From the NCBI GenBank assembly GCA_025330725.1, contig JAIWND010000006.1, positions 310,001-374,000 of the forward strand: 64,000 nt of DNA. The letters run 5' to 3'. Position 1 is the first letter of the stretch; each line of letters starts with the position of its first letter. This DNA is from Chlamydoabsidia padenii (taxonomy: Eukaryota > Mucoromycota > Mucoromycetes > Mucorales > Cunninghamellaceae). This document shows, in pieces, positions 1 to 64,000 of this stretch. The notes under the pieces were generated by a model. It saw nothing but the letters and a program-made list of their open reading frames with translations. It was not told the origin of the DNA and searched no databases. The translations under genes and the position numbers were made by a program.

Positions 1-97
1 GGTAAGGAAGAAGAAGAAAAAGTTAAAATCATGTTTGTATCTATCTATGATTTTGTATCTCATTCTTCTTCTTCTTGTTAAAACCAACAACAAATAG

Positions 98-800
98 ACC
101 TCCTCCACTCAAAATGTCCGACCTGCAGATGCAAGAAAAGAAATCAATGAACAATTCCGACTGGCCCACCCTGAAATCCCTGACGAAATCACCCTAACCA
201 AAATCCGTGCTATTAAAGCACACTTGTTGGAAATCGGAAAAGTGGCTGATCTGGAAGTATCCACCTTGGCCCATGCTTATGCTTATTTTGAAAAACTCGT
301 GATCAAGGTAAGAAAATGAAAATGAAACAAGTTTTGCTGATTATTCGTATCATTGTTTGTAGAATGTGGTGACAAAGAAGAATCGAAAACTGATCGCTGC
401 CTGTTGCCTGTTTTTAGCCTTCAAGGTGAATGAAGCTAAGGGAACTTATTGCCACCCTTTACTGGAAGTAAGTACGACATCAATTTATGGTGATATGTAT
501 GTACTAATGGCTCTTTCTTTTTCTTTTATAGGCGATTGATGACGAACTGGATATTGACTCTGAGGAAATCCATGAACACGAATTTGCTGTCTTTGCGGAT
601 CTTGAATTCAATCTTTGTATTCCTCGACGTGAATTCATGCCTCACTTTGAAGAAATCTTTACTCATTTGGGTAAGTACAGGGAATACATGGATCAGAACC
701 GTCATCACTCACACACACACGCTTTTTTTTATTTTAAATAGAAAACAAGTCCGTGGATGCATACCTTGGTGAATCACACTTTTATGAAGTCCAAAAATAG
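98..800 (+). CDS. Cables-like cyclin-box protein, 5' partial
   Basis: Spliced exons 98-307, 363-467, 532-670 and 742-800 give 171 in-frame codons including the stop. A donor-like GTAAGG at position 2 and an acceptor ending at 97 indicate at least one more exon before the window. The protein resembles the C-terminal cyclin box of CDK5 and ABL1 enzyme substrate (Cables) proteins: a lead-in reading KIRAIKAHLLEIG, helix segments around AYAYFEKLVIKN and NRKLIAACCLFLAFKVNEAKG, then FADLEFNLCIPRREFMPHFEEI. Cables proteins are adaptors linking CDKs to kinases and p53-family proteins in animals; the fungal role is not known to me. A TACTAAT branch site precedes the third exon. Family assignment rests on recalled motif similarity, so a generic cyclin-fold protein is the alternative. 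The gene is convergent with the NIPA gene downstream. Confidence 0.8.
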
Positions 801-1078
801 TCTTTATAGTTTATAATAGTAATAATAACTTAATAGTCTTGTGGGTAACAATGACTATCTACTTTTTTACTTGATGAATAAAAGATTCATGCGGCGGGGT
901 TTAAAATTGGTCCGTGAAAAAAAAGTGTCTTGTGAATGGGTGACAAGTGATTAGTGTAGGATGATGGGGGAGGAAAAGGGCACGTGTGTTCTCCTCAACG
1001 ATGGAGTCCTTCATGCATTGGTTTACATTTAATTGATCAAGTTTACTCACTAGTATGGTTATTCACCAATGCTAAGAC

Positions 1079-1110
<32 letters not shown>

Positions 1111-1384
1111 GACGGGTTTTCTTGAATGTAAAACATTTCAATAAAAGTATCAAATTGGTATCATCAAAGAGTTGTTTTATTTAAGAAGGAGCTGCATGAG
1201 TAAAAAATGTAAAAGAGTATTTATATTGTATAGATGAATCGTTGTTGTTTTTTGTACAAGTGGCTAATAGGGGAGGAGGGGGGGTGAGGATACATAAACT
1301 AGTAGACGAAGAATGATTGGGGGAGAGAAGTTAAAATTTGTATAATGTCTAAGGGGAGAAATCCTAAGGTTGCAGAGTGAGAGA
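801..1384. other. Convergent intergenic spacer
   Basis: The spacer lies between the stops of the Cables-like gene (+) and the NIPA gene (-). It holds a run of about 24 A near 1080 and a promoter-motif variant, GCGGGGTTT at 894-902. No convincing coding region was seen. Confidence 0.6.
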
Positions 1385-3542
1385 TTAGGGTCCCTTTCCA
1401 AAGGTATCAGGTGGAGGAGTAGAGATGATTGTTTGTGAATCAGACAAATTAGAAAAGTGAGAAGTGCGTCGTCCACACCGATGTTGAGTGGCCAAAGGTA
1501 GTGGTGCTCTGATGGTGGTATCAATGGAAGTAGAGGCTGCTGATATCGAAATAGGTCGACCGGTGGTGTCTGTGCTGTGTAGACTAAGGAAGGTATCTTC
1601 ACTTCGTTGAATGGTTCGCCAAGGTGTTCTTGATAATAACTTGTGGATCCAACGTCTACCTATTGGGTGATGATGATGGTGATGATAATGTCCCTGTGGT
1701 TTGTGATTATGCATATCCTCGTTCACCAAAGTCGCTGATTCAAATGGCTGTTGCTGTTGTTGATAAGCTGCTGGTGATTCATGAGAGTACATTGTGATTG
1801 ACTTGGTGATAGTGGAAGAAGGGAATAATGGATAAGATAACTTTTTTTCATCAATGCTAGTCGTTTTTTTGAAATCGTTTGATATTGCCTTTGTATAAAG
1901 TGGTGGTTTGGAAGTCATTAGTGATGCCGAGGATGAGGAGGAGATGTCGTACATTTCTTGTTCTGTTGGTACAATAACCACTACTTGTTGATTTTGAACT
2001 GAGTCGTCCAGATTAGCATGATCTTGATCATGGTAGGAATGTGAGTTTATATCCGGTTTGGAGCTTAATAGGAATACACCGTATATTAAAACGCCGATAC
2101 CAGCAAAAACGAGAGAGATAGCCCAGCCAGGATAATTAGTGATTTCATCCAAATAAATGATAGTGTTGACCAGTCCAAGGGCAGTATAAGTTCCATAGAA
2201 TACAGGTACAACCACAACAGATGAATACAGTTTTAGTGCTGTATTGAGACAATATACCTAAATGTGAGTGTGTGAGAGGTTGATTGATGAGGATATATAG
2301 TACAGTATGTACTTACTTGTAAGATCGCAGTGACAATTAAAGCCAGTATGATGAATCGACTTGTATTATCAGTAAATTGGTTGACCTGAGAGTTGACTGA
2401 CAAAGTAAATAGTTTGACCCTAATCGGAATAAGTAGTGTTAGTTAAAAAAGTTTCCTTAATAATATTTGTATTCTTTACCCGCTTTTCGCCAATAAAAGA
2501 GTTTCACTTGCCAGTAAACCACCATCCAGACTAAACATCAACCCCACCATTCTTCGCATCTTTTTAGCTGACGTGCCGACCAACAGAGTTCGTTTTGATT
2601 CATCCGAGATAGCCCAATGACACCAAATAGCTAATGCCAATCCAGAGAAGGTGATGATATTCAGAGCACTAAAGTAGATAATAAATATTGGTCTTGTAAA
2701 TAACACCTTGAGGTTTTCCAAAGAGATCGAAGCTTCCGCTAAAATACAAAATACATAACAATAGATTAGTAACGGAAATATTATTATGTCAACAACAAGA
2801 TAAACAAATAAACAAAACAAAACAAAACAAAAAAAAAAAAAAGGGATCATGCATATAATAGTTTTGTTCAACTTACGATCTTCGCCACTATACATGCCAC
2901 CAAATACCACGATCCAAATCACAGAAGCCACCACCACCAAAGTGCCAAATACATCTTTTCGTGTAATGTTGGTACCAACAAGAATTTTGGCAAAGATAAA
3001 GTTATAGATTAATGCCACACTTCCGAGAGGTGCTACCCACTATAGTTATACACACATACAAATATATATATATATATATATATATAAAGAAGAGTTAGAG
3101 TCCCCCTTCCTATTGCAAGAATACTAATAAGAATGATCAAATCAATACCATGATTATCACCTACTTATCAGTCCAACTTTTTTTTTTTTTTTCTCCTTCA
3201 TGCCTCCTTTTTTTTTTTTTTTTTTTTTTTTGTTTCCTTGTTACCTGTGTTTTGAGATAGTCTTAAGTGAGAGAGAATAAAAACTTAGTACAGTATTTAT
3301 TATTTGGATTCCAAGGACTTACTTAATGCAATGGTGCTACCAACGAGTTGACTTGCCACGTAAGTGTAAAGACCAATATGCCATAAAGGACGGCCACAAT
3401 CACCCCGTCGTGCATTCGTATCTTTTTGTCCTTCTTTAACGTGATCCAGTTTGAGAATGTTGAGACCTAGAGCATCCATAAAAGATGCACCCAAGGATAC
3501 AAACACTCCAATGACAAAGTTGACCGCGTCTTCACCGGCCAT
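1385..3542 (-). CDS. NIPA-family magnesium transporter
   Basis: Six exons on the minus strand: 3542-3323, 3261-3245, 3039-2877, 2738-2480, 2419-2317 and 2257-1385, summing to 545 codons (544 aa). The N-terminal half matches the NIPA/DUF803 pattern: SLGASFMDALGLNILKLDH, PLWHIGLYTYVASQLVGSTI, then WVAPLGSVALIYNFIFAK, followed by more hydrophobic helices ending in PVFYGTYTALGLVNTIIYLDE. Family members move Mg2+ across plasma or endosomal membranes. The second exon is only 17 nt and is needed to restore the conserved LNYLKTQWVAPLGS segment. The C-terminal tail of about 210 residues is hydrophilic and low-complexity, with a His stretch (six His) and Ser/Thr runs, probably cytosolic and regulatory. 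The start is the ATG at 3542, just before the first transmembrane segment. An E2F-like GGGGGCGCCAAAAAT lies about 115-130 bp upstream. Confidence 0.88.
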
Positions 3543-4035
3543 AAAAAGAATAAGTAATAAGGGAAGAAGATAAAAAGAAGAGAGAAGAAAGAAGGGAAAA
3601 AAAAAAAAAGAAAGGAAAGGAGGGGGTTGAAATAAATAATTGGAGAGAGCATGAAAAGGGGGCGCCAAAAATGGAAGTCCGCCTTTTTTAAACCAGCTTT
3701 TTGTATTGAATGATTGGAAACAGGACCAAACATATAATGTATTTGACAATACTATTCTTTTTCATTTTGAATGATGTTTATTACAAAGAGCATTATAAAA
3801 AAGTGTATGTATAAAATAAAATAAAAAAAATAAAATAAAAAGAGAGAAGAGAAGAGAAGACTATAATTAAAGAGGAGTGTGTGTGAGAGAATAAGACATG
3901 AAGTGATAAGTAACTATTAAGTGGAGATGAGGAAGGAGGAGAAAGGGAGGGGAAGGAGATAGGAGAGAGAAGTACTAAATAAAATGAATGATCATTTGGA
4001 CCAAGATAAAAAGAGAAATATAAAGAAGGGATCTT
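3543..4035. promoter_or_regulatory. NIPA upstream region / RhoGAP 3' flank
   Basis: This spacer contains the NIPA promoter side and the downstream flank of the RhoGAP gene. Near 3657-3671 it reads GGGGGCGCCAAAAAT, whose reverse strand ATTTTTGGCGCC resembles an E2F/DP site (TTTGGCGC). The rest is purine-rich low-complexity sequence (GAGAAG repeats, AATAAAAT runs). Confidence 0.4.
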
Positions 4036-7025
4036 CTAGATAGTGATGGCAGTAGCTTGAAGTTTATCATCCGAAGATACAATGGAATAATCATCATCAG
4101 TCAATGCCAAATCATTCACTTCGTCTTCAATTTCATCCAACATCAGTTGTCCTAAAACAACAACAAAATAACAAACAAGATTAATCTTTCAAACATCATT
4201 TTGCTCCCCCCCCTTTCCTCCAAAAGCCTTACCATGATTATGATGATGTTTTTCCAATTCGACAATGGTGTTCGGTGCTGCTTCTCGGTAGTTGACACTG
4301 TTTCGATTACTTCGTCCGTCCCGAAGTTGTAAAGTAGGTTTTCTTCCCAATTTATTACCACCAGATTCCATATTTGTTGTGATCGCATTGACATCGCCAT
4401 TAGGTGTTTGATCAGAGACGACTACCACCACAGGATCTTCTTCTTCAATCACTTTGGTCGGGGTTTCGTATACAGTGTTTTCGTCGTCAAGGATCATTCT
4501 TGGTGCCGCGTCGCCATCCTCCGTTGTCCAAAAGATATAATCAAATTCACTCATCAGTAGGTTGAAGATAGTGCCTGGAATCCCGAGTGTTGGTGAAAAC
4601 ACAATACTGACATTTCGCATCGTCATCTTGTTGACATCCGAGTGTTGTACCACCTGAATCAAATGGGCCGTTAATGCGCGGAGTAAGGTATAATTGGCGA
4701 TCGGTAACAGAGACACCAGTCGACCCAATTCGTTGACACGATCCTTGCGATCCAACAAATCTATACATACAAAAAAAAAAAAAAAAAAAAAAAAAAGTCA
4801 TTGATTCATTAGTTAACCATATCCCTTTTCTTTTTTATGACTTACCAATCACATATAAAAAGTCCATTCGATGTTCCCGAGTCAATACACTTGTTGGTAG
4901 TTCACGTAGCCACATTTTCAATAATCCAGCAATAGCATGTACATCATATTCTTCTTTGGCCGCCAATAGATTAATATCACCCTCTATAGAGAAGAAAAAA
5001 CCGAGTTAGTTATCACCCTCCTTCCTTTTTGCTTTTTCCTTTAGTTTACCTAAATCAAACCTTTGTTTCAAAGATTTCATCATGATATTACTACCACTTA
5101 ACCGGTAGAGACCTTCTTCCAATATGGCCTTTTTAGCGTCGAGATATTCAAGGCACCGGAAGACAATAGAGGGCAATTGATAGGTATCAGATACTCGAGA
5201 CACACGCACGGCTTCTTCAAGAGGCACACCAAAGACAGGATGTTGAGGAATGGGCTGAGCATCTTTGCTGTTAGATCGGCCGTTTTCATGTGATGGACGA
5301 GATAAGAATCCTCGGAAACCAGATGATGATGTTTGTGTCCCTGTCGCCATTTCCAAAGAGTTGTTGTTGTTGATATTGTTGTTTTCGTTGGTATTGGAGG
5401 TAGAAGAGGAAGAGGAAGGTGAAGGTCGAGAAGGAACCACCAGAGTTTCGCTGCTATTGTTGTTAAACATCTTTTTACCCCAGAATGTCATCCGCTTGTG
5501 CTTCGTTTTCTTCTCTGGTAAATCATCCCCCAGTAATTCTTCGCTTTCCCGACCAAAGGCTGGTGATGGCGACATTGCACGTGCTGGTAAGATGATTTCT
5601 TCTTCATTTTCCGTGTTGAGAAGGTTGACCATTGAGCTACGTCGAGTGAGATTATGAGATGGTCGTGGTTGTAATGAATTGCTGCTGTTGTTGTTGTTGT
5701 TATTCAAATGCATCGTATAAGTAGACCGAGGCTGATCCAAACTTGTCCTTTGGTCAAAAACAATAGGTGGTGGTGGTAATGTTGCAGATGACCAAGTGGA
5801 AGGCAGTGATTCTGAGCTTTCATTGATGACACATGGAGGACCAGACAAAGCAACACCAATTTCATTAGAGTCTTGAGCCACACAAGGTCGTATCTTGTCA
5901 AATTCATTGTCATGAGAAGAGCCAGACTTGGTACTTGTTGCCGATTTGGAAGACATGGACTTTGTTGGTTTCTTTTTCATCACAGGTGTACCATTTATGT
6001 TATTATCGCCAGAAGGAGCATAGTCACTCAAGTTAGATCCCATAAATTGCTTTTCGTCTTCCAAGGTGACATTTTTAAACAGAGCATCCACCCAATCATC
6101 CCGTTCTTGATCAGACTCAGCACAGAGAATATGTCGATGCATCTGAGATGACCCCGATCGCTTTTGTTCCACAATCAAAAAGGCATGTCGATAAGTATTG
6201 TGTTCGTCAGTTGAAGTGCCTGGTGTTTGTCGACCAATTCGAGCATTGATCAGTCGAATAGTACCCAGATGATTGCCTTCCTTTGATTCGTAGTATTCTA
6301 AACTTGATCCATGCAGCACAAAGTAGCGCGTTTTCCATCCACCAAAGTTCTTGCCCCGTTTTGTCAGATATCCTTCCTTGCGTCCAGTTCGAGAATACAT
6401 TACATCATTGTCCACCACATTCGTACTGAGGAATTCACATAAATCAGAGCTGTCTTCCAAAGGTAGAAGGACAATATGGTGAAGATATTGTTCCAATGCC
6501 GCTTTTCTTCGATCCACTTTGCTGGGTGAGTTGGTGGTGAATAAGGCCTTGTCGGGTAACTTGGCAATACGATTAGCTACAGATCGATGACCAGATTTCA
6601 ACTAGACAGATAATAAGAGTAATTAGATTAAGTAATGATAATGATAATGATAATAACAGTGATGTTTTACCTTGCTATCCAATTCCAAAAAGTGAGAATA
6701 GAGTTTTTCCACCCGCCAAAGTTCTTCATATTCCATATTGAATTCATCCGGTTTCTTGCCAACAGAGATAATAAATGAGATGACTTCACGACTTTTTTCA
6801 TTTTGACGAATATTGGACCCAAGTACCTTGACAGCAATGTTAGTGATGCCCCCCACAAATGGACCAGCAGCAGCAGACGTGGTTGATGAGTTGGAGGATA
6901 AAGATGATACAGTTGTTGTTGCTGAGGCCGAGGACATGGAGTGCTGTGGTAGTCCTGCTGTAGGTTCCATTATTTGTTTTTCACCGAGATCCGAGGAAGA
7001 TACCATAGTAGAACCATCTAAAGCA

Positions 7026-7056
<31 letters not shown>

Positions 7057-7813
7057 GTGGTGGTGGTGGTGGTGGTAAGATAGGAGGTGGAGAGAAGAAG
7101 ATATGACTTTCCCGTTTTGACCGATTGTTGTTGTTACTGTTGTTGTTTCCACCAGGTCGTTGAAGTGTAAAATCAGGTGGTGAATTTGGTCGTAAAAAGG
7201 AAGAAGTAGAGGAAGAGAAAGAGGAAGATAAGGAGGCTTCATCGATTGGTGTATTGGTGGCAATAGGTGAAGAGACACTTGACATGGGCATGATAAAAGA
7301 AGGTGAAGTGGTGTTGAGAGATGGTGAAGCTGGTTTACAAGTTTTGAATTTTTGCACATGTTGAGCATCCTTTTCCAAAATCACGTTTCGAGGAGAAGTT
7401 GGAGTCTGTTGTAGAGAGGTTGATAAAGTGGTGTCCGAAGTGTCGAGAGAAAAGTTGAGTTGTTTCCCCTTTTGGCGTTGAATGTGTTCTTTGTGAGCTT
7501 TTAATGGTTGGTGTTCAGGTTTACCGCTATTGGAACGATAAGGAGACCGAGGTGGTGGCATTGGACTTGGTTCATCTTCAGTTTCCGTCATCATGGCCTT
7601 GAGTGCTTCAGGTGAGAAGAGGACCGAGGCACGTTGTTTCCTGGCACGTTCAAAGGTGTTGACATTATCTTGTAGACCATCCCGTTCAGCAGCCAAGTGA
7701 GAGTTTTCTTTTTGTAAGCTTTGGATCATTGTACGTTGTCGTTCAATAATCTTCCATAGTTGTTCATTTTGAGCACGTAACTGATTAAACTCGTCTACTG
7801 TAGGGGCAGACAT
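4036..7813 (-). CDS. PX-PH-RhoGAP protein (Bem3-like GTPase-activating protein)
   Basis: Exons 7813-6671, 6601-5050, 4983-4846, 4760-4233 and 4151-4036 give 1159 codons (1158 aa). Order: N-terminal coiled coil (about 8-60); long Ser/Pro/Ala-rich linker with poly-Ala and poly-Pro; PX domain (about 325-440, from NIAVKVLGSN through LEQYLHHIVL); PH domain (about 455-560, EGYLTKRGKNFGGWKTRYFV); Ser/Asn-rich linker; RhoGAP domain (about 835-1010, starting HPVFGVPLEEAV). The catalytic arginine finger is present in EEGLYRLSGSN (about R880), as is the conserved NVSIVFSPTLG segment. PX-PH-RhoGAP is the architecture of yeast Bem3, which switches off Cdc42-type GTPases at polarised growth sites; PX and PH should bind phosphoinositides. 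All exon junctions restore conserved motifs. Which Rho protein it acts on cannot be told from sequence. Confidence 0.93.
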
Positions 7814-7956
7814 GTTTAAAAAGAGAAATAAGTATAAAGTATGTCTATTATAAAGGTGTGTATATAGATATGTATGGGTGTAATATATATGTATATATAT
7901 ATATATAAATAAAGAGTGGAATGGGGTGAATAATCAAAAGAAGAAAGAAGAGGAAG

Positions 7957-7988
<32 letters not shown>

Positions 7989-9799
7989 AGAGAGAGGGAA
8001 AATTGCCCAGAGCGGGGTCGAGCCAAAATTATAATGGTCGAAAATACAGTCTGGTGTCAATGTTACACGGCTTATATATTTTGCGATGCCCACATTACCT
8101 GAATTCAATCAAAAGTCAAGTAACTAATATCAGATCCCATTTCCATCATTATCACATATAAAGTCATTACATTAATTAAAAGAAGAGAGAGAGAGAGAGA
8201 GAGAGAAAGAAGGCCCATTCTATCCTTTCTTCTTATAAAAGTTCAATGCAATTATCTATTAAACTATACAAGGTTTACTCCTCTTTTTACTATTCACATC
8301 TATTATGGATATAAAAAGGTACCAACCTCGACATGATCTGACTATCAAATTCAACTAGGCAGGTTCTGTCACACATTGAACCCTATTTACCTTTATAACA
8401 AGCAAGATCACTGTCAAGATATAACCAAACACGTTCTTTTATCAAATAATCAAAAATGATAATAATAATAATATACTTTTTGTTTTTTATTAGTATGAAT
8501 AGAGTAATAAAGTAAAGTAGAGTAAATGCCTAATTAAATAGACCATTAAAGAAAGAAAATGAATTTGGTAAAAGCCCCGCCAGCATTGACATGGTTGATT
8601 CCAAAGTGATGATATATCCAGTTAATGATGATCATCTAATTTGGTTTGAATGTTGTAGTCTAATATAAAAGGTAAAGGTATCATTGTCTACAGTGATAAA
8701 AAAAATAAAAAAATAAAAGTTCAGTCAAGGGATGATTATGTAACAACAGTATGTATTCTTTTTACCTTTACACCCTTCCCCCACCCCCAGTCATTATCCC
8801 CCTTTTTGTCCACTCTTCCATAAAGTCCCCCTTCATTGGCCAGTTGAGATTGTGTTCCACAGGATGATCATGGGTAATTCGATTCGATCGTTCTGATCCT
8901 GGTCTGCTAAGGTACTATCATTCCCATCAGTTCAGTACCTAAAACAACAGAGATATACAAAAGTAAGATGGAGTTCATGGTTCATTAGCATCCCGACAAG
9001 TAGTTTAACTAAACTCCATCTTCACAAAGGTGGAGGGTTATACGATAGCTTGTAAAAGAGTCGACAGAGTATCATTACAGTTCTATCAAAAGTCAAAAAT
9101 ACAAGATGAGTACCTGTTTTTTTTTTTGTTTCACCCTACTTGCTAGTCAAAGCTTTCTTGATCAACTCCACACGTAGACAGGTAATGTTTCAAGAGTTTC
9201 ATAATTATTTCAAGTACTTTTTTTGTATAGTTAGTTCCCTTCCCTTCCATAGTATTTTCTTTTTCTTTTTCCATACTTACAATACCAAGATGTTCCATGA
9301 GCTTCTTCAAGTCAAGTTGAGTTTTCCAAGAGAGAAAGAAAGAAAGAAAGAAAGAAAGAGAAGTACGAAAGAATGACGAAAACCCACAAAGTAATGAAAA
9401 AACCGAATAAATTTAAATACCGCCCGATCCTCTCTTACAAAGTAGATCCCGTAGATCGATAGCTGAAGATGAAAAGAATGGGCCATTCTGTCATTATATT
9501 AATACTCCTTTATTATTAACTGAAACAGTATCAATGGTGTTGATCTCAACTGTCATCATAGTTATTTTCCAGCTCTTATCGCACCAAGATCAAACAAACT
9601 ACAGGGATTTATTCCAAGGTCGCCGGGATCTGAAATCATCCGTGTAACTCGAAAAGGGAATAGGAAATATTATAAAAGGATTATCATTCTTTTTCCTTTC
9701 CACTTTTTCTTCTCTTTAAATCCATTCCCCACCTCCCAACCTCCCCCCCCCCCAACAACACTTATTCCAATTTTAATATCTCCTACTTGTCTTAAAACA
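7814..9799. promoter_or_regulatory. 2 kb divergent spacer between RhoGAP and UGP1
   Basis: This long spacer is flanked by two divergent start codons. It contains an A-run of about 28 near 7958, GA microsatellites near 8183 and 9332, a perfect 11-bp inverted repeat (8965-8975 with 9012-9022), and the promoter-motif variant AAATACCGC at 9415-9423. No ORF in it resembles a protein. Room remains for a noncoding transcript, but nothing proves one. Confidence 0.5.
9671..9678 (+). promoter_or_regulatory. TATA box of UGP1
   Basis: TATAAAAG lies about 125 bp upstream of the UGP1 start codon and is followed by a strongly pyrimidine-rich leader (TTTTTCCTTTCC, then C-runs), typical of highly expressed fungal genes. 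Confidence 0.55.
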
Positions 9800-11657
<1,858 letters not shown>

Positions 11658-12264
11658 TTTTTTTTTTTAGTTTTAGTTTTAGTTTTTTTTTTTTTTGTAA
11701 TAGTTATAGCAATAGTTAATATAGCACGGGGGGAAAGGACATGACCATCATGCCGTATACGGTTTACTTATATCTTTTTTTTTTTTTATTAATAAAAACG
11801 GAGTATCGCTTCGCGCGACGATCTAGGTTGAATAATATAATATGAAGTTGTTTGTTGTAGGGTTGGCAGGTATATAGTGAATGACGTGGGTGGGGCTGGC
11901 CAACGGATCAATCCGCCGACGATTTGTACGTATAACATGCTTCATACTTAACTCAATTTGGTCTCGTATGATACTATATAGCTGGGTGCATTTTATTTTC
12001 AAATGCCGCCTGCATGAAAACTTCCTATCACTTTGGGGCATGAACAAACCCGATCCATCGATGGATAATGTTTTTGGTTCGTATGTAATCAGACTATCCA
12101 TCTCTTTTATTTGGCATTCTACCAAGTATATATTAAGTGACCATCTTCCCCTTTATAATAGATAGTGACAACCTGATAAACAAAAGACATTTATTCATAT
12201 ATAACAATGGTAGCATAACATGAATCATTTTATTCAATAAATCACAATTAAAAGTCAATCTATC
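11658..12264. other. UGP1 3' flank and gene-poor spacer
   Basis: It starts with T-rich 3'-UTR sequence and a terminal AATAAAAA. Overlapping ORFs of about 95-100 codons occur on both strands near 11823-12165, but they have no recognisable motif, unusual composition and no splice context, so I do not call them. Confidence 0.5.
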
Positions 12265-12443
12265 CTAGTCTATATTACTAATGTGGGGGGGGGGTGTATT
12301 CAGTCGTGGTGAAGATTGAAGATTGACCCCGCAAATAAGCAAAGCATTAGTCATCGCATAAAACCCAATTGGATGTGGTGTTGATGATGGTAACCATTGT
12401 TGTTGTATGTTACAGTCATAGTTGTCGCCCGTGTGTGTGGACC
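12265..12443 (-). pseudogene. Orphan 3' exon or gene remnant, unrecognised
   Basis: Downstream of a good acceptor (TTTATGTAAACAG on the minus strand) one frame stays open for 58 codons to a TAG at 12265. It translates into protein-like sequence (SSTPHPIGFYAMTNALLICG, ending HISND-like). Upstream on the minus strand I find no open exon that joins in the required phase, and a stop lies directly before the acceptor in the same frame. It may be the last exon of a decayed gene, or chance. No family is recognised. Confidence 0.25.
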
Positions 12444-12652
12444 CTGTTTACATAAAAAGAAAAAAAGTAGGGTTAGTATATCAAAGTGAAGGGTCATACA
12501 TCATACATCAACAACACCCATTACAGAATATACTCTATCATTAATTCACCACACTAATAATATCCCATGCTTGGAGTACTTACTATTTCATCTTTTCTTT
12601 GTTCGTGTTATTGTATTAGCTTGCTACCATTTAGACAGATGCATTACCCCTA

Positions 12653-12657
<5 letters not shown>

Positions 12658-12700
<43 letters not shown>
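12658..12700. repeat. Poly(A) tract of about 43 bp
   Basis: An uninterrupted A-run seen directly in the sequence, with no flanking target-site duplication or retroelement body. It lies in the gene-poor tract. Confidence 0.9.
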
Positions 12701-12701
<1 letters not shown>

Positions 12702-12814
12702 CAAAACGTGGTGAGGATGTCGCTTTACCTATAATATATGGACAAAGATTGTCAGTGTTTTATAGGTTAATTAATCAAGATGCACTGTTAGATTAGATTA
12801 CCTTATAGATCAAC

Positions 12815-12958
12815 ATGTCTGTCGTTAGAAGAGTGCCTTTTTCTTTTGGTCGTTTCCACGAGTCTTCCATTCGTGTTGCTGCAAGTCGTCACTATCATCA
12901 TAAAGTCATTGTCAACAAGAGCCTTCGCAATCGAGATGGTATCAAAAGAGTCGAGTAG
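12815..12958 (+). CDS. Small basic ORF, 47 aa, uncertain
   Basis: ATG at 12815 to TAG at 12958 encodes a basic 47-aa peptide starting MSVVRRVPFSFGRFHESS and ending IKRVE. The Arg/Ser-rich, acid-poor N-terminus looks like a mitochondrial presequence, and the ATG has a reasonable upstream context (ATCAAC). There are no recognised motifs. It could be a small mitochondrial protein, a truncated gene or chance. Confidence 0.28.
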   Translation: MSVVRRVPFSFGRFHESSIRVAASRHYHHKVIVNKSLRNRDGIKRVE

Positions 12959-13262
12959 TTGATATCAAGGTAAACCAATAATTGTATAGGTAGAATGGAT
13001 TCAACAAGAAAAGAAAGACAAAGAGAAAAAAAATCCGTTGATCGTTTTGAAAAGATTCCCCACCGCATCGGGATTTGAATTCCGCTTTGATGTCAATCGA
13101 GTAAATTTAATTTTTTGTCGATTAGGGTAAACTTTAGCCCAAGTGGCTTCCTATAGGCTTTATCTCACCAATGCGAACTATGATGGTTAATGTCCTGTAT
13201 AAGATTGTTATAATTTGACAATGCATTGGTTTTGATTATCTGATTTTTTCTTTTTCACACCA

Positions 13263-13379
13263 TATAAAAGAGCTTTTTAAATTCTTTAACAAACAACAAC
13301 TTGTCAGTCAATTCTTGGATGAGAATATGGCTGGCACCCCTCCTTTGAGAGAGGGAAGGGTACGGGGCTTCGGCCAACG
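13263..13379 (+). pseudogene. Orphan TATA box plus first exon
   Basis: A TATAAAAG at 13263-13270 is followed 57 bp later by ATG at 13327 opening an 18-codon exon (MAGTPPLREGRVRGFGQ) that stops at a consensus GTAAGTG donor. Another 195 bp upstream lies the promoter-like motif CGGGATTTGAATTCCG (about 13069-13085). The best acceptor, near 13503, adds only about 14 codons before a stop. The structure looks like the 5' end of a gene whose body was lost, just before the tandem repeats. It could instead be a genuine tiny gene. Confidence 0.3.
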
Positions 13380-13835
13380 GTAAGTGAAAAATAAAAAAAA
13401 AACCACATACTTCCCACATAATATTAACTGATATTTCATCCTCCGCTTATTCGACGAAAAATTCAAGTTACCCATGTCAATCCCAGAGAATAATTTATTT
13501 CAGGACATTTGTATTAAAAGAAACTTATTATAATAACTTTTATTAAGCAAGGGTACTTATACTAGAAAACAAACTTGCCAAAGTCTGTGTCTACTATCAG
13601 GATTTCACATAAAAGCTTCCTTTTTTGATCATATATGTATATGATAACTATTTAGGCGACTCCTTCCCTATTCAATATTGTCATGCATGAAATAGAATAA
13701 AGATTATCTTTATGTTACTCTTTGATTACACATATATATTACAAGATACCTCCGAAAAAATACAAATCTTTCCCTTCCACCAAAAATCAGATAAATGGAA
13801 CTCCCGACAGATTTTGAAAGAACAAACTTATTGCA

Positions 13836-14465
13836 GACCCGCATACCCACGCCTTGAATCTTAAGAGGACACTACTGGCTTGATGAACAAGCAATGCTAA
13901 TGACGATAGTGACCATGTGAGTTCCTTAGCCTATTTCAAACAAAGTTTATATAATAACCATTGTAGCAAGTCCACTGTATGGAGCAGTATATCCTCAAGA
14001 TTGTTCTACCCTGACTTTTGTAAAAAAAAAACCCCGCTTACTCTCGCCTTTAATCTTGGGAGAGCTCTACTGGCTTAATGGACAAGTGATGCTAATGATT
14101 AAAGTGGCAAGGTAGACATTATAGCCTCTTTTCAACAAACTTTACATAATGGCCATTACACCATGTCCCTTGTATGGAGCAGTATAGCCTCAAGATCGTT
14201 TTACCTTGATTTTTGCAAAAAAAAGTTGCACAATGAAAAATTGACACACAAGATAAAACTTGGTTCAAACCCCGCTTACTCTCGTCTTGAATCTTAAGAG
14301 TTCTCTATTGTCGTAATGGACAAGTGATCCTCATGACAAAAGTAACCATGTGCATTCATTAGCCTATTTCCAACAAAGTTTACATAGTGGCCAATGTACC
14401 AAGTCCTCTATATGGAGCAATATAGCCTCAAGATCGTTTTAACCTGACTTTTGTGAAAAAAAAGG
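13836..14465. repeat. Three imperfect tandem copies of a ~195 bp unit
   Basis: Copies start near 13836, 14030 and 14270. Each runs from an (AC)CCCGCNTACTCTCGNCTTNAATCTT-like head through a TACTGGCTTAATGGACAAG-like segment, CAACAAAGTTTACATAATGGCC, TATGGAGCAGTATAGCCTCAAGAT and a tail TGACTTTTGTAAAAAAA. A spacer of about 45 bp separates copies 2 and 3. The segment TGGCTTAATGG in copy 2 matches a tRNA A-box pattern, and GGTTCAAACCCC before copy 3 resembles a B-box, suggesting a tRNA-derived (SINE-like) origin, but the box order is not that of a normal tRNA. There is no coding capacity. Confidence 0.8.
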
Positions 14466-14737
14466 GTGTAGAATGAGATTGTGTTTTTAGGTGATTCAAC
14501 GGTACTCATTTTCAAGCCTGGCCAGGGTTCAAATTACGTGATTTCTGAGGGATGGGAAAGTCTCATGAAAAAAATAGGACATGCAAACCCCGATCAATGC
14601 AAATCAACTATGGGCTAGATCAGGGTCATGCAACAAATAAGTTTAAAAGTAATAATACATATAAAGATCTCGGTTTTTATTAATTAAAGTGTATAAAAAA
14701 TGATATATATAACTACAATATACATAAACTACATTGA

Positions 14738-16253
14738 TTAGGCTTTTCGTTCTTTCATCAACACCTTGAAGCTGCTGCTTTCTACGGTGAGGGTAATGAA
14801 TTGGCGAAGATCCTTTGCTGCTTCAAGTTCTTCGGGGATGGGTTTAAAGTCGTATCGCTTCATCAAGGTTGACAAAGTAAGCCGCATTTCTTGAAGTGCA
14901 AATTGTTTCCCAATACAGTTCCTGGATCTAAATGGAATGAAGAAAATAAAAAATGTTAGCTCTGATTCATATACACATTTTCTATCTATCTTACCCAGCA
15001 CTGAATGGATAGAATGCATCTAAACAAGGAGCCACATCTGCATCATCAAGCCATCGTTCTGGGAGAAATTCTTCAGGATGAGGCCAGTAATCGGGGTTTT
15101 TTTGGGCAGAATTCAAACTGCAGATAACCACTGTCTATATAAACAAGCAAAAAGATAAGTTCTCCCTCCCGTATTTTTATAATTGTGAGTTTGTTCCAGT
15201 AGCTTACATTTTTTGGTACAAACAGTTTGCCACCCAACACCATATCAGAGTCCGTCATACGTTGCAGTCCATTAGCACCGATATGATTGAGTCGCATAGT
15301 TTCGTTGATGACAGCATTGAGGTAAGGGAGATGTTTAAGTTGATCATGTGTGTGTAGCATTCTACCGTTTTCCAAAGGAAGAGTATCGATTTCGGCTTGT
15401 AATCGGGCCAATTTGTCGGGGTGTTGCAAAAGTGCAATGATGGCAAAGCCAGTGGTATTCGATGTTGTTTCAGATCTATATGTACAAATGTATATATACA
15501 AAAGAGTTGGTTTAGTCAGTTATTTGTGGTCCATTATTAATAGTATTCCATACCCAGCAATAAGGAAGAGCACAACTTCAGCAATGATAGCATCCACCGT
15601 CAGTCGATCTTCTTGATGAGCAGCTTGTTGGGTATCAATCAAGATTTGGAGAATATCATCACGCCGTTTATCACTTTTTAGTCTCTTGATGATCAGATCG
15701 CGCATAAACTACAAAATCACGAATGTGTGTTAGTACAAATAGCTTCTTTTATTATTAATATTATTACCTTGTCAAATTCAGGTGATTGATTCAAGCGGAA
15801 TAGCCTAACCAGTTTACCAATAAAAGGATAAAGAATCAACTTGGGTGCGAACCGCATACCTTTTGTGATGGCAACGGGGATAAAATGATCACTTGTATCA
15901 ACCATGTGGAAGGATTCACCAAAAGCCGTGCTACCAATAATATCAAGTGCAACATAACCTAGTAAAGCCCAAATGTCAACTGTCCCATATCCATCTTGTC
16001 CAACCTTGGTGTTGGCGATATCCCTGTCGATCCTGTTGATGAATGCTTCAGTACAAGAATCCATGAATTGTTCCAGTGAATTGAGGTATTTAACTGAGAA
16101 GGCCGGAGATACTACTCGGCGCTAACAGTAATAATATATATAAAAAGAGGCATCAGTACACATAGCTTATTGATCATGTTTTCTTTTTTCTTACCCGTTG
16201 TTTGTGGAATCCTTTGTCTCGTGTGTCAAAGAGGGTTTGTTTACCATCCTCTA

Positions 16254-16302
<49 letters not shown>

Positions 16303-16895
16303 TTTATTGTTAGTCATATTACTTGACCCCATCATTGATGTATTTACCTTGTAATAAACCATAAGCAGGACCTTTGGGTAAATCTTCCTTGGTCAGAATA
16401 TCCTTGATCAAATCCTTGTCAGAGATAGCGATCGTTGTGGGGTTTGCTTTGACAATAGTTCCATATTTATCGTGCAGAGCCTTCATTCGAAGATAGCTTC
16501 AGCATTTTAAAAATAAAAAAGAGTGTCAGTTTATAAAGTATAATAAAGCTCGTCCCGCCCCCTTTTTTTAATACATACATGGTACCACGCGGATTATCAG
16601 ACAAAGCTCTTGGTATCGCAAAAAACTTGGCAAGGAAGGGACCTGGAATACCACGAAGAGGTCCAAGATAGGCACCATAAAGTCTCTAACAGAAAGAAAA
16701 AAACCATTAGTATATATAATTATCTTGTAGATCTGTCCATGAATGTGCGTGTGTACTTACCGATGTAGCGTTATAAAAAAGCCAAGCGATGGCGACACCT
16801 GCACCGATCTTCTTCAGTTGATCCTTTTCCAAAAGTCGAGGCGCATAAAGTTTGTACCAGCTTTCTACTTTGTTGTATAAACTAGAAGTATCCAT
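14738..16895 (-). CDS. Cytochrome P450 monooxygenase
   Basis: Nine exons (16895-16761, 16685-16579, 16496-16348, 16250-16195, 16121-15768, 15708-15554, 15475-15208, 15134-14995, 14927-14738) sum to 518 codons (517 aa), normal for a microsomal P450. An N-terminal hydrophobic segment (about 30-45) should anchor it in the ER. The proline-rich hinge (RGIPGPFLAKFF) follows. The I-helix oxygen-activation motif AGSETTS is at about 317-323, ExxR is NETMR (E376, R379), and the heme-thiolate loop FSAGSRNCIG places the ligand cysteine at about 459. It uses NADPH-P450 reductase electrons to oxidise a small lipophilic substrate; family and substrate cannot be given. Intron 3 carries an A-run of about 46. 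An exact AAATCCCGC lies 89 bp upstream of the ATG. Confidence 0.95.
16254..16300. repeat. Poly(A) tract in P450 intron 3
   Basis: An A-run of about 46 bp, equal to a poly-T tract on the gene's sense strand, directly upstream of the acceptor-distal half of the intron. Confidence 0.85.
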
Positions 16896-17835
16896 TGTAT
16901 GTTTTAGAGTGCAAGTGTATGAATGAATGAGGAAAGGAAAACAGAAAAATGGAAAATTTCAAACTTTTATAGGATTTCAATTTAAATCCCGCTGTAGTCA
17001 GATTGATTCCTATTTTGAGGTCAAATATCATTTGCTATAAGGGTTCCGACCGATATAGTATATAGTAACAGGTGTAATTGATTGATTTCACATTATACTG
17101 CTTGGCAAATCTGACCAAATGGGCTATAATAATACCTATGCGTAGCATTCGTTACGTGATATGATATCGGTACAAACGGAGGAATACAATCAAAGAAGGA
17201 CTCTTGGCACATTTTCTTACTTGGACAGTCTTTGGTATGGCTTGCCATATTGGGCGGAATTCTACCGAGGGCAGGTTTTTTTGTATCAAAGTTCAAAATC
17301 CGCAAAAGTGAATTGACAGGTTGCTTTTTCGACACACATCGTGATAACTTTTATTTCAGTTCTCCTGCTAGCAGAACAATAATCTTTTTTCAACCCTTCT
17401 GAGCATCCTTAAAGCCATGGATATAGTCATGTTCTACAAACCTGTTCAGCTGTCCCGGAAGTCCATGTCGGTTTCTCTAAAAAAAGATGTAGCGGGATGT
17501 GAAATATTATAATTCTGTCTCACCAAATCAAACGGCAAAATAAAGTAGTCGTGTAGTTTTTGAAACGGAACGAATCTGATTCTTTTACAATGCACTATTC
17601 TTCCTGCTTGATGAATTTTCAATATGAGTGACCAACTGGTCATGATACACTTCATACTATTATTTGTAAACCCCGACGATACAGTACTACATATGCATGA
17701 ATCAAATGATCCAACCCCGCCCCCCTCCAAAAAAAGTGTTGTCAAGTAGATAAACGTGTTTTATTTAAAGGATACATATATATATATATAAAAGGGAGCA
17801 TCAAATTAAAACTATAATCCTTCAATCAACTAAAA
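16896..17835. promoter_or_regulatory. P450 promoter and spacer
   Basis: It holds TTTAAATCCCGC at 16981-16992, about 90 bp upstream of the P450 start. The remaining 800 bp shows only short ORFs without motifs and a TA repeat near 17776 next to the 3' end of the lectin gene. Confidence 0.5.
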
Positions 17836-19110
17836 CTATTGTGGAGGATAAGATGGATAAGGGTAAGAAGGAGGAGTATTGGTAGGAGGTACATAGAATC
17901 CACCCACACCGGGACCACTTGTTCCGGGAATCGGCATATGTTGTGGTGGTGGAGGATAACCTGGACCTTGTGGATAAAAGGGTTGATGTTGTGATGATGT
18001 TTCATGGTGTTGTTTTGGTGGTGTCGGGAAATGAGCAGGTTCATTTACAGGAGCAGAGTACGTCGATGTAGGTGATTGATAACGGGACTCTTCCAATGCT
18101 TCAGGGTATGGTGAGTATGGGTCGGAATGGCTGGGCTGAGATGGAGTTGGTGAAGTTGACCCTATTACACCTGCCACCTTGATATCGTCCGGTAGTTTCG
18201 TCAGTTCAGGCGGGATTCCTACTTCAGCACCATATCCTAGTCGAGGCAATCCAAACCCTTCCTTTTTGTGTAATGAGATGGTTTTGGTGGCCATGTTCAA
18301 GGATGATTCAATGTCGTGATAAGGTTCCAGATACCATTGTTGATTCAAATTGTCGGTTTCTTTACGTTTGTACAGTAAGACCTGAGCACCGCCTTTTTCG
18401 CTATCTCCCTAACCAGTCCTATCACAATTAGTACCAAGTACAGTATACATCTTTCTTTTTTTTTTTTCTTCTTACCTTGATGTCAAAGACCATGCTGGGA
18501 TATTCCTGAGAACATAGGAAGCCTTGATCAAAGAGCCACTATTGTTCAGTTTATATAAGTTTCACCCTGTAATAATCCTAGTATTTACTTACAAATTGTG
18601 ATTGGTTGTTGTCTTTGCGTTTGTTTTGGACGATTGCCTTGTCTTTTTTGAAGGCACCTATGTGAATATAAATGAGTATACAGCAAGTCATCCAACGTCA
18701 TAGCTGAGTTTACTTGATCGGATATCGAGTGCTACATAGATTCGATCTTTGTTAGTTAAAGTATATTTCCTGTATTATTAGTGTCTTACCATGTCCTGAC
18801 TTTTTGTTTATCAAACGACCATTATCATATGACCAGAGTCTAAACAACAGAGAAGAGTGTGAGTTACCATTAGTTCATTCATCCTGTTACCCACACTTAC
18901 TGATTATCACTGTCTTCAAACTTTTGAGGCCATACAATTATATTTGCATCTTCCTACATTATAGAGTTGTAAAAAAAAAAAAAGGTTAAAGATGGTTAAA
19001 AATAAAGAGAAAGGGGGGTTATCATTCAATACCTTGATTTGACCATCGTAGACATCCAAAGCAAACCCATTTTTACGAGAGAGAATGTAAAAGTAACCTT
19101 TGGGGAACAT
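17836..19110 (-). CDS. Ricin-B-type beta-trefoil lectin-like protein with Pro-rich tail
   Basis: Start ATG at 19110 (MFPKGYFYILSRKNGFALDV), about seven exons, stop at 17836. Three QxW repeats mark a beta-trefoil: DNQLWSYDNG, QSQFWLFDQG and NQQWYLEP, each preceded by an ALD/FDI-type strand. After the fold comes a tail of about 170 residues rich in Pro, Ser, Tyr and His, ending PSYPYPSYPPQ. No signal peptide is seen, so it is probably cytosolic or non-classically released. One internal exon is only 18 nt (18731-18714), completing HALDIRSS. It is homologous to the divergent gene at 21570. Such folds bind galactose-type sugars, but binding here is untested and there is no enzymatic partner domain. 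A GCGGGGTTAAA motif lies 88 bp upstream of the ATG. Confidence 0.82.
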
Positions 19111-19341
19111 GAGTTATGTATAAGTGAGAGCGATGTTTGAGAAAGAAAAGAAAAAAAAAAGAGAGAGAGAGATCCAATTTTAAAATGCACAGGCATAGCG
19201 GGGTTAAATATTGAATTGCAGTCAAGCATGATTTTTAAGAGATAATTTACAATGGCATAGTTTTATTATAGACAAAAGAGTTAATAATACAATATAAACA
19301 ATAAATAAAAAACAATCTAAAAGTAATACATGTACTATCTA

Positions 19342-21023
19342 TTAAGAGACGGCCAGCAAGACGATCAAAGAGAGAGCACCCTGAACCAAGAGCCAAGAGC
19401 TTGACGGCATGAGAATACACCCCGCATTAATGGCCGAGTTGATGACATCCGTATCCAGATAAGCCAACCCAGAGAATTGATAGGATGAGCCAGAGTTGTT
19501 GTTCAAAGTAACTAGCAACATTGTACTTGTACGATCATCCACACCGAGCGACCCCCAACCCCATGCATTAGGCGCGTTCAGTCGATTGACTTGAGCAGGA
19601 TCCATCACGTTTGTCCATGTCGATGTGCTGATACCCGCCATGTTGGTGATATTCACTGTAGGTTGATATTCCAAACGCCCTTCAGAGAAATTACCAATGG
19701 AGACCCCATACGTCACATTCGTCTTGGTTTGTTGAGCAATAGGTAAAGGTGTGGTTGTGTTGACATCCATGACAAGGTTGGTAAAAGGTCGAGTGGTAAC
19801 GACTTGTGCAAGTGCCACGCGTCGATGGGGGGCATTGCCGGCAGGATAATTTTGTAGTTGCACGTCGTATTGTACCGAGTTGGGTTGTAATGGAATCGCA
19901 GCTGTTCCATTCAGTTGCAAGTTAGTGGATCGAAGTGTCAGGCTAATACTAAAGGCAGTTTGAGTAGATGCTACTGGATTAGTATTGTTGTAGGTTACAT
20001 TAGCCGCCGTCACTGTTTCTAGGTAGGTCTGCGTTTGATTGCTGGGGACCGTACGGTTGGTCAAAACCATAGGTTGCCAGTTGAGTTTCTGTAACGATGA
20101 GATGGCCAGGATTGGCTCTTGAGCATCATAGAATCCATTGTCGTTGAGATCGTCGAATTCCACAATATGGGCCATGGTGAGTCGATAAATAAAATCGGCA
20201 GGGTTTGTATTCAAGTCGGAAGAGCCAAAGTAGCCCATGTCGATGGTAGCAAACTGGTCACTGCGTGCTGTGATGTTGAAAGTATAATGAAAGTTGTCAC
20301 TATCGCTAGAATATGTCGTACCGTTGATCAAGATATTCGTCGAGCCACTGCCTTGAGATGCCATTTCGGGTGCATAGTAAGCGCCTTGGTTGTTGTAGCG
20401 ATGATAGGCTCCATAATAACCCAGAAACAGGAAGGAAGGAAGCACATAGAAGTAAGGGAAGCCAGGACGATACGTGCCATAATAACCGCTGTAACGACCA
20501 GCTCCATATGTCCCCGTGTATGTGGGGTGGTAATTATTGTAGGTTTCTACAATTATAACATGATTGAAATTAGCACTAGTCATGTCTCTTTTTTTGGTGG
20601 GTTGCTTTTCTTATATCACTTACGTCTTGATGTTGAAGAGCTGTAGCTTGGAGGTTGACCTCTGAATGTACCACTACCTCCTCCAGCTCCGATCCCCGCG
20701 CCTGGAGAACGAGTGTTCGGAGGTGCGTTTCCCCTTCCGGTACTGCCAGAAGATCCACCAGAAGAGCCTTTACCACCACCAGAAGAACCGCCAGAAGATC
20801 CACCAGAAGAACCACCACTATGTCCTCCGCTAGAAGAGCCGCCGCCACCTAAAAATGAGTGAAGTTGTAAGAATCATTAAAGTCAATAGATCATGTAGTT
20901 TTTTATTTTTATTTTTATTTTTTCCTTACCTCGACCTCCTCCTCCACCAGCACCTCCTCCTTTACAGATAGCGTTGGCAATAAATAATAATAGTATCAGA
21001 AAAGATATGGTATGGAATCGCAT
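19342..21023 (-). CDS. Secreted Gly/Ser-rich protein, possible GPI anchor
   Basis: Exons 21023-20930, 20848-20624 and 20546-19342. The first exon encodes a clear signal peptide (MRFHTISFLILLLFIANAIC). A Gly/Ser-rich stretch follows (GGSSGGSSGGSSGGGK-like), then a Tyr-rich segment (GYYGTYRPGFPYFYVLP) and a beta-rich domain of about 350 residues with several N-glycosylation sequons (NGT, NIT, NRT, NNT). The C-terminus is hydrophobic (LLVQGALSLIVLLAV) after a small-residue region, consistent with GPI attachment. The domain includes an EF-hand-like acidic loop, FDDLNDNGFYD. I do not recognise the family. It lies between the two lectin paralogues, in a block of cell-surface genes. Confidence 0.78.
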
Positions 21024-21569
21024 TATGAGAAAGAGAGAGAGAGAGAAAAAAAAAGAGGAAGCAAGCAAGGATTTTATATATTTAAAGACCGATGTCGGGA
21101 TGTTAACATTTCCCCTTCTATGCACTCCTTTGTAGGTAAAGAGGCTGGGGAGGGCTTTGTCACACATATACCCTTCCATTGACCAACTGTGGGGGCTACG
21201 GAAGATCTTGCTGAGTAAATCACATAAAATCAGAACGCCACACATACCAAAAAGAAAAGAAAGTGAAGTCATTTGTGGAACCTGAGACTTGTTTCGAGGT
21301 GTCTTCTTTTTACTTTTGAACTGGGAATCCTATTGAGACTTGACAATTTTTTAATGCAAACCCAAGATGTCATCATTTCAAGACCAAGCATTCAATACGA
21401 CCATTCACTATAACCTTTATTGGATATGATACGCGAAACCGATACCAACAAAAAAGTAAATTTCACTTCCCGCCCGTTGAGCCAATCATTCACTAGTGAT
21501 ATTTCTTTGAGAAAAAAAAAATACCGCCCATTTCTTTCTTTTAACACCATCTCTTCTCATCTCAATAAA
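21024..21569. promoter_or_regulatory. Divergent promoter: Gly-rich protein / lectin 2
   Basis: 546 bp between two divergent starts. On the lectin side it holds TTCCCGCCC (about 21471) and AAATACCGCCC (21519-21529), the latter 42 bp before the ATG, with an A-run and CT-rich leader. On the other side is a GA microsatellite. Confidence 0.5.
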
Positions 21570-22340
21570 ATGGAATTCCCTTCAGGTTGGTTTTATATTG
21601 AATCAAAATGCTCTCACAGGATGGTCCTTGATGTCTCTTGGGATTCTTTAAAGGTAACAAGAATTACATCAACGTAAGAAAACATCAAATCTTAATCATG
21701 TACCTTTCTTTTCTTTAGCAAGCAGCCAAGATTGTGGTTTATCCCAAGAAACACGGAAAGGACTCTGACAATCAGTTATGGATGTATGATCATGGCTATA
21801 TCATTAACAAAAACTCTGGTTTAGGTAGGTATGATGTTTAAAAAGGACTTTTTAACTTTAAACTCATCTTTACCTTCTTAATGTGTAATAGTCTTGGATG
21901 TCCAGGGTGGTAAGTCCAATTGACCCCCCTCTCTCAGGAAGAATTAAAAAAAAAACTGATCCACTTGATATAGGCATTCTGGAAAGTGACAAGCAAATTA
22001 TTCAATACAAACGAAAAATGACAGAAGATGCTCATAACCAACGCTGGCATTATACGGAACATGGTTTGATTCATCCCCAAGTCGAGCCCAACCTCGCTTT
22101 GGATATTCGGGTATGTATGAACTTTGGTAAAGGATGATTTAATTTGTTATTCACTCTCTTCTGTAGGGTAACTGGACAAAACCTGGGACTGTGGTGCTTT
22201 TGTATGAACGCAACAATGATGAAAACCAATTATGGAATCTAGTGCCTGCCGATGGATCGTCACCCACCCCTTCAAGCCATTCTAATTTGTATCAAGACGA
22301 CGAAGATTACTCTTTTAGTACTGCTAGTTATGCTTTGTAG
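21570..22340 (+). CDS. Ricin-B-type beta-trefoil lectin-like protein, short paralogue
   Basis: Exons 21570-21653, 21719-21824, 21892-21909, 21974-22110 and 22167-22340. It starts MEFPSGWFYIESKCSHRMVLDV, parallel to the lectin at 19110, and has three QxW sites (DNQLWMYDHG, NQRWHYTEHG, ENQLWNLVP) for a single beta-trefoil of about 150 residues, ending in a short acidic Ser/Tyr tail. Exon 3 is only 18 nt. A nearer acceptor at 21937 would create a 28-nt intron and an insertion (GRIKKKTDPLD); I prefer the 64-nt intron because it keeps the paralogue spacing. No signal peptide is seen. Function is probably sugar binding; the ligand is unknown. Confidence 0.82.
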
Positions 22341-22647
22341 ACTTTTAATAATAATAAAAACTTGTTGTATTGTTGTACTGTGTAATTGTGTGGTAAATGA
22401 TGGAGACTATAGTTTATGGTATGTAGGATGATAAATGGGTTACATCAAATACGTATGATCCTTTGGCATCAAAAAGTCAAGAGCGGTGGTTCAATTATGT
22501 TTATGCATGAATTCCAGAGATGAATTCTTTATTGGGGGGGGGGAGGTTTAAATGATATACACTAATGTGAGAGTCATAAAGAGGGGTATAATTTAATATA
22601 TGTAAAAGAATAATCATTATGCTATGGACTATTGGCAGAGACTAATT
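22341..22647. other. Convergent spacer between lectin 2 and glucan synthase
   Basis: AT-rich 3' flanks of two convergent genes with AATAAAAA-type signals (about 22350) and a G-run near 22534. No gene seen. Confidence 0.5.
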
Positions 22648-25600
22648 CTAAAAAAGTGAGGCCATAAAGATGTAAGTTGATTTGGGTAAAAGGGGTTTCC
22701 AAAACAAGAGAGGTACCACCAAAAGAGAGACAAACAGGAATAACATTAGTATGAATAAAGGACCATACCAAAGGATGATTTGATTACGTCGTTGGCGTTG
22801 TTTTGTTGATAACACAGAAGGCCGGATTTGATGAGAAGGACGTAACCAGAATAGAATCAATGAGTGGAGTCGATCAATATAAGGAATACATGTTATTGGG
22901 AAGAGAGTGAATAAAATCAAATGACCAAGTATGAAATCTGTTGTAAAAACAGACATTTCCACAATCTTGCATACGTATTCCCGTAACGCATACCGACCAA
23001 GCTATACACACAGAGACAAAAAAAAATTAGTCTTACCCGTCTTCATTACACCTACATGGATATGTTTTTATTCACTTACTTTAGTTTCACGCCAGTTCCC
23101 AGCCCACCATGCCCTATTAGCAGCATCATCAGTTAATTCCCGAGTCAAAAACATGGCGACAAAAGTCTTGAAGATGAATCGTTGCAAGGAGAAGATAGCG
23201 AGGATACCAAGCAAAGTAGATTGTACACCGTAATGTTCCAGCCACCAAAAGTATTCCAACCCAGCAATGACAATGAGAACACCCATCGAATGAGTAACAG
23301 CAGCAGTCCAACGGCCCATACTACCACCACTACTACCACAACATGCAATGATCAGAGTGACAATGTGGACACAAGCAAGAACAATCGCATGGCAGGCAAT
23401 AGGAACCACCGCAATCAGCCCTACCCGAGCCAATGCACCACCAGGACCCATCGGTAAATGACCATGGCTCTTGTTAAACGTATACATCACCAGACACAAG
23501 ACGGCTTGCACCAGAGGCATAAATATTTCCGAGACAAAGATACTGGCCAGTCGTGCTTTTGGCGATATTGATGTGGGTAAAGCTTTTGATCGCATTGTTG
23601 ATTGTTCCTTGTCGCTTTTCCCCGATCGGTGTTTCTTCTTGGCCTTTTGCTGTTTCGTTCCAATGACCCGGGTTCTTAAGTGACGGCAATAAGTAATCCA
23701 TGCATCTTCGTGAGAATGTCGAGCATTTCCTTTTGTGAACCAAGATAAAAAGTGGCGATAGTCGACAATGAATTCCGTCCAGACAAATTGGTGAGGGTTA
23801 AAGATAAATGGCGAGAAGATCAAAGAAGACACCGTGGCCCAAAAGTAGATCAAATGAGGAATCCATACTGCCAAAGACACAAAGAGAAGCATAATCATCG
23901 TTCGAGCACCAAAATAGATGCTGGGGTTGGCAAACCGAGAATACAGCACAGAGAAGGGGAGTCTTGAAGTAGCAAATCCACGACCAGTAGCTATATACCG
24001 AGCACCACCAAAGCTGAGATTGGACAACACCGCATTAGCATACACCTGAGTGACAAACACTTCAAAGAAAAGAGACAAGGAGAGCAACTGTTTGGCCAAA
24101 CGTAGTAAACTCCGCCCGGTTCCCTTTTCCGTCAATTCTTGGAGGAATAAGGGCAAAAAGGCGATAAAAAAGACCATAAAGATAGAGAGAATGCATCGTC
24201 GTAGCCAGTCGTAAATAGGTGTTCCATGAAAGCATCCAGAATTGCTGAGAAGATCCAATGAAGAGCATTTAGGCAGAGAGATAGCCATGGCACCGACGAC
24301 AGTCATACAGAATAAGAATACCTGGACAGCAAATATCACCATAATGTTGTTCATGTGGAATCCAGGATGTGCATAATAAAAAGTGAGGAATCGATCCATA
24401 GGAAGTTGAGTCCCCAAGTAGTAATATTCCCTTGATAGTAGTTGTTCACCCATGCCCGCGCCGATCTTGGTAGTAAAGTTGAGAATAGAGCAGAAACCAA
24501 GATCCCGTCCTTTGCCACATTGTAGATATTCCGTATGCTTGATCCGTCCACCACGTGATAGTGCATTCATCCCCGCATATATATCTTCATTCAAATGTAG
24601 TCCACGTTGAGCCTTGCTTACCCCGCCCCGAGTCGTCATAAACACCGCATTCAAAAAGTCAGGGTGCCCATAATGTAGTCGACCTCCAGTCTTCGCCATG
24701 ATTCGTTGAGTCAGTGTTCCAAAGGTCTGTTCCTTGCCCGCCGCAATATCACCGAGTACGCCCACATTTTCACTAAAGATGTATTCCCTAGCACCAACAA
24801 TAGCCACCGGTGGTTGAGATCCGTCTTTTGATTCATGCGTACTTGTTGATTGCTCTGTGGTCGATGTTGTTGAAGAGGTGTTATTACCATCAAATGCATA
24901 GACATCCCTAGTCGGTGGTTGGTCCTGTTCAAATTCCCGAAAGATGCTGCGAATCTTGAGACATTCTTCCAAATAATTATCTTGATTGGCGTCCACCAAT
25001 TGTAAATATTCGCCCCTAGAAAAGATGATCGCATGATTTTGGTTGTCTGATTTGCCATCACCGAGAATAGGATTGCCAGGAAGTCGTACTCTACATCGTG
25101 GTTGTCGTCGTTTGTTGGCAAGTTTAGGACATGAGCCATCGATCAAGCAAGAATAGTATATCGGCTCCATCTGTTTTCCATGTTCACCACCATCGTCGTC
25201 GTTGCTGTTGTCCTTGATCCATGTTTCTTCAATATAGGCAATTTGAAGATGAGGGAATTCAGTCAAGAGGTATTCGCAGTTTGCATTTTCTTCATCGCTA
25301 AACTTTGCATAGCGTTGCATGGCTACCAAAAACCGGAATTTATGTTGTGCTAGTTGATCCAAATGAGCTTCTGTATCATCCAAACCGCCACTGTTAGGAT
25401 CCGAGAGTTCAGGGTGTTCGATCCGGTGTAAAATCTTGAGAGCCCTTGCATAATTCATAAAGCCAGAGACCGTGCGGTAGAGTGTTTGTGCCCGAAGTGA
25501 TGCCCATACCCGAGTCCGTAAAGTGTATTCAGGTGCTGATGATTTAAATCCGATACAATAAAAAGGTAGGTCGTCCTTGTCGGTGAATGAGCGTGCTGTC

Positions 25601-28135
25601 GGTGGCATATCCCCCGTGATAATCCTTGTTGTGTCGCCAGTAATCGTCCCTTCCTCATTGTCTTCGGCAATAAACTTGGTATCCTTGACAAAGTGTTTCC
25701 ATTCCGCAGGGTGTAGTCGTTTCAGATATTCCAATAGAGTGACGCGAGTGGTGGTATCTTCTTCACGGATGATTTCCCGGAGTGAAAGCAGTGTCTTTTC
25801 AGCATAATGTGGCGTAAATACAGTGAATGTTGGCATTTGTTGGACAGAGCAAGGAGGAGGAATATCAGTAGATAGACTTTGAGCAAAAAAGGAGAGCCGC
25901 CGTTCAGCTTCTGAATAAGCAGGAAAGCAATCTACTTTTTTAACATTGTTGTCGAGATCAAATATAGCAGGCACCGCCAAACGCCTAGTCGATAATGAGT
26001 TATGTATAGTGGTGCCATTGCTGCTATTGCCATCACCATCGTATTCATCATCCACATCACTTGTTTTGTTATATATTTTGTACATGAGCCAATGCAAGTT
26101 GTTGACAGATAAAAGATGTTCCCGATACATGGAGATTACAATAGCATTCCACATTTGACAGCAGGCCATTTTCCGTAGTGGTGAAGTCGCCAATTCCTGC
26201 GTCGAAGTGATCTTGGTGTACATATTCCCCGGCAGCCTAGCAAACATTGTCCGCCATGAAGTCATGATAGAAATCCCCATTTGCATTGCTTGAGACACCG
26301 AGAAGACCGTGTTCCAAATAACATACCAAAGATAAGTGTCGAGAAAGAAGAGCACCAATTCCACCGAAAACATGAGAATGCTTGCCACTGCATGTATTGC
26401 ACCACACATCCAGGTTCCAAGCAAAGGGTCACGCCGACAATTGTCCATCTTCATAGTCACCATAGCAGTAATCGCATCACGAAAGGACATGGCTTGGAAA
26501 AAGTAGGTTTCCAAGAATTTGCAGACAAACACGCACATCCACATGAGAATAGAGAGAGACCGATCATTACTTGGCATGGCAGGAAAGTGAGCAGTAAAAG
26601 CCTGGGTTGCAAGATGAGGTTGACTTTTGAATCGAAAAAGCCTGGATGATGGCACGATGGCAAGTGCGATGGTGATAATCGCCCCCAATCCAAGTTGACA
26701 AGAAGATACAACGAGAGCAATCCAACTATCCCTGTCAATATATAACACATAAAAGCAGGCACCCACATGACCAGCAGCAAAGAAGGCCAAGAAGCATAAA
26801 CGTGCCACCAGTATTTTCGAGATCCGAGAAGACAGTGGTAAGTAATGGAATTCCGTCAGCGTGGAAGCGATCATCAAGATAAGTGCGACCAATCCACCCA
26901 AAGCCACCACCGACATTTTCACCGGCAAAGTATACAGTTTCTGTTCAAAGAACAAGAATCCCATATTTGCAGTCATATAGTACCAAAAAATGGCAATGTG
27001 TAAGATCCAAAACCGAGAGAAATTGGTGAAGAGATGTAACCAAGACCTTGATTCATAAAACGTTTTCCGGAAAGCCAGAGACCAGTCCACGTGAGGAAGA
27101 GCAGTGTAGCGTTCCGGCAATGGAATGTTGTTGAGTAAAGTGAGACCATCAGTGAGCACCAGCTTTGCCATTGTCTGACGATCCCAAAAAAATTGATTCA
27201 TATCATCGTAGCCAATAATGTCGTTGTGATCCTTTTCCCGGCGCACGCATTGTCCGTCTACCACAATATATGACTGATCCCTGACAAATCGATAAAGTGG
27301 TGTGATAATGTCATTTAAAAACCGATGGGAGGATGTCGTTGTTGTATCGGTCATATCAAGCTGTTGTCGATTATCGTCCGCCGTCTTGAATATAAAACAC
27401 AGCAATTCAGGCATATAACGCAATGTGCTTGCTTCACCCCATATTAACAAGTAGAGGATCAGTTGAGCCATACGATCTTGATCAGACATTTCCACCATTT
27501 TTGTATGCCATTCACTTTTCGCTTGTTCCAACAATTGACTTTTAGTATGACAGGTAGTACCGGCTTGTGGTCGAGTGTCCAAATCCAATTGAGCAGCAAA
27601 ATACCAGATACGATAATTAGCATGTTCACCACCTATATAATCGGCATGGAGTGACCAGAGTGCTTGAGTAGGCGTCATTCGAGATGAGCGCGAATCCAGT
27701 AATGTTAAGAGATGGTCATAAATGTTGGTGACGTTATCATGTTGGAATCCATAGTGTTGTTCAAACTTTAGGAAGATTTGTTCGACTTCAGATAAAGACA
27801 GTGGAGATTCATGTATGTTCCAGTTGGGGTATAATAGGGTGGTGTTGGTTGAAGTAGAAGAATGTCTATTGTAGCTGGAAGTTGTTGATTTTGTAGCTAT
27901 AAATAGTTAAAGAATCAAGATAAGAGGTTAGTCTCTACAAACATATAAACCCATATTTCCTTGTTGCTTTTAACTTTCTATTCACTGACCTGTTATGATA
28001 ACAACAGCAAAGATTATTTAACGGAAAAGAAAAGAGAGCGAGAAAAGAAAAAGGAAGAAAGGAAGTTAAAATAACGATTATTTAAATCCCGCCGCCTTTG
28101 GCATAATTACCTATAATGGATGGATCATTTGCCAT
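22648..28135 (-). CDS. FKS1: 1,3-beta-glucan synthase catalytic subunit (GT48)
   Basis: The main exon 27896-23080 plus exon 23001-22648 and a proposed 25-nt first exon (28135-28111) give 1732 codons (1731 aa), typical for Fks proteins. The FKS N-terminal domain is clear (YDHLLTLLDSRSSRMTPTQA, ALWSLHADYIGG, YRIWYFAAQLDL). Hydrophobic blocks flank a large cytosolic catalytic region with GT48 hallmarks (FRFLVAMQRYAKF, VRLPGNPILGDGKSDNQNHA, YADNQDNYLEE-type, [47 protein letters not shown]). The C-terminus has the REYVCKIVEMS and FILGHLILF helices. The plasma-membrane enzyme makes wall beta-1,3-glucan from UDP-glucose under Rho1 control and is the echinocandin target. The start is uncertain: an alternative ATGG near 27951 joined by a GTTTAT donor would give MATKS, and a promoter-like AAATCCCGC at 28084 lies inside the first intron of my model. 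Confidence 0.95.
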
Positions 28136-29479
28136 GGTGGGTATAAAAGTTTGACGATTATCATGGTATTGGTCTTCTTGACTATATATATATAGATATA
28201 GATATACATAATGGTAAGCATCCATCATGATGGTTGATCGCGTATGAAAGAAAAAAAAAACTTACCAGCCGTTTAAAGAAGTTGCCAGGTGTTGCATAAT
28301 GCTGCTGGTAATAGTTTCAAATTGTTCGATGAAATACAAATACAGAATCCTTTTCCACTTGCAATAACGGAAAAGAAAGAAGATGAAAGAGTAAAAGATA
28401 ATGAAATTATAAGTTGGTTCATATCATTCATTGAATGTAAGGGGGTTCAAAAAGGTATAATCAATACCATATTGATAACATCGAGCATTCCTTCAAATTA
28501 CATGTCGCTCATCGGGAAGACAATCTCTCTCTCTCTTTTTTTTATCTCTTCTTTTCTTCTTTTTCTTCTATTGATATCAAGTCCTTTCCTAATTTACTTG
28601 TTAAACTCATCATCTCCCTTATCGAGCATTCATGCCAATCTTCTGTATTAAATATTTCAAACGCCGACAGTGTGAAAAAAATATGCGACATACATCGATA
28701 TGAAAGGGGATATGTGTCATCGAAATAAAAAAACAGAATCGCATGATCGTGTATACTTGTGCTATAGGTTGATCCAGAGAGTTCTTTTCATGCGAATAGC
28801 ATTCTTAGCAATCTCACGGGAATGTGGGCTCCCCCTCCTTTTTTGACATCTCGATCCCCTGCTTTGAACTATTAAAGCGCCGATTGAATAAGAGCATGAT
28901 TAATAGAACTTTAGTTAAAGAGGGAATGATTTGCCTGACAGGTAATCTTTTATAGTGGTAATCAATAGCCACTTTTTTGTTGATCTGTAGAATCCTGATC
29001 TAGGTGATTCATTACAAAAGAAGAAGAAATAAACTCGCGGAGTGGGAAATGTGCCATGTTTCTGCCTGCTTATGTTTGAACAAAACGTGCAATGTGGTGA
29101 CACAAGATATATAAACCACATTTCTTTTCCAATAAGGGACAGTGAAGTAAAATTCATCAACTGTTGATTTGGTTATTCTTTTTTTTTTTCGAAATCCCTC
29201 ATGATCTTGATAGGAAATTATATTAATAGCTTGTGGTTAGGTAAAGACCCAATTCTATCCAAAAAAGAAAGAACAAGTTGGGCAACGAATCACCTCTTCT
29301 TTTTCCCTCATTGGTGTACGGTGGTTGAAAATAGGTACATGTCGGACTTTTCTGTCAATTCGGTATTTAGGTTACACAAGTTCCCTCTTCCATCCCACCC
29401 TACCCTTGAAAATAAAAAGGATGGTTATTTTTATCCTCTTCCTTCTTCTTCCTTTTCTTCACCACGACTCACTCTTATT
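28136..29479. promoter_or_regulatory. Divergent spacer between FKS and Kre9-like gene
   Basis: 1.34 kb between divergent starts. It holds TATA-type repeats near 28184, two AAACGCCG/AAAGCGCCG elements (about 28651-28662 and 28870-28880), and a pyrimidine-rich leader before 29480. A 120-codon ORF at 28289-28651 (+) is Ser/Leu/Phe low-complexity in its second half and I do not call it. Confidence 0.45.
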
Positions 29480-30210
29480 ATGAAGTTCACCGCTATTACC
29501 ACCCTTTTTGCCCTTGCTGTATCCACTGTGTTTGCTCAAAACGTCACTGACACTGGTGTTGCTATCAACATCCCTGCTCGAGGTGTAAGTATGATCTTAT
29601 TACTTTATGATTTCAGGGTCTAATATTTTGTTATTGTATATAGGATGTCTGGAATGCTGGCACCACTCAAACCATCAAGTTCACCATGACTGATCCTTCT
29701 ATTACTACTATTGATGGTATTGTCTTGATGGGTGGTGATCAAAGCAACTTGCAAGCTTACCTCCTTGTTGCTTCCAATGTTCCTGTCAATGGTGGTCAAT
29801 ACGCCTGGAGCATCCCCAAGAACGTTCCTACCATGCCCTCTTGTAAGTTGTCCCTCGAAAAAAAAAAAAAAAAAAAAAAAATCAATGCCCGACTCACACT
29901 TTTTTTTTTTTTTCTTCTTTTACCAGTTGCTCTCGTATTCAAGACCAGCAAAGGTCTTAGCTACTCTCCTTACTTCACTATCATTGGTGCCGCTCCTGGT
30001 CAAAATGCTCTTAACGCCACTTCCATTGATTTCAATCATTTGCCTACTGCCACTTCTACTGGTGCTGCTTCCTCTGGTGCTTCCTCTGGTGCTAGTTCCA
30101 CTGCTTCCGGATCTGCTGGTGCCAAGCCAAGCAACGCTGGTGAAAACTTGAAGGCTGGTGTCTTTGGTATGGTCTCTGCTGCTGCTGCTGTTGCCGTCCT
30201 TGCCCTTTAA
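29480..30210 (+). CDS. Secreted Ser/Ala-rich GPI-anchored protein, Kre9/Knh1-like
   Basis: Exons 29480-29584, 29644-29842 and 29927-30210 give 196 codons (195 aa). Signal peptide MKFTAITTLFALAVSTVFAQ, then a domain of about 100 residues (GDVWNAGTTQTIKFT, ASNVPVNGGQYAWSIP, SYSPYFTIIG) that fits the Kre9/Knh1 N-terminal Ig-like family of fungal wall proteins. A Ser/Ala/Gly-rich stalk follows, ending in hydrophobic AAAAVAVLAL, a good GPI-attachment signal. It likely sits at the plasma membrane or wall and takes part in glucan organisation, consistent with the divergent FKS neighbour. Codon use is biased (GGT, GCT, TCC), suggesting high expression. Intron 2 has back-to-back A and T runs. Confidence 0.85.
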
Positions 30211-30366
30211 ATTTTATTCCACAAACAATCCTCTCACCACCACTACATTTATAATCACTATTAACACAAAACAATAAACATATACTTTTAATATTTGCAT
30301 TTTATTCATCAAATAAAAAACATTATCAACTATAATTCTATTCTGGTCCATAGTTTTTGTTGTCGA

Positions 30367-30755
30367 TTAGGGGTTAAGATCCAATAGCCAAAAGGGTGCT
30401 GGTCCGTCTTCTTCAGTATTTGTGGTAGGTTCGTCCTTTTTCGTATCACTGTTATCATCCGACATGCTTTCGTTATCCGAACTTTCAACTATATTAAAGC
30501 AGAAGAGAAACAGTTAGTAAAGAATCCATTTTTATTGTTATTTGATCAACTTACATTTGTCTTCAGGGATAGGTTGTGATGAGTGCTGCCAATAGAGTAA
30601 ACCACGTCGGATACGTTCTTCGTCTGGGTATGGTTTTTCAAAGTACACCTTGACATCGCGGTTCATAAGGTCAAAGTTAGGAGGTGCTGAGGTATATTTG
30701 GATAGTTTGGAAGCATAGGATAGAATGTCGGTGAATTGGATATTGGCTATGTTGT

Positions 30756-30801
<46 letters not shown>

Positions 30802-31283
30802 CATGTTGTGAGTATTCTGTTTTGGAAGAAGTGGGGAAGGTTACTTTTACCTTTTTTTGCATATTCCGTTGCCTGGATTTCTTTTTTCGCTACATTGAGT
30901 GTTTGTTCAAGATCTTGATTCGCCATGTTCAGTTTTTCAACCATTGATAATAGTGTTACTTGATGTTCTTGAATTTCATCCTGTACCTTTATGATTTGTT
31001 GTTGACGGGCTTGATGCTCACCAACTAGAGCAAAACGTAAAGTAAAATAAAAGATGAGTATGGTTGTGGATAGTTAAACTGATTGTTGTTACTTACTTTG
31101 ATCTAAAGCCAGTTGAAGTTGTGTGTCCACCTTGATCATTTCTTGTATATAGAATTCCGGACTTTGGTTAAGATCTAAAGGAGAATCTTCAGCAACCTGT
31201 ATGAGTGATTGGAAGTATCGTTGTGACACCAAGGTATATTCAGTTAACAGATCATTGACCTGATCACGCAAAGAGGATGTCAT
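30367..31283 (-). CDS. MED4: Mediator complex subunit 4
   Basis: Four exons between ATG 31283 and TAA 30367. Order: N-terminal helix (SSLRDQVNDLLTEYTLVSQRY), central coiled coil (QARQQQIIKVQDEIQEHQVT), then the Med4 core IQFTDILSYASKLSKYTSAP and the C-terminal signature KPYPDEERIRRGLLYW, followed by an acidic Ser/Asp tail ending PFWLLDLNP. Med4 belongs to the Mediator middle module that couples activators to RNA polymerase II; it acts in the nucleus. Length of about 210-220 residues fits fungal Med4. Intron 2 holds a GA microsatellite of about 40 bp. The start is 130 bp from the divergent FRA10AC1 gene. Confidence 0.9.
30761..30800. repeat. GA/CT microsatellite
   Basis: Perfect (GA)n of about 38 bp within an intron of MED4. 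Confidence 0.9.
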
Positions 31284-31413
31284 TGTGAGTAAAAAAAAAA
31301 AAAGAAGAGACGAGAAGAGAAGAGGAAATGAAAAATCGAATTGAACCACATAAAATTGAATTTTCAAATTCCGCATTTTCTTCCCTTCTCTTTTCAGTTT
31401 ACTTTTTTTAATC
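31284..31413. promoter_or_regulatory. Shared MED4/FRA10AC1 bidirectional promoter
   Basis: Only 130 bp separate two divergent ATGs. In the middle is TTTTCAAATTCCGC (31361-31374), a one-base variant of the recurrent AAATCCCGC element; it lies 40 bp from one ATG and 83 bp from the other. Confidence 0.6.
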
Positions 31414-32381
31414 ATGGGGAAGTTTGTTTTTAGCAAGGAATTACGAGGCGTGGATGCTGTAAGTATATATACATGTATTAAATATACCGTCTGTCATTTA
31501 CAAACTTTCTTCTTTTTATAGTATACACGACATAAAAAACTACTTAGGGGATATGAATCATACAAGGGCGCTGTGGCCTCAAGGACCCACGCTCACAATC
31601 CAGAATATGACATTTTACGCAAACACCACAAGTAAGCAAATTGAAGCAATAAACTCAAAAAGAAATTACCACTCATTCTTGATTACTTTATATACTATAG
31701 GTTTATTTTATCCTCTGTTGATAATACTGACGATAGCACCATGACTTGGGAACAACGCCTGGCCAAAAAGTACTATGATCAACTCTTCAAGGAATATGCT
31801 CTTTGTGAACTCTCTCGGTACAAGCATGGTCAAATAGCTTTACGATGGCGAACAGAAAACGAAGTGGTGATGGGAAAAGGACAATTTATCTGCGCAGCAT
31901 GTGAAGAAACTGATGACTTGACCAGCTGGGAAGTCAACTTTGGTTACCTCGAAGACGGAATGAAGAAGAACGAACTGGTCAAGGTCAGACTCTGCCCTGG
32001 TTGCTCGGATAAACTCAACTACAAGACACAAAAACGGCGGACGAAGAAAATGGAAAAGGGCATCACTCATGGTAAACGAAAGAGACGATACAGCAATGAT
32101 GATGATGGAAGCGATAGTGATGCTTCAAGTCATAAAAGGAAACGACGATCTGGATCAAATGGTCACAGTGATCATGAAGGTGATGATTATGATAATGACA
32201 AGTCTTCATCTGAAAAGCACAATGGTAAGTAGAAGAAGAATAGCAGGGGAATGTAGTACTATTGATTCTATTGTTTGATTTTTTATTAGCATCTTCTATT
32301 TGGACCAAGGATTGGGATGACAAGGATGACAAGACCAAGGACGAAGAATTCGAAGACTACTTTGCTGACCTTTTACAATAA
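31414..32381 (+). CDS. FRA10AC1: FRA10AC1-like nuclear protein
   Basis: Exons 31414-31458, 31522-31631, 31701-32224 and 32290-32381 give 257 codons (256 aa). The conserved core is YYDQLFKEYALCELSRYKHG, ALRWRTENEVVMGKGQFICA, a CxxC zinc-knuckle-like pair, SWEVNFGYLEDG and VKVRLCPGCSDKLNY, as in the FRA10AC1 family. Downstream are basic and acidic stretches (KRKRRYSNDDDGSDSD) that suggest nuclear localisation, and an acidic C-terminus EEFEDYFADLLQ. The human relative is a spliceosome-associated nuclear protein; the exact fungal role is inferred. All junctions restore the frame. Confidence 0.92.
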
Positions 32382-32805
32382 TTAGTCATATATCACCCTC
32401 CCCAACCATCATCTAGTTTAGAAAATATTATCTCATTTAATAAAGAAACATTATATTTAAACAACTTGTTTACTTGTCTTACTATCCATCCATATATGCA
32501 CAAATTATCTCGTTTTAAACGCCGCCATGGCCCAAATTAATTGAACACTCCCTTTTTTTTTGCATTGACTCGGTCAAACATACACCGTTTCCACAAGCCG
32601 ATGCTACTTTTCTCCTACTATATATCCAAAGCAACTATACACAATGACCTCTTATAGTACTATATCAACTATGATGCGGCCCAACAAGAAAAATACAAAG
32701 TGGGTCAGAGATTGCAATTCAAAAATGGAAATCAAGGCGACACATGGAAAGGAGAAATACCATAGAATGTGTCATTTTATTAAAATTGTTCATAATACAA
32801 AACCA
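32382..32805. other. Convergent spacer with possible relic ORF
   Basis: Contains TTTTAAACGCCGCC (32513-32526), a TATATATCC stretch and an ATG at 32644. In one frame, after a TATAG acceptor-like site, sequence reads NYDAAQQEKYKVGQRLQFKN and continues 13 residues to a stop at 32771, which looks protein-like but has no start. It may be a decayed gene fragment; no family recognised. Confidence 0.3.
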
Positions 32806-33408
32806 TCAAACCCACCAGTGATGAAGGGTGCCCCAATGAGACCAAATCAATAGACCAAGGATGAGCAGAAGAAAAAAGAAGGAGACAAAGCTAAGTAAAC
32901 GATTAAACCGAGAGTAGCAGTAACTATCATGGAATATATGATTTACTACATAATAGGATTCCATAGGTGGTTCTTTACTAAGGTACCACCCTAGCCACCA
33001 ACAAGGAAAGAATAGAAATCCAAACAGGAACAAGAGTGATTGGGTGTGGAAGGTCTTGTTCTTCGGAAGGTCAATGGCGGTCTTTGCAAATTGACACGGC
33101 GGTGATTCAATTGTATGAGAAGGGTTCATGCGTGGATGAAGATGCCATAAAATGTCGGGCACGGGTGGGAAACGCATTGAAAAAGTCGAAGAGGGTCGAG
33201 TGGTTTCACCCAGAGAGGAAAGACTCCAAGTGTCACGATGAAGAAAGCTGGGTAAAGATGGTTTAGCTGGCGTGAAACAACCTTGAAGCGATCGACGGAA
33301 ATAGGAGGGCCAGGTACCGGGTCGAAGGTACTTGAAGGAGGGTGTGTCAGTGTAATGAGTTTCCGTTTGTTTGAAAACACTAGTAGGTAATGAGAGTCGA
33401 TTAGTCAT
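32806..33408 (-). CDS. Fungal membrane protein of unknown function
   Basis: A single-exon 200-aa ORF. The first 125 residues are hydrophilic, Ser/Thr/Pro-rich and disordered-looking (MTNRLSLPTSVFKQTETHYT). The C-terminal 75 residues hold two transmembrane segments, FLFGFLFFPCWWLGWYL and SFVSFFFLLLILGLLIW, separated by a short loop with a basic SRFNRLL. The WW-G motif in the first segment and the NR-loop recall a small fungal family of tail-helix membrane proteins, but I cannot name it. A GA microsatellite lies directly upstream of the ATG. Confidence 0.65.
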   Translation of the reverse strand: MTNRLSLPTSVFKQTETHYTDTPSFKYLRPGTWPSYFRRSLQGCFTPAKPSLPSFLHRDTWSLSSLGETTRPSSTFSMRFPPVPDILWHLHPRMNPSHTIESPPCQFAKTAIDLPKNKTFHTQSLLFLFGFLFFPCWWLGWYLSKEPPMESYYVVNHIFHDSYCYSRFNRLLSFVSFFFLLLILGLLIWSHWGTLHHWWV

Positions 33409-33425
33409 ATGTTATAAAAATAAAT

Positions 33426-33463
<38 letters not shown>

Positions 33464-33669
33464 AGAAGGTCGACATAGATGGTTTTACATTTGTGTGGAA
33501 GACAGTATACATATTTTCATTATTGGCTTTATTGTAATCAATCAAACAATTCCGAATAGATTGATCCCCCCCCTGAGTATAACAATAAAAAGTAAGGAGT
33601 TATATAAGACTTTGAAGTTTATTGAGAAGAGTATAAAACCATATAAAATAAAGGAAGACTATAAGTAAC

Positions 33670-35261
33670 CTAGTTTTCTTGTACCCCTTCACCAGTTGCA
33701 TCCACCACTTCGGCACCCACATCCAAGAATCCATAGTTCGAGCATACTTCCACCACAAACTCTGCATCTTCCACCTTCATTTTTTCCAGCACCTTGTTGA
33801 TAGCATCCAGGCTTCCTGTTTCCAGAGCAGTACGGAAATTTGGCGGTAAAGAGCGATACACCTCCAAAACCTTGGCACCATTCTCCGAATTGGCGAGTTC
33901 CGGGTCATCTTCTTTAGGGATTCGCACGGTCAATTCAGATCCATCAGCAAGAGGTTGCAACTGAATGGTTTCCACCGGTTGAGCATTGGCTTCTTGTTCT
34001 TGAATGATTTCCGCACACCGAGTTTCGATTCGTTGATAGGTCTTGGTCACATCGTCAGCAAACATCCGCCGAGCTTGTTCGTTGGAGCCTTGCATCCGTT
34101 GGAAGAAGATGTTGATGCCGTCCCGCCCTAGCTGTCCACAGTATTGAAGTGTCAAGGATTGGATCACACAGTTCTTGGCAAACCGCGCTTCACCACGAAG
34201 TTGTGATGTAAACGCCTCGGCAAGGATTTGATCCGCAATCTTTTCATTCACAATGTCGCTGTGTTTTTGGAGGTATTTCAGACTGGGTGCAAAGCCTTCA
34301 AGTTTGGCGAAAGCGGCGGCTTGAGGTGATAGTTCAATATCAGCACCATCATCATCGTCATCGTCTTCATCGTCAGCTTCGGTGCCGTCATTACTACTGA
34401 TTGATGGTGTTTTGGTGCTGCTGCTGGTAGGTTTAGCTGCATCGGCCAGGGACTAGTCAGAAGGAAGAGAGGAGCTCTTGCGTTAGTGACATGTTTCCTC
34501 GTCCAAGCTATATTATGTATCCTTGTATCTTACCAGATCCTTCATTTTAGTATTAGGGTTCAAAGTTTCCGTGACCTTTTCCTTTTTCTTGACAGTTTTC
34601 TTGGGACCACTGGAGGTATTCAACACCTATTATATTGCACCCCCCCCCAATAAAAAAGCATTTATTAATACCTATAACATAATCATCCTTTTTATTTCTC
34701 CTGGCCCAATAGACTTACCGTTCGGTTAGAAGTTTCATGAAACATATTTTCACTTGTCATCTTCTTGTTCGATTCCTTGGTGAGTTTATCCAGTTCAGCT
34801 TGAGCATCAGCACAGACCTTTTGAGTAGTAGCGAGAGTTTGTTCCAGGCGAGCCAATAATGATTTCTTGATAGTTTCTTCAGAAGATTGTTCCAGTCCAG
34901 TCTTGATTTGTTGTACCATGGTTTCAAAGACCTGATCCAAAGACATACCATCCTTTGCTTGTTGTTGAGCCAGTCCTTGTTCCCGCGCCTTTTGTTGTTG
35001 TTCACCAATAGCCACCAAAACATCTTGCACACCTTTAGTGGTCAGGATGGTTATGAGATGTTGGATTTGTTCTACCGTTCGTTTTTGTTGAGGGATTATT
35101 TGTTCCAGTTGATCCATCTTGGCACGTCGTTCCGCCCGTTCTTGATGTATGGCTTGTTGCTTCCACCTGATCATTGACCGCTTGTCCACGTTAGGATGCA
35201 CCTCGATATCGGAATCATCAGATAACTCTAAATTATCCCACTTGCTATAATCCAAAGGCAT
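33670..35261 (-). CDS. CDC37: Hsp90 co-chaperone Cdc37
   Basis: Exons 35261-34719, 34626-34534 and 34452-33670 give 473 codons (472 aa). The invariant Cdc37 N-terminus MPLDYSKWDNLELSDDSD is intact; the serine in ELSDDSD is the CK2 site needed for kinase-client binding. A long helical hairpin follows, then the Hsp90-binding middle domain (FAPSLKYLQKHSDIVNEKIA, AKNCVIQSLTLQYCGQLGRD, GINIFFQRMQGSNEQARRMF) and a C-terminal domain (YRSLPPNFRTALETGSLDAI). An acidic linker (DDEDDDDDDGADIEL) separates them. It recruits protein kinases to Hsp90 in the cytosol. Exact AAATCCCGC lies 105 bp upstream of the ATG. Confidence 0.97.
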
Positions 35262-35918
35262 TGAGTATGGTAGGTTTGAATATAAAATAGAATCAATGAG
35301 AAGAAAGAAAAAAGGAAAAGAAGGAGCCAGAAAAAAAAAAAGAAGGTGGTAAATTGTCTTTTTTCAAATCCCGCTACCCCTCCACCAAGTCAACTCCACA
35401 TTGCAAACTGTATAAACATCAGTATCATAAAGTTAGCCTCTTGTGAACCATGTTTTATCATCAATCAAATGAATACAGTAGACTTGTTATTTTGGAAAAA
35501 TATGATAATGGGATGTTCAAATCAAGTAAGGTGTTAACTAGCAGAGCTCATGCGGGATATGAACGACTATAATCGGGATTTGAAAAAAACCATGAACTTT
35601 CAAACACACAAAAGACCTTCTGGCTTTTGCATGATTTCTATGAATAATCCGAGATACAAAGAAGCACCACACCCTCACTTGAACAAATAGAAATAAACAT
35701 TTATTTTCTTTCAAGTAAAGTTTTTCTCCAGCTTGATAATATATCTTGAATGCAAAGCGAGGATGAGGCGGTGTTTAAAATAAGCATATACTATCTGCCC
35801 TGTCAAATCGATTATGATCATTTTTGAAAATGGGGTTGGTTTTTATCAAAGCAAGGTTTAAACAAGAGCCATATTTTTATTTTTATTTTATAAAAAAAAT
35901 CATGTATGATGACAAAGA
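35262..35918. promoter_or_regulatory. CDC37 promoter and spacer
   Basis: TTTTCAAATCCCGC at 35361-35374 is the CDC37-side promoter motif. A second partial copy (AATCGGGATTTGAAA, about 35571-35585) and TGCGGGATATGA (35551) occur further up. The rest holds no recognisable gene. Confidence 0.5.
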
Positions 35919-36281
35919 CTAGTGGTGATAATGCAAGTAGCGAGCCAGAGCGATGTCTCTAGGTAGAACTGTTTTGCGCTTATTATGATCAGCAATTACT
36001 TGACTGTCCCGAAGGAGAGCGACAGTATGACCCTCAGCGGCTTCTTGTAAAATGGCAATGGCAGCGCTTTGGAAATGGATGTCAGGATCTATTTCTCTTG
36101 CAACACCACGTAACACGGCTTGAAACTCTCGCTTATCGATCAAAAGGTCAGAGGAGTCTTGAGACTCTTTGATTTCTCGATTGGCTGTCTCTTCAATGAT
36201 ATCTCCACGAGAGAGTTTTTTAATATCCAGTTTTACAGACATGGTTGTTGTTTGCCTAGTGGATGATGTACCGGGATTCAT
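35919..36281 (-). CDS. Highly divergent histone H3-like protein
   Basis: A single exon of 121 codons (120 aa). Residues 35-116 align without gaps to the H3 histone fold: REIKESQDSSDLLIDKREFQ, AVLRGVAREIDPDIHFQSAA, IAILQEAAEGHTVALLRDSQ, VIADHNKRKTVLPRDIALAR. The register equals H3 minus 14. Conserved: R49/E50/I51, F67, F84-Q85-S86, LQEA, H113, K115-R116, P121, D123, A127-R128. Changed: K56 to D, R63 to D, K79 to D, R83 to H, C110 to I, K122 to R. The tail (MNPGTSSTRQTTTMSVKLDI) is about 15 residues shorter and lacks the K4/K9/K14/K27/K36 contexts. There is no CENP-A-type loop-1 insertion. ATG 36281 is the first in-frame ATG; the frame stays open six codons further up to an acceptor-like TTTAG, so a small upstream exon is possible. 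It is probably a nucleosomal variant, or an H3-fold transcription or DNA-repair subunit. Confidence 0.75.
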   Translation of the reverse strand: MNPGTSSTRQTTTMSVKLDIKKLSRGDIIEETANREIKESQDSSDLLIDKREFQAVLRGVAREIDPDIHFQSAAIAILQEAAEGHTVALLRDSQVIADHNKRKTVLPRDIALARYLHYHH

Positions 36282-36473
36282 GTTCAAATCAATTTGATCT
36301 ATCTAAAGGGGGAATAATAAAAAGAGAGAAAGAGAGAAGTAAAGCAAGGGATGAATCAATACAATATAAAGTCAATTTATTATGGGTCAACAACATCAAT
36401 GGCCAATCATCATTTGTCTTTATTATAATAAGGTTGAATAAGAGGAGGATGGTATCTATATTAATGATCTAAT

Positions 36474-38298
36474 CTAATATGTTTGTACGTTCGCAGCTGC
36501 TTCCTCCATAATGGCCAAATGTTGATTCACAGCATCTTCGTCGTAGACTTCAGTATGGAGATGGACGTCAATTACCCGTGGGAACGGTTTCACCTTGGAC
36601 AAAACCATCAGTTTCTTTTGGTGGTGGATATAACCTTTGATGTAACCCTATAATAATAAACCAAGTTGCTCTATGTAAATATATGTATATCTGCATGATC
36701 ACTACTCTTTTCCAACATACCTGGCTAACCAGAGATACCAATATACATTCAACATCAGCGAGATCTAAATTATTTGTATTCATCGAGTATTGCAATGCTA
36801 CCAGACAATGATCTAATGACATGGTATTCAGTGTCTTTTGTTCAATGACACACAAGTAAAGATAACTAGTGAGATTATAAAAGATGAGTCAATGGATATA
36901 TATATTTTTATCAAATTACTTACGTTTTCCTGAGTAAAGATCGCCACAGTAAGACTTTTGCTCTTTCCCGAAGTAAGACATAGGTGAAGGTCTTGTAAAA
37001 GTAGTCAAACTGATATTCGAGATGTTGCAGGAATCCATGATAATTACCAGTTTTGAGGGTCGCCACTAATGGTTCATAATACTCGAGTAGTTGATATTTG
37101 ATCAGTAGTTCAGGTCGAGGGAATTTGCCAAGTATGAGACTTGTTGGTATAAGGTATTGTAAGATAAGCCTATAAGAAGAATCATAAAAGGTCAGTTACT
37201 ATATAGAGGTATGATGATACTTTTACCTCTTGTTGTGCCATTGATGTAAAGTACACTTTTCAAAAGCAAATTGCAGATATTTTTCAGCCAATCGAAGTCG
37301 ATTTTGAGATAAGCTGTATCGTCCTAGATAGTACTGGTAGGTGACCTGTTGTGATATTGGATATTGATCGAGTTCCACACCACCTGTTCGGAGATTCGCA
37401 ATAAAGGTTTGACACATTCTGACCGTATTTAACTAGTATCATATAGATAGGGGTTAATGATCATACCCGTTTTACTTTATATACAAATAACATACCTTGA
37501 AGTATACCTTGAATGCAAGGTTAGTGACATGGAAGATACCAAGACGTTTAGATGGTTTATTCGTATCTACACCAGATCTACCCACCCAAAACAGTATCAA
37601 TACCTATCAGTCATAACCATCTTTTCTTCTTCTTCTTCTTCTTTGGCTTATTACCTACCTATCTGCAAGCATCATATTAAACATTTTCGATAACAGTCTA
37701 GCCGCATTATTCACCTTTTGAGATTTCCCTCTTAAACCCAGAGTCTTGTCCACCATTAAGGCCAAATTGACTAATTCAGAAGAGAGGTTCTTGACCAAAG
37801 GAACGAGGTAAGCACCATCCGAGCCATTAAAAAGGGGTATCAGTGCACTAAGGAAATACAAACAAGTCAGTACCTTCATTTTTCTTTTACAAATAGCAAT
37901 CGTCGTTGAGAAAGAAAAACCCCCCCTTACTTGTAAAATCCTTCATAAAGATCAAACACCAATATCAGATCGTCGCTTAGTAAATAGTGAATAAGGTGCA
38001 AGTATTTGTTGGTAAAGTTGGCTAGAGATACGGACACGTCTTCGAGTATCCGATCCACGATTTGTTCATACACAGAATCATCTTTGTGCTATTGTTTTCA
38101 ATATATCGATTAGCTTGTTTTACTTTACTTTTTTTTGGGGGGGGGGGCGTCGTGATGACTTACCGTGGATAGTTCTTGTTGCATCATGGCGAGGTTGGGT
38201 GTATTCGGGTCGAGTTTGTATAAAAGTTCAAAAGCATGAGCATTTTTTGATTTATAGGCCGTTGCAACATTGCTGATAAACTGTTGTAACAAGGACAT
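36474..38298 (-). CDS. PCID2: PCI-domain TREX-2 subunit, PCID2/Thp1-like
   Basis: A multi-exon gene from ATG 38298 (MSLLQQFISNVATAYKSKNA) to TAG 36474. Ordered segments match PCID2: IPLFNGSDGAYLVPLVKNLS, ALMVDKTLGLRGKSQKVNNA, TVRMCQTFIANLRTG, QQVTYQYYLGRYSLSQNRLR, LAEKYLQFAFEKCTLHQWHN, KRLILQYLIPTSLILGKFPR, then the winged-helix end LADVECILVSLVSQGYIKGY, IHHQKKLMVLSK and PFPRV. PCI proteins of this type work with Sac3 and Sem1 in TREX-2, tethering transcribed genes to nuclear pores for mRNA export. CSN12 is the nearest alternative, but the VTYQYYLGR and FEKC blocks favour PCID2. It is directly followed upstream by the ALY/REF gene. Exact AAATCCCGC lies 89 bp before the ATG. Confidence 0.88.
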
Positions 38299-38418
38299 GA
38301 GGATAATTAGATCAATTGAAGAGAAAGAGAGACAGGTAAAAAAAAAAGAAGCCGATTTTTATTTTTTTTTATTATTGCAACATTTTAAATCCCGCTATTT
38401 TTCTAGCCATGACAGTAG

Positions 38419-39661
38419 TTAATATCTTCTTGTAGGTACACCATATCGAGAAGTTTCGATATGATCAGCATACATTTTACCACTATACAAACAAACAAAC
38501 AAAAGAGATATTAGTTATGTAGAATTCTATCATCATCATCATCATCATCCAGTTACTTACGTGGGATAGTTGATAGCACTTGCCATGATAGGTCGGGTTT
38601 CTTGTGGTTTGACATATTTGTTGGTTGGTCGCTCACGCAAGATGACTCGGAGGATTTGACCTACATTACACATTTAGATTAAAAATGTACCTTTAGATCC
38701 CACCTCCCCCTTACTTACCATCAGCAGATTCATTATCCAATTTCGCAATACAATCCAGTGCAGATGCCTTGCTGGCAAATTCCACTTCAGCTTCACCCAC
38801 AGACCGACCACGACGATCATAAAACACTTCACATCCAATCACATCACCAAATTGTGAGCAAGCAGTCTATTAAATAGGAGAGGTACATATTGAGTATGAG
38901 GTATAGATCACTCTTCCTTCTTTGTCACTTACTCTGACATCATCCGAGTTAGCTTCCCGATCCAAATTACTGATCAAGACACTTGCAGGGCCAGATTCAC
39001 CACGAATAGATATCCCAGGTGAAGGTGCAGATAGACCACGAATAGCAAAGTTAGTTTCTTGTCTTATCGGTTGTTGTTGTATCATCGTAGGTTGCTGTGA
39101 TGGCTGGTATCTTTCATATACAGAAGAGTACTGTTGTTGTTGACCATCATAATCAAGTCGACCGGATACGTGTTTCGTAATGACAATGTTGGATGCATTT
39201 GGCGTGGTTGCTGAGGAAGTAGAAAGAGTAGAAGTCTTGGATGGTTTGTCAAGTGCTTTGGGTAACGTCCCATTCCGACTTTTGGATCGCTATAGATTGA
39301 TAAAGTTTATAAAGTTGGATGATATTCACAAAGAATCCTTTTTTTTTTAATGACTTACCAAAGCAGCAGTTGTGAGTTGGAGTCGTTGAGGTTGCTTCAT
39401 GTTTACCTTTGATTGTCGCTGTATACCACTAGGACCCAAACGACCAAGAATACCACCAGTCTTCTTACCAACTTGTTTTTGTTGCTGTGATTGCTGTCTA
39501 CCAATGTTTTGAGTGGATTTCGTGATGTTTTTCTGTTGGAACTTGTTATTTGGTTTATTATTATGTTGTTGTTGTTTGCTGCTTCCTTTCTTTTGTTGAA
39601 TAGGCCGTTTCTTCTTGATGATATCGTCTAGGGAAGCATCGAGATCCATAGCTGATGACAT
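38419..39661 (-). CDS. ALY/REF-type mRNA export adaptor (RRM protein)
   Basis: ATG 39661 to TAA 38419, about five exons. Residues 5-19 (MDLDASLDDIIKKKR) are the UAP56/Sub2-binding motif that defines ALY/REF, Yra1 and UIF adaptors. A Gln/Asn/Lys-rich basic stretch follows (GRQQSQQQKQVGKK), then a Ser/Thr-rich linker and one RRM: ASVLISNLDREANSDDVR (RNP2-like), DVIGCEVFYDRRGRSVGEAE and VEFASKASALDCIAKLDNES (RNP1 region), then ILRVILRERP. The C-terminus is short and basic. It should load onto spliced mRNA with TREX and hand it to the Mex67 receptor. The gene abuts the TREX-2 subunit gene (121 bp). Exact GCGGGATTT lies 117 bp upstream. Confidence 0.87.
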
Positions 39662-39697
39662 GATTCAAAGGATATATTGGGATGGAAAGAAGGAAGG

Positions 39698-39700
<3 letters not shown>

Positions 39701-39740
<40 letters not shown>
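39701..39740. repeat. Poly(A) tract of about 40 bp
   Basis: An uninterrupted A-run just upstream of the ALY/REF start (a T-run on the gene's sense strand). Confidence 0.85.
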
Positions 39741-39742
<2 letters not shown>

Positions 39743-39865
39743 GACTTGAGAGGCCAAAAAATCCAAACACGACACAGGCGGGATTTAAACATGGTTTCAT
39801 CGGCGGATGTCTTTATTAGGGTCAATTAATAAAAAGAGAGGAAGTTGACAAACACATAAACTATT

Positions 39866-41310
39866 CTAAGGAGCGATCCATTGTTTTACAGCAGTACTTG
39901 AGCCCAGTGTTGGGTGTAAAACAATGTATTTAAAAAAGTATTCTAGTTCCCGGCGTCGTTGTTCCACAAAAGTAGGATCAAATTTCTTGACAATCTTCTT
40001 GGGTGGTAGTTTTGGTAAGGAGGAGGCCATAGGAGGGTATAATTTGATCAATTGCTGTCGAATATTAACAAAATCAGAATATCGTTTTCGTATCGTTATT
40101 GGCGCACCCTATAATAAAGTAATTATAAGTTTCCCATCCCCCATAAAAAAGACCTTATTCTTCTTCTTATACCTTGTTACTAAATACAGTACAACTGTAG
40201 CATATATAACTACCATACCCTACACCGATCCGTAAAGGATGATCCACAATAGCATCCGAGGCAAATGATTTGGTACTATTTCCATCACTATCATCTTTGT
40301 AAAAGTTGATTTGAGCCAAAGCACCCGGGGTTGGTGATGAGAAGGAGGAGTTGATCTTCTTGAAGGGTAATGATAAGGATAATTTAGATCGTCGTTCAGT
40401 TTCTGGAAATTCATCAGCCTAAAAAAAAGGGGGGTACGGTGGTGAGTTATAATGCACTAAACCCTTTTTTTTTTTTTTTCCTATATATGATTTCCCCCCC
40501 CCCTACTTACAGTAAATGAATAATTCGCCATTGGCCGTGAGAGTCCCATTCTTGATTGTTGAGGAGGAGAAGGAGCATCGATTACATTTGAGGGTAATGA
40601 ATACATGCTGAGACTACTATTGGATTTGGTAAGTTTGGTTGGACCCACCAGTTCACTTGTTGTTGTTGTCGTTGTTGTTAAATCATCCGCTGCCAATCTA
40701 GGTGGGACAAGAGGATCGATAGACATAGTTTGGAATTCACGCACCACTTCTTCTTCCCGAAAAGTCGATGACCATGGGGTAGATGACGAGGGTGATGGCC
40801 GAGCACTGTTGAATCGAGACTGGCTGAATGGACTACTGAATATACTAGTTTTGGTCGTAGGTCGTTCGGTTGTTGTTGAATAAGTTTCATTAGAAGTGTC
40901 ATCATGGTCCGAGTCATGTTCAAGAGTGATCGTCGGTTGAGAATTGTTAAAGTGATCATTAGTTTCGTTGCCAAGAAAAGTCTTGTTCACTATAAAAATC
41001 CAATATGTTAGTAGTGACCCAGGTCTGTTTGTTTCCTCTCCCCCCCCCGGTCCTATTACTTACGTTCTATTATCGGTCCTACTTGTTGAGAGACTTGTTG
41101 TAACAATGTTTGAGCCCGCTCTTCCCATTGAGTAACACCCTCCTTCGTTTTGATATCGTCAAAGTCGTCTTGTAGTTGGACTAATTGTTTAATGACCACC
41201 CAAAGTTCTTTTCTTGACTGAATACTGGGTTTATCCTTGTTAGGTTGAAGTTGAGCCCATGTATGTTGGCATTGATCCAGCAAGTCCATTAGTCGCTTTT
41301 GGTAATCCAT
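39866..41310 (-). CDS. PX-domain phosphoinositide-binding protein
   Basis: Four exons from ATG 41310 (MDYQKRLMDLLDQCQHTWAQ) to TAG 39866. The N-terminal 85 residues are an amphipathic helical bundle (WVVIKQLVQLQDDFDDIKTK). A Ser/Thr-rich disordered region of about 150 residues follows. The C-terminal half is a PX domain: IGVGYGSYVCYSC-type first strands, ITIRKRYSDFVNIRQQL (the basic R-R/K-Y phosphate-binding motif), SLPKLPPKKIVKKFDPTFVE (the PPK loop) and RRRELEYFFKYIVLHPTLGS. Yeast Ypt35, a PX protein of endosome and vacuole contact sites, is the nearest architecture I recall. It should bind PI3P on endosomes. The promoter holds GCGGGATTTGAA 132 bp upstream and a 61-bp A-run. Confidence 0.83.
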
Positions 41311-41368
41311 TTTGTGTGAGAGTGAAAAGGAAGAAAAAGAGAAGGGAGGAAATAAAAAAGCGCCATTG

Positions 41369-41429
<61 letters not shown>
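41369..41429. repeat. 61-bp poly(A) tract
   Basis: The longest homopolymer in the window, 59 bp upstream of the PX gene start (a T-run on its sense strand) and next to the GCGGGATTT element at 41442. Confidence 0.95.
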
Positions 41430-41431
<2 letters not shown>

Positions 41432-42171
41432 TCGTAGATGAGCGGGATTTGAATTAACGATGGGTAAAGTGGCCCCATTAGGAACAATGGCATCGTGCCA
41501 TGCCGAGACATCGTAAATATGTGTGACATTGCTACCACTGACTTCGATTATGCTAATACAGCTCAAATTTCATATCATTGATGATAAAAAGAATATGAAC
41601 ATCAACTCGATTGTGTAGAAAATGGCTATTTGCTCGCATGATTCGACTATCGGGATTTAAAACTGAAGCAATGAAACCAGTAGTGCTATCATCCCATCAT
41701 TCAAGTACCATGATACTTTACTGCCCTTTGATTATCATGATTACTCTACCATTAAATAAAGCCGCCTCTGGCCAACTAAAGAACGAGCCGAGTATGTTGC
41801 GAATTTCGGATGCAAAAAGCGATAAAACTTCTTGCATGAATAAGATTATATCTGTCGATATAATGTTCGGCTGGTGATTAACAAAAAGTTACAAAAGAGG
41901 ATGAGCTATACTTGATGATGCATCAAATTGTGAATGTCGAAGCATTAACAGTAATGGCAAAGACATAAAGTAGTTAGTCCTCGTCCAATCAAAAGCATTT
42001 ACCTCGACAACGTGGTTGGGTCAATGCACAATCCCCACCCGCCTGCAATATTTTAAATCCCGCACATAGTCAACTAGTAAAATGAAAAGTTGGGTTTTTT
42101 ATTTGCAAAAAAAAAAGTTAAGGTAATATGTAGTTAATGTACACTATAATAAAACGGGAGAGGGGTTATAT
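41430..42171. promoter_or_regulatory. Spacer with three promoter-motif copies
   Basis: Contains GCGGGATTT at 41442-41450 (PX gene promoter), a partial CGGGATTTAAAAC near 41650 and TTTTAAATCCCGC at 42051-42063. The last two have no assigned gene; a short unannotated transcript between 41500 and 42050 is possible. An 88-codon ORF at 41611 (+) shows no motif and is not called. Confidence 0.4.
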
Positions 42172-44388
42172 CTACACCAGGTTGTAAGATCCATTTTCCA
42201 TCAACAATTGAGAAACAAAAGGCGATTCTGAGGTATGGAGTGGGCTATTCATTATCATCAAAGGTTGATAAGAGCTTGTTGTCGAAGAGAAGGATGGCTG
42301 ATATGTTGATGGTAGATAAGTCGAGTTATTACAAGTGGTTGGTTCAAATTGATGATAGGCATGATTTGGTGATGGTGGTGAATTCGTGACAGAGGATGAA
42401 GAAGGCGAGGCTACCTTGGCGAATCGCACCCCTGGTTCTTGATGATCACCATAAGTCATGGTGGTAGGATTATAATACACCTGATTATGCTTGTTGTGTG
42501 GTGTTTGATAATGTTGGTATTGGAGATAACTATCGTCTTCGGATACTGGAGGAGGGGTTGGCATAGACGACGTTGAGGTGGATGAGTAAATAGTAGCCTC
42601 CGATCCCAGTGAAGTGGTTCGAGAATGCAACGAGAGTGGAAGCATGTTGTAAGAAGAGGAAGGATCAGAGTGTTCAGTATGTCGAGCGGCTGATTCCATG
42701 GCATGCTTGGCGACGATCTTCTTGATGGCATAAGGGAGGATTTTCCACCGAAAAGCCTTGATGTCCTTTTCAATGTTTCTTGGTTTTGGATGAGGAAATC
42801 CCATGACACGTTTGAAGAGTTCGGCAGTAGCTGGTTTTGCTTTGGCCACAGTGATAGGACGGAAACCTTCGAGATTACGTCTGATCCGATTCTTCTCTTC
42901 CACCCCAAAATGTGTTCGTAGCAGGCTTTCCAGTAGGAAGATACAGTCAACCGAGGTGATAAAATAGTCGTCTTGTTCGGGCCAATAGATACAGGATACT
43001 ACGGTATGAGTCGCATCAGTTGCAACAGGGTCAGTTTGTGTGACAGGATGACAGCCGCTGATAATCTTCTTGTCTTGTGTGTTATCTTCCTTGCACCAGA
43101 ATCGAACTAGACGACGGCCTTGATGTTGTTCTACCATTGTCCAATGTTGCATCATAGCATCGAGATCATCCACCAGTTCAAAATTGCTGTGATCGACTTG
43201 GCCAGGGTAAGGATGGTAATTGGCGACATTGGTAAGAGGTGAGTGAGATATGGCTTTTAGGATGGGTTTGGTGGAATGTTGGCTAGATGATTTTCTTCGT
43301 TGTGGAGCTGATTGGAGTCGAGATCCCGTGTCTGATGATGATGATGATGAGGTTGGTGGTAATGCAGTAGATGGCAAGCCATAGGGCGATTGTTGTGGAA
43401 AGTAGTATTGTTGTATTTCGTTGGGTGATGATTCCATGATGATTGGTAATGGATTATTATGCTGTTGTCGTTGCCGTTGAAACTGATTCCGGTCATCTAA
43501 TAAATAAGCAAAAAAAAAAAAAAAAAAATGCGGGGCGGGGGGGGGAGTTAGTATACAATTATAGGGATGTCTTTTGTGTAAAGTAATTCTTACCATGTTG
43601 ATAAGAGGAGTAATGTGTATTGTTATATGACGAGAAATTGACAGGTGGGTCACATGAGTCTGGGCGGTATTGCATATCTATAAAAAAAAAAAAAAGAGAG
43701 AGAAAAGAATATTCATGTCAACTTCCATGGCATCAATGAAATGTATTTCTAGTTTACCTTGATCACAAACACGTTTGGTTGGAGAAGACGTCAAGTCATC
43801 TTCTGCAAAAGAGGACCCCCGTCTTTTTTCACCTACTTGAGATTGTTGCTGGGAGTTAGGAGTCTTTTCATAGTCCAGCTGGTATGTAAAATCGGTGACA
43901 AAAAAAGTATCTTCAACCATGTCATTTTTATCCAAGAAGCAGACGGAGATTGGGACATTGTTTGTTGTGGAGAGAGTCATTTGGAAGCTTGGTACAGTAG
44001 AAATTAATACAATAGAAGCACAGTCCGATCCATTTTGTAGTGATGATTGTATTTGTCTTGTTTCCACCACCATGCTGTTGAAGGCCAACTTGTAAGTATA
44101 GGCAAAAGGTAGATCGCTTAAGGTCAGAGTCACAGTGGTTCCTTCTTGTCCTTGGTTTGGGTGAATAGATAGTAGTTTAGGTCGCTTCTTTTCTTGGTTG
44201 GAAGTTACTTGTATTGAGTCTTGATGTGTAGATGACGACCATTTTGATGAGCCAGAAGTATCGTGATGTGATTCTGAATCGTGTTCTAAAAAGCAATAAT
44301 GAGGGATTAGTATCATGCATGGAAGTGTGTGCTTTTTCTTTTCTTTTTTTTATGACTTACGTGTACAATTGTTGTTGTTCATGAGCAT
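42172..44388 (-). CDS. Medusa (MedA)-like developmental regulator with IPT/TIG domain
   Basis: Exons run from ATG 44388 (MLMNNNNCT) to TAG 42172. The N-terminal third carries an IPT/TIG-like beta domain (KRPKLLSIHPNQGQEGTTVT, LTLSDLPFAYTYKLAFNSMV). The central conserved block matches the fungal Medusa/DUF7082 region: DLDAMMQHWTMVEQHQGRRL, VRFWCKEDN, VVSCIYWPEQDDYFITSVDC, IFLLESLLRTHFGVEEKNRI, RRNLEGFRPITVAKAKPATA, FKRVMGFPHPKPRNIEKDIK. The C-terminus is Ser/Pro/Tyr-rich and probably an activation region. MedA proteins are nuclear regulators of conidiophore development, adhesion and biofilm in ascomycetes; the role here is inferred. The first exon is short and Asn-rich, so an alternative ATG at 44382 (MNNNNCT) is equally possible. 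Confidence 0.88.
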
Positions 44389-45489
44389 TGAATAAGAGTA
44401 GGAATCACGTATTATAGTATACTTGGGTTTGTATCCTAAAGTTGAGCAAAATGCTTAGCATAATATAAGCTACACCTGTCACCTGTCATCCTGTTCAAAA
44501 CATGAAACAGGTCCAGATTTCCTTTTTTTTTTATTATTGTGTTGTTGGTTTACCTTTATGAGTATTAAAAGATAGAGAGTTGTCTCTAAGTATGGATGAG
44601 TGAAGTTTGGGTTGGGTTTTGGAAGAATAGAAAAAAGAGAAAAGAAAGTGAAAGAAAAAGAAAAAGAAAAAATGAAACCAAGCAAAGAAAAAAAAAGAAG
44701 TTCCTTTTTATATAAAGTCCGATGGGTGTCCTTCTCCCCCAAATTGTTAAAATCCCGCTTCCCGCTCGATGTGAACATTGAAGATGCATTGACCTCTAGG
44801 TTTCATGATTAGAATCCCAAAAGGGAAAGTGAAAAACGATACCTATGAATTGGAACTCATGAATGGTAAAGTCAATGTTTATTTTGAATGGTATTAAAAT
44901 GCCCTTTTCTGTTCATGTGTTACTATGATGTCAAAAGATGAATGTTTACTGTAAAAGATGTGAACAAAACAATAAAAAAAAGTGTGGATCGACAATGACT
45001 GGGAACCCGACTTTTGGATCTTTTCTCAAGGGTATATTATATATACAGCGTGGCATGCGTGCATTAAGAAAGATTACAGATGATGATAACCTGACAGATG
45101 AACGAGGGCGCTAATTGAATTCATGAACCAATGATGGAAGTCTATTTTTATAGTTAAACTCCGATATTCTGTGTGTCAAAATGGGGTCTACACATGAAGT
45201 AGGAAGGAGATAAGAGGTGTGTATGATAAAGACATTGAAAAAGGATTTCTTACTAGCTTTATCTCATTTCAATAATACCCAACTATATCAAACATAAGAT
45301 AAGTGAACTAGACTCTTTTCTTTCATTTTCTGGGAATCTCGTGACGTTCAAGGGGTCGTGGAAGGAATATCCCGACGATGAATTTTTTATTTACAAGTGC
45401 GTTTCTTTTTTCCCACTTTTTTTTTTTTTTTTTTTTTTTTGTTCTTCCCTTAACATTACTTGACTATATACTCTTATATCTACATACTA
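44389..45489. promoter_or_regulatory. Divergent spacer between MedA-like gene and Rheb
   Basis: Holds TTAAAATCCCGCTTCCCGC (44747-44765, two CCCGC cores in a row) on the MedA side with a TATATAAAG close by (about 44708), and a 24-bp T-run (about 45417-45440) before the Rheb start. No additional gene seen. Confidence 0.45.
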
Positions 45490-46455
45490 ATGTCTGCCTC
45501 GAATCCAGCCAAAGCTAGAAGAATTGCTGTCCTTGGCTCAACAGCAGTTGGTGAGTAAGATAAAATAAAACAACGGATGTATATGATAGGGAACTAATAG
45601 TCATCTATCTTCTTGGGCCCTTTTTGTTTAATGTTGTCTTTTTTAGGAAAGTCGTCTCTGGTGATCCAATTCTGTGAAAACCACTTTGTCGACAGTTATT
45701 ACCCCACCATTGAAAATACCTTTACAAAGACGATCAAGTATAGAGGAAACGGTAAGGGACATTATACTTTGGGGGGTGTATGATTGGCAACACATTAACG
45801 TATCAAGGTAAAACTGATACTTATGCATATGCACAAATCAATAGAATATACTGTAGAAATCATGGATACAGCTGGTCAGGTAAATCAAAAATAATAAAGA
45901 ATGTAATGGGTGTTTATTAAAAATCCTTTATATATATATATATATAGGATGAATACTCTATCTTATCATCTCATCATGCTTCAAGCGTACACGGTTATGT
46001 CTTGGTCTATTCAATATCGTCTCGATCTAGCTTTGATATGCTCAAAATCATTCGGGATAAGATCTTGGATTTTACTGGACTAGAAACTGTACCTTGTGTG
46101 ATTGTAGGTAATAAATCGGATCTCAATATTCAACGTCAAATCTCCCAAGAAGAAGGTCAAGCTTTAGCACAACAATGGAACTGTCCTATGGTAGAAACAT
46201 CTGCTAAACACAATGAAAATGTTGGTAAGTTGTAGTAAATAGAAAAAAAAGAGGGAGGGGGGGGATAATGACATTTTTTATCTACTGGGATGACAACGTA
46301 TTTGGGTAAGGTCTTGTGTGATCTCATGAATCATATAACATATCAACTAATCAACTCTTATATCTATAGCCAAGATATTTGATGTCTTGATTGCCACTAT
46401 TGAACGGGCTCATAATCCTCCTCCTGAAGAAAAGAATGCCTGTATTATAACTTGA
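45490..46455 (+). CDS. RHB1: Rheb-family small GTPase
   Basis: Exons 45490-45550, 45647-45751, 45845-45879, 45948-46224 and 46370-46455 give 188 codons (187 aa). P-loop GSTAVGKSSL (residues about 16-25), effector region FVDSYYPTIENTFTK, switch II DTAGQDEYSI, base motifs NKSD and TSAK. The FVDSYYPTIENTF and QDEYSI strings are diagnostic for Rheb rather than Ras. The C-terminus CIIT is a CaaX box for farnesylation. Rheb activates TORC1 on endomembranes and is switched off by TSC. The arginine that human Rheb has in its P-loop (GYRSVGKS) is replaced by Thr here. Exon 3 is only 35 nt. Confidence 0.95.
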
Positions 46456-47464
46456 TCTATTGGTGTTATGATTTATTTTATATTATTAGTTACATAGCTA
46501 GATTTTAGTACCCACTCTTATCTATGATGAAATAAAATATTCCATCTGTTTACCCCTGATTCTCTGTCTCTGTCTCTCTTTTTTTTTTATGATACTGTTG
46601 TCTCTTCATAGCATTTTTACTGTGTGGGTCTTTGCTTGGATCCCAAAAGATATTTTTAGCTTTTGGGGGGTGTCTTTGTCAATTATTTTTAAATCCCGCT
46701 CCATGCAGAAAAGAAAAAAGTAGAACATCAGGCCATGTGGATATACCATCCGCGTAATGAACCTTCTTTATATAGCTCAATCGACACTTGATAAGTGTAG
46801 GATCCGTTGGTTTGATATTCATGTCTGGTACAAATTTGTTCCTGATGATGTCTAACCAGGCAAAACCAAGATTGTCTGATTCACCAATATTAAAAACTGT
46901 TTGGTGCACTTGGCTGTATTCTACCTCTTTGTCTCCTTTATTATGTATGGTGATGTTTCAATACCTCGAGGGTACCCTCTTTAAGAATTCTGTTCGCCAA
47001 ATGAAGTAGCTTTCCTGATCTTCTCTGTCCCTCGAGCTGCATAATGTCAAACGAACCTATCAGATACTTTTTTTCCACGGTTCCCACTTATGCAAATGTG
47101 GAAGTTATCAATTTGGATCTCCTCCTTAGGTGACCGATTCCCACTTTCAAAAATAGATCGGGGACCCTTCAACGATCAAGAGTGGGTTCGCTTTGTTCTC
47201 TATTTTTAAAACGCCGATATTCATGCAAATGAAACTTGGCATGTAAGATGCCATCATCAGTACTCATTCAACACACCACATCAATACATTATCATCCAAC
47301 TTTATCATGATTTCTTTATTTAAAATGTGTGTATAAATCATATACAATAAGGGTAAATAAACTAAACTAAATAAACTACTATAAACCTATACATAATGAT
47401 GGGGAGGGGAAAGTAAAAGGATGGGGTAAAATAGGAGATAATCAACTAAAGTATGTTAAGCCAA
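46456..47464. other. Convergent spacer with promoter-like motifs
   Basis: 1 kb between the 3' ends of Rheb (+) and VPS60 (-). It unexpectedly contains TTTTTAAATCCCGC (46686-46699) and TTTTTAAAACGCCG (47204-47217). ORFs of 73-76 codons on both strands at 46679-47009 have no recognisable motif. A small noncoding or unannotated transcript is possible. Confidence 0.4.
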
Positions 47465-48634
47465 TCATGCCTTCAATGGGGCTTCAGCACTAATAGGTAA
47501 GCCGAATTCATCCAATTGCACATTCGTCTGCTATATATCCATTAAAAAATAAAAAATAAAGAGAGAGAGAGAGAGGTCAGTCGCTACACGCTTTACCTTT
47601 TAATGATCTAATATACCTTTTTACTGGGATCTGTTTCTGCCGCCTTTGGTAGATCAACTGGGTCTTCTTGTAAATAAGAGGGTATTTCTTCATCTTCAAA
47701 GTCCAATTCATCACCAAGAGCATCCAATTCTAATCATTATATCATAATAAAGAGGATTGGTGATTATTAATAGTCCGTCCTTTCTTTATATATAATCCAT
47801 TCTTCTTTACCTGCTTCCAAATCGTCTTCATCTATATCGTCAGGCAAGTTATAAGATCGTCCAAGAGTTTCTTGTACTTCGCCTGCTTGTGCTAAAAGAT
47901 CTTCCATTTCATCTTGTAAAGACTACAAAGAGTGTGAGTGCGAGTCCAATGTTTCCCTTATTATCCAACTTACATCAATTTTATCCAGATTGACATTCTT
48001 GTATTGTCGTTTCATTTCCTTGTTTGCTGTCTGCATAGCATCCACTGTAGCCATCACACTTCGTAGGTTTTCTGTCGTCATTTGAGCTTGCTCCATATTA
48101 AAGGATTGTTGTTGCAAGTTTTCCCTTTGTGCTTCATACCTATTAATATCAGTTTAGTTTAATTAGTTTCTTGTCCCGAATATCTATTCACCAAGACTTA
48201 CATCTTTCGTTGCTTGAGTACACGTAATGCCTTTTGTTGGACAGATTTCTATTCCGTTTTCAAGTAATCGGTGTAATTAGTATACACAAATAAGTATAAT
48301 ACGATAATGCCAAGACCTGTTTATTGTTCCTGTATCATCACCCCCAATGTCCACTCTTCTTTTGTTTTTTTCTAGCTTACCTTGGCTGGACCTTCCCTCA
48401 TTTTCTTCATCTGATCCCTGTATCTTGTCAATTCGGCGTCGAGTTTACGGATCTTGACTTCCACTGCATCAGCACGGATATCGGCCTATAATAGATAAAG
48501 GTTGTTTTAAACAGTTAAAGTGAATTGTATTTGTCAGACATTCCCACGGTTTTGTTTCTTGTACTTACCGATGATATAGCATCATTCAAGGTGGGTTTGG
48601 GTGTTTTTTTAGTAGAACCAAAGAGTCTATTCAT
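47465..48634 (-). CDS. VPS60: ESCRT-III-associated protein Vps60/CHMP5
   Basis: Seven exons from ATG 48634 ([20 protein letters not shown]) to TGA 47465. The CHMP5 core is continuous after splicing: [100 protein letters not shown]. The C-terminal segment LDEFGLP is the conserved CHMP5 tail (Vta1/LIP5-binding region in relatives). It regulates Vps4 in multivesicular body formation on endosomes. The start is 151 bp from the divergent F-box gene with AAATCCCGC in between. Confidence 0.94.
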
Positions 48635-48784
48635 ATTTGCGATGAAAGAAAAGCAAAAGAGAAGAAAAAAGAACTTGACAACATAGAGGTGCAGCCGAGC
48701 GGATTTTGAAAATATATTGAAATCCCGCTGCCAGGATTTAAAAGTTGCTTGCTGCGACTTTTCCTTCTCTTTCTTTCAATCTTC
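48635..48784. promoter_or_regulatory. Shared VPS60 / F-box bidirectional promoter
   Basis: 150 bp between divergent ATGs. Exact AAATCCCGC at 48720-48728 lies 86 bp from one ATG and 57 bp from the other, flanked by GCGGATTTTGAAA (48700-48712), a degenerate inverted partner. Confidence 0.6.
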
Positions 48785-51299
48785 ATGCCTTCTGCTTCTT
48801 CTTTTAGTGGACCTACCACTTTTGATAAACGACCTAACAAGCCTATACCCAGAGCCTCGTCCTCTATTGGTACAACTATCACTGAACATGAATTCTCGTC
48901 ATTGGCCCTCATACACCAACTATCAACCGAACTGATCGCCCATATATTTGCACGATTAGATCCTATCAGCTTGACTATTGTGGCCAAGACTTGTCGGCAC
49001 TGGAGACATATTGTCATGGACGATGTATGCTGTAAGTATACTATTTTTATCAATACTTGACTCGTTCACTCACTCTCTCAAACTAAAACTTTTTAGGGAA
49101 AAACGCTTTTGTGGCCTATTTTGGACGCCTACCTTACAAGAGACTACAAACATCAAGCTGGAAGTCAGAATATATTCTTCGGACTCATTTGATCAGGTAA
49201 AATAGATATATCTAAAATAACCTTCACTAACACTTGTTTCTGTCTTTGGAAGGAAATGGGAAAAGGGGCGTGGCACACTGCTGACATTTAATCCAAAGAT
49301 CGGATCCATAGACGATATCCAGGTTGACTTTGAAGAAGATCTTATGATGGCTGCTAGCAAAGAACAAGGTAAAAATACAAGCAAGAAAGTAAAAATAACG
49401 TCTCATTCTTATCAACTACTTTCTCATTTATTAGGTATTGCCGTTCAATGTCATCCATCTACTGGCAAATTGAATCGCGACTTGATTTACAGTACCGATG
49501 AAGGTATGCCAATCCAAGTTGGTGCCTTTACAATGGACAAGTAAGTATTAAAGCAACTTTAAATAACACTAATTTATTTATTTATTTTTCCTTCACTTTT
49601 ATAATAGCAATCGTATCTTGTGGGGTTTCTTACCTGGCTATGTGACAATGACCACTCGGGCAAAAACATTGGTGCGACGTCAACTGCGGTTGTTCTCTGA
49701 TTTCCATCAAGGTGCTGTCCGTGCTCTGTGTCTTCCCTCTTTTGTACCTGATATTGTATTAACTGCGGGCGATGATGGTTTGGTTAAGATTTGGAATGTT
49801 ACTCTGGGTATATCCTTGATTGGGTTACATGGCAAGTCAAAGAACAACACCATGGATCAAACTCCTCTTCCTCTGACAATCTTTTTTTTTATTTATTAGG
49901 ATCAACAAGCTCTCCGACTTGTCTTGAAGCTACCTCTGATCATCATGTCATTGCTGGGTATGCCAATGGGACTATTGTTTTGTGGGATATTCAGATTTTG
50001 AAACTGGCTCAACAAAGACGACAACAACTGGATCATCAACAAGAAATGGGAACAAATGACGAGGACAATACAACTTGGCAACGACGCTTGATCCACCCAC
50101 CTTTAATCGACAAGGAAACCTCTGTGCGGTCGATACATTATGAAACGATAACACAGACATTATTGGTGACATATGATGGAGTCAACAAACTGTATCAATA
50201 CGACATTCATTCGGGCCGACTACTGGCAGTATTTGGTAATGATCGATTTGGACATACTTTGGGACCTATTAGTGCCATAACATGGGATATCGAACCTTCT
50301 TTCTCTTTTACCGACGAAACCGTGGTGGCTGATCACTCTGGAACCATGAATCGTCGACGGACCCATCATAAAAGCAGAAACAGTCAACCAGGATCATCAA
50401 CCACGCGGCAACTAGTGGCTACTGGTGATACTTTTGGTACTATTTGTCTATGGCCCTTGGACAAATATTGTAATACTGATGAATTGGTGGTGATACATCC
50501 TTTACGACAATTCCACGGCCATGAATCACCTATCAGTGCGATTCATTTGGATGCTTTTAAACTGGTCAGTGGTACTGATGATGGCTGGATTCGAATCTGG
50601 GACCCTCTCACTGGTGAACTATTACATGTTCTTGGTAACAAGATTCCTCGTCATGCTCCTATCAATCGCTTGGATGTGTCTTTGATGCGAGTCAAAAATA
50701 TCGTTTGTGATGAATACCGTGGTGTGGCTACTATTGGACATCAAGTGAAATCATGGGATTTTTCGGGTGAGCCTCACCATCTTGGTAATGTACCAACAAC
50801 ACTTCTTCTTCTCTTACTAACACTTTGTGTAATAGGACGAAAGCGATTCGGACAAAAGTCAAAAGCACTATCACCATCAATCCGGAATGAACTGCATTAT
50901 GAAATCAAGGAACAAGTCCAATCATCCGCAATAACATTGGCTGAAGAACGAAGGGCGAAGGTATTGGCGGCAAAGGAAATGGATAAATGGACTCTGGGTG
51001 GATTATCAGATGAAGAAATGGTGGCCTATGCAATGATGATATCTCAAGAACCAATGGATGCCAGTCCTCCCTCTTCTTTAACAGACCCTCCATTAAATGA
51101 CGACAATGACGACGATGCACTCTTACAAGCAATCATGGCCAGTCTGACTATGGATGAAACCAACACTACTAGCCCCATGGATTTTGATTTGGATTGGCCT
51201 ACTATTGGAAGCTCCACTACATCAAGCACCCACGCACATAATGTCGAAGACGATGAAGAATTACAATACGTGCTTGAATTAAGCCGACATGATACATAG
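48785..51299 (+). CDS. F-box/WD40 protein with C-terminal UIMs (Ufo1-like)
   Basis: Exons 48785-49031, 49097-49196, 49253-49368, 49435-49540, 49608-49807 and 49900 onward to TAG 51299, with a last short intron near 50764-50835 (donor GTGAGC or GTAATG, both phase-compatible). The F-box is LIHQLSTELIAHIFARLDP with CRHWRHIV. WD40 blades follow (VLTAGDDGLVKIWNV, VIAGYANGTIVLWDI, LVATGDTFGTICLWP, LVSGTDDGWIRIWDP). The C-terminus carries three ubiquitin-interacting-motif-like helices: EEMVAYAMMISQ, DALLQAIMASLT and EELQYVLELSRH. F-box plus WD40 plus three UIMs is the layout of yeast Ufo1, an SCF subunit that targets Ho and Rad30 and helps its own turnover. Substrates here are unknown. Confidence 0.88.
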
Positions 51300-51468
51300 A
51301 TATAGATAAACACATAGATTTTATTTTATATTAAATATATTTACATAATAAAACAGACTGCATAATAACTAGTCAAAGTAAATGATGAATAATGAAGAGG
51401 AGGGTTTATAATTGTATGAGGCGTGGGGGGGGATGCAATAGTAAAATGTAGACGTGAGATCGTTGCGT

Positions 51469-51800
51469 TTATCGAGCTTCGAATTGTACCACTATATAAT
51501 ATACGATGGATTACAATAAAAAGTTAGTGCTTGTCAACTAAAACAATTTAAACTTTATACTACTTACTTCTTTTGGTACGTTTCTTGTACATGATGCGAT
51601 GACCACAGTCTTGACAGCGGATAGGTTCTCTTGGCTTCAATTGGTTTTCAGCACCACAATCTATCGATCCAAACATGTTAGTATTAAAAAAAGTCAAGAT
51701 CAAGTGCCAAAGTTTTTAATATATATATGGTCTTACCAGCACAAATGTAGCTCATGGCTACTACAGGTTGACGAATGGGTGCGCCTTGATATCCGTCCAT
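51469..51800 (-). CDS. RPB12: RNA polymerase I/II/III common subunit RPABC4
   Basis: Exons 51800-51737, 51660-51568 and 51491-51469 give 60 codons (59 aa). The zinc ribbon is CADCGAEN plus CQDCGHRI, followed by the invariant [15 protein letters not shown] end. The short length is normal. The nuclear subunit stabilises assembly of all three polymerases. The intron positions fall inside the zinc ribbon. A partial motif (ATCGGGATTAG) lies about 70 bp upstream. Confidence 0.96.
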
Positions 51801-52598
51801 TATAATTGTAAGGAAGAGGGAAACAAAGTTCTTTTTTTTTTTTGCACTGACAAGTCACGAGCTTTGAAAATCGGGATTAGAAAATTGTTGGCTGGAATAA
51901 AGCGCAGGCACCAGTTCCAAGACAGGCATTTATGCATTATTCAAGAAAACCTGATTTTTAAAAAACACTTCCTTCACTTGTTGATGGATTTATAGCTTGT
52001 TTTGAAAGGATGCAAGTGTTTACTTTCTTTAAGGAAGAGTACATTATACTGGTGAAATTTCAATGCATGAAGAACATTCGGGGTTTCAAATGCAATTTCC
52101 TTTTTCTGTTTAGTGGTGCTTGCTAAGCGTCCATCTTCTCCCCATATGAAAAATATGAAATCAGAGTATCAGTGTAGTCTGAAATGCCGTGTAAAATCAA
52201 GATTGACAGTTTTTTTTTTATGTAGAATAATGTAGAAATCAATGCATTGTACTATGCAATTTGATGATACAGTAGTATCCATTTCCGATTTTTGAAGGGC
52301 ATCAATGGTTGTCACCGTCTTCTAGAATACACTATGTACTGTACGTACTTTTAAATCGTTTTTCTCTATATGAATGGATTTGTGACATGGACGTCAGTCC
52401 ATACTACTATAAACATTCTAGAAAATGGCAAAGGAATAGTGTGGACCAACTTCGACTGGCGGGATTTCAATATCCAATTGCATTGTAGGGGTGGTGGGCC
52501 ATAAAAAAACTTTTTTTCTTTTTTTTTTGTGTAATTTACTTCTTCTTTCTTTTTTTTAGCGGCTTATTCTATCCCTCATGTATCTTTTTTAAACAACA
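51801..52598. promoter_or_regulatory. Divergent spacer RPB12 / C6orf136-like
   Basis: GCGGGATTTCAA at 52459-52470 lies 132 bp upstream of the + gene; AAAATCGGGATTAG near 51866 is on the RPB12 side. T-rich leader before 52599. No further gene recognised. Confidence 0.5.
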
Positions 52599-52899
52599 AT
52601 GCTTCTCTCTCCTTCAAGATCGACACTAATGACAGCAACCACCACCACAAGATTCTTATTGACTCGATGCGCCTTCATCAACAAAACACCCTTGTCGGTT
52701 AATTCTTGGCGAACAATACCAACCACTATAAATACCTTCCACCATCAAAACCAACAATGTAAAAGATACTTTAGTCAAAATACCGGCCATCTTCAACCTG
52801 ACGAATACGAACTACGTATTGGGTATGGTAAATATCACCAATAATGAATAAGAAAAAAAAAAAAAAAAAAGAAAGATACCAAGGAAATCTCACACTTGC

Positions 52900-52939
<40 letters not shown>

Positions 52940-53626
52940 CAATAGCCATTACCATCCTGCAAGATGAATTACCACAATTCTTCAACCAAGGACTCAAAGC
53001 TCACGATATTTACTCTCAACACGTTGTCTTATCCGATCCACATTATACACGACTCTCTATCAAGGGCAAAACAGCCTACCTAGGCATCGCTGAAATGCTA
53101 CGTTGGAGTTTGGGCTGTTACTTTGACAAGGTGGACTTTGAAATTATCCGAATGCGGGTGGTGCCTGACAAGCCCAGCGATCCAACCTCACCACCACCAC
53201 CACCACCACCAATAACACCAACATCATCCACCACTTTGAATTATAACTCCTCCTCGACCACCTATCGACCTTCATCCAACGTCCGATCCTTAGAAATTCG
53301 GTGGCAACTAAAAGCAACCCCTCATACCTTTTTACCAAAATACATTACACATTCTGATGATAACAGCATTATACGACAAGTAGATGGGGTGTTTGTTTAT
53401 ACTTTTGATAATCAAGGCTATATCTGTGAACACAAAATACAACGCAAGTCAATCCAAAAAGTATAACCATCATTGAATTCTAACCCTCTTCTTTTGAACA
53501 GGCATCGAACCGACACCCAGTAAAACCATCCTATTAATGCATTCCTATGGTGGTCGATTGCGTGCCTTTTTGGAAGCCCTAAAACGACGAAATGAACCCG
53601 AGCTAAGGCCTGGTCTTGGTATATAA
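52599..53626 (+). CDS. Mitochondrial DUF2358 (C6orf136-like) protein
   Basis: Exons 52599-52827, 52946-53443 and 53502-53626 give 284 codons (283 aa). The first 70 residues are Ser/Thr/Arg-rich and acid-poor, a likely mitochondrial presequence (MLLSPSRSTLMTATTTTRFL). The conserved NTF2-like region contains LKAHDIYSQHVVLSDPHYTR, AYLGIAEMLRWSLGCYFDKV, LEIRWQLKATPH and DGVFVYTFDNQGYICEHKIQ. A Pro-run and Ser-rich loop interrupt it. The last intron uses a GC donor (GCAAGT, AG acceptor), which restores RIEPTPSKT; with normal reading the frame ends after seven residues. Intron 1 holds long A and T runs. Function of the family is not known to me. Confidence 0.78.
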
Positions 53627-53834
53627 TGGATTCCCCTCCTTCTCCTCCAGTAGTTAATTACACATACATTTAGCATCCCCCTCTCACCTTATATATATAC
53701 TTAATAAAAGACAGTAGTATACAATGGATTTTATTAATGTTTGTGTGTGTAATGATGATGATAATGGTGTTAATATATAAAGGGTTGGGTGTATAAAATT
53801 AAATAGATTATGAGATTAAACAATGTATACTAGT

Positions 53835-54813
53835 CTAATTAGCCTTCAATTTCTTCTTTTCCAAAGCTTGTCGTTGTCGATAAGCGCGAAACTTCTTGTC
53901 GGTCCCCAAGAGATAATCCCACCAACGGAAAGACGATGCATAATTACCGACAAAAGCTTGATGATGATAATCATGATGTTCGGCACCAGCCCAGAAGGGA
54001 ATAAAGTGATGAAGAGACCAAGGGAAATCATAACCAGAATGAGCATCGACGGCTTGGACAAGACGGACGACGATCCAGACTAACATGGTGAAGAGGTGAA
54101 GGTGCCAATCCTTGGATGTCTTGAGGTAGTAGAAAGTGATGGCGTGATAAAAAAGAGGTCCGCCAATCGTACCCAGACCCAAGATCGAGGTTTCCAAAGG
54201 ATGAGCATATTCGGCAGCAATACCAAAAGGAGCAGCATATTCATGATGGACCTTGTGGATCTTCTTGTAAAGTGGCGGCCAGTGCATCAATCGGTGTACC
54301 ACATAATGATAGGCATCTTCAATTACAAAGAAGATAAGCAATTGGGGCCAAATGTATTTCCTATAAAGAAGATGGGATGAGTATATATATGCATAAGTTA
54401 AAAAGTATCTTACCATTCAGGGAAGGGTGCTGCTACATTCATACCAAGGATCGTCGCCATAGGATGGAAGAGGAAAATCAAAGGACCTTCATAAAGCAAG
54501 TGTTGATAAAGGACATGTTTGGTACACTTCCAATAATCATCACCTGTATTGACGTGTTTCTATACATATATATATAATACCTCAGTTAGTATATAGATCA
54601 GATATATCCTTTTATCATACTTACAGGTTGTAGTTTGTATTGTCGAAAGTATGGGATAAAATCACATATCAAGAAGGGCACAAATCGACCAAAATACACC
54701 AGTTCATGCATAAGAAAGGCAACGACACCTGTCACCAAGAGAGGATTACGGCCTTCATACATTTCTTCCCAACGAGTTTCGAGCCAAGCCATGGATAGGT
54801 CTGTTGTATTCAT
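53835..54813 (-). CDS. ERG25: C-4 methylsterol oxidase
   Basis: Exons from ATG 54813 to TAG 53835. Fatty-acid-hydroxylase superfamily signature: [14 protein letters not shown] (HxxxH box), [20 protein letters not shown] (HxxHH box) and [20 protein letters not shown] (third His box). N-terminal hydrophobic segments ([36 protein letters not shown]) anchor it in the ER membrane. It performs the first step of C-4 demethylation in ergosterol synthesis, a di-iron oxygenase using cytochrome b5. Total length of about 300 aa is normal. An AAATTCCGC motif lies about 182 bp upstream. Confidence 0.95.
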
Positions 54814-55631
54814 CTTGTTATCAAACTTCTTTTTTTTAAAAAAATAAGAGTCTAATGAGAAGAGGAAGAATGAAACAAAATAAAAAGAAGGATGAAAGAT
54901 GGAAGTAGATATGAGAAGTGGGACGGAAAGAGACACAGAAAAAAAAAAAAAGAATGCGAATCTTCTTTTTTTTTTATGGCCTGACAGCTTTTTTAAATTC
55001 CGCTTGATATGTGCGACGATGGCTGTCAGGGATCCCGTTTAAAATTAGGTCAAAGCCACTGTCCCCCCCTTTTTTTATCATATCATTAATACTGTGTTGA
55101 ATTAGATCGCCGACCGTCAACGATACTTGTCCTCAATTATGCATTAACGCTACCGGTATCTCTCACACCATGGTCCGTATTATTACTATCTCACCAGGGC
55201 AATTCCATTAAAACTGGAATCACAAGGACAAAAGGATACAGAAACGAACTATGATTACTGCCATTGGATTATCTTTTAGTAACTAGGAAGAAAAAGCGAA
55301 AAGTGGTGACCATGGTCAAGTGTGATGTCTTGGATTGGAACACACACCACAACCCAACTGATTACTTTGGTTACACCAAGATGATTTATGCCACGGATGG
55401 ATTAAAGACTGATTACATATTTAACCTAGACGATGGATTTCCCCGCCTAATGTGAATCAAGACATGGAAACAATTACATTGACTGGAACCTATAGTATTC
55501 ATAGACATGGATAGTATAGAATAGTTTATATAGAAGTTTATTTAATAAAGTCAAAACAGTGTATCATGTATTTAATTATCTAAACAAGGGGAATGATGAT
55601 AATGATGGAGTGTAAGGGGACTATGTGGGGA
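54814..55631. promoter_or_regulatory. ERG25 promoter and spacer
   Basis: TTTTAAATTCCGC (54991-55003) and ATCCCGTTTAAAAT (55032-55046) precede ERG25. A 63-codon ORF at 55264-55455 (+) lacks motifs and is left out. Confidence 0.45.
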
Positions 55632-57053
55632 TTATATGAATTCGATACAAATGTCTTTTCCACCAGTATGCCAGTATTCCATAGCTTTCATCACCCCAAG
55701 ATAATGGGTGACCATAGCGATTACCACCATAACATGGAAGATTTGATGAGAAGCACCCTAGGTTGATAAGAAAAAAAAAAAAAAAAAAAGGAGGAGGATT
55801 AATCTACTTGATCTGATTATATTGATCCAATCACTTACGAAGATATTGAAGGACCCGGGAGACCAACGTTCAGGTATTCTATATGATGTAAAAAGAAGAA
55901 GATCTGTCAGTACCATCATAATACTTTCCCCGCCTTGATTTACCTAGCACCATATAGAAGAGCCCCACCAATATAACAAGCACCCATAATCAGCATATTG
56001 ATAAGAGAGATCGTATCGAGTGAACGAGCAAGCTAAATGAATAGATTCAATTAGTAAATCGAGTCAATTCAGTTGATCCCCTCTTCCCCCCCCCCTTTAT
56101 GTGACTTACCCCGTAGACATAGATACCGTGTAATGCAGGTACCACACCAAATAAGCCAAGAGCAATAAACATAGTCGTCCGCATCCATCTGTACGCAGGT
56201 GTACGGAAATGTTTCAATAATACAACCGTAGCCTATAATTCATAAATAGATTAGTGGTCTAATCTTGTTGAGTTGATTTGATAAGTCTTTACCGTGCCAG
56301 CACCAAGGATCGATATAGTGACCAAATAGAATACTATCAAATAAAAGAAAACACGTATATCATTAATTATATAACCCTTTCTACTTTTATCCTATAATGT
56401 TTTTGTTTCCTACCTTGAAGCAATTGATGACAATGGAATCCATAATAGATCACAGGGAAGAAGGACCCACTATATAGCCCCCCCCCAAAAAAAGGTTAAC
56501 ATGTTGTATCTCTATCCAGAGGTTAGTCATACTTACACAATCATAGTGGTGATCCCGGCATAATCACATCTATTCCATGTAGCAGCCACATGGTCCGAGT
56601 GACAAGAGAAGCAGTGGAATAAACTACTAAAACCAAGGCAGGACAGGGCACCAGCAATAAACACAAAAAAGAAGATGATATCGAACCAAGTCAGACTATC
56701 TGAGAAAGGTTGCATCCATAAAAAGTGTATTCCAAGTCCAACAAATAGTAAAAAGCCAAGTAAATGAGACCATATGTTGACTAGGTAAAAAAAGAGTCAA
56801 TGGTCAGCATTGTCTACCTTTGTATGTTATCCCCTTTACCATATTCATTATGAAAGTAAAAAATTGTTTTCAGACATTCAACATAACTTCCAGTAGGTCG
56901 TCGGTAGCCGTCAGTGATATAATGGTTGTCTTGCATCCAAGCAGGTAGATCATCCCATCGTAAGAGTTTGCTCTTGTCATTCTTGTCTAATAAACTGGTG
57001 GTGTCCTGGTCAGAGTTTCTTCGTCTAGTGGGGTGGCGTTGGTGAGGCGACAT
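55632..57053 (-). CDS. PAQR-family membrane receptor (Izh/adiponectin-receptor-like)
   Basis: About eight exons from ATG 57053 (MSPHQRHPTRRRNSDQDTTS) to TAA 55632. After a hydrophilic N-terminus (LLRWDDLPAWMQDNHYITDG, YRRPTGSYVECLKTIFYFHN) come the PAQR hallmarks: NEYGVNIWSHLLGFLLF, SSLFHCFSCHSDHVAATWNR, CDYAGITTMIVGSFFP, and the C-terminal SHQIFHVMVVIAMVTHYLG. The Zn-binding His set (S-x3-H in SLFHCFSCHS, and the H-x3-H of SHQIFH) is intact. Seven transmembrane helices are expected. Yeast relatives (Izh1-4) act in zinc and sterol homeostasis. An ACATTCCGC motif lies 190 bp upstream. Confidence 0.93.
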
Positions 57054-57779
57054 GATAGGTATAATTATTGGTTGAGTAAGGAATTATAATAGATAAAGTA
57101 GTGAGAGTTGTACTTTTATATAATGAATGCGAAGAAGAAGGAAAGGAAAAAAAAAGTTCGCTTGGCCTCAACCATTGGGGACGTCCCTGTCTGGGATTCA
57201 ATTTCTCTCAGCATAAAAAAGTGAATGTGAAAAATAAATTTCACATTCCGCAAGCAGGGTCCTTTGGCATGAGATAACTAGGCAACCTTGTAGGTAACAT
57301 TGCATCTAGTTTTCTTACATCACACCCAAAAAAAGGGGTGGATCAATATTATAATGTTTAGACTATTCTATATTTATTGACGAGATCAGACGTGAGTGTT
57401 AAAACATGACTCAAGCAAGTTTTACGACGACTGTCATATATAGCCAGGTGACAAGAGTCACGATTGTGTTATGGATGTTATATAATATAAAAAAGTGTAG
57501 CTTTATTAAACGAGTGGAATCAAATGTAATAAATAATATACTATAAAGATATAAAGTCCATTGTGTAATGTAAGATATATTGAACAGCAATGTGATGATG
57601 ACGATGATGATTATAGGAGGTACCACAGAATCATCATTATAATGCAGCAGGAGGGGAAGGGTAATAAGCTATTCTATGGGTTGGAGGTATCTATGACTTT
57701 ATTTCTATACTAGACAGATTTTACCCACCTTTGATGTTTGATGTTGTCCCTATTGTATCACATAATAGTCAAACAGCAT
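57054..57779. promoter_or_regulatory. PAQR promoter and AT-rich spacer
   Basis: TTTCACATTCCGC (57239-57251) on the PAQR side. The remaining sequence is AT-rich with ATG-repeat (GATGATGACGATGATG) and no recognised gene. Confidence 0.4.
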
Positions 57780-57887
57780 GGTCGTTATTGTTGATGACTT
57801 GCAAATGAGTGAGGATTTCTACTTGATCCATTCATGGCAGTACCAATAAGTTAGTAAGCGAGTAATTAATAGATTGAAGATACTTAC

Positions 57888-58042
57888 CTGGTAAAAGGAA
57901 GAACTTGGGGTCGTATCCATGTTTCTTCATCAAGCAGATCGCCAGGAAGTCCAGTCAACGTGTCCTGAGTTATCATCCATAGTATTGTCTTCGTTCCCAA
58001 CAAGTCAACAGAGGATACAAGTGAAGCTTCCGTCTTCAATAC
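57888..58042 (-). CDS. Possible internal exon of an unrecognised minus-strand gene
   Basis: Between an acceptor (ATATATCTAG) and a GTAAGT donor, one frame stays open for 51 codons and reads like protein (ILWMITQDTLTGLPGDLLDE, then ETWIRPQVLPFT). The next intron has a TACTAAC branch site followed by an acceptor near 57821. I could not connect upstream or downstream exons in phase: the best upstream candidate (58170-58080) ends in another phase. A second frame of the same stretch joins downstream to give MKKHGYDPKFFLLP and about 17 more residues. This is either an unresolved small gene or a decayed one. Confidence 0.3.
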
Positions 58043-58545
58043 CTAGATATATTGCATTATCATTTACTTTTTGATCAGTACTTCACCTTTCAGGGGGAGG
58101 CGGAAAGTGGGTATACCAATATAAGGACTTATATAAGAGTGTTAGTATCTTTTCCAGAGTAGATCACAAGTGATAACAAAGCCTAGTTAAAAAAAAAAAA
58201 AAAGAAAAAGAAGAAAAAAAAAAAAAGTAAGAAGGAAGGGTAAGTAATCGACGCAGCCATTGTTTATGACAATGTCCTTTTCTTATAGTTTGACCCACCA
58301 AAAAATGCACTGTCGTTTGATATGGATAATAATAATAATTGCATGAGGTTGATAGTGTTGAGAGATGTATAATGCTGTTTCGTAGAGTAATTGAGGTGAC
58401 AAGAAGGAAAAAGAAAAGAAGAAATTCCTTTCCTTTTTGTAGAAAGTTTGACAGCCTGATCGGAGTTGAAATCATGAAATTTCAAAATGGCTCTGAAAGA
58501 AGCGGGCAGTTTATTTTTTTCCTCTTTTCACTTTCTCGATCAATA

Positions 58546-58976
58546 ATGGACGACACTCTCGAACAAGTACGCGAAAAGTGTGCTTTGCAACTGGAAATGT
58601 ATCAACGCTGTGTGGAAAACTATCCAAACTCCTGGGACAAGAGCTGCTTACAACAAAAACGGGCACTGACAAAGTGCTCTGAAGAAAAGTAAGTATACTG
58701 TCCTTACAACTTTTTTTTTTTGTTTGATCTTGTGCTGTATTCTTATAACCCTCACCCTCTTGCAGTGTAGGTATCCTCAAGTTTGTTAAACAACATTGTA
58801 CGAAACCAATCATGGCCTATGACGAATGCTTAAACGCCAATCCTGAAAATCCCGAACAGTGTGTGAATGCTTTGAAGGAATTGTACTTTTGTACGGAAGC
58901 CACCTCTATTGCCTACCGTGACCAACAAACCAAGGACCAACAGCAACAACAACAACAACAAACCAAAAAGGATTGA
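58546..58976 (+). CDS. MIX14: Twin CX9C protein, CHCHD5/Mix14-like
   Basis: Exons 58546-58688 and 58766-58976 give 118 codons (117 aa). Four exact CX9C motifs are visible: CALQLEMYQRC, CLQQKRALTKC, CTKPIMAYDEC and CVNALKELYFC, forming two coiled-coil-helix pairs as in CHCHD5 and yeast Mic14/Mix14. Such proteins are imported into the mitochondrial intermembrane space and oxidised by Mia40/Erv1. The C-terminal Gln-rich tail (KDQQQQQQQQTKK) is low-complexity. The start is the first ATG after a pyrimidine-rich leader; GCGGGCAGTTT lies about 45 bp upstream. Confidence 0.92.
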
Positions 58977-59184
58977 TTTGATCGATAGAGTATAGACACC
59001 CCTACACCATTACTACCACTATTACTACTTGTCCTTCTTTATCCCCATCCCCATAGACCCTAGTATAGTTCTTTAAACAGGTTTTTATTTATATTTGTTA
59101 AAACATTTGATTAATAAAACTATGCTATTGATATATGTATATACTTATGGTAAAAAATTTATGCTATGTATGTACGAGATACTG

Positions 59185-59497
59185 TCAAACATGAATGTCT
59201 TGAATGGTTGGTTTTCTGTAGGTTTCCAATTGTCGTTGTCCTTTTCGAAGTAGGTATTCAATCGTGGCAAAGTCTGATTTCTTGATATCGTACTTTTTGA
59301 ATTCTTGGCGAATGAATTTGTAAAAGTGAGGTCGGTTGGCCTAAAGATAATGTCAGTAAAGTCTTTTTCATTTTACCTTTTGTTGTTTTTATTACTATTT
59401 CTCTTACCTTTGGCTTTTCCCGGGCTGCTCTAAAGCAATCCCTATACAAAGTAAGGATCTGTTGTTGTAAACCAGATCGCTTTACTGGTCCCGGCAT
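59185..59497 (-). CDS. SDH6: LYR-motif succinate dehydrogenase assembly factor 1
   Basis: Exons 59497-59408 and 59340-59185 give 82 codons (81 aa). The LYR motif is in LQQQILTLYRDCFRAAREKP, followed by FIRQEFKKYDIKKSDFATIE and YLLRKGQRQLETYRKP. The I-E-Y-L-x-R-x-G-x-R-Q-L segment is characteristic of SDHAF1/Sdh6 rather than other LYRM proteins. It helps insert Fe-S clusters into the SdhB subunit of complex II in the mitochondrial matrix. The short length fits. Exact AAATCCCGC is 87 bp upstream. Confidence 0.92.
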
Positions 59498-59823
59498 TAT
59501 CTATGTTAAAAAAAAAAAAAAAGAAGAAAAAAGGGTGGAAGAAGAAGAGGGTCCCCGGAAACAATTGAAAAAGGATCAATTTCAAATCCCGCATTTAGGG
59601 CTACATTTGTACCAAGAAAGGAGTCCCTCCCCATGATATAAAAAAGTCCCCCACACAAAGATCAATTGATCAAAAGAATGATTAAGACTGTAAGTATAGT
59701 TTATTTTTAGAATCAATAAGGTCAAAATGAATAATGAGTGGATAGGATGGTAAAAGAGGAAGAGAGTAAAAAAAAAAAAAAAAAGATAGTGGCATTAAAA
59801 CGAGGATCAAGTGCAAAAAGATG
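59498..59823. promoter_or_regulatory. SDHAF1 promoter and sensor-gene 3' flank
   Basis: TTTCAAATCCCGC at 59580-59592 upstream of SDHAF1; the rest is A-rich 3' flank of the next minus-strand gene. Confidence 0.55.
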
Positions 59824-60924
59824 TTAGTAACGATGTTGATGGTATTGTTCACCATCATAGCCAGAAGGTTGTGACATGGATGTTTGGATCTTGGACCATC
59901 GAGCAGCGCGACCACCACCAGAATCCAAATGATCATCGTATTCCAGTTGAGGATTAAACGCTTCAAAATCGACGGCTTCCCGTTGTTTCTTGGTCCGTCG
60001 CACACACCATATAATAAGACCACCCAAGAGTATAAAGCCAATGATACCACCAACCACTCCACCAATAATAGACTGCTGTGTGCGAGATAGTCCCCCGCCT
60101 TGTTCAGGAAGAGTGGTGGCGGATGGAGTCGAGTTGCTGGCACTACTAGTTGATAATGTAGAGGACACCATAATTGATGTTGGACTACCACTTGTTGGTA
60201 AAGTCGGCACCCATGTCGCTGATGGCTGCGAAAATATACTGGAGGATGAATCGAGAGTGGTGGAAACTTGATCAAGAGAGGTGGAGACTTGATCGAGAGT
60301 AGTGGAAGTTGGTACTTGATTGGTCGTTGTATCAGTGGTGGGCGTCGACTCTGTGGTATCATAAGTCGTTGTCTCTGTGCTAGAAAGTGTTTCCGTAGGT
60401 GTTGCTGTTGCTGTTGCTGTTGCTGTTATACTTGTATCGTTTAAAGCTGTAGTCGCTGAAGGAGTGACTATTGTTGTTTCGGCTGGTCCTCCAGTATTGG
60501 ATGCTGTTGTATCAGTAGGTGTGGGTGTATCAGTGGTTGTATCATCCTGGTCTTGTTGCGAATCACTTGTATCTGAGTTGTCATCGTTAGTGTTAGCTGC
60601 ATCGTCTTCTATCGAGGAATCTATGACAATATAAAAACAAAAGTATTAAAAAAAGAAGAAAGAAAGGAGAAGTTTTTTTTTTTTTTTTTTTTTTTTTGCG
60701 GGTTTAAATTTTTACCTCCTGAGTCGGGATCTGAAAATTTATGAGGCAGTTGGTTAGTAGATGTGTAGATGTATGGTACTATCGTATAGATATATACCAT
60801 TACCTTTTGAATCGTCAGTAGCCGCATCGTTACTGGATTGAGCAGTTACAAAACTTTGGCAATTAAAACATAAAATTAATACGAGGAATAGACTGGTAGT
60901 CCATGGTGAAGATAAAAAGTGCAT
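59824..60924 (-). CDS. Mucin-like single-pass membrane protein (Mid2/Wsc-type sensor architecture)
   Basis: Exon 1 starts at ATG 60924 with a signal peptide (SSPWTTSLFLVLILCFNCQS). Exon 2 is a 15-nt micro-exon (60730-60716, DPDSG). Exon 3 runs from about 60620 to TAA 59824. The ectodomain of about 200 residues is Ser/Thr/Asp-rich with TATATATATA-type runs and short repeats (TTLDQVSTSLDQVSTTLD), so heavily O-mannosylated if expressed. One transmembrane helix follows (SIIGGVVGGIIGFILLGGLI), then RRTKK stop-transfer residues and a cytosolic tail of about 60 residues ending GEQYHQHRY. This is the layout of fungal cell-wall stress sensors; there is no WSC cysteine domain, so Mid2-like is the closer analogy. 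Confidence 0.82.
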
Positions 60925-62040
60925 GATGAGTCTCTCCTGTCTTCAATGAATTAGGGTGTGGACTGGCAGGAAAACGAATCAATAGGGAAAAAAGGAAAGG
61001 AAGGGGATAGTAACGAAAGGAATGGGTGTGGTAGAATGAAAACAAGAAGAAAAAAAGTGTAGAAGAGAGAAGAAGGGAAGAGGTGGCTATAAAAAACCAC
61101 ATCGATTTATTGTAAAAGGACCATTTCATTCGGCGACATTGACAATTAACAAATAGGAGATCATACTTTTACTATATCTACTTATACGACGGCTCTTTTG
61201 ATTATGGCACAGGATCAGTCTTTTTTTTTTTTTTTAAACATCATGTAGACCCCCTTCAATAAACCATTTGAATTGCAGTACTTCATCCCATAATCAATAT
61301 AAAGTTCTTTACCATCAGTGACAACAAAGCATGAGAAGCACTATTTTCATTGTGGTTCAAGGGGGAGGTTGCTTTTTCATGCTGAATTGATATGTATGGT
61401 CATCGAGCAGCATTTTCAGCCAAACTGAGCGGGATTTCATTTTGGGACGGCGATTAAAAATGCATATATTTTTATTTTTTTTGCAAGATGATCTTTTAAA
61501 ACACAATACAATATTCCTTTCCTCGGTAATCTTTAGTTGCTTTTACAACCAGTCTTTTTCTTTATATATTCGTGGGTGTAACTATGAATAGGAGAAGAAA
61601 AAGTTGAGGAGTTTTCTTCGATTAAACCCAAAAAGCCCATGGAGATTGTAATCATAAAAACGTGTATCTGTGTCACATAAAGACGTTGATGTCTTTTTAT
61701 AGATCACCCCAGGGTACTTTTCCTATCATCTCTTTTTCTTCTTTATTCTCTCAGTATTTGATTATACTGGTTCTTCACTCCCTCGCCAAGAACCTTTCTC
61801 TATCCCCCAGCCAATCCTTTTGTTAAAACTTCTCTTCCCCCCTTTCCTCCCCCCTTTTTTTTTGCCAGTCTTCTGCTTTATATCGTCTCCTTTTCTTTGA
61901 CGTCTTATTCTATTCTTCTTACTCTTCTTTTGTTGCCTACTTTTTAAAACTTGTGCCAGTTTTCAAACAAGTAGCTTTCTTTTGTCTGTTTTTTGTCCTT
62001 TACTTTTTGTCTTTTGAATCATAGTCCGTGTCAAGTTTAC
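60925..62040. promoter_or_regulatory. Divergent spacer with long pyrimidine-rich leader
   Basis: GCGGGATTTCATTTTGGGACGGCGATT at 61429-61455 combines the recurrent element with a GGCGATT box. From about 61690 to 62040 the + strand is almost entirely C/T (TCTTTTTC, CCCCCCTTTCC), with TTGACGTCTTATT (about 61896) resembling a CRE/ATF site. This looks like a long 5' leader of the downstream gene. Confidence 0.5.
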
Positions 62041-62496
62041 ATGAATCCAATCTTTGGCTACAATGAACAACAACACTATCAATATGATCAACAGAATGCT
62101 TTAATAAAAGATGCTCTTAATGCCGAGGAAGCGTTCTTTGCTGACTATGATCATGCAATGTCTCGGGAAGCCGGTTATTTTGACCATCATCAACAGGGCT
62201 TCAGTGATCATCAGCTTATGACAGGTGGCGATGACCTCGACGATCGACAGGACGAACAAACATTACAACAAGAAGAGGAAGAAGAAGATATGATGGATTC
62301 GGATGATATGGTTTATGATTATCAAGACGATGCTTTACTTAAACTGATCGTGGATGTACAATCCTATATTTCTGACTTGACCAATGTGGGTGTGGATCGC
62401 CACGATTCTCCTTTAATTGGACTGCAATATAAGATGTATACCTATTTGAAGCAAAGAGTTAATGATATGGGCATGGATGCCGATTCCCTAATGTAA
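62041..62496 (+). CDS. Acidic protein of unknown function, 151 aa
   Basis: ATG at 62041 (MNPIFGYNEQQHYQYDQQNA) to TAA 62496, no intron seen. The first half is Gln/His/Tyr-rich, followed by a very acidic stretch (QQEEEEEDMMDSDDMVYDYQ) and a helical C-terminus (ALLKLIVDVQSYISDLTNVG, LQYKMYTYLKQRVNDMGMDA). No family recognised; the pattern suits a nuclear or cytoplasmic interaction protein. The preceding leader of about 350 nt is long and pyrimidine-rich. An in-frame upstream extension to 61993 exists, but the ATG at 62041 is the first after the leader. Confidence 0.6.
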   Translation: MNPIFGYNEQQHYQYDQQNALIKDALNAEEAFFADYDHAMSREAGYFDHHQQGFSDHQLMTGGDDLDDRQDEQTLQQEEEEEDMMDSDDMVYDYQDDALLKLIVDVQSYISDLTNVGVDRHDSPLIGLQYKMYTYLKQRVNDMGMDADSLM

Positions 62497-63119
62497 ACAA
62501 TCACATCATTCTCATTATTCTTTATTGGAAGTAGCACAACCAAAAACAAAGCAAAAAACACTACATCATAATATTATCCCCTCACACCCATATTCTTATT
62601 CCATAGTCACCAACCTTACCTCCTATAATACTTCACCTGTATGACCCTATTACTTCTATTATTTTTAACTCCCGACCCCACCCATTACTTGTTATGAAAA
62701 CTCAAAAGACCCTCAAAAAACATCCTCAAAAGTGATACACAGAAAAAAAAAACTGACACTCAAAAAACTTACATTCATTCCTTTAACCTTTCTCCTTTCC
62801 TTGTGCCTACTCTTCCGGTTTCTTTTAATAGTTAAAGTTTCTTTTCTCAATAAAGCAAATCTTTCAGGAACGCCCGATTTCTGGAATGTTCATTTTAAAG
62901 TCCCGACATCCTCGGTGGGGCATGGATGTTTTAACCAATCCAGACCGACTTGTCGGGAATTGATTTTAATCCTCACTTTTTTTTTTTTTTCCTTCTTCTT
63001 TTCCTTCTTTCCTTCTGTTAATAATTACAATATACTGTGTTGACTGTGTTAACCATTATCTTCTTCTTCCCTTCACTTTAATTCTTCAATCACACCTTAC
63101 AGTATATTACCTTTATGGA
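62497..63119. promoter_or_regulatory. Spacer upstream of the kinase gene
   Basis: 3' flank of the acidic gene, then promoter-like AACGCCCGATTT (about 62870) and AAAGTCCCGAC (about 62897) and a T/C-rich leader from about 62975. No further ORF of note. Confidence 0.4.
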
Positions 63120-64000
63120 ATGGACGATCAAGAACTCGAATTACTATATACTCAACAATTAAACGAAGAACTTTTACACCAAACACGGGAAGCCATAACT
63201 CGACTAATAGAACAAGTGCCTTTGGAATTCGGTTTGGAGAATCTTATTCCCATCACGCCTCCATACACACCCAACGTACCTGAAAAGCTGGCCTCTTTAT
63301 ACCAAGAAGTATGTGAATACTACAACTCAAATGCTATTGACTTTGACCATGCTTGGGTAAGTAATTGAGCAACATTTTATGAACAATCTTACTAACTTTG
63401 TCTTACTGTCATCTTGTAGCACTGGTGCTTTGTTTGGCGGCAACAATTATCTTATAAAGTGTTGGCATCAAAATATGGAACAGAACAGGTGATTAACGCA
63501 ACAAACCCTAGGGCAAAGAAGGCAGTTAAACAAATCTATCTGGAAGACTTGGACAGCTATATGCAATGGTTCCCTTGGACTTGGTTCTCGAATTTGCAAT
63601 TCATTGGTGCTGGTGGCTTCTCTGCAGTATATAGCGCTACGATGTCTCCTCCTTATGATGTCCAACCTACTCAAGTTGCGTTAAAAATCGTGGATGAAAA
63701 ACTACTTAATGAAGTAAGCCAAAAAAGAAAAGAAAGAAAGAAAAAAGGATTGACAAACACAAGATGTTGGGATGAAAGAATAGGATTAATGGACTAACAT
63801 GGTTGTTTGATTTGATAGATTGCGGTGCAGTCAAAAGCATTCCTCCCACTACTCTTCCAAGGACTAACAGTGTGCGAAAGTACGGGCGATCTCATGATGG
63901 TGATGAAGATGAGTAACGACGGCAACTTGGAAGACCATATGCATGAATACCCTCTTGGTGACTTGGATCTAAAGACAATTACTGGCACTATCCTACGACT
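63120..64000 (+). CDS. Protein kinase, 3' partial
   Basis: Exons 63120-63356, 63420-63713 and 63819 to the window end. An N-terminal region of about 145 residues (MDDQELELLYTQQLNEELLH) precedes the kinase domain. The domain begins NLQFIGAGGFSAVYSATMSP (glycine loop GxGGFxxVY), then VALKIVDEKLLNE (the VALK lysine, VAIK-like), and lobe-N strands CESTGDLMMVMKMSNDGNLE with a hinge-like MKMSNDGNLEDHM. The gene is cut at 64000 before the catalytic loop, so activity cannot be judged. The wording resembles the expanded serine/threonine/tyrosine-kinase-like families of Mucoromycota. An out-of-frame ATG at 63115 overlaps the start (15-codon uORF). Confidence 0.85.

Follow-up and report, generated by a model that had tools for sequence, protein, structure and literature searches.

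A putative, strongly divergent histone H3 variant in the genome of Chlamydoabsidia padenii

Few eukaryotic proteins are as strongly conserved as the core histones. The 64,000-nucleotide stretch of DNA analysed here (the window) carries a short open reading frame, called H3v below, that a preliminary description had presented as a 120-residue protein with the H3 fold, a replaced tail and lost modification sites, in a relative of Mucor. The locus raises the question of what such a protein may be: an extreme H3 variant of specialised chromatin, a centromere histone, a subunit of some complex outside nucleosomes, or a duplicate in decay. The suggested lineage is borne out by a conserved window exon (10635-11654) of UTP-glucose-1-phosphate uridylyltransferase, which shares 94% identity with two species of Cunninghamella, 93% with Radiomyces and with Apophysomyces, 92% with Phycomyces and 91% with Mucor; these identities indicate a Mucorales genome, with Cunninghamella as the nearest match.

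The H3v gene and its likeness to histone H3

The frame was found on the reverse strand and needs no intron (Table 1). Its start codon is either Met1, from which the length of 120 residues is counted, or Met14. By a search of its own genome (34.2 Mb in 95 contigs) H3v is single-copy and lies outside the histone clusters. The gap to the stop of the upstream gene must contain the H3v promoter, and by eye it holds no obvious intron donor; the single 91-residue piece of the upstream neighbour that was scanned gave no Pfam match. Elsewhere in the window, the reverse strand has an open frame of 474 residues with a DUF7082 domain (42172-43596, 198 bits) and one of 1536 residues (23068-27678) that by eye resembles a 1,3-beta-glucan synthase. 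The TCGGGATTTGAA-like motif is over-represented in the window, with 14 matches at no more than one mismatch against 3.3 expected (13068-13079, 35573-35584 and 41650-41661 are among the places); it recurs near several canonical histone genes and is perhaps a general promoter element.

Table 1. Coordinates of the H3v gene, its parts and neighbours, and of the divergent H2A and H2B genes
Feature	Sequence	Position	Strand	Remarks
H3v, putative divergent histone H3 variant gene	window	35919..36281	-	single exon, 120 aa + stop
Replaced N-terminal tail, H3v residues 1-34	window	36180..36281	-	5 K/R vs 14 in H3 1-48
Histone-fold core, H3v residues 35-116	window	35934..36179	-	gap-free vs H3 49-130, 39/82 identical
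Gap from H3v to stop of upstream gene	window	36282..36473	-	about 190 bp
CDC37, downstream neighbour	window	33670..35261	-	two exons recognised
Upstream neighbour	window	36474..38298	-	multi-exon, by eye resembles PCI-domain (PCID2/Thp1-type) protein
H2B variant (L026)	C1	about 1952081-1952541	-	133 aa, one tail intron (gene model)
H2A variant (L026)	C1	1952761-1953225	+	acidic, 154 aa, pI 5.1
H2B variant (L027)	C89	about 1011172-1011611	-	tail intron (gene model)
H2A variant (L027)	C89	1011916-1012389	+	

The Pfam Histone model scores H3v at 76.1 bits (cut-off 26.4), and of the 179 matches in a sequence search of solved structures the best 60 all belong to H3-type chains, including one that is labelled only 'Histone domain-containing protein'. 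The alignment with the canonical H3 of the same genome is gap-free from R49, in the register 'H3 minus 14' given earlier, with 39 of 83 positions identical; the local BLOSUM62 alignment (40/84 identical) has a score of 187, against a mean of 28.7 and a maximum of 49 in 200 shuffles. The preliminary description had let this span run from R49 to I130: as an alignment it stands, but the label I130 does not, since the genome's own H3 and H3v both have L at 130. In the same alignment we find all the residues said to be kept (F84-Q85-S86, LQEA, H113, K115-R116, P121, D123 and R128), as well as the substitutions K56D, R63D, K79D and R83H, and the tail is indeed devoid of the K4, K9, K27 and K36 contexts. 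Near the start there is a short 'TRQT', which may be a remnant of TKQT or a coincidence. Taken as a whole, these comparisons support H3v as an H3-type histone-fold protein.

Canonical H3, with which H3v shares this gap-free core, differs from it in having a basic tail with modifiable lysines, which is absent from H3v, in a net charge of +20 (pI 11.4) against -1 (pI 6.6), and in its five genes against the single H3v gene, which lies outside the histone clusters. At the 20 basic residues of H3 37-134, H3v has 8 basic, 4 acidic and 8 other residues. This shift in charge is the firm finding on the anatomy of H3v, and a near-neutral charge counts against a nucleosome of the ordinary DNA-wrapping or the centromeric kind. 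The distribution of the changes was examined with lists of contact positions in nucleosome structures: H3v is identical to H3 at 19 of the 37 positions of the H4 face, 7 of 12 H3-H3' positions and 10 of 23 DNA-contact positions. H113 and D123, contact residues between H3 and H3', are both kept, and I112, which adjoins H113 and is listed for the H4 face, has become D. Retention of the H4 face does not significantly exceed that of the rest of the core, whether identical residues are counted (p 0.66) or identical and similar ones together (30/37, p 0.09); nor are the DNA-contact positions significantly more often lost. Selective loss of DNA contacts and selective retention of the H4 face, both tested within the core, were accordingly rejected as not significant, and since the shares of the contact classes do not differ significantly from the rest of the core we single out no surface as the object of selective retention or loss.

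Other histone-fold families and the centromere question

The best AlphaFold model of H3v has a mean pLDDT of 66.7 (the four others 44.7-57.0), with residues 36-47 below 50; the canonical H3 control reaches 65.7 and has the same helices. With modest confidence, alphaN, alpha1, alpha2 and alpha3 of H3 are placed correctly in the H3v prediction. With this model as query, the best 50 Foldseek rows, at 34-47% identity, come from nucleosomes or from complexes of H3 with H4. In a second structural alignment (VIA rows), histone-fold chains of TFIID/SAGA tie with H3, as does one CENP-A chain, and no TFIID/SAGA chains appear among the best 50 rows for the canonical H3 control. This tie, unseen in the control, is the main structural hint that H3v might be a former H3 now employed outside nucleosomes, in the manner of TAF9: a subunit that binds H4 or another histone-fold partner in transcription, as a chaperone or as a decoy, and that wraps no DNA. 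We consider such a role rather unlikely. TAF9, a TFIID/SAGA subunit, likewise has an H3-like fold outside nucleosomes, but the TFIID/SAGA chains are only 17-21% identical to H3v, against 30-47% for the H3 and H3-variant rows examined, and the genome has a separate TAF9 gene on contig C11. The HMM search proposed earlier put the Pfam core histone model above its cut-off and the other histone-fold models below theirs: the TAF9 model (TFIID-31kDa) gives 15.9 bits (cut-off 29), CENP-T_C 14.8 bits (cut-off 28.1), and CBF/NF-Y and CENP-S also remain under their cut-offs. The retention of H113 and D123 argues in the same direction. The outcome named beforehand as speaking against a nucleosomal H3v, namely closest likeness to some non-nucleosomal family, is not borne out by sequence, although one structural comparison does tie TFIID/SAGA with H3. 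Another divergent H3 variant is H3.V of Trypanosoma brucei (9r1d_A), 30% identical to H3v in the structural row; its partner there is H4.V, whereas the H4 search of the H3v genome detected only canonical H4.

According to one article (PMC9252888), Mucor is without CENP-A and CENP-C and has CENP-T.

H3v might be a centromere or kinetochore histone, either a replacement for CENP-A or an eroded CENP-A remnant, in a lineage thought to be without CENP-A. It has in common with CENP-A, represented here by yeast Cse4, an H3 fold, an altered tail, 37 of 87 identical residues and L at position 104. In the best tree it stands to one side of a branch together with Cse4 and Cnp1, but with support of 37/0 and on a very long branch of its own (2.86, compared with 0.46 for Cse4), so that this tree does not place H3v. 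Against a CENP-A identity, Cse4 aligns with H3v only with three extra Cse4 residues in loop 1, so that the earlier remark on the missing longer loop proves right; H3v has a loop 1 of canonical length, F at position 84 and Q at 68, where Cse4 has W and A; W at 84 and a residue other than Q at 68 are the general rule for CENP-A. The three signatures tested against Cse4 support H3v as H3-like and not CENP-A-like, and its score with Cse4 (151) is below that with H3 (187), from which it is far more diverged than Cse4 is. Its near-neutral charge would also be unlike that of a histone in a DNA-wrapping centromere nucleosome. A centromeric H3v appears improbable.

A search of the genome with Cse4 returned the six known H3-type genes, H3v included, and no further H3-like gene; a search for the CENP-C cupin yielded no candidate, and one for Scm3 was silent, as were its controls. 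These genome profile searches read frames regardless of introns, so that a missing match is not proof of absence. The profile search of the contigs did give candidates for CENP-T (C16:333015-333188, 38.1 bits) and Ndc80 (C59:60944-61228, 39.6 bits), and their presence without a CENP-C cupin agrees with the Mucor kinetochore as described in reviews. Two H3-like genes outside the clusters, on contigs C17 and C41, were considered as CENP-A candidates and set aside, the exons seen being those of canonical-type H3.

Past constraint and distribution

Across 82 codons, H3v agrees with the canonical gene 44 times at the first codon position, 57 times at the second and 39 times at the third. When the canonical gene was mutated randomly to the nucleotide distance of H3v in 2000 neutral runs, 2.35% of the runs stayed free of stops and at most 35 residues were kept, compared with the 39 kept by H3v. 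By this measure the protein was constrained across the past of its branch; the comparison does not speak for the present day. Four divergent H2A and H2B genes of the same genome (Table 1) are likewise open frames, and each exceeds the maximum of its 1000 neutral runs (34 vs 32, 53 vs 40, 37 vs 29 and 34 vs 28 residues kept), although the stretches compared came out of local alignments of the proteins, a choice biased towards identity. A decaying H3 duplicate, once constrained and now drifting without function, seems improbable to us in view of these results, although the constraint seen in H3v covers the whole history of its branch. Such decay would agree with the great length of that branch, with the lack of any H3v interface significantly better kept than the remainder, and with the finding, at the limited sensitivity of the searches described next, of no other H3v protein in the databases.

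In a database holding NR, UniRef, EukProt and JGI records, H3v itself was the sole match among 27 candidates. That protein search depends on several exact five-residue words, so that relatives below an estimated 55% or so identity could be missed. A profile search with H3v and canonical H3, which scored just the 8000 candidates with most words in common, has no sequence more than 50% identical to H3v among its best 120. Since Mucorales proteins are present in the database, H3v would be restricted, very fast-evolving or unannotated elsewhere. In IMG/VR, six stretches matched the pattern of a viral relative and none was confirmed by tblastn. We recognised no divergent H3 and no paired H2A/H2B variants of Mucorales in the titles and abstracts of open-access literature, a body of text outside which most subscription journals fall.

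Companion histones and possible roles

The search for canonical H3 elsewhere in the genome, also proposed earlier, found five canonical-type genes: three in clusters, which encode identical H3 proteins near H4, H2A and H2B, and those on C17 (L025) and C41 (L024). The latter two are split by introns, their exons being seen from about G33, and are possibly replication-independent. H3v is the only divergent H3 found. The genome search gave three copies of H4 with the same sequence over 86 residues; only this canonical H4 was detected, and no divergent one. An H2A.Z-like sequence, named by eye, lies on C26.

Two head-to-head pairs of divergent H2A and H2B genes in the same genome (Table 1) are newly described here. 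Searches of solved structures confirm the type of both H2A variants and of the H2B on C1, and the H2B on C89 was recognised through its likeness to the latter (39% over 89 residues). In our gene models a phase-1 intron interrupts the tail of each H2B variant; the canonical cluster H2B genes are open frames that lack one. In three-way comparisons of the two variants (v1 and v2) with the canonical protein, v1 and v2 agree against canonical H2A in 23 of 127 columns, v2 agrees with canonical in 23 and v1 with canonical in 9; for H2B, over 111 columns, the corresponding counts are 16, 11 and 12. The gene pairs would fit an origin from one duplicated ancestral pair, for which the residue counts, especially those of H2A, are weak alone. 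The net charges are -6 and +4 for the H2A variants against +11 for canonical H2A, and +8 and +10 for the H2B variants against +14. Nine frames neighbouring the pairs were scanned, with six Pfam matches and no lead. As the pairs show, H3v is not the only strongly altered core histone in this genome.

H3v and the H2A/H2B variants are linked solely by their presence in one genome. No promoter motif common to H3v, the H2A/H2B variants and the canonical histones was found; TCGGGATTTNAA-like sites are frequent throughout the window and none lies within the gap upstream of H3v, so that they lend no specific support to a shared promoter motif. A second, parallel histone set is a tentative idea that we hold to be unlikely: H3v, ordinary H4 and the two divergent H2A:H2B pairs would together make up another type of octamer, one that grips DNA weakly and lacks the standard marks of the H3 tail, in an order that has reportedly given up CENP-A.

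The reading that we favour, with confidence evenly divided between it and all else, is that H3v is an extreme variant of H3 which has the ordinary H4 as its partner and serves in specialised chromatin. H3v, with its predicted H3 fold, would most likely pair with the genome's H4, of which a single kind was found. Because the basic tail is replaced and several lysines and arginines of the core have become neutral or acidic, a particle containing H3v would probably hold DNA loosely and be free of the usual H3 tail marks. Its use would most likely be restricted, either to one stage, for instance the spores or the zygospores, or to a small territory of the genome, and H3v might perhaps be used jointly with the two divergent H2A:H2B pairs.

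If it is in use, an H3 whose net charge is near zero and that lacks the usual tail marks puts to the test what a chromatin protein must retain of H3. As Mucorales are reported to be without CENP-A, H3v is also a natural candidate for tagging in the search for what marks their centromeres, and with the H2A:H2B variant pairs as companions an entire alternative nucleosome becomes conceivable.
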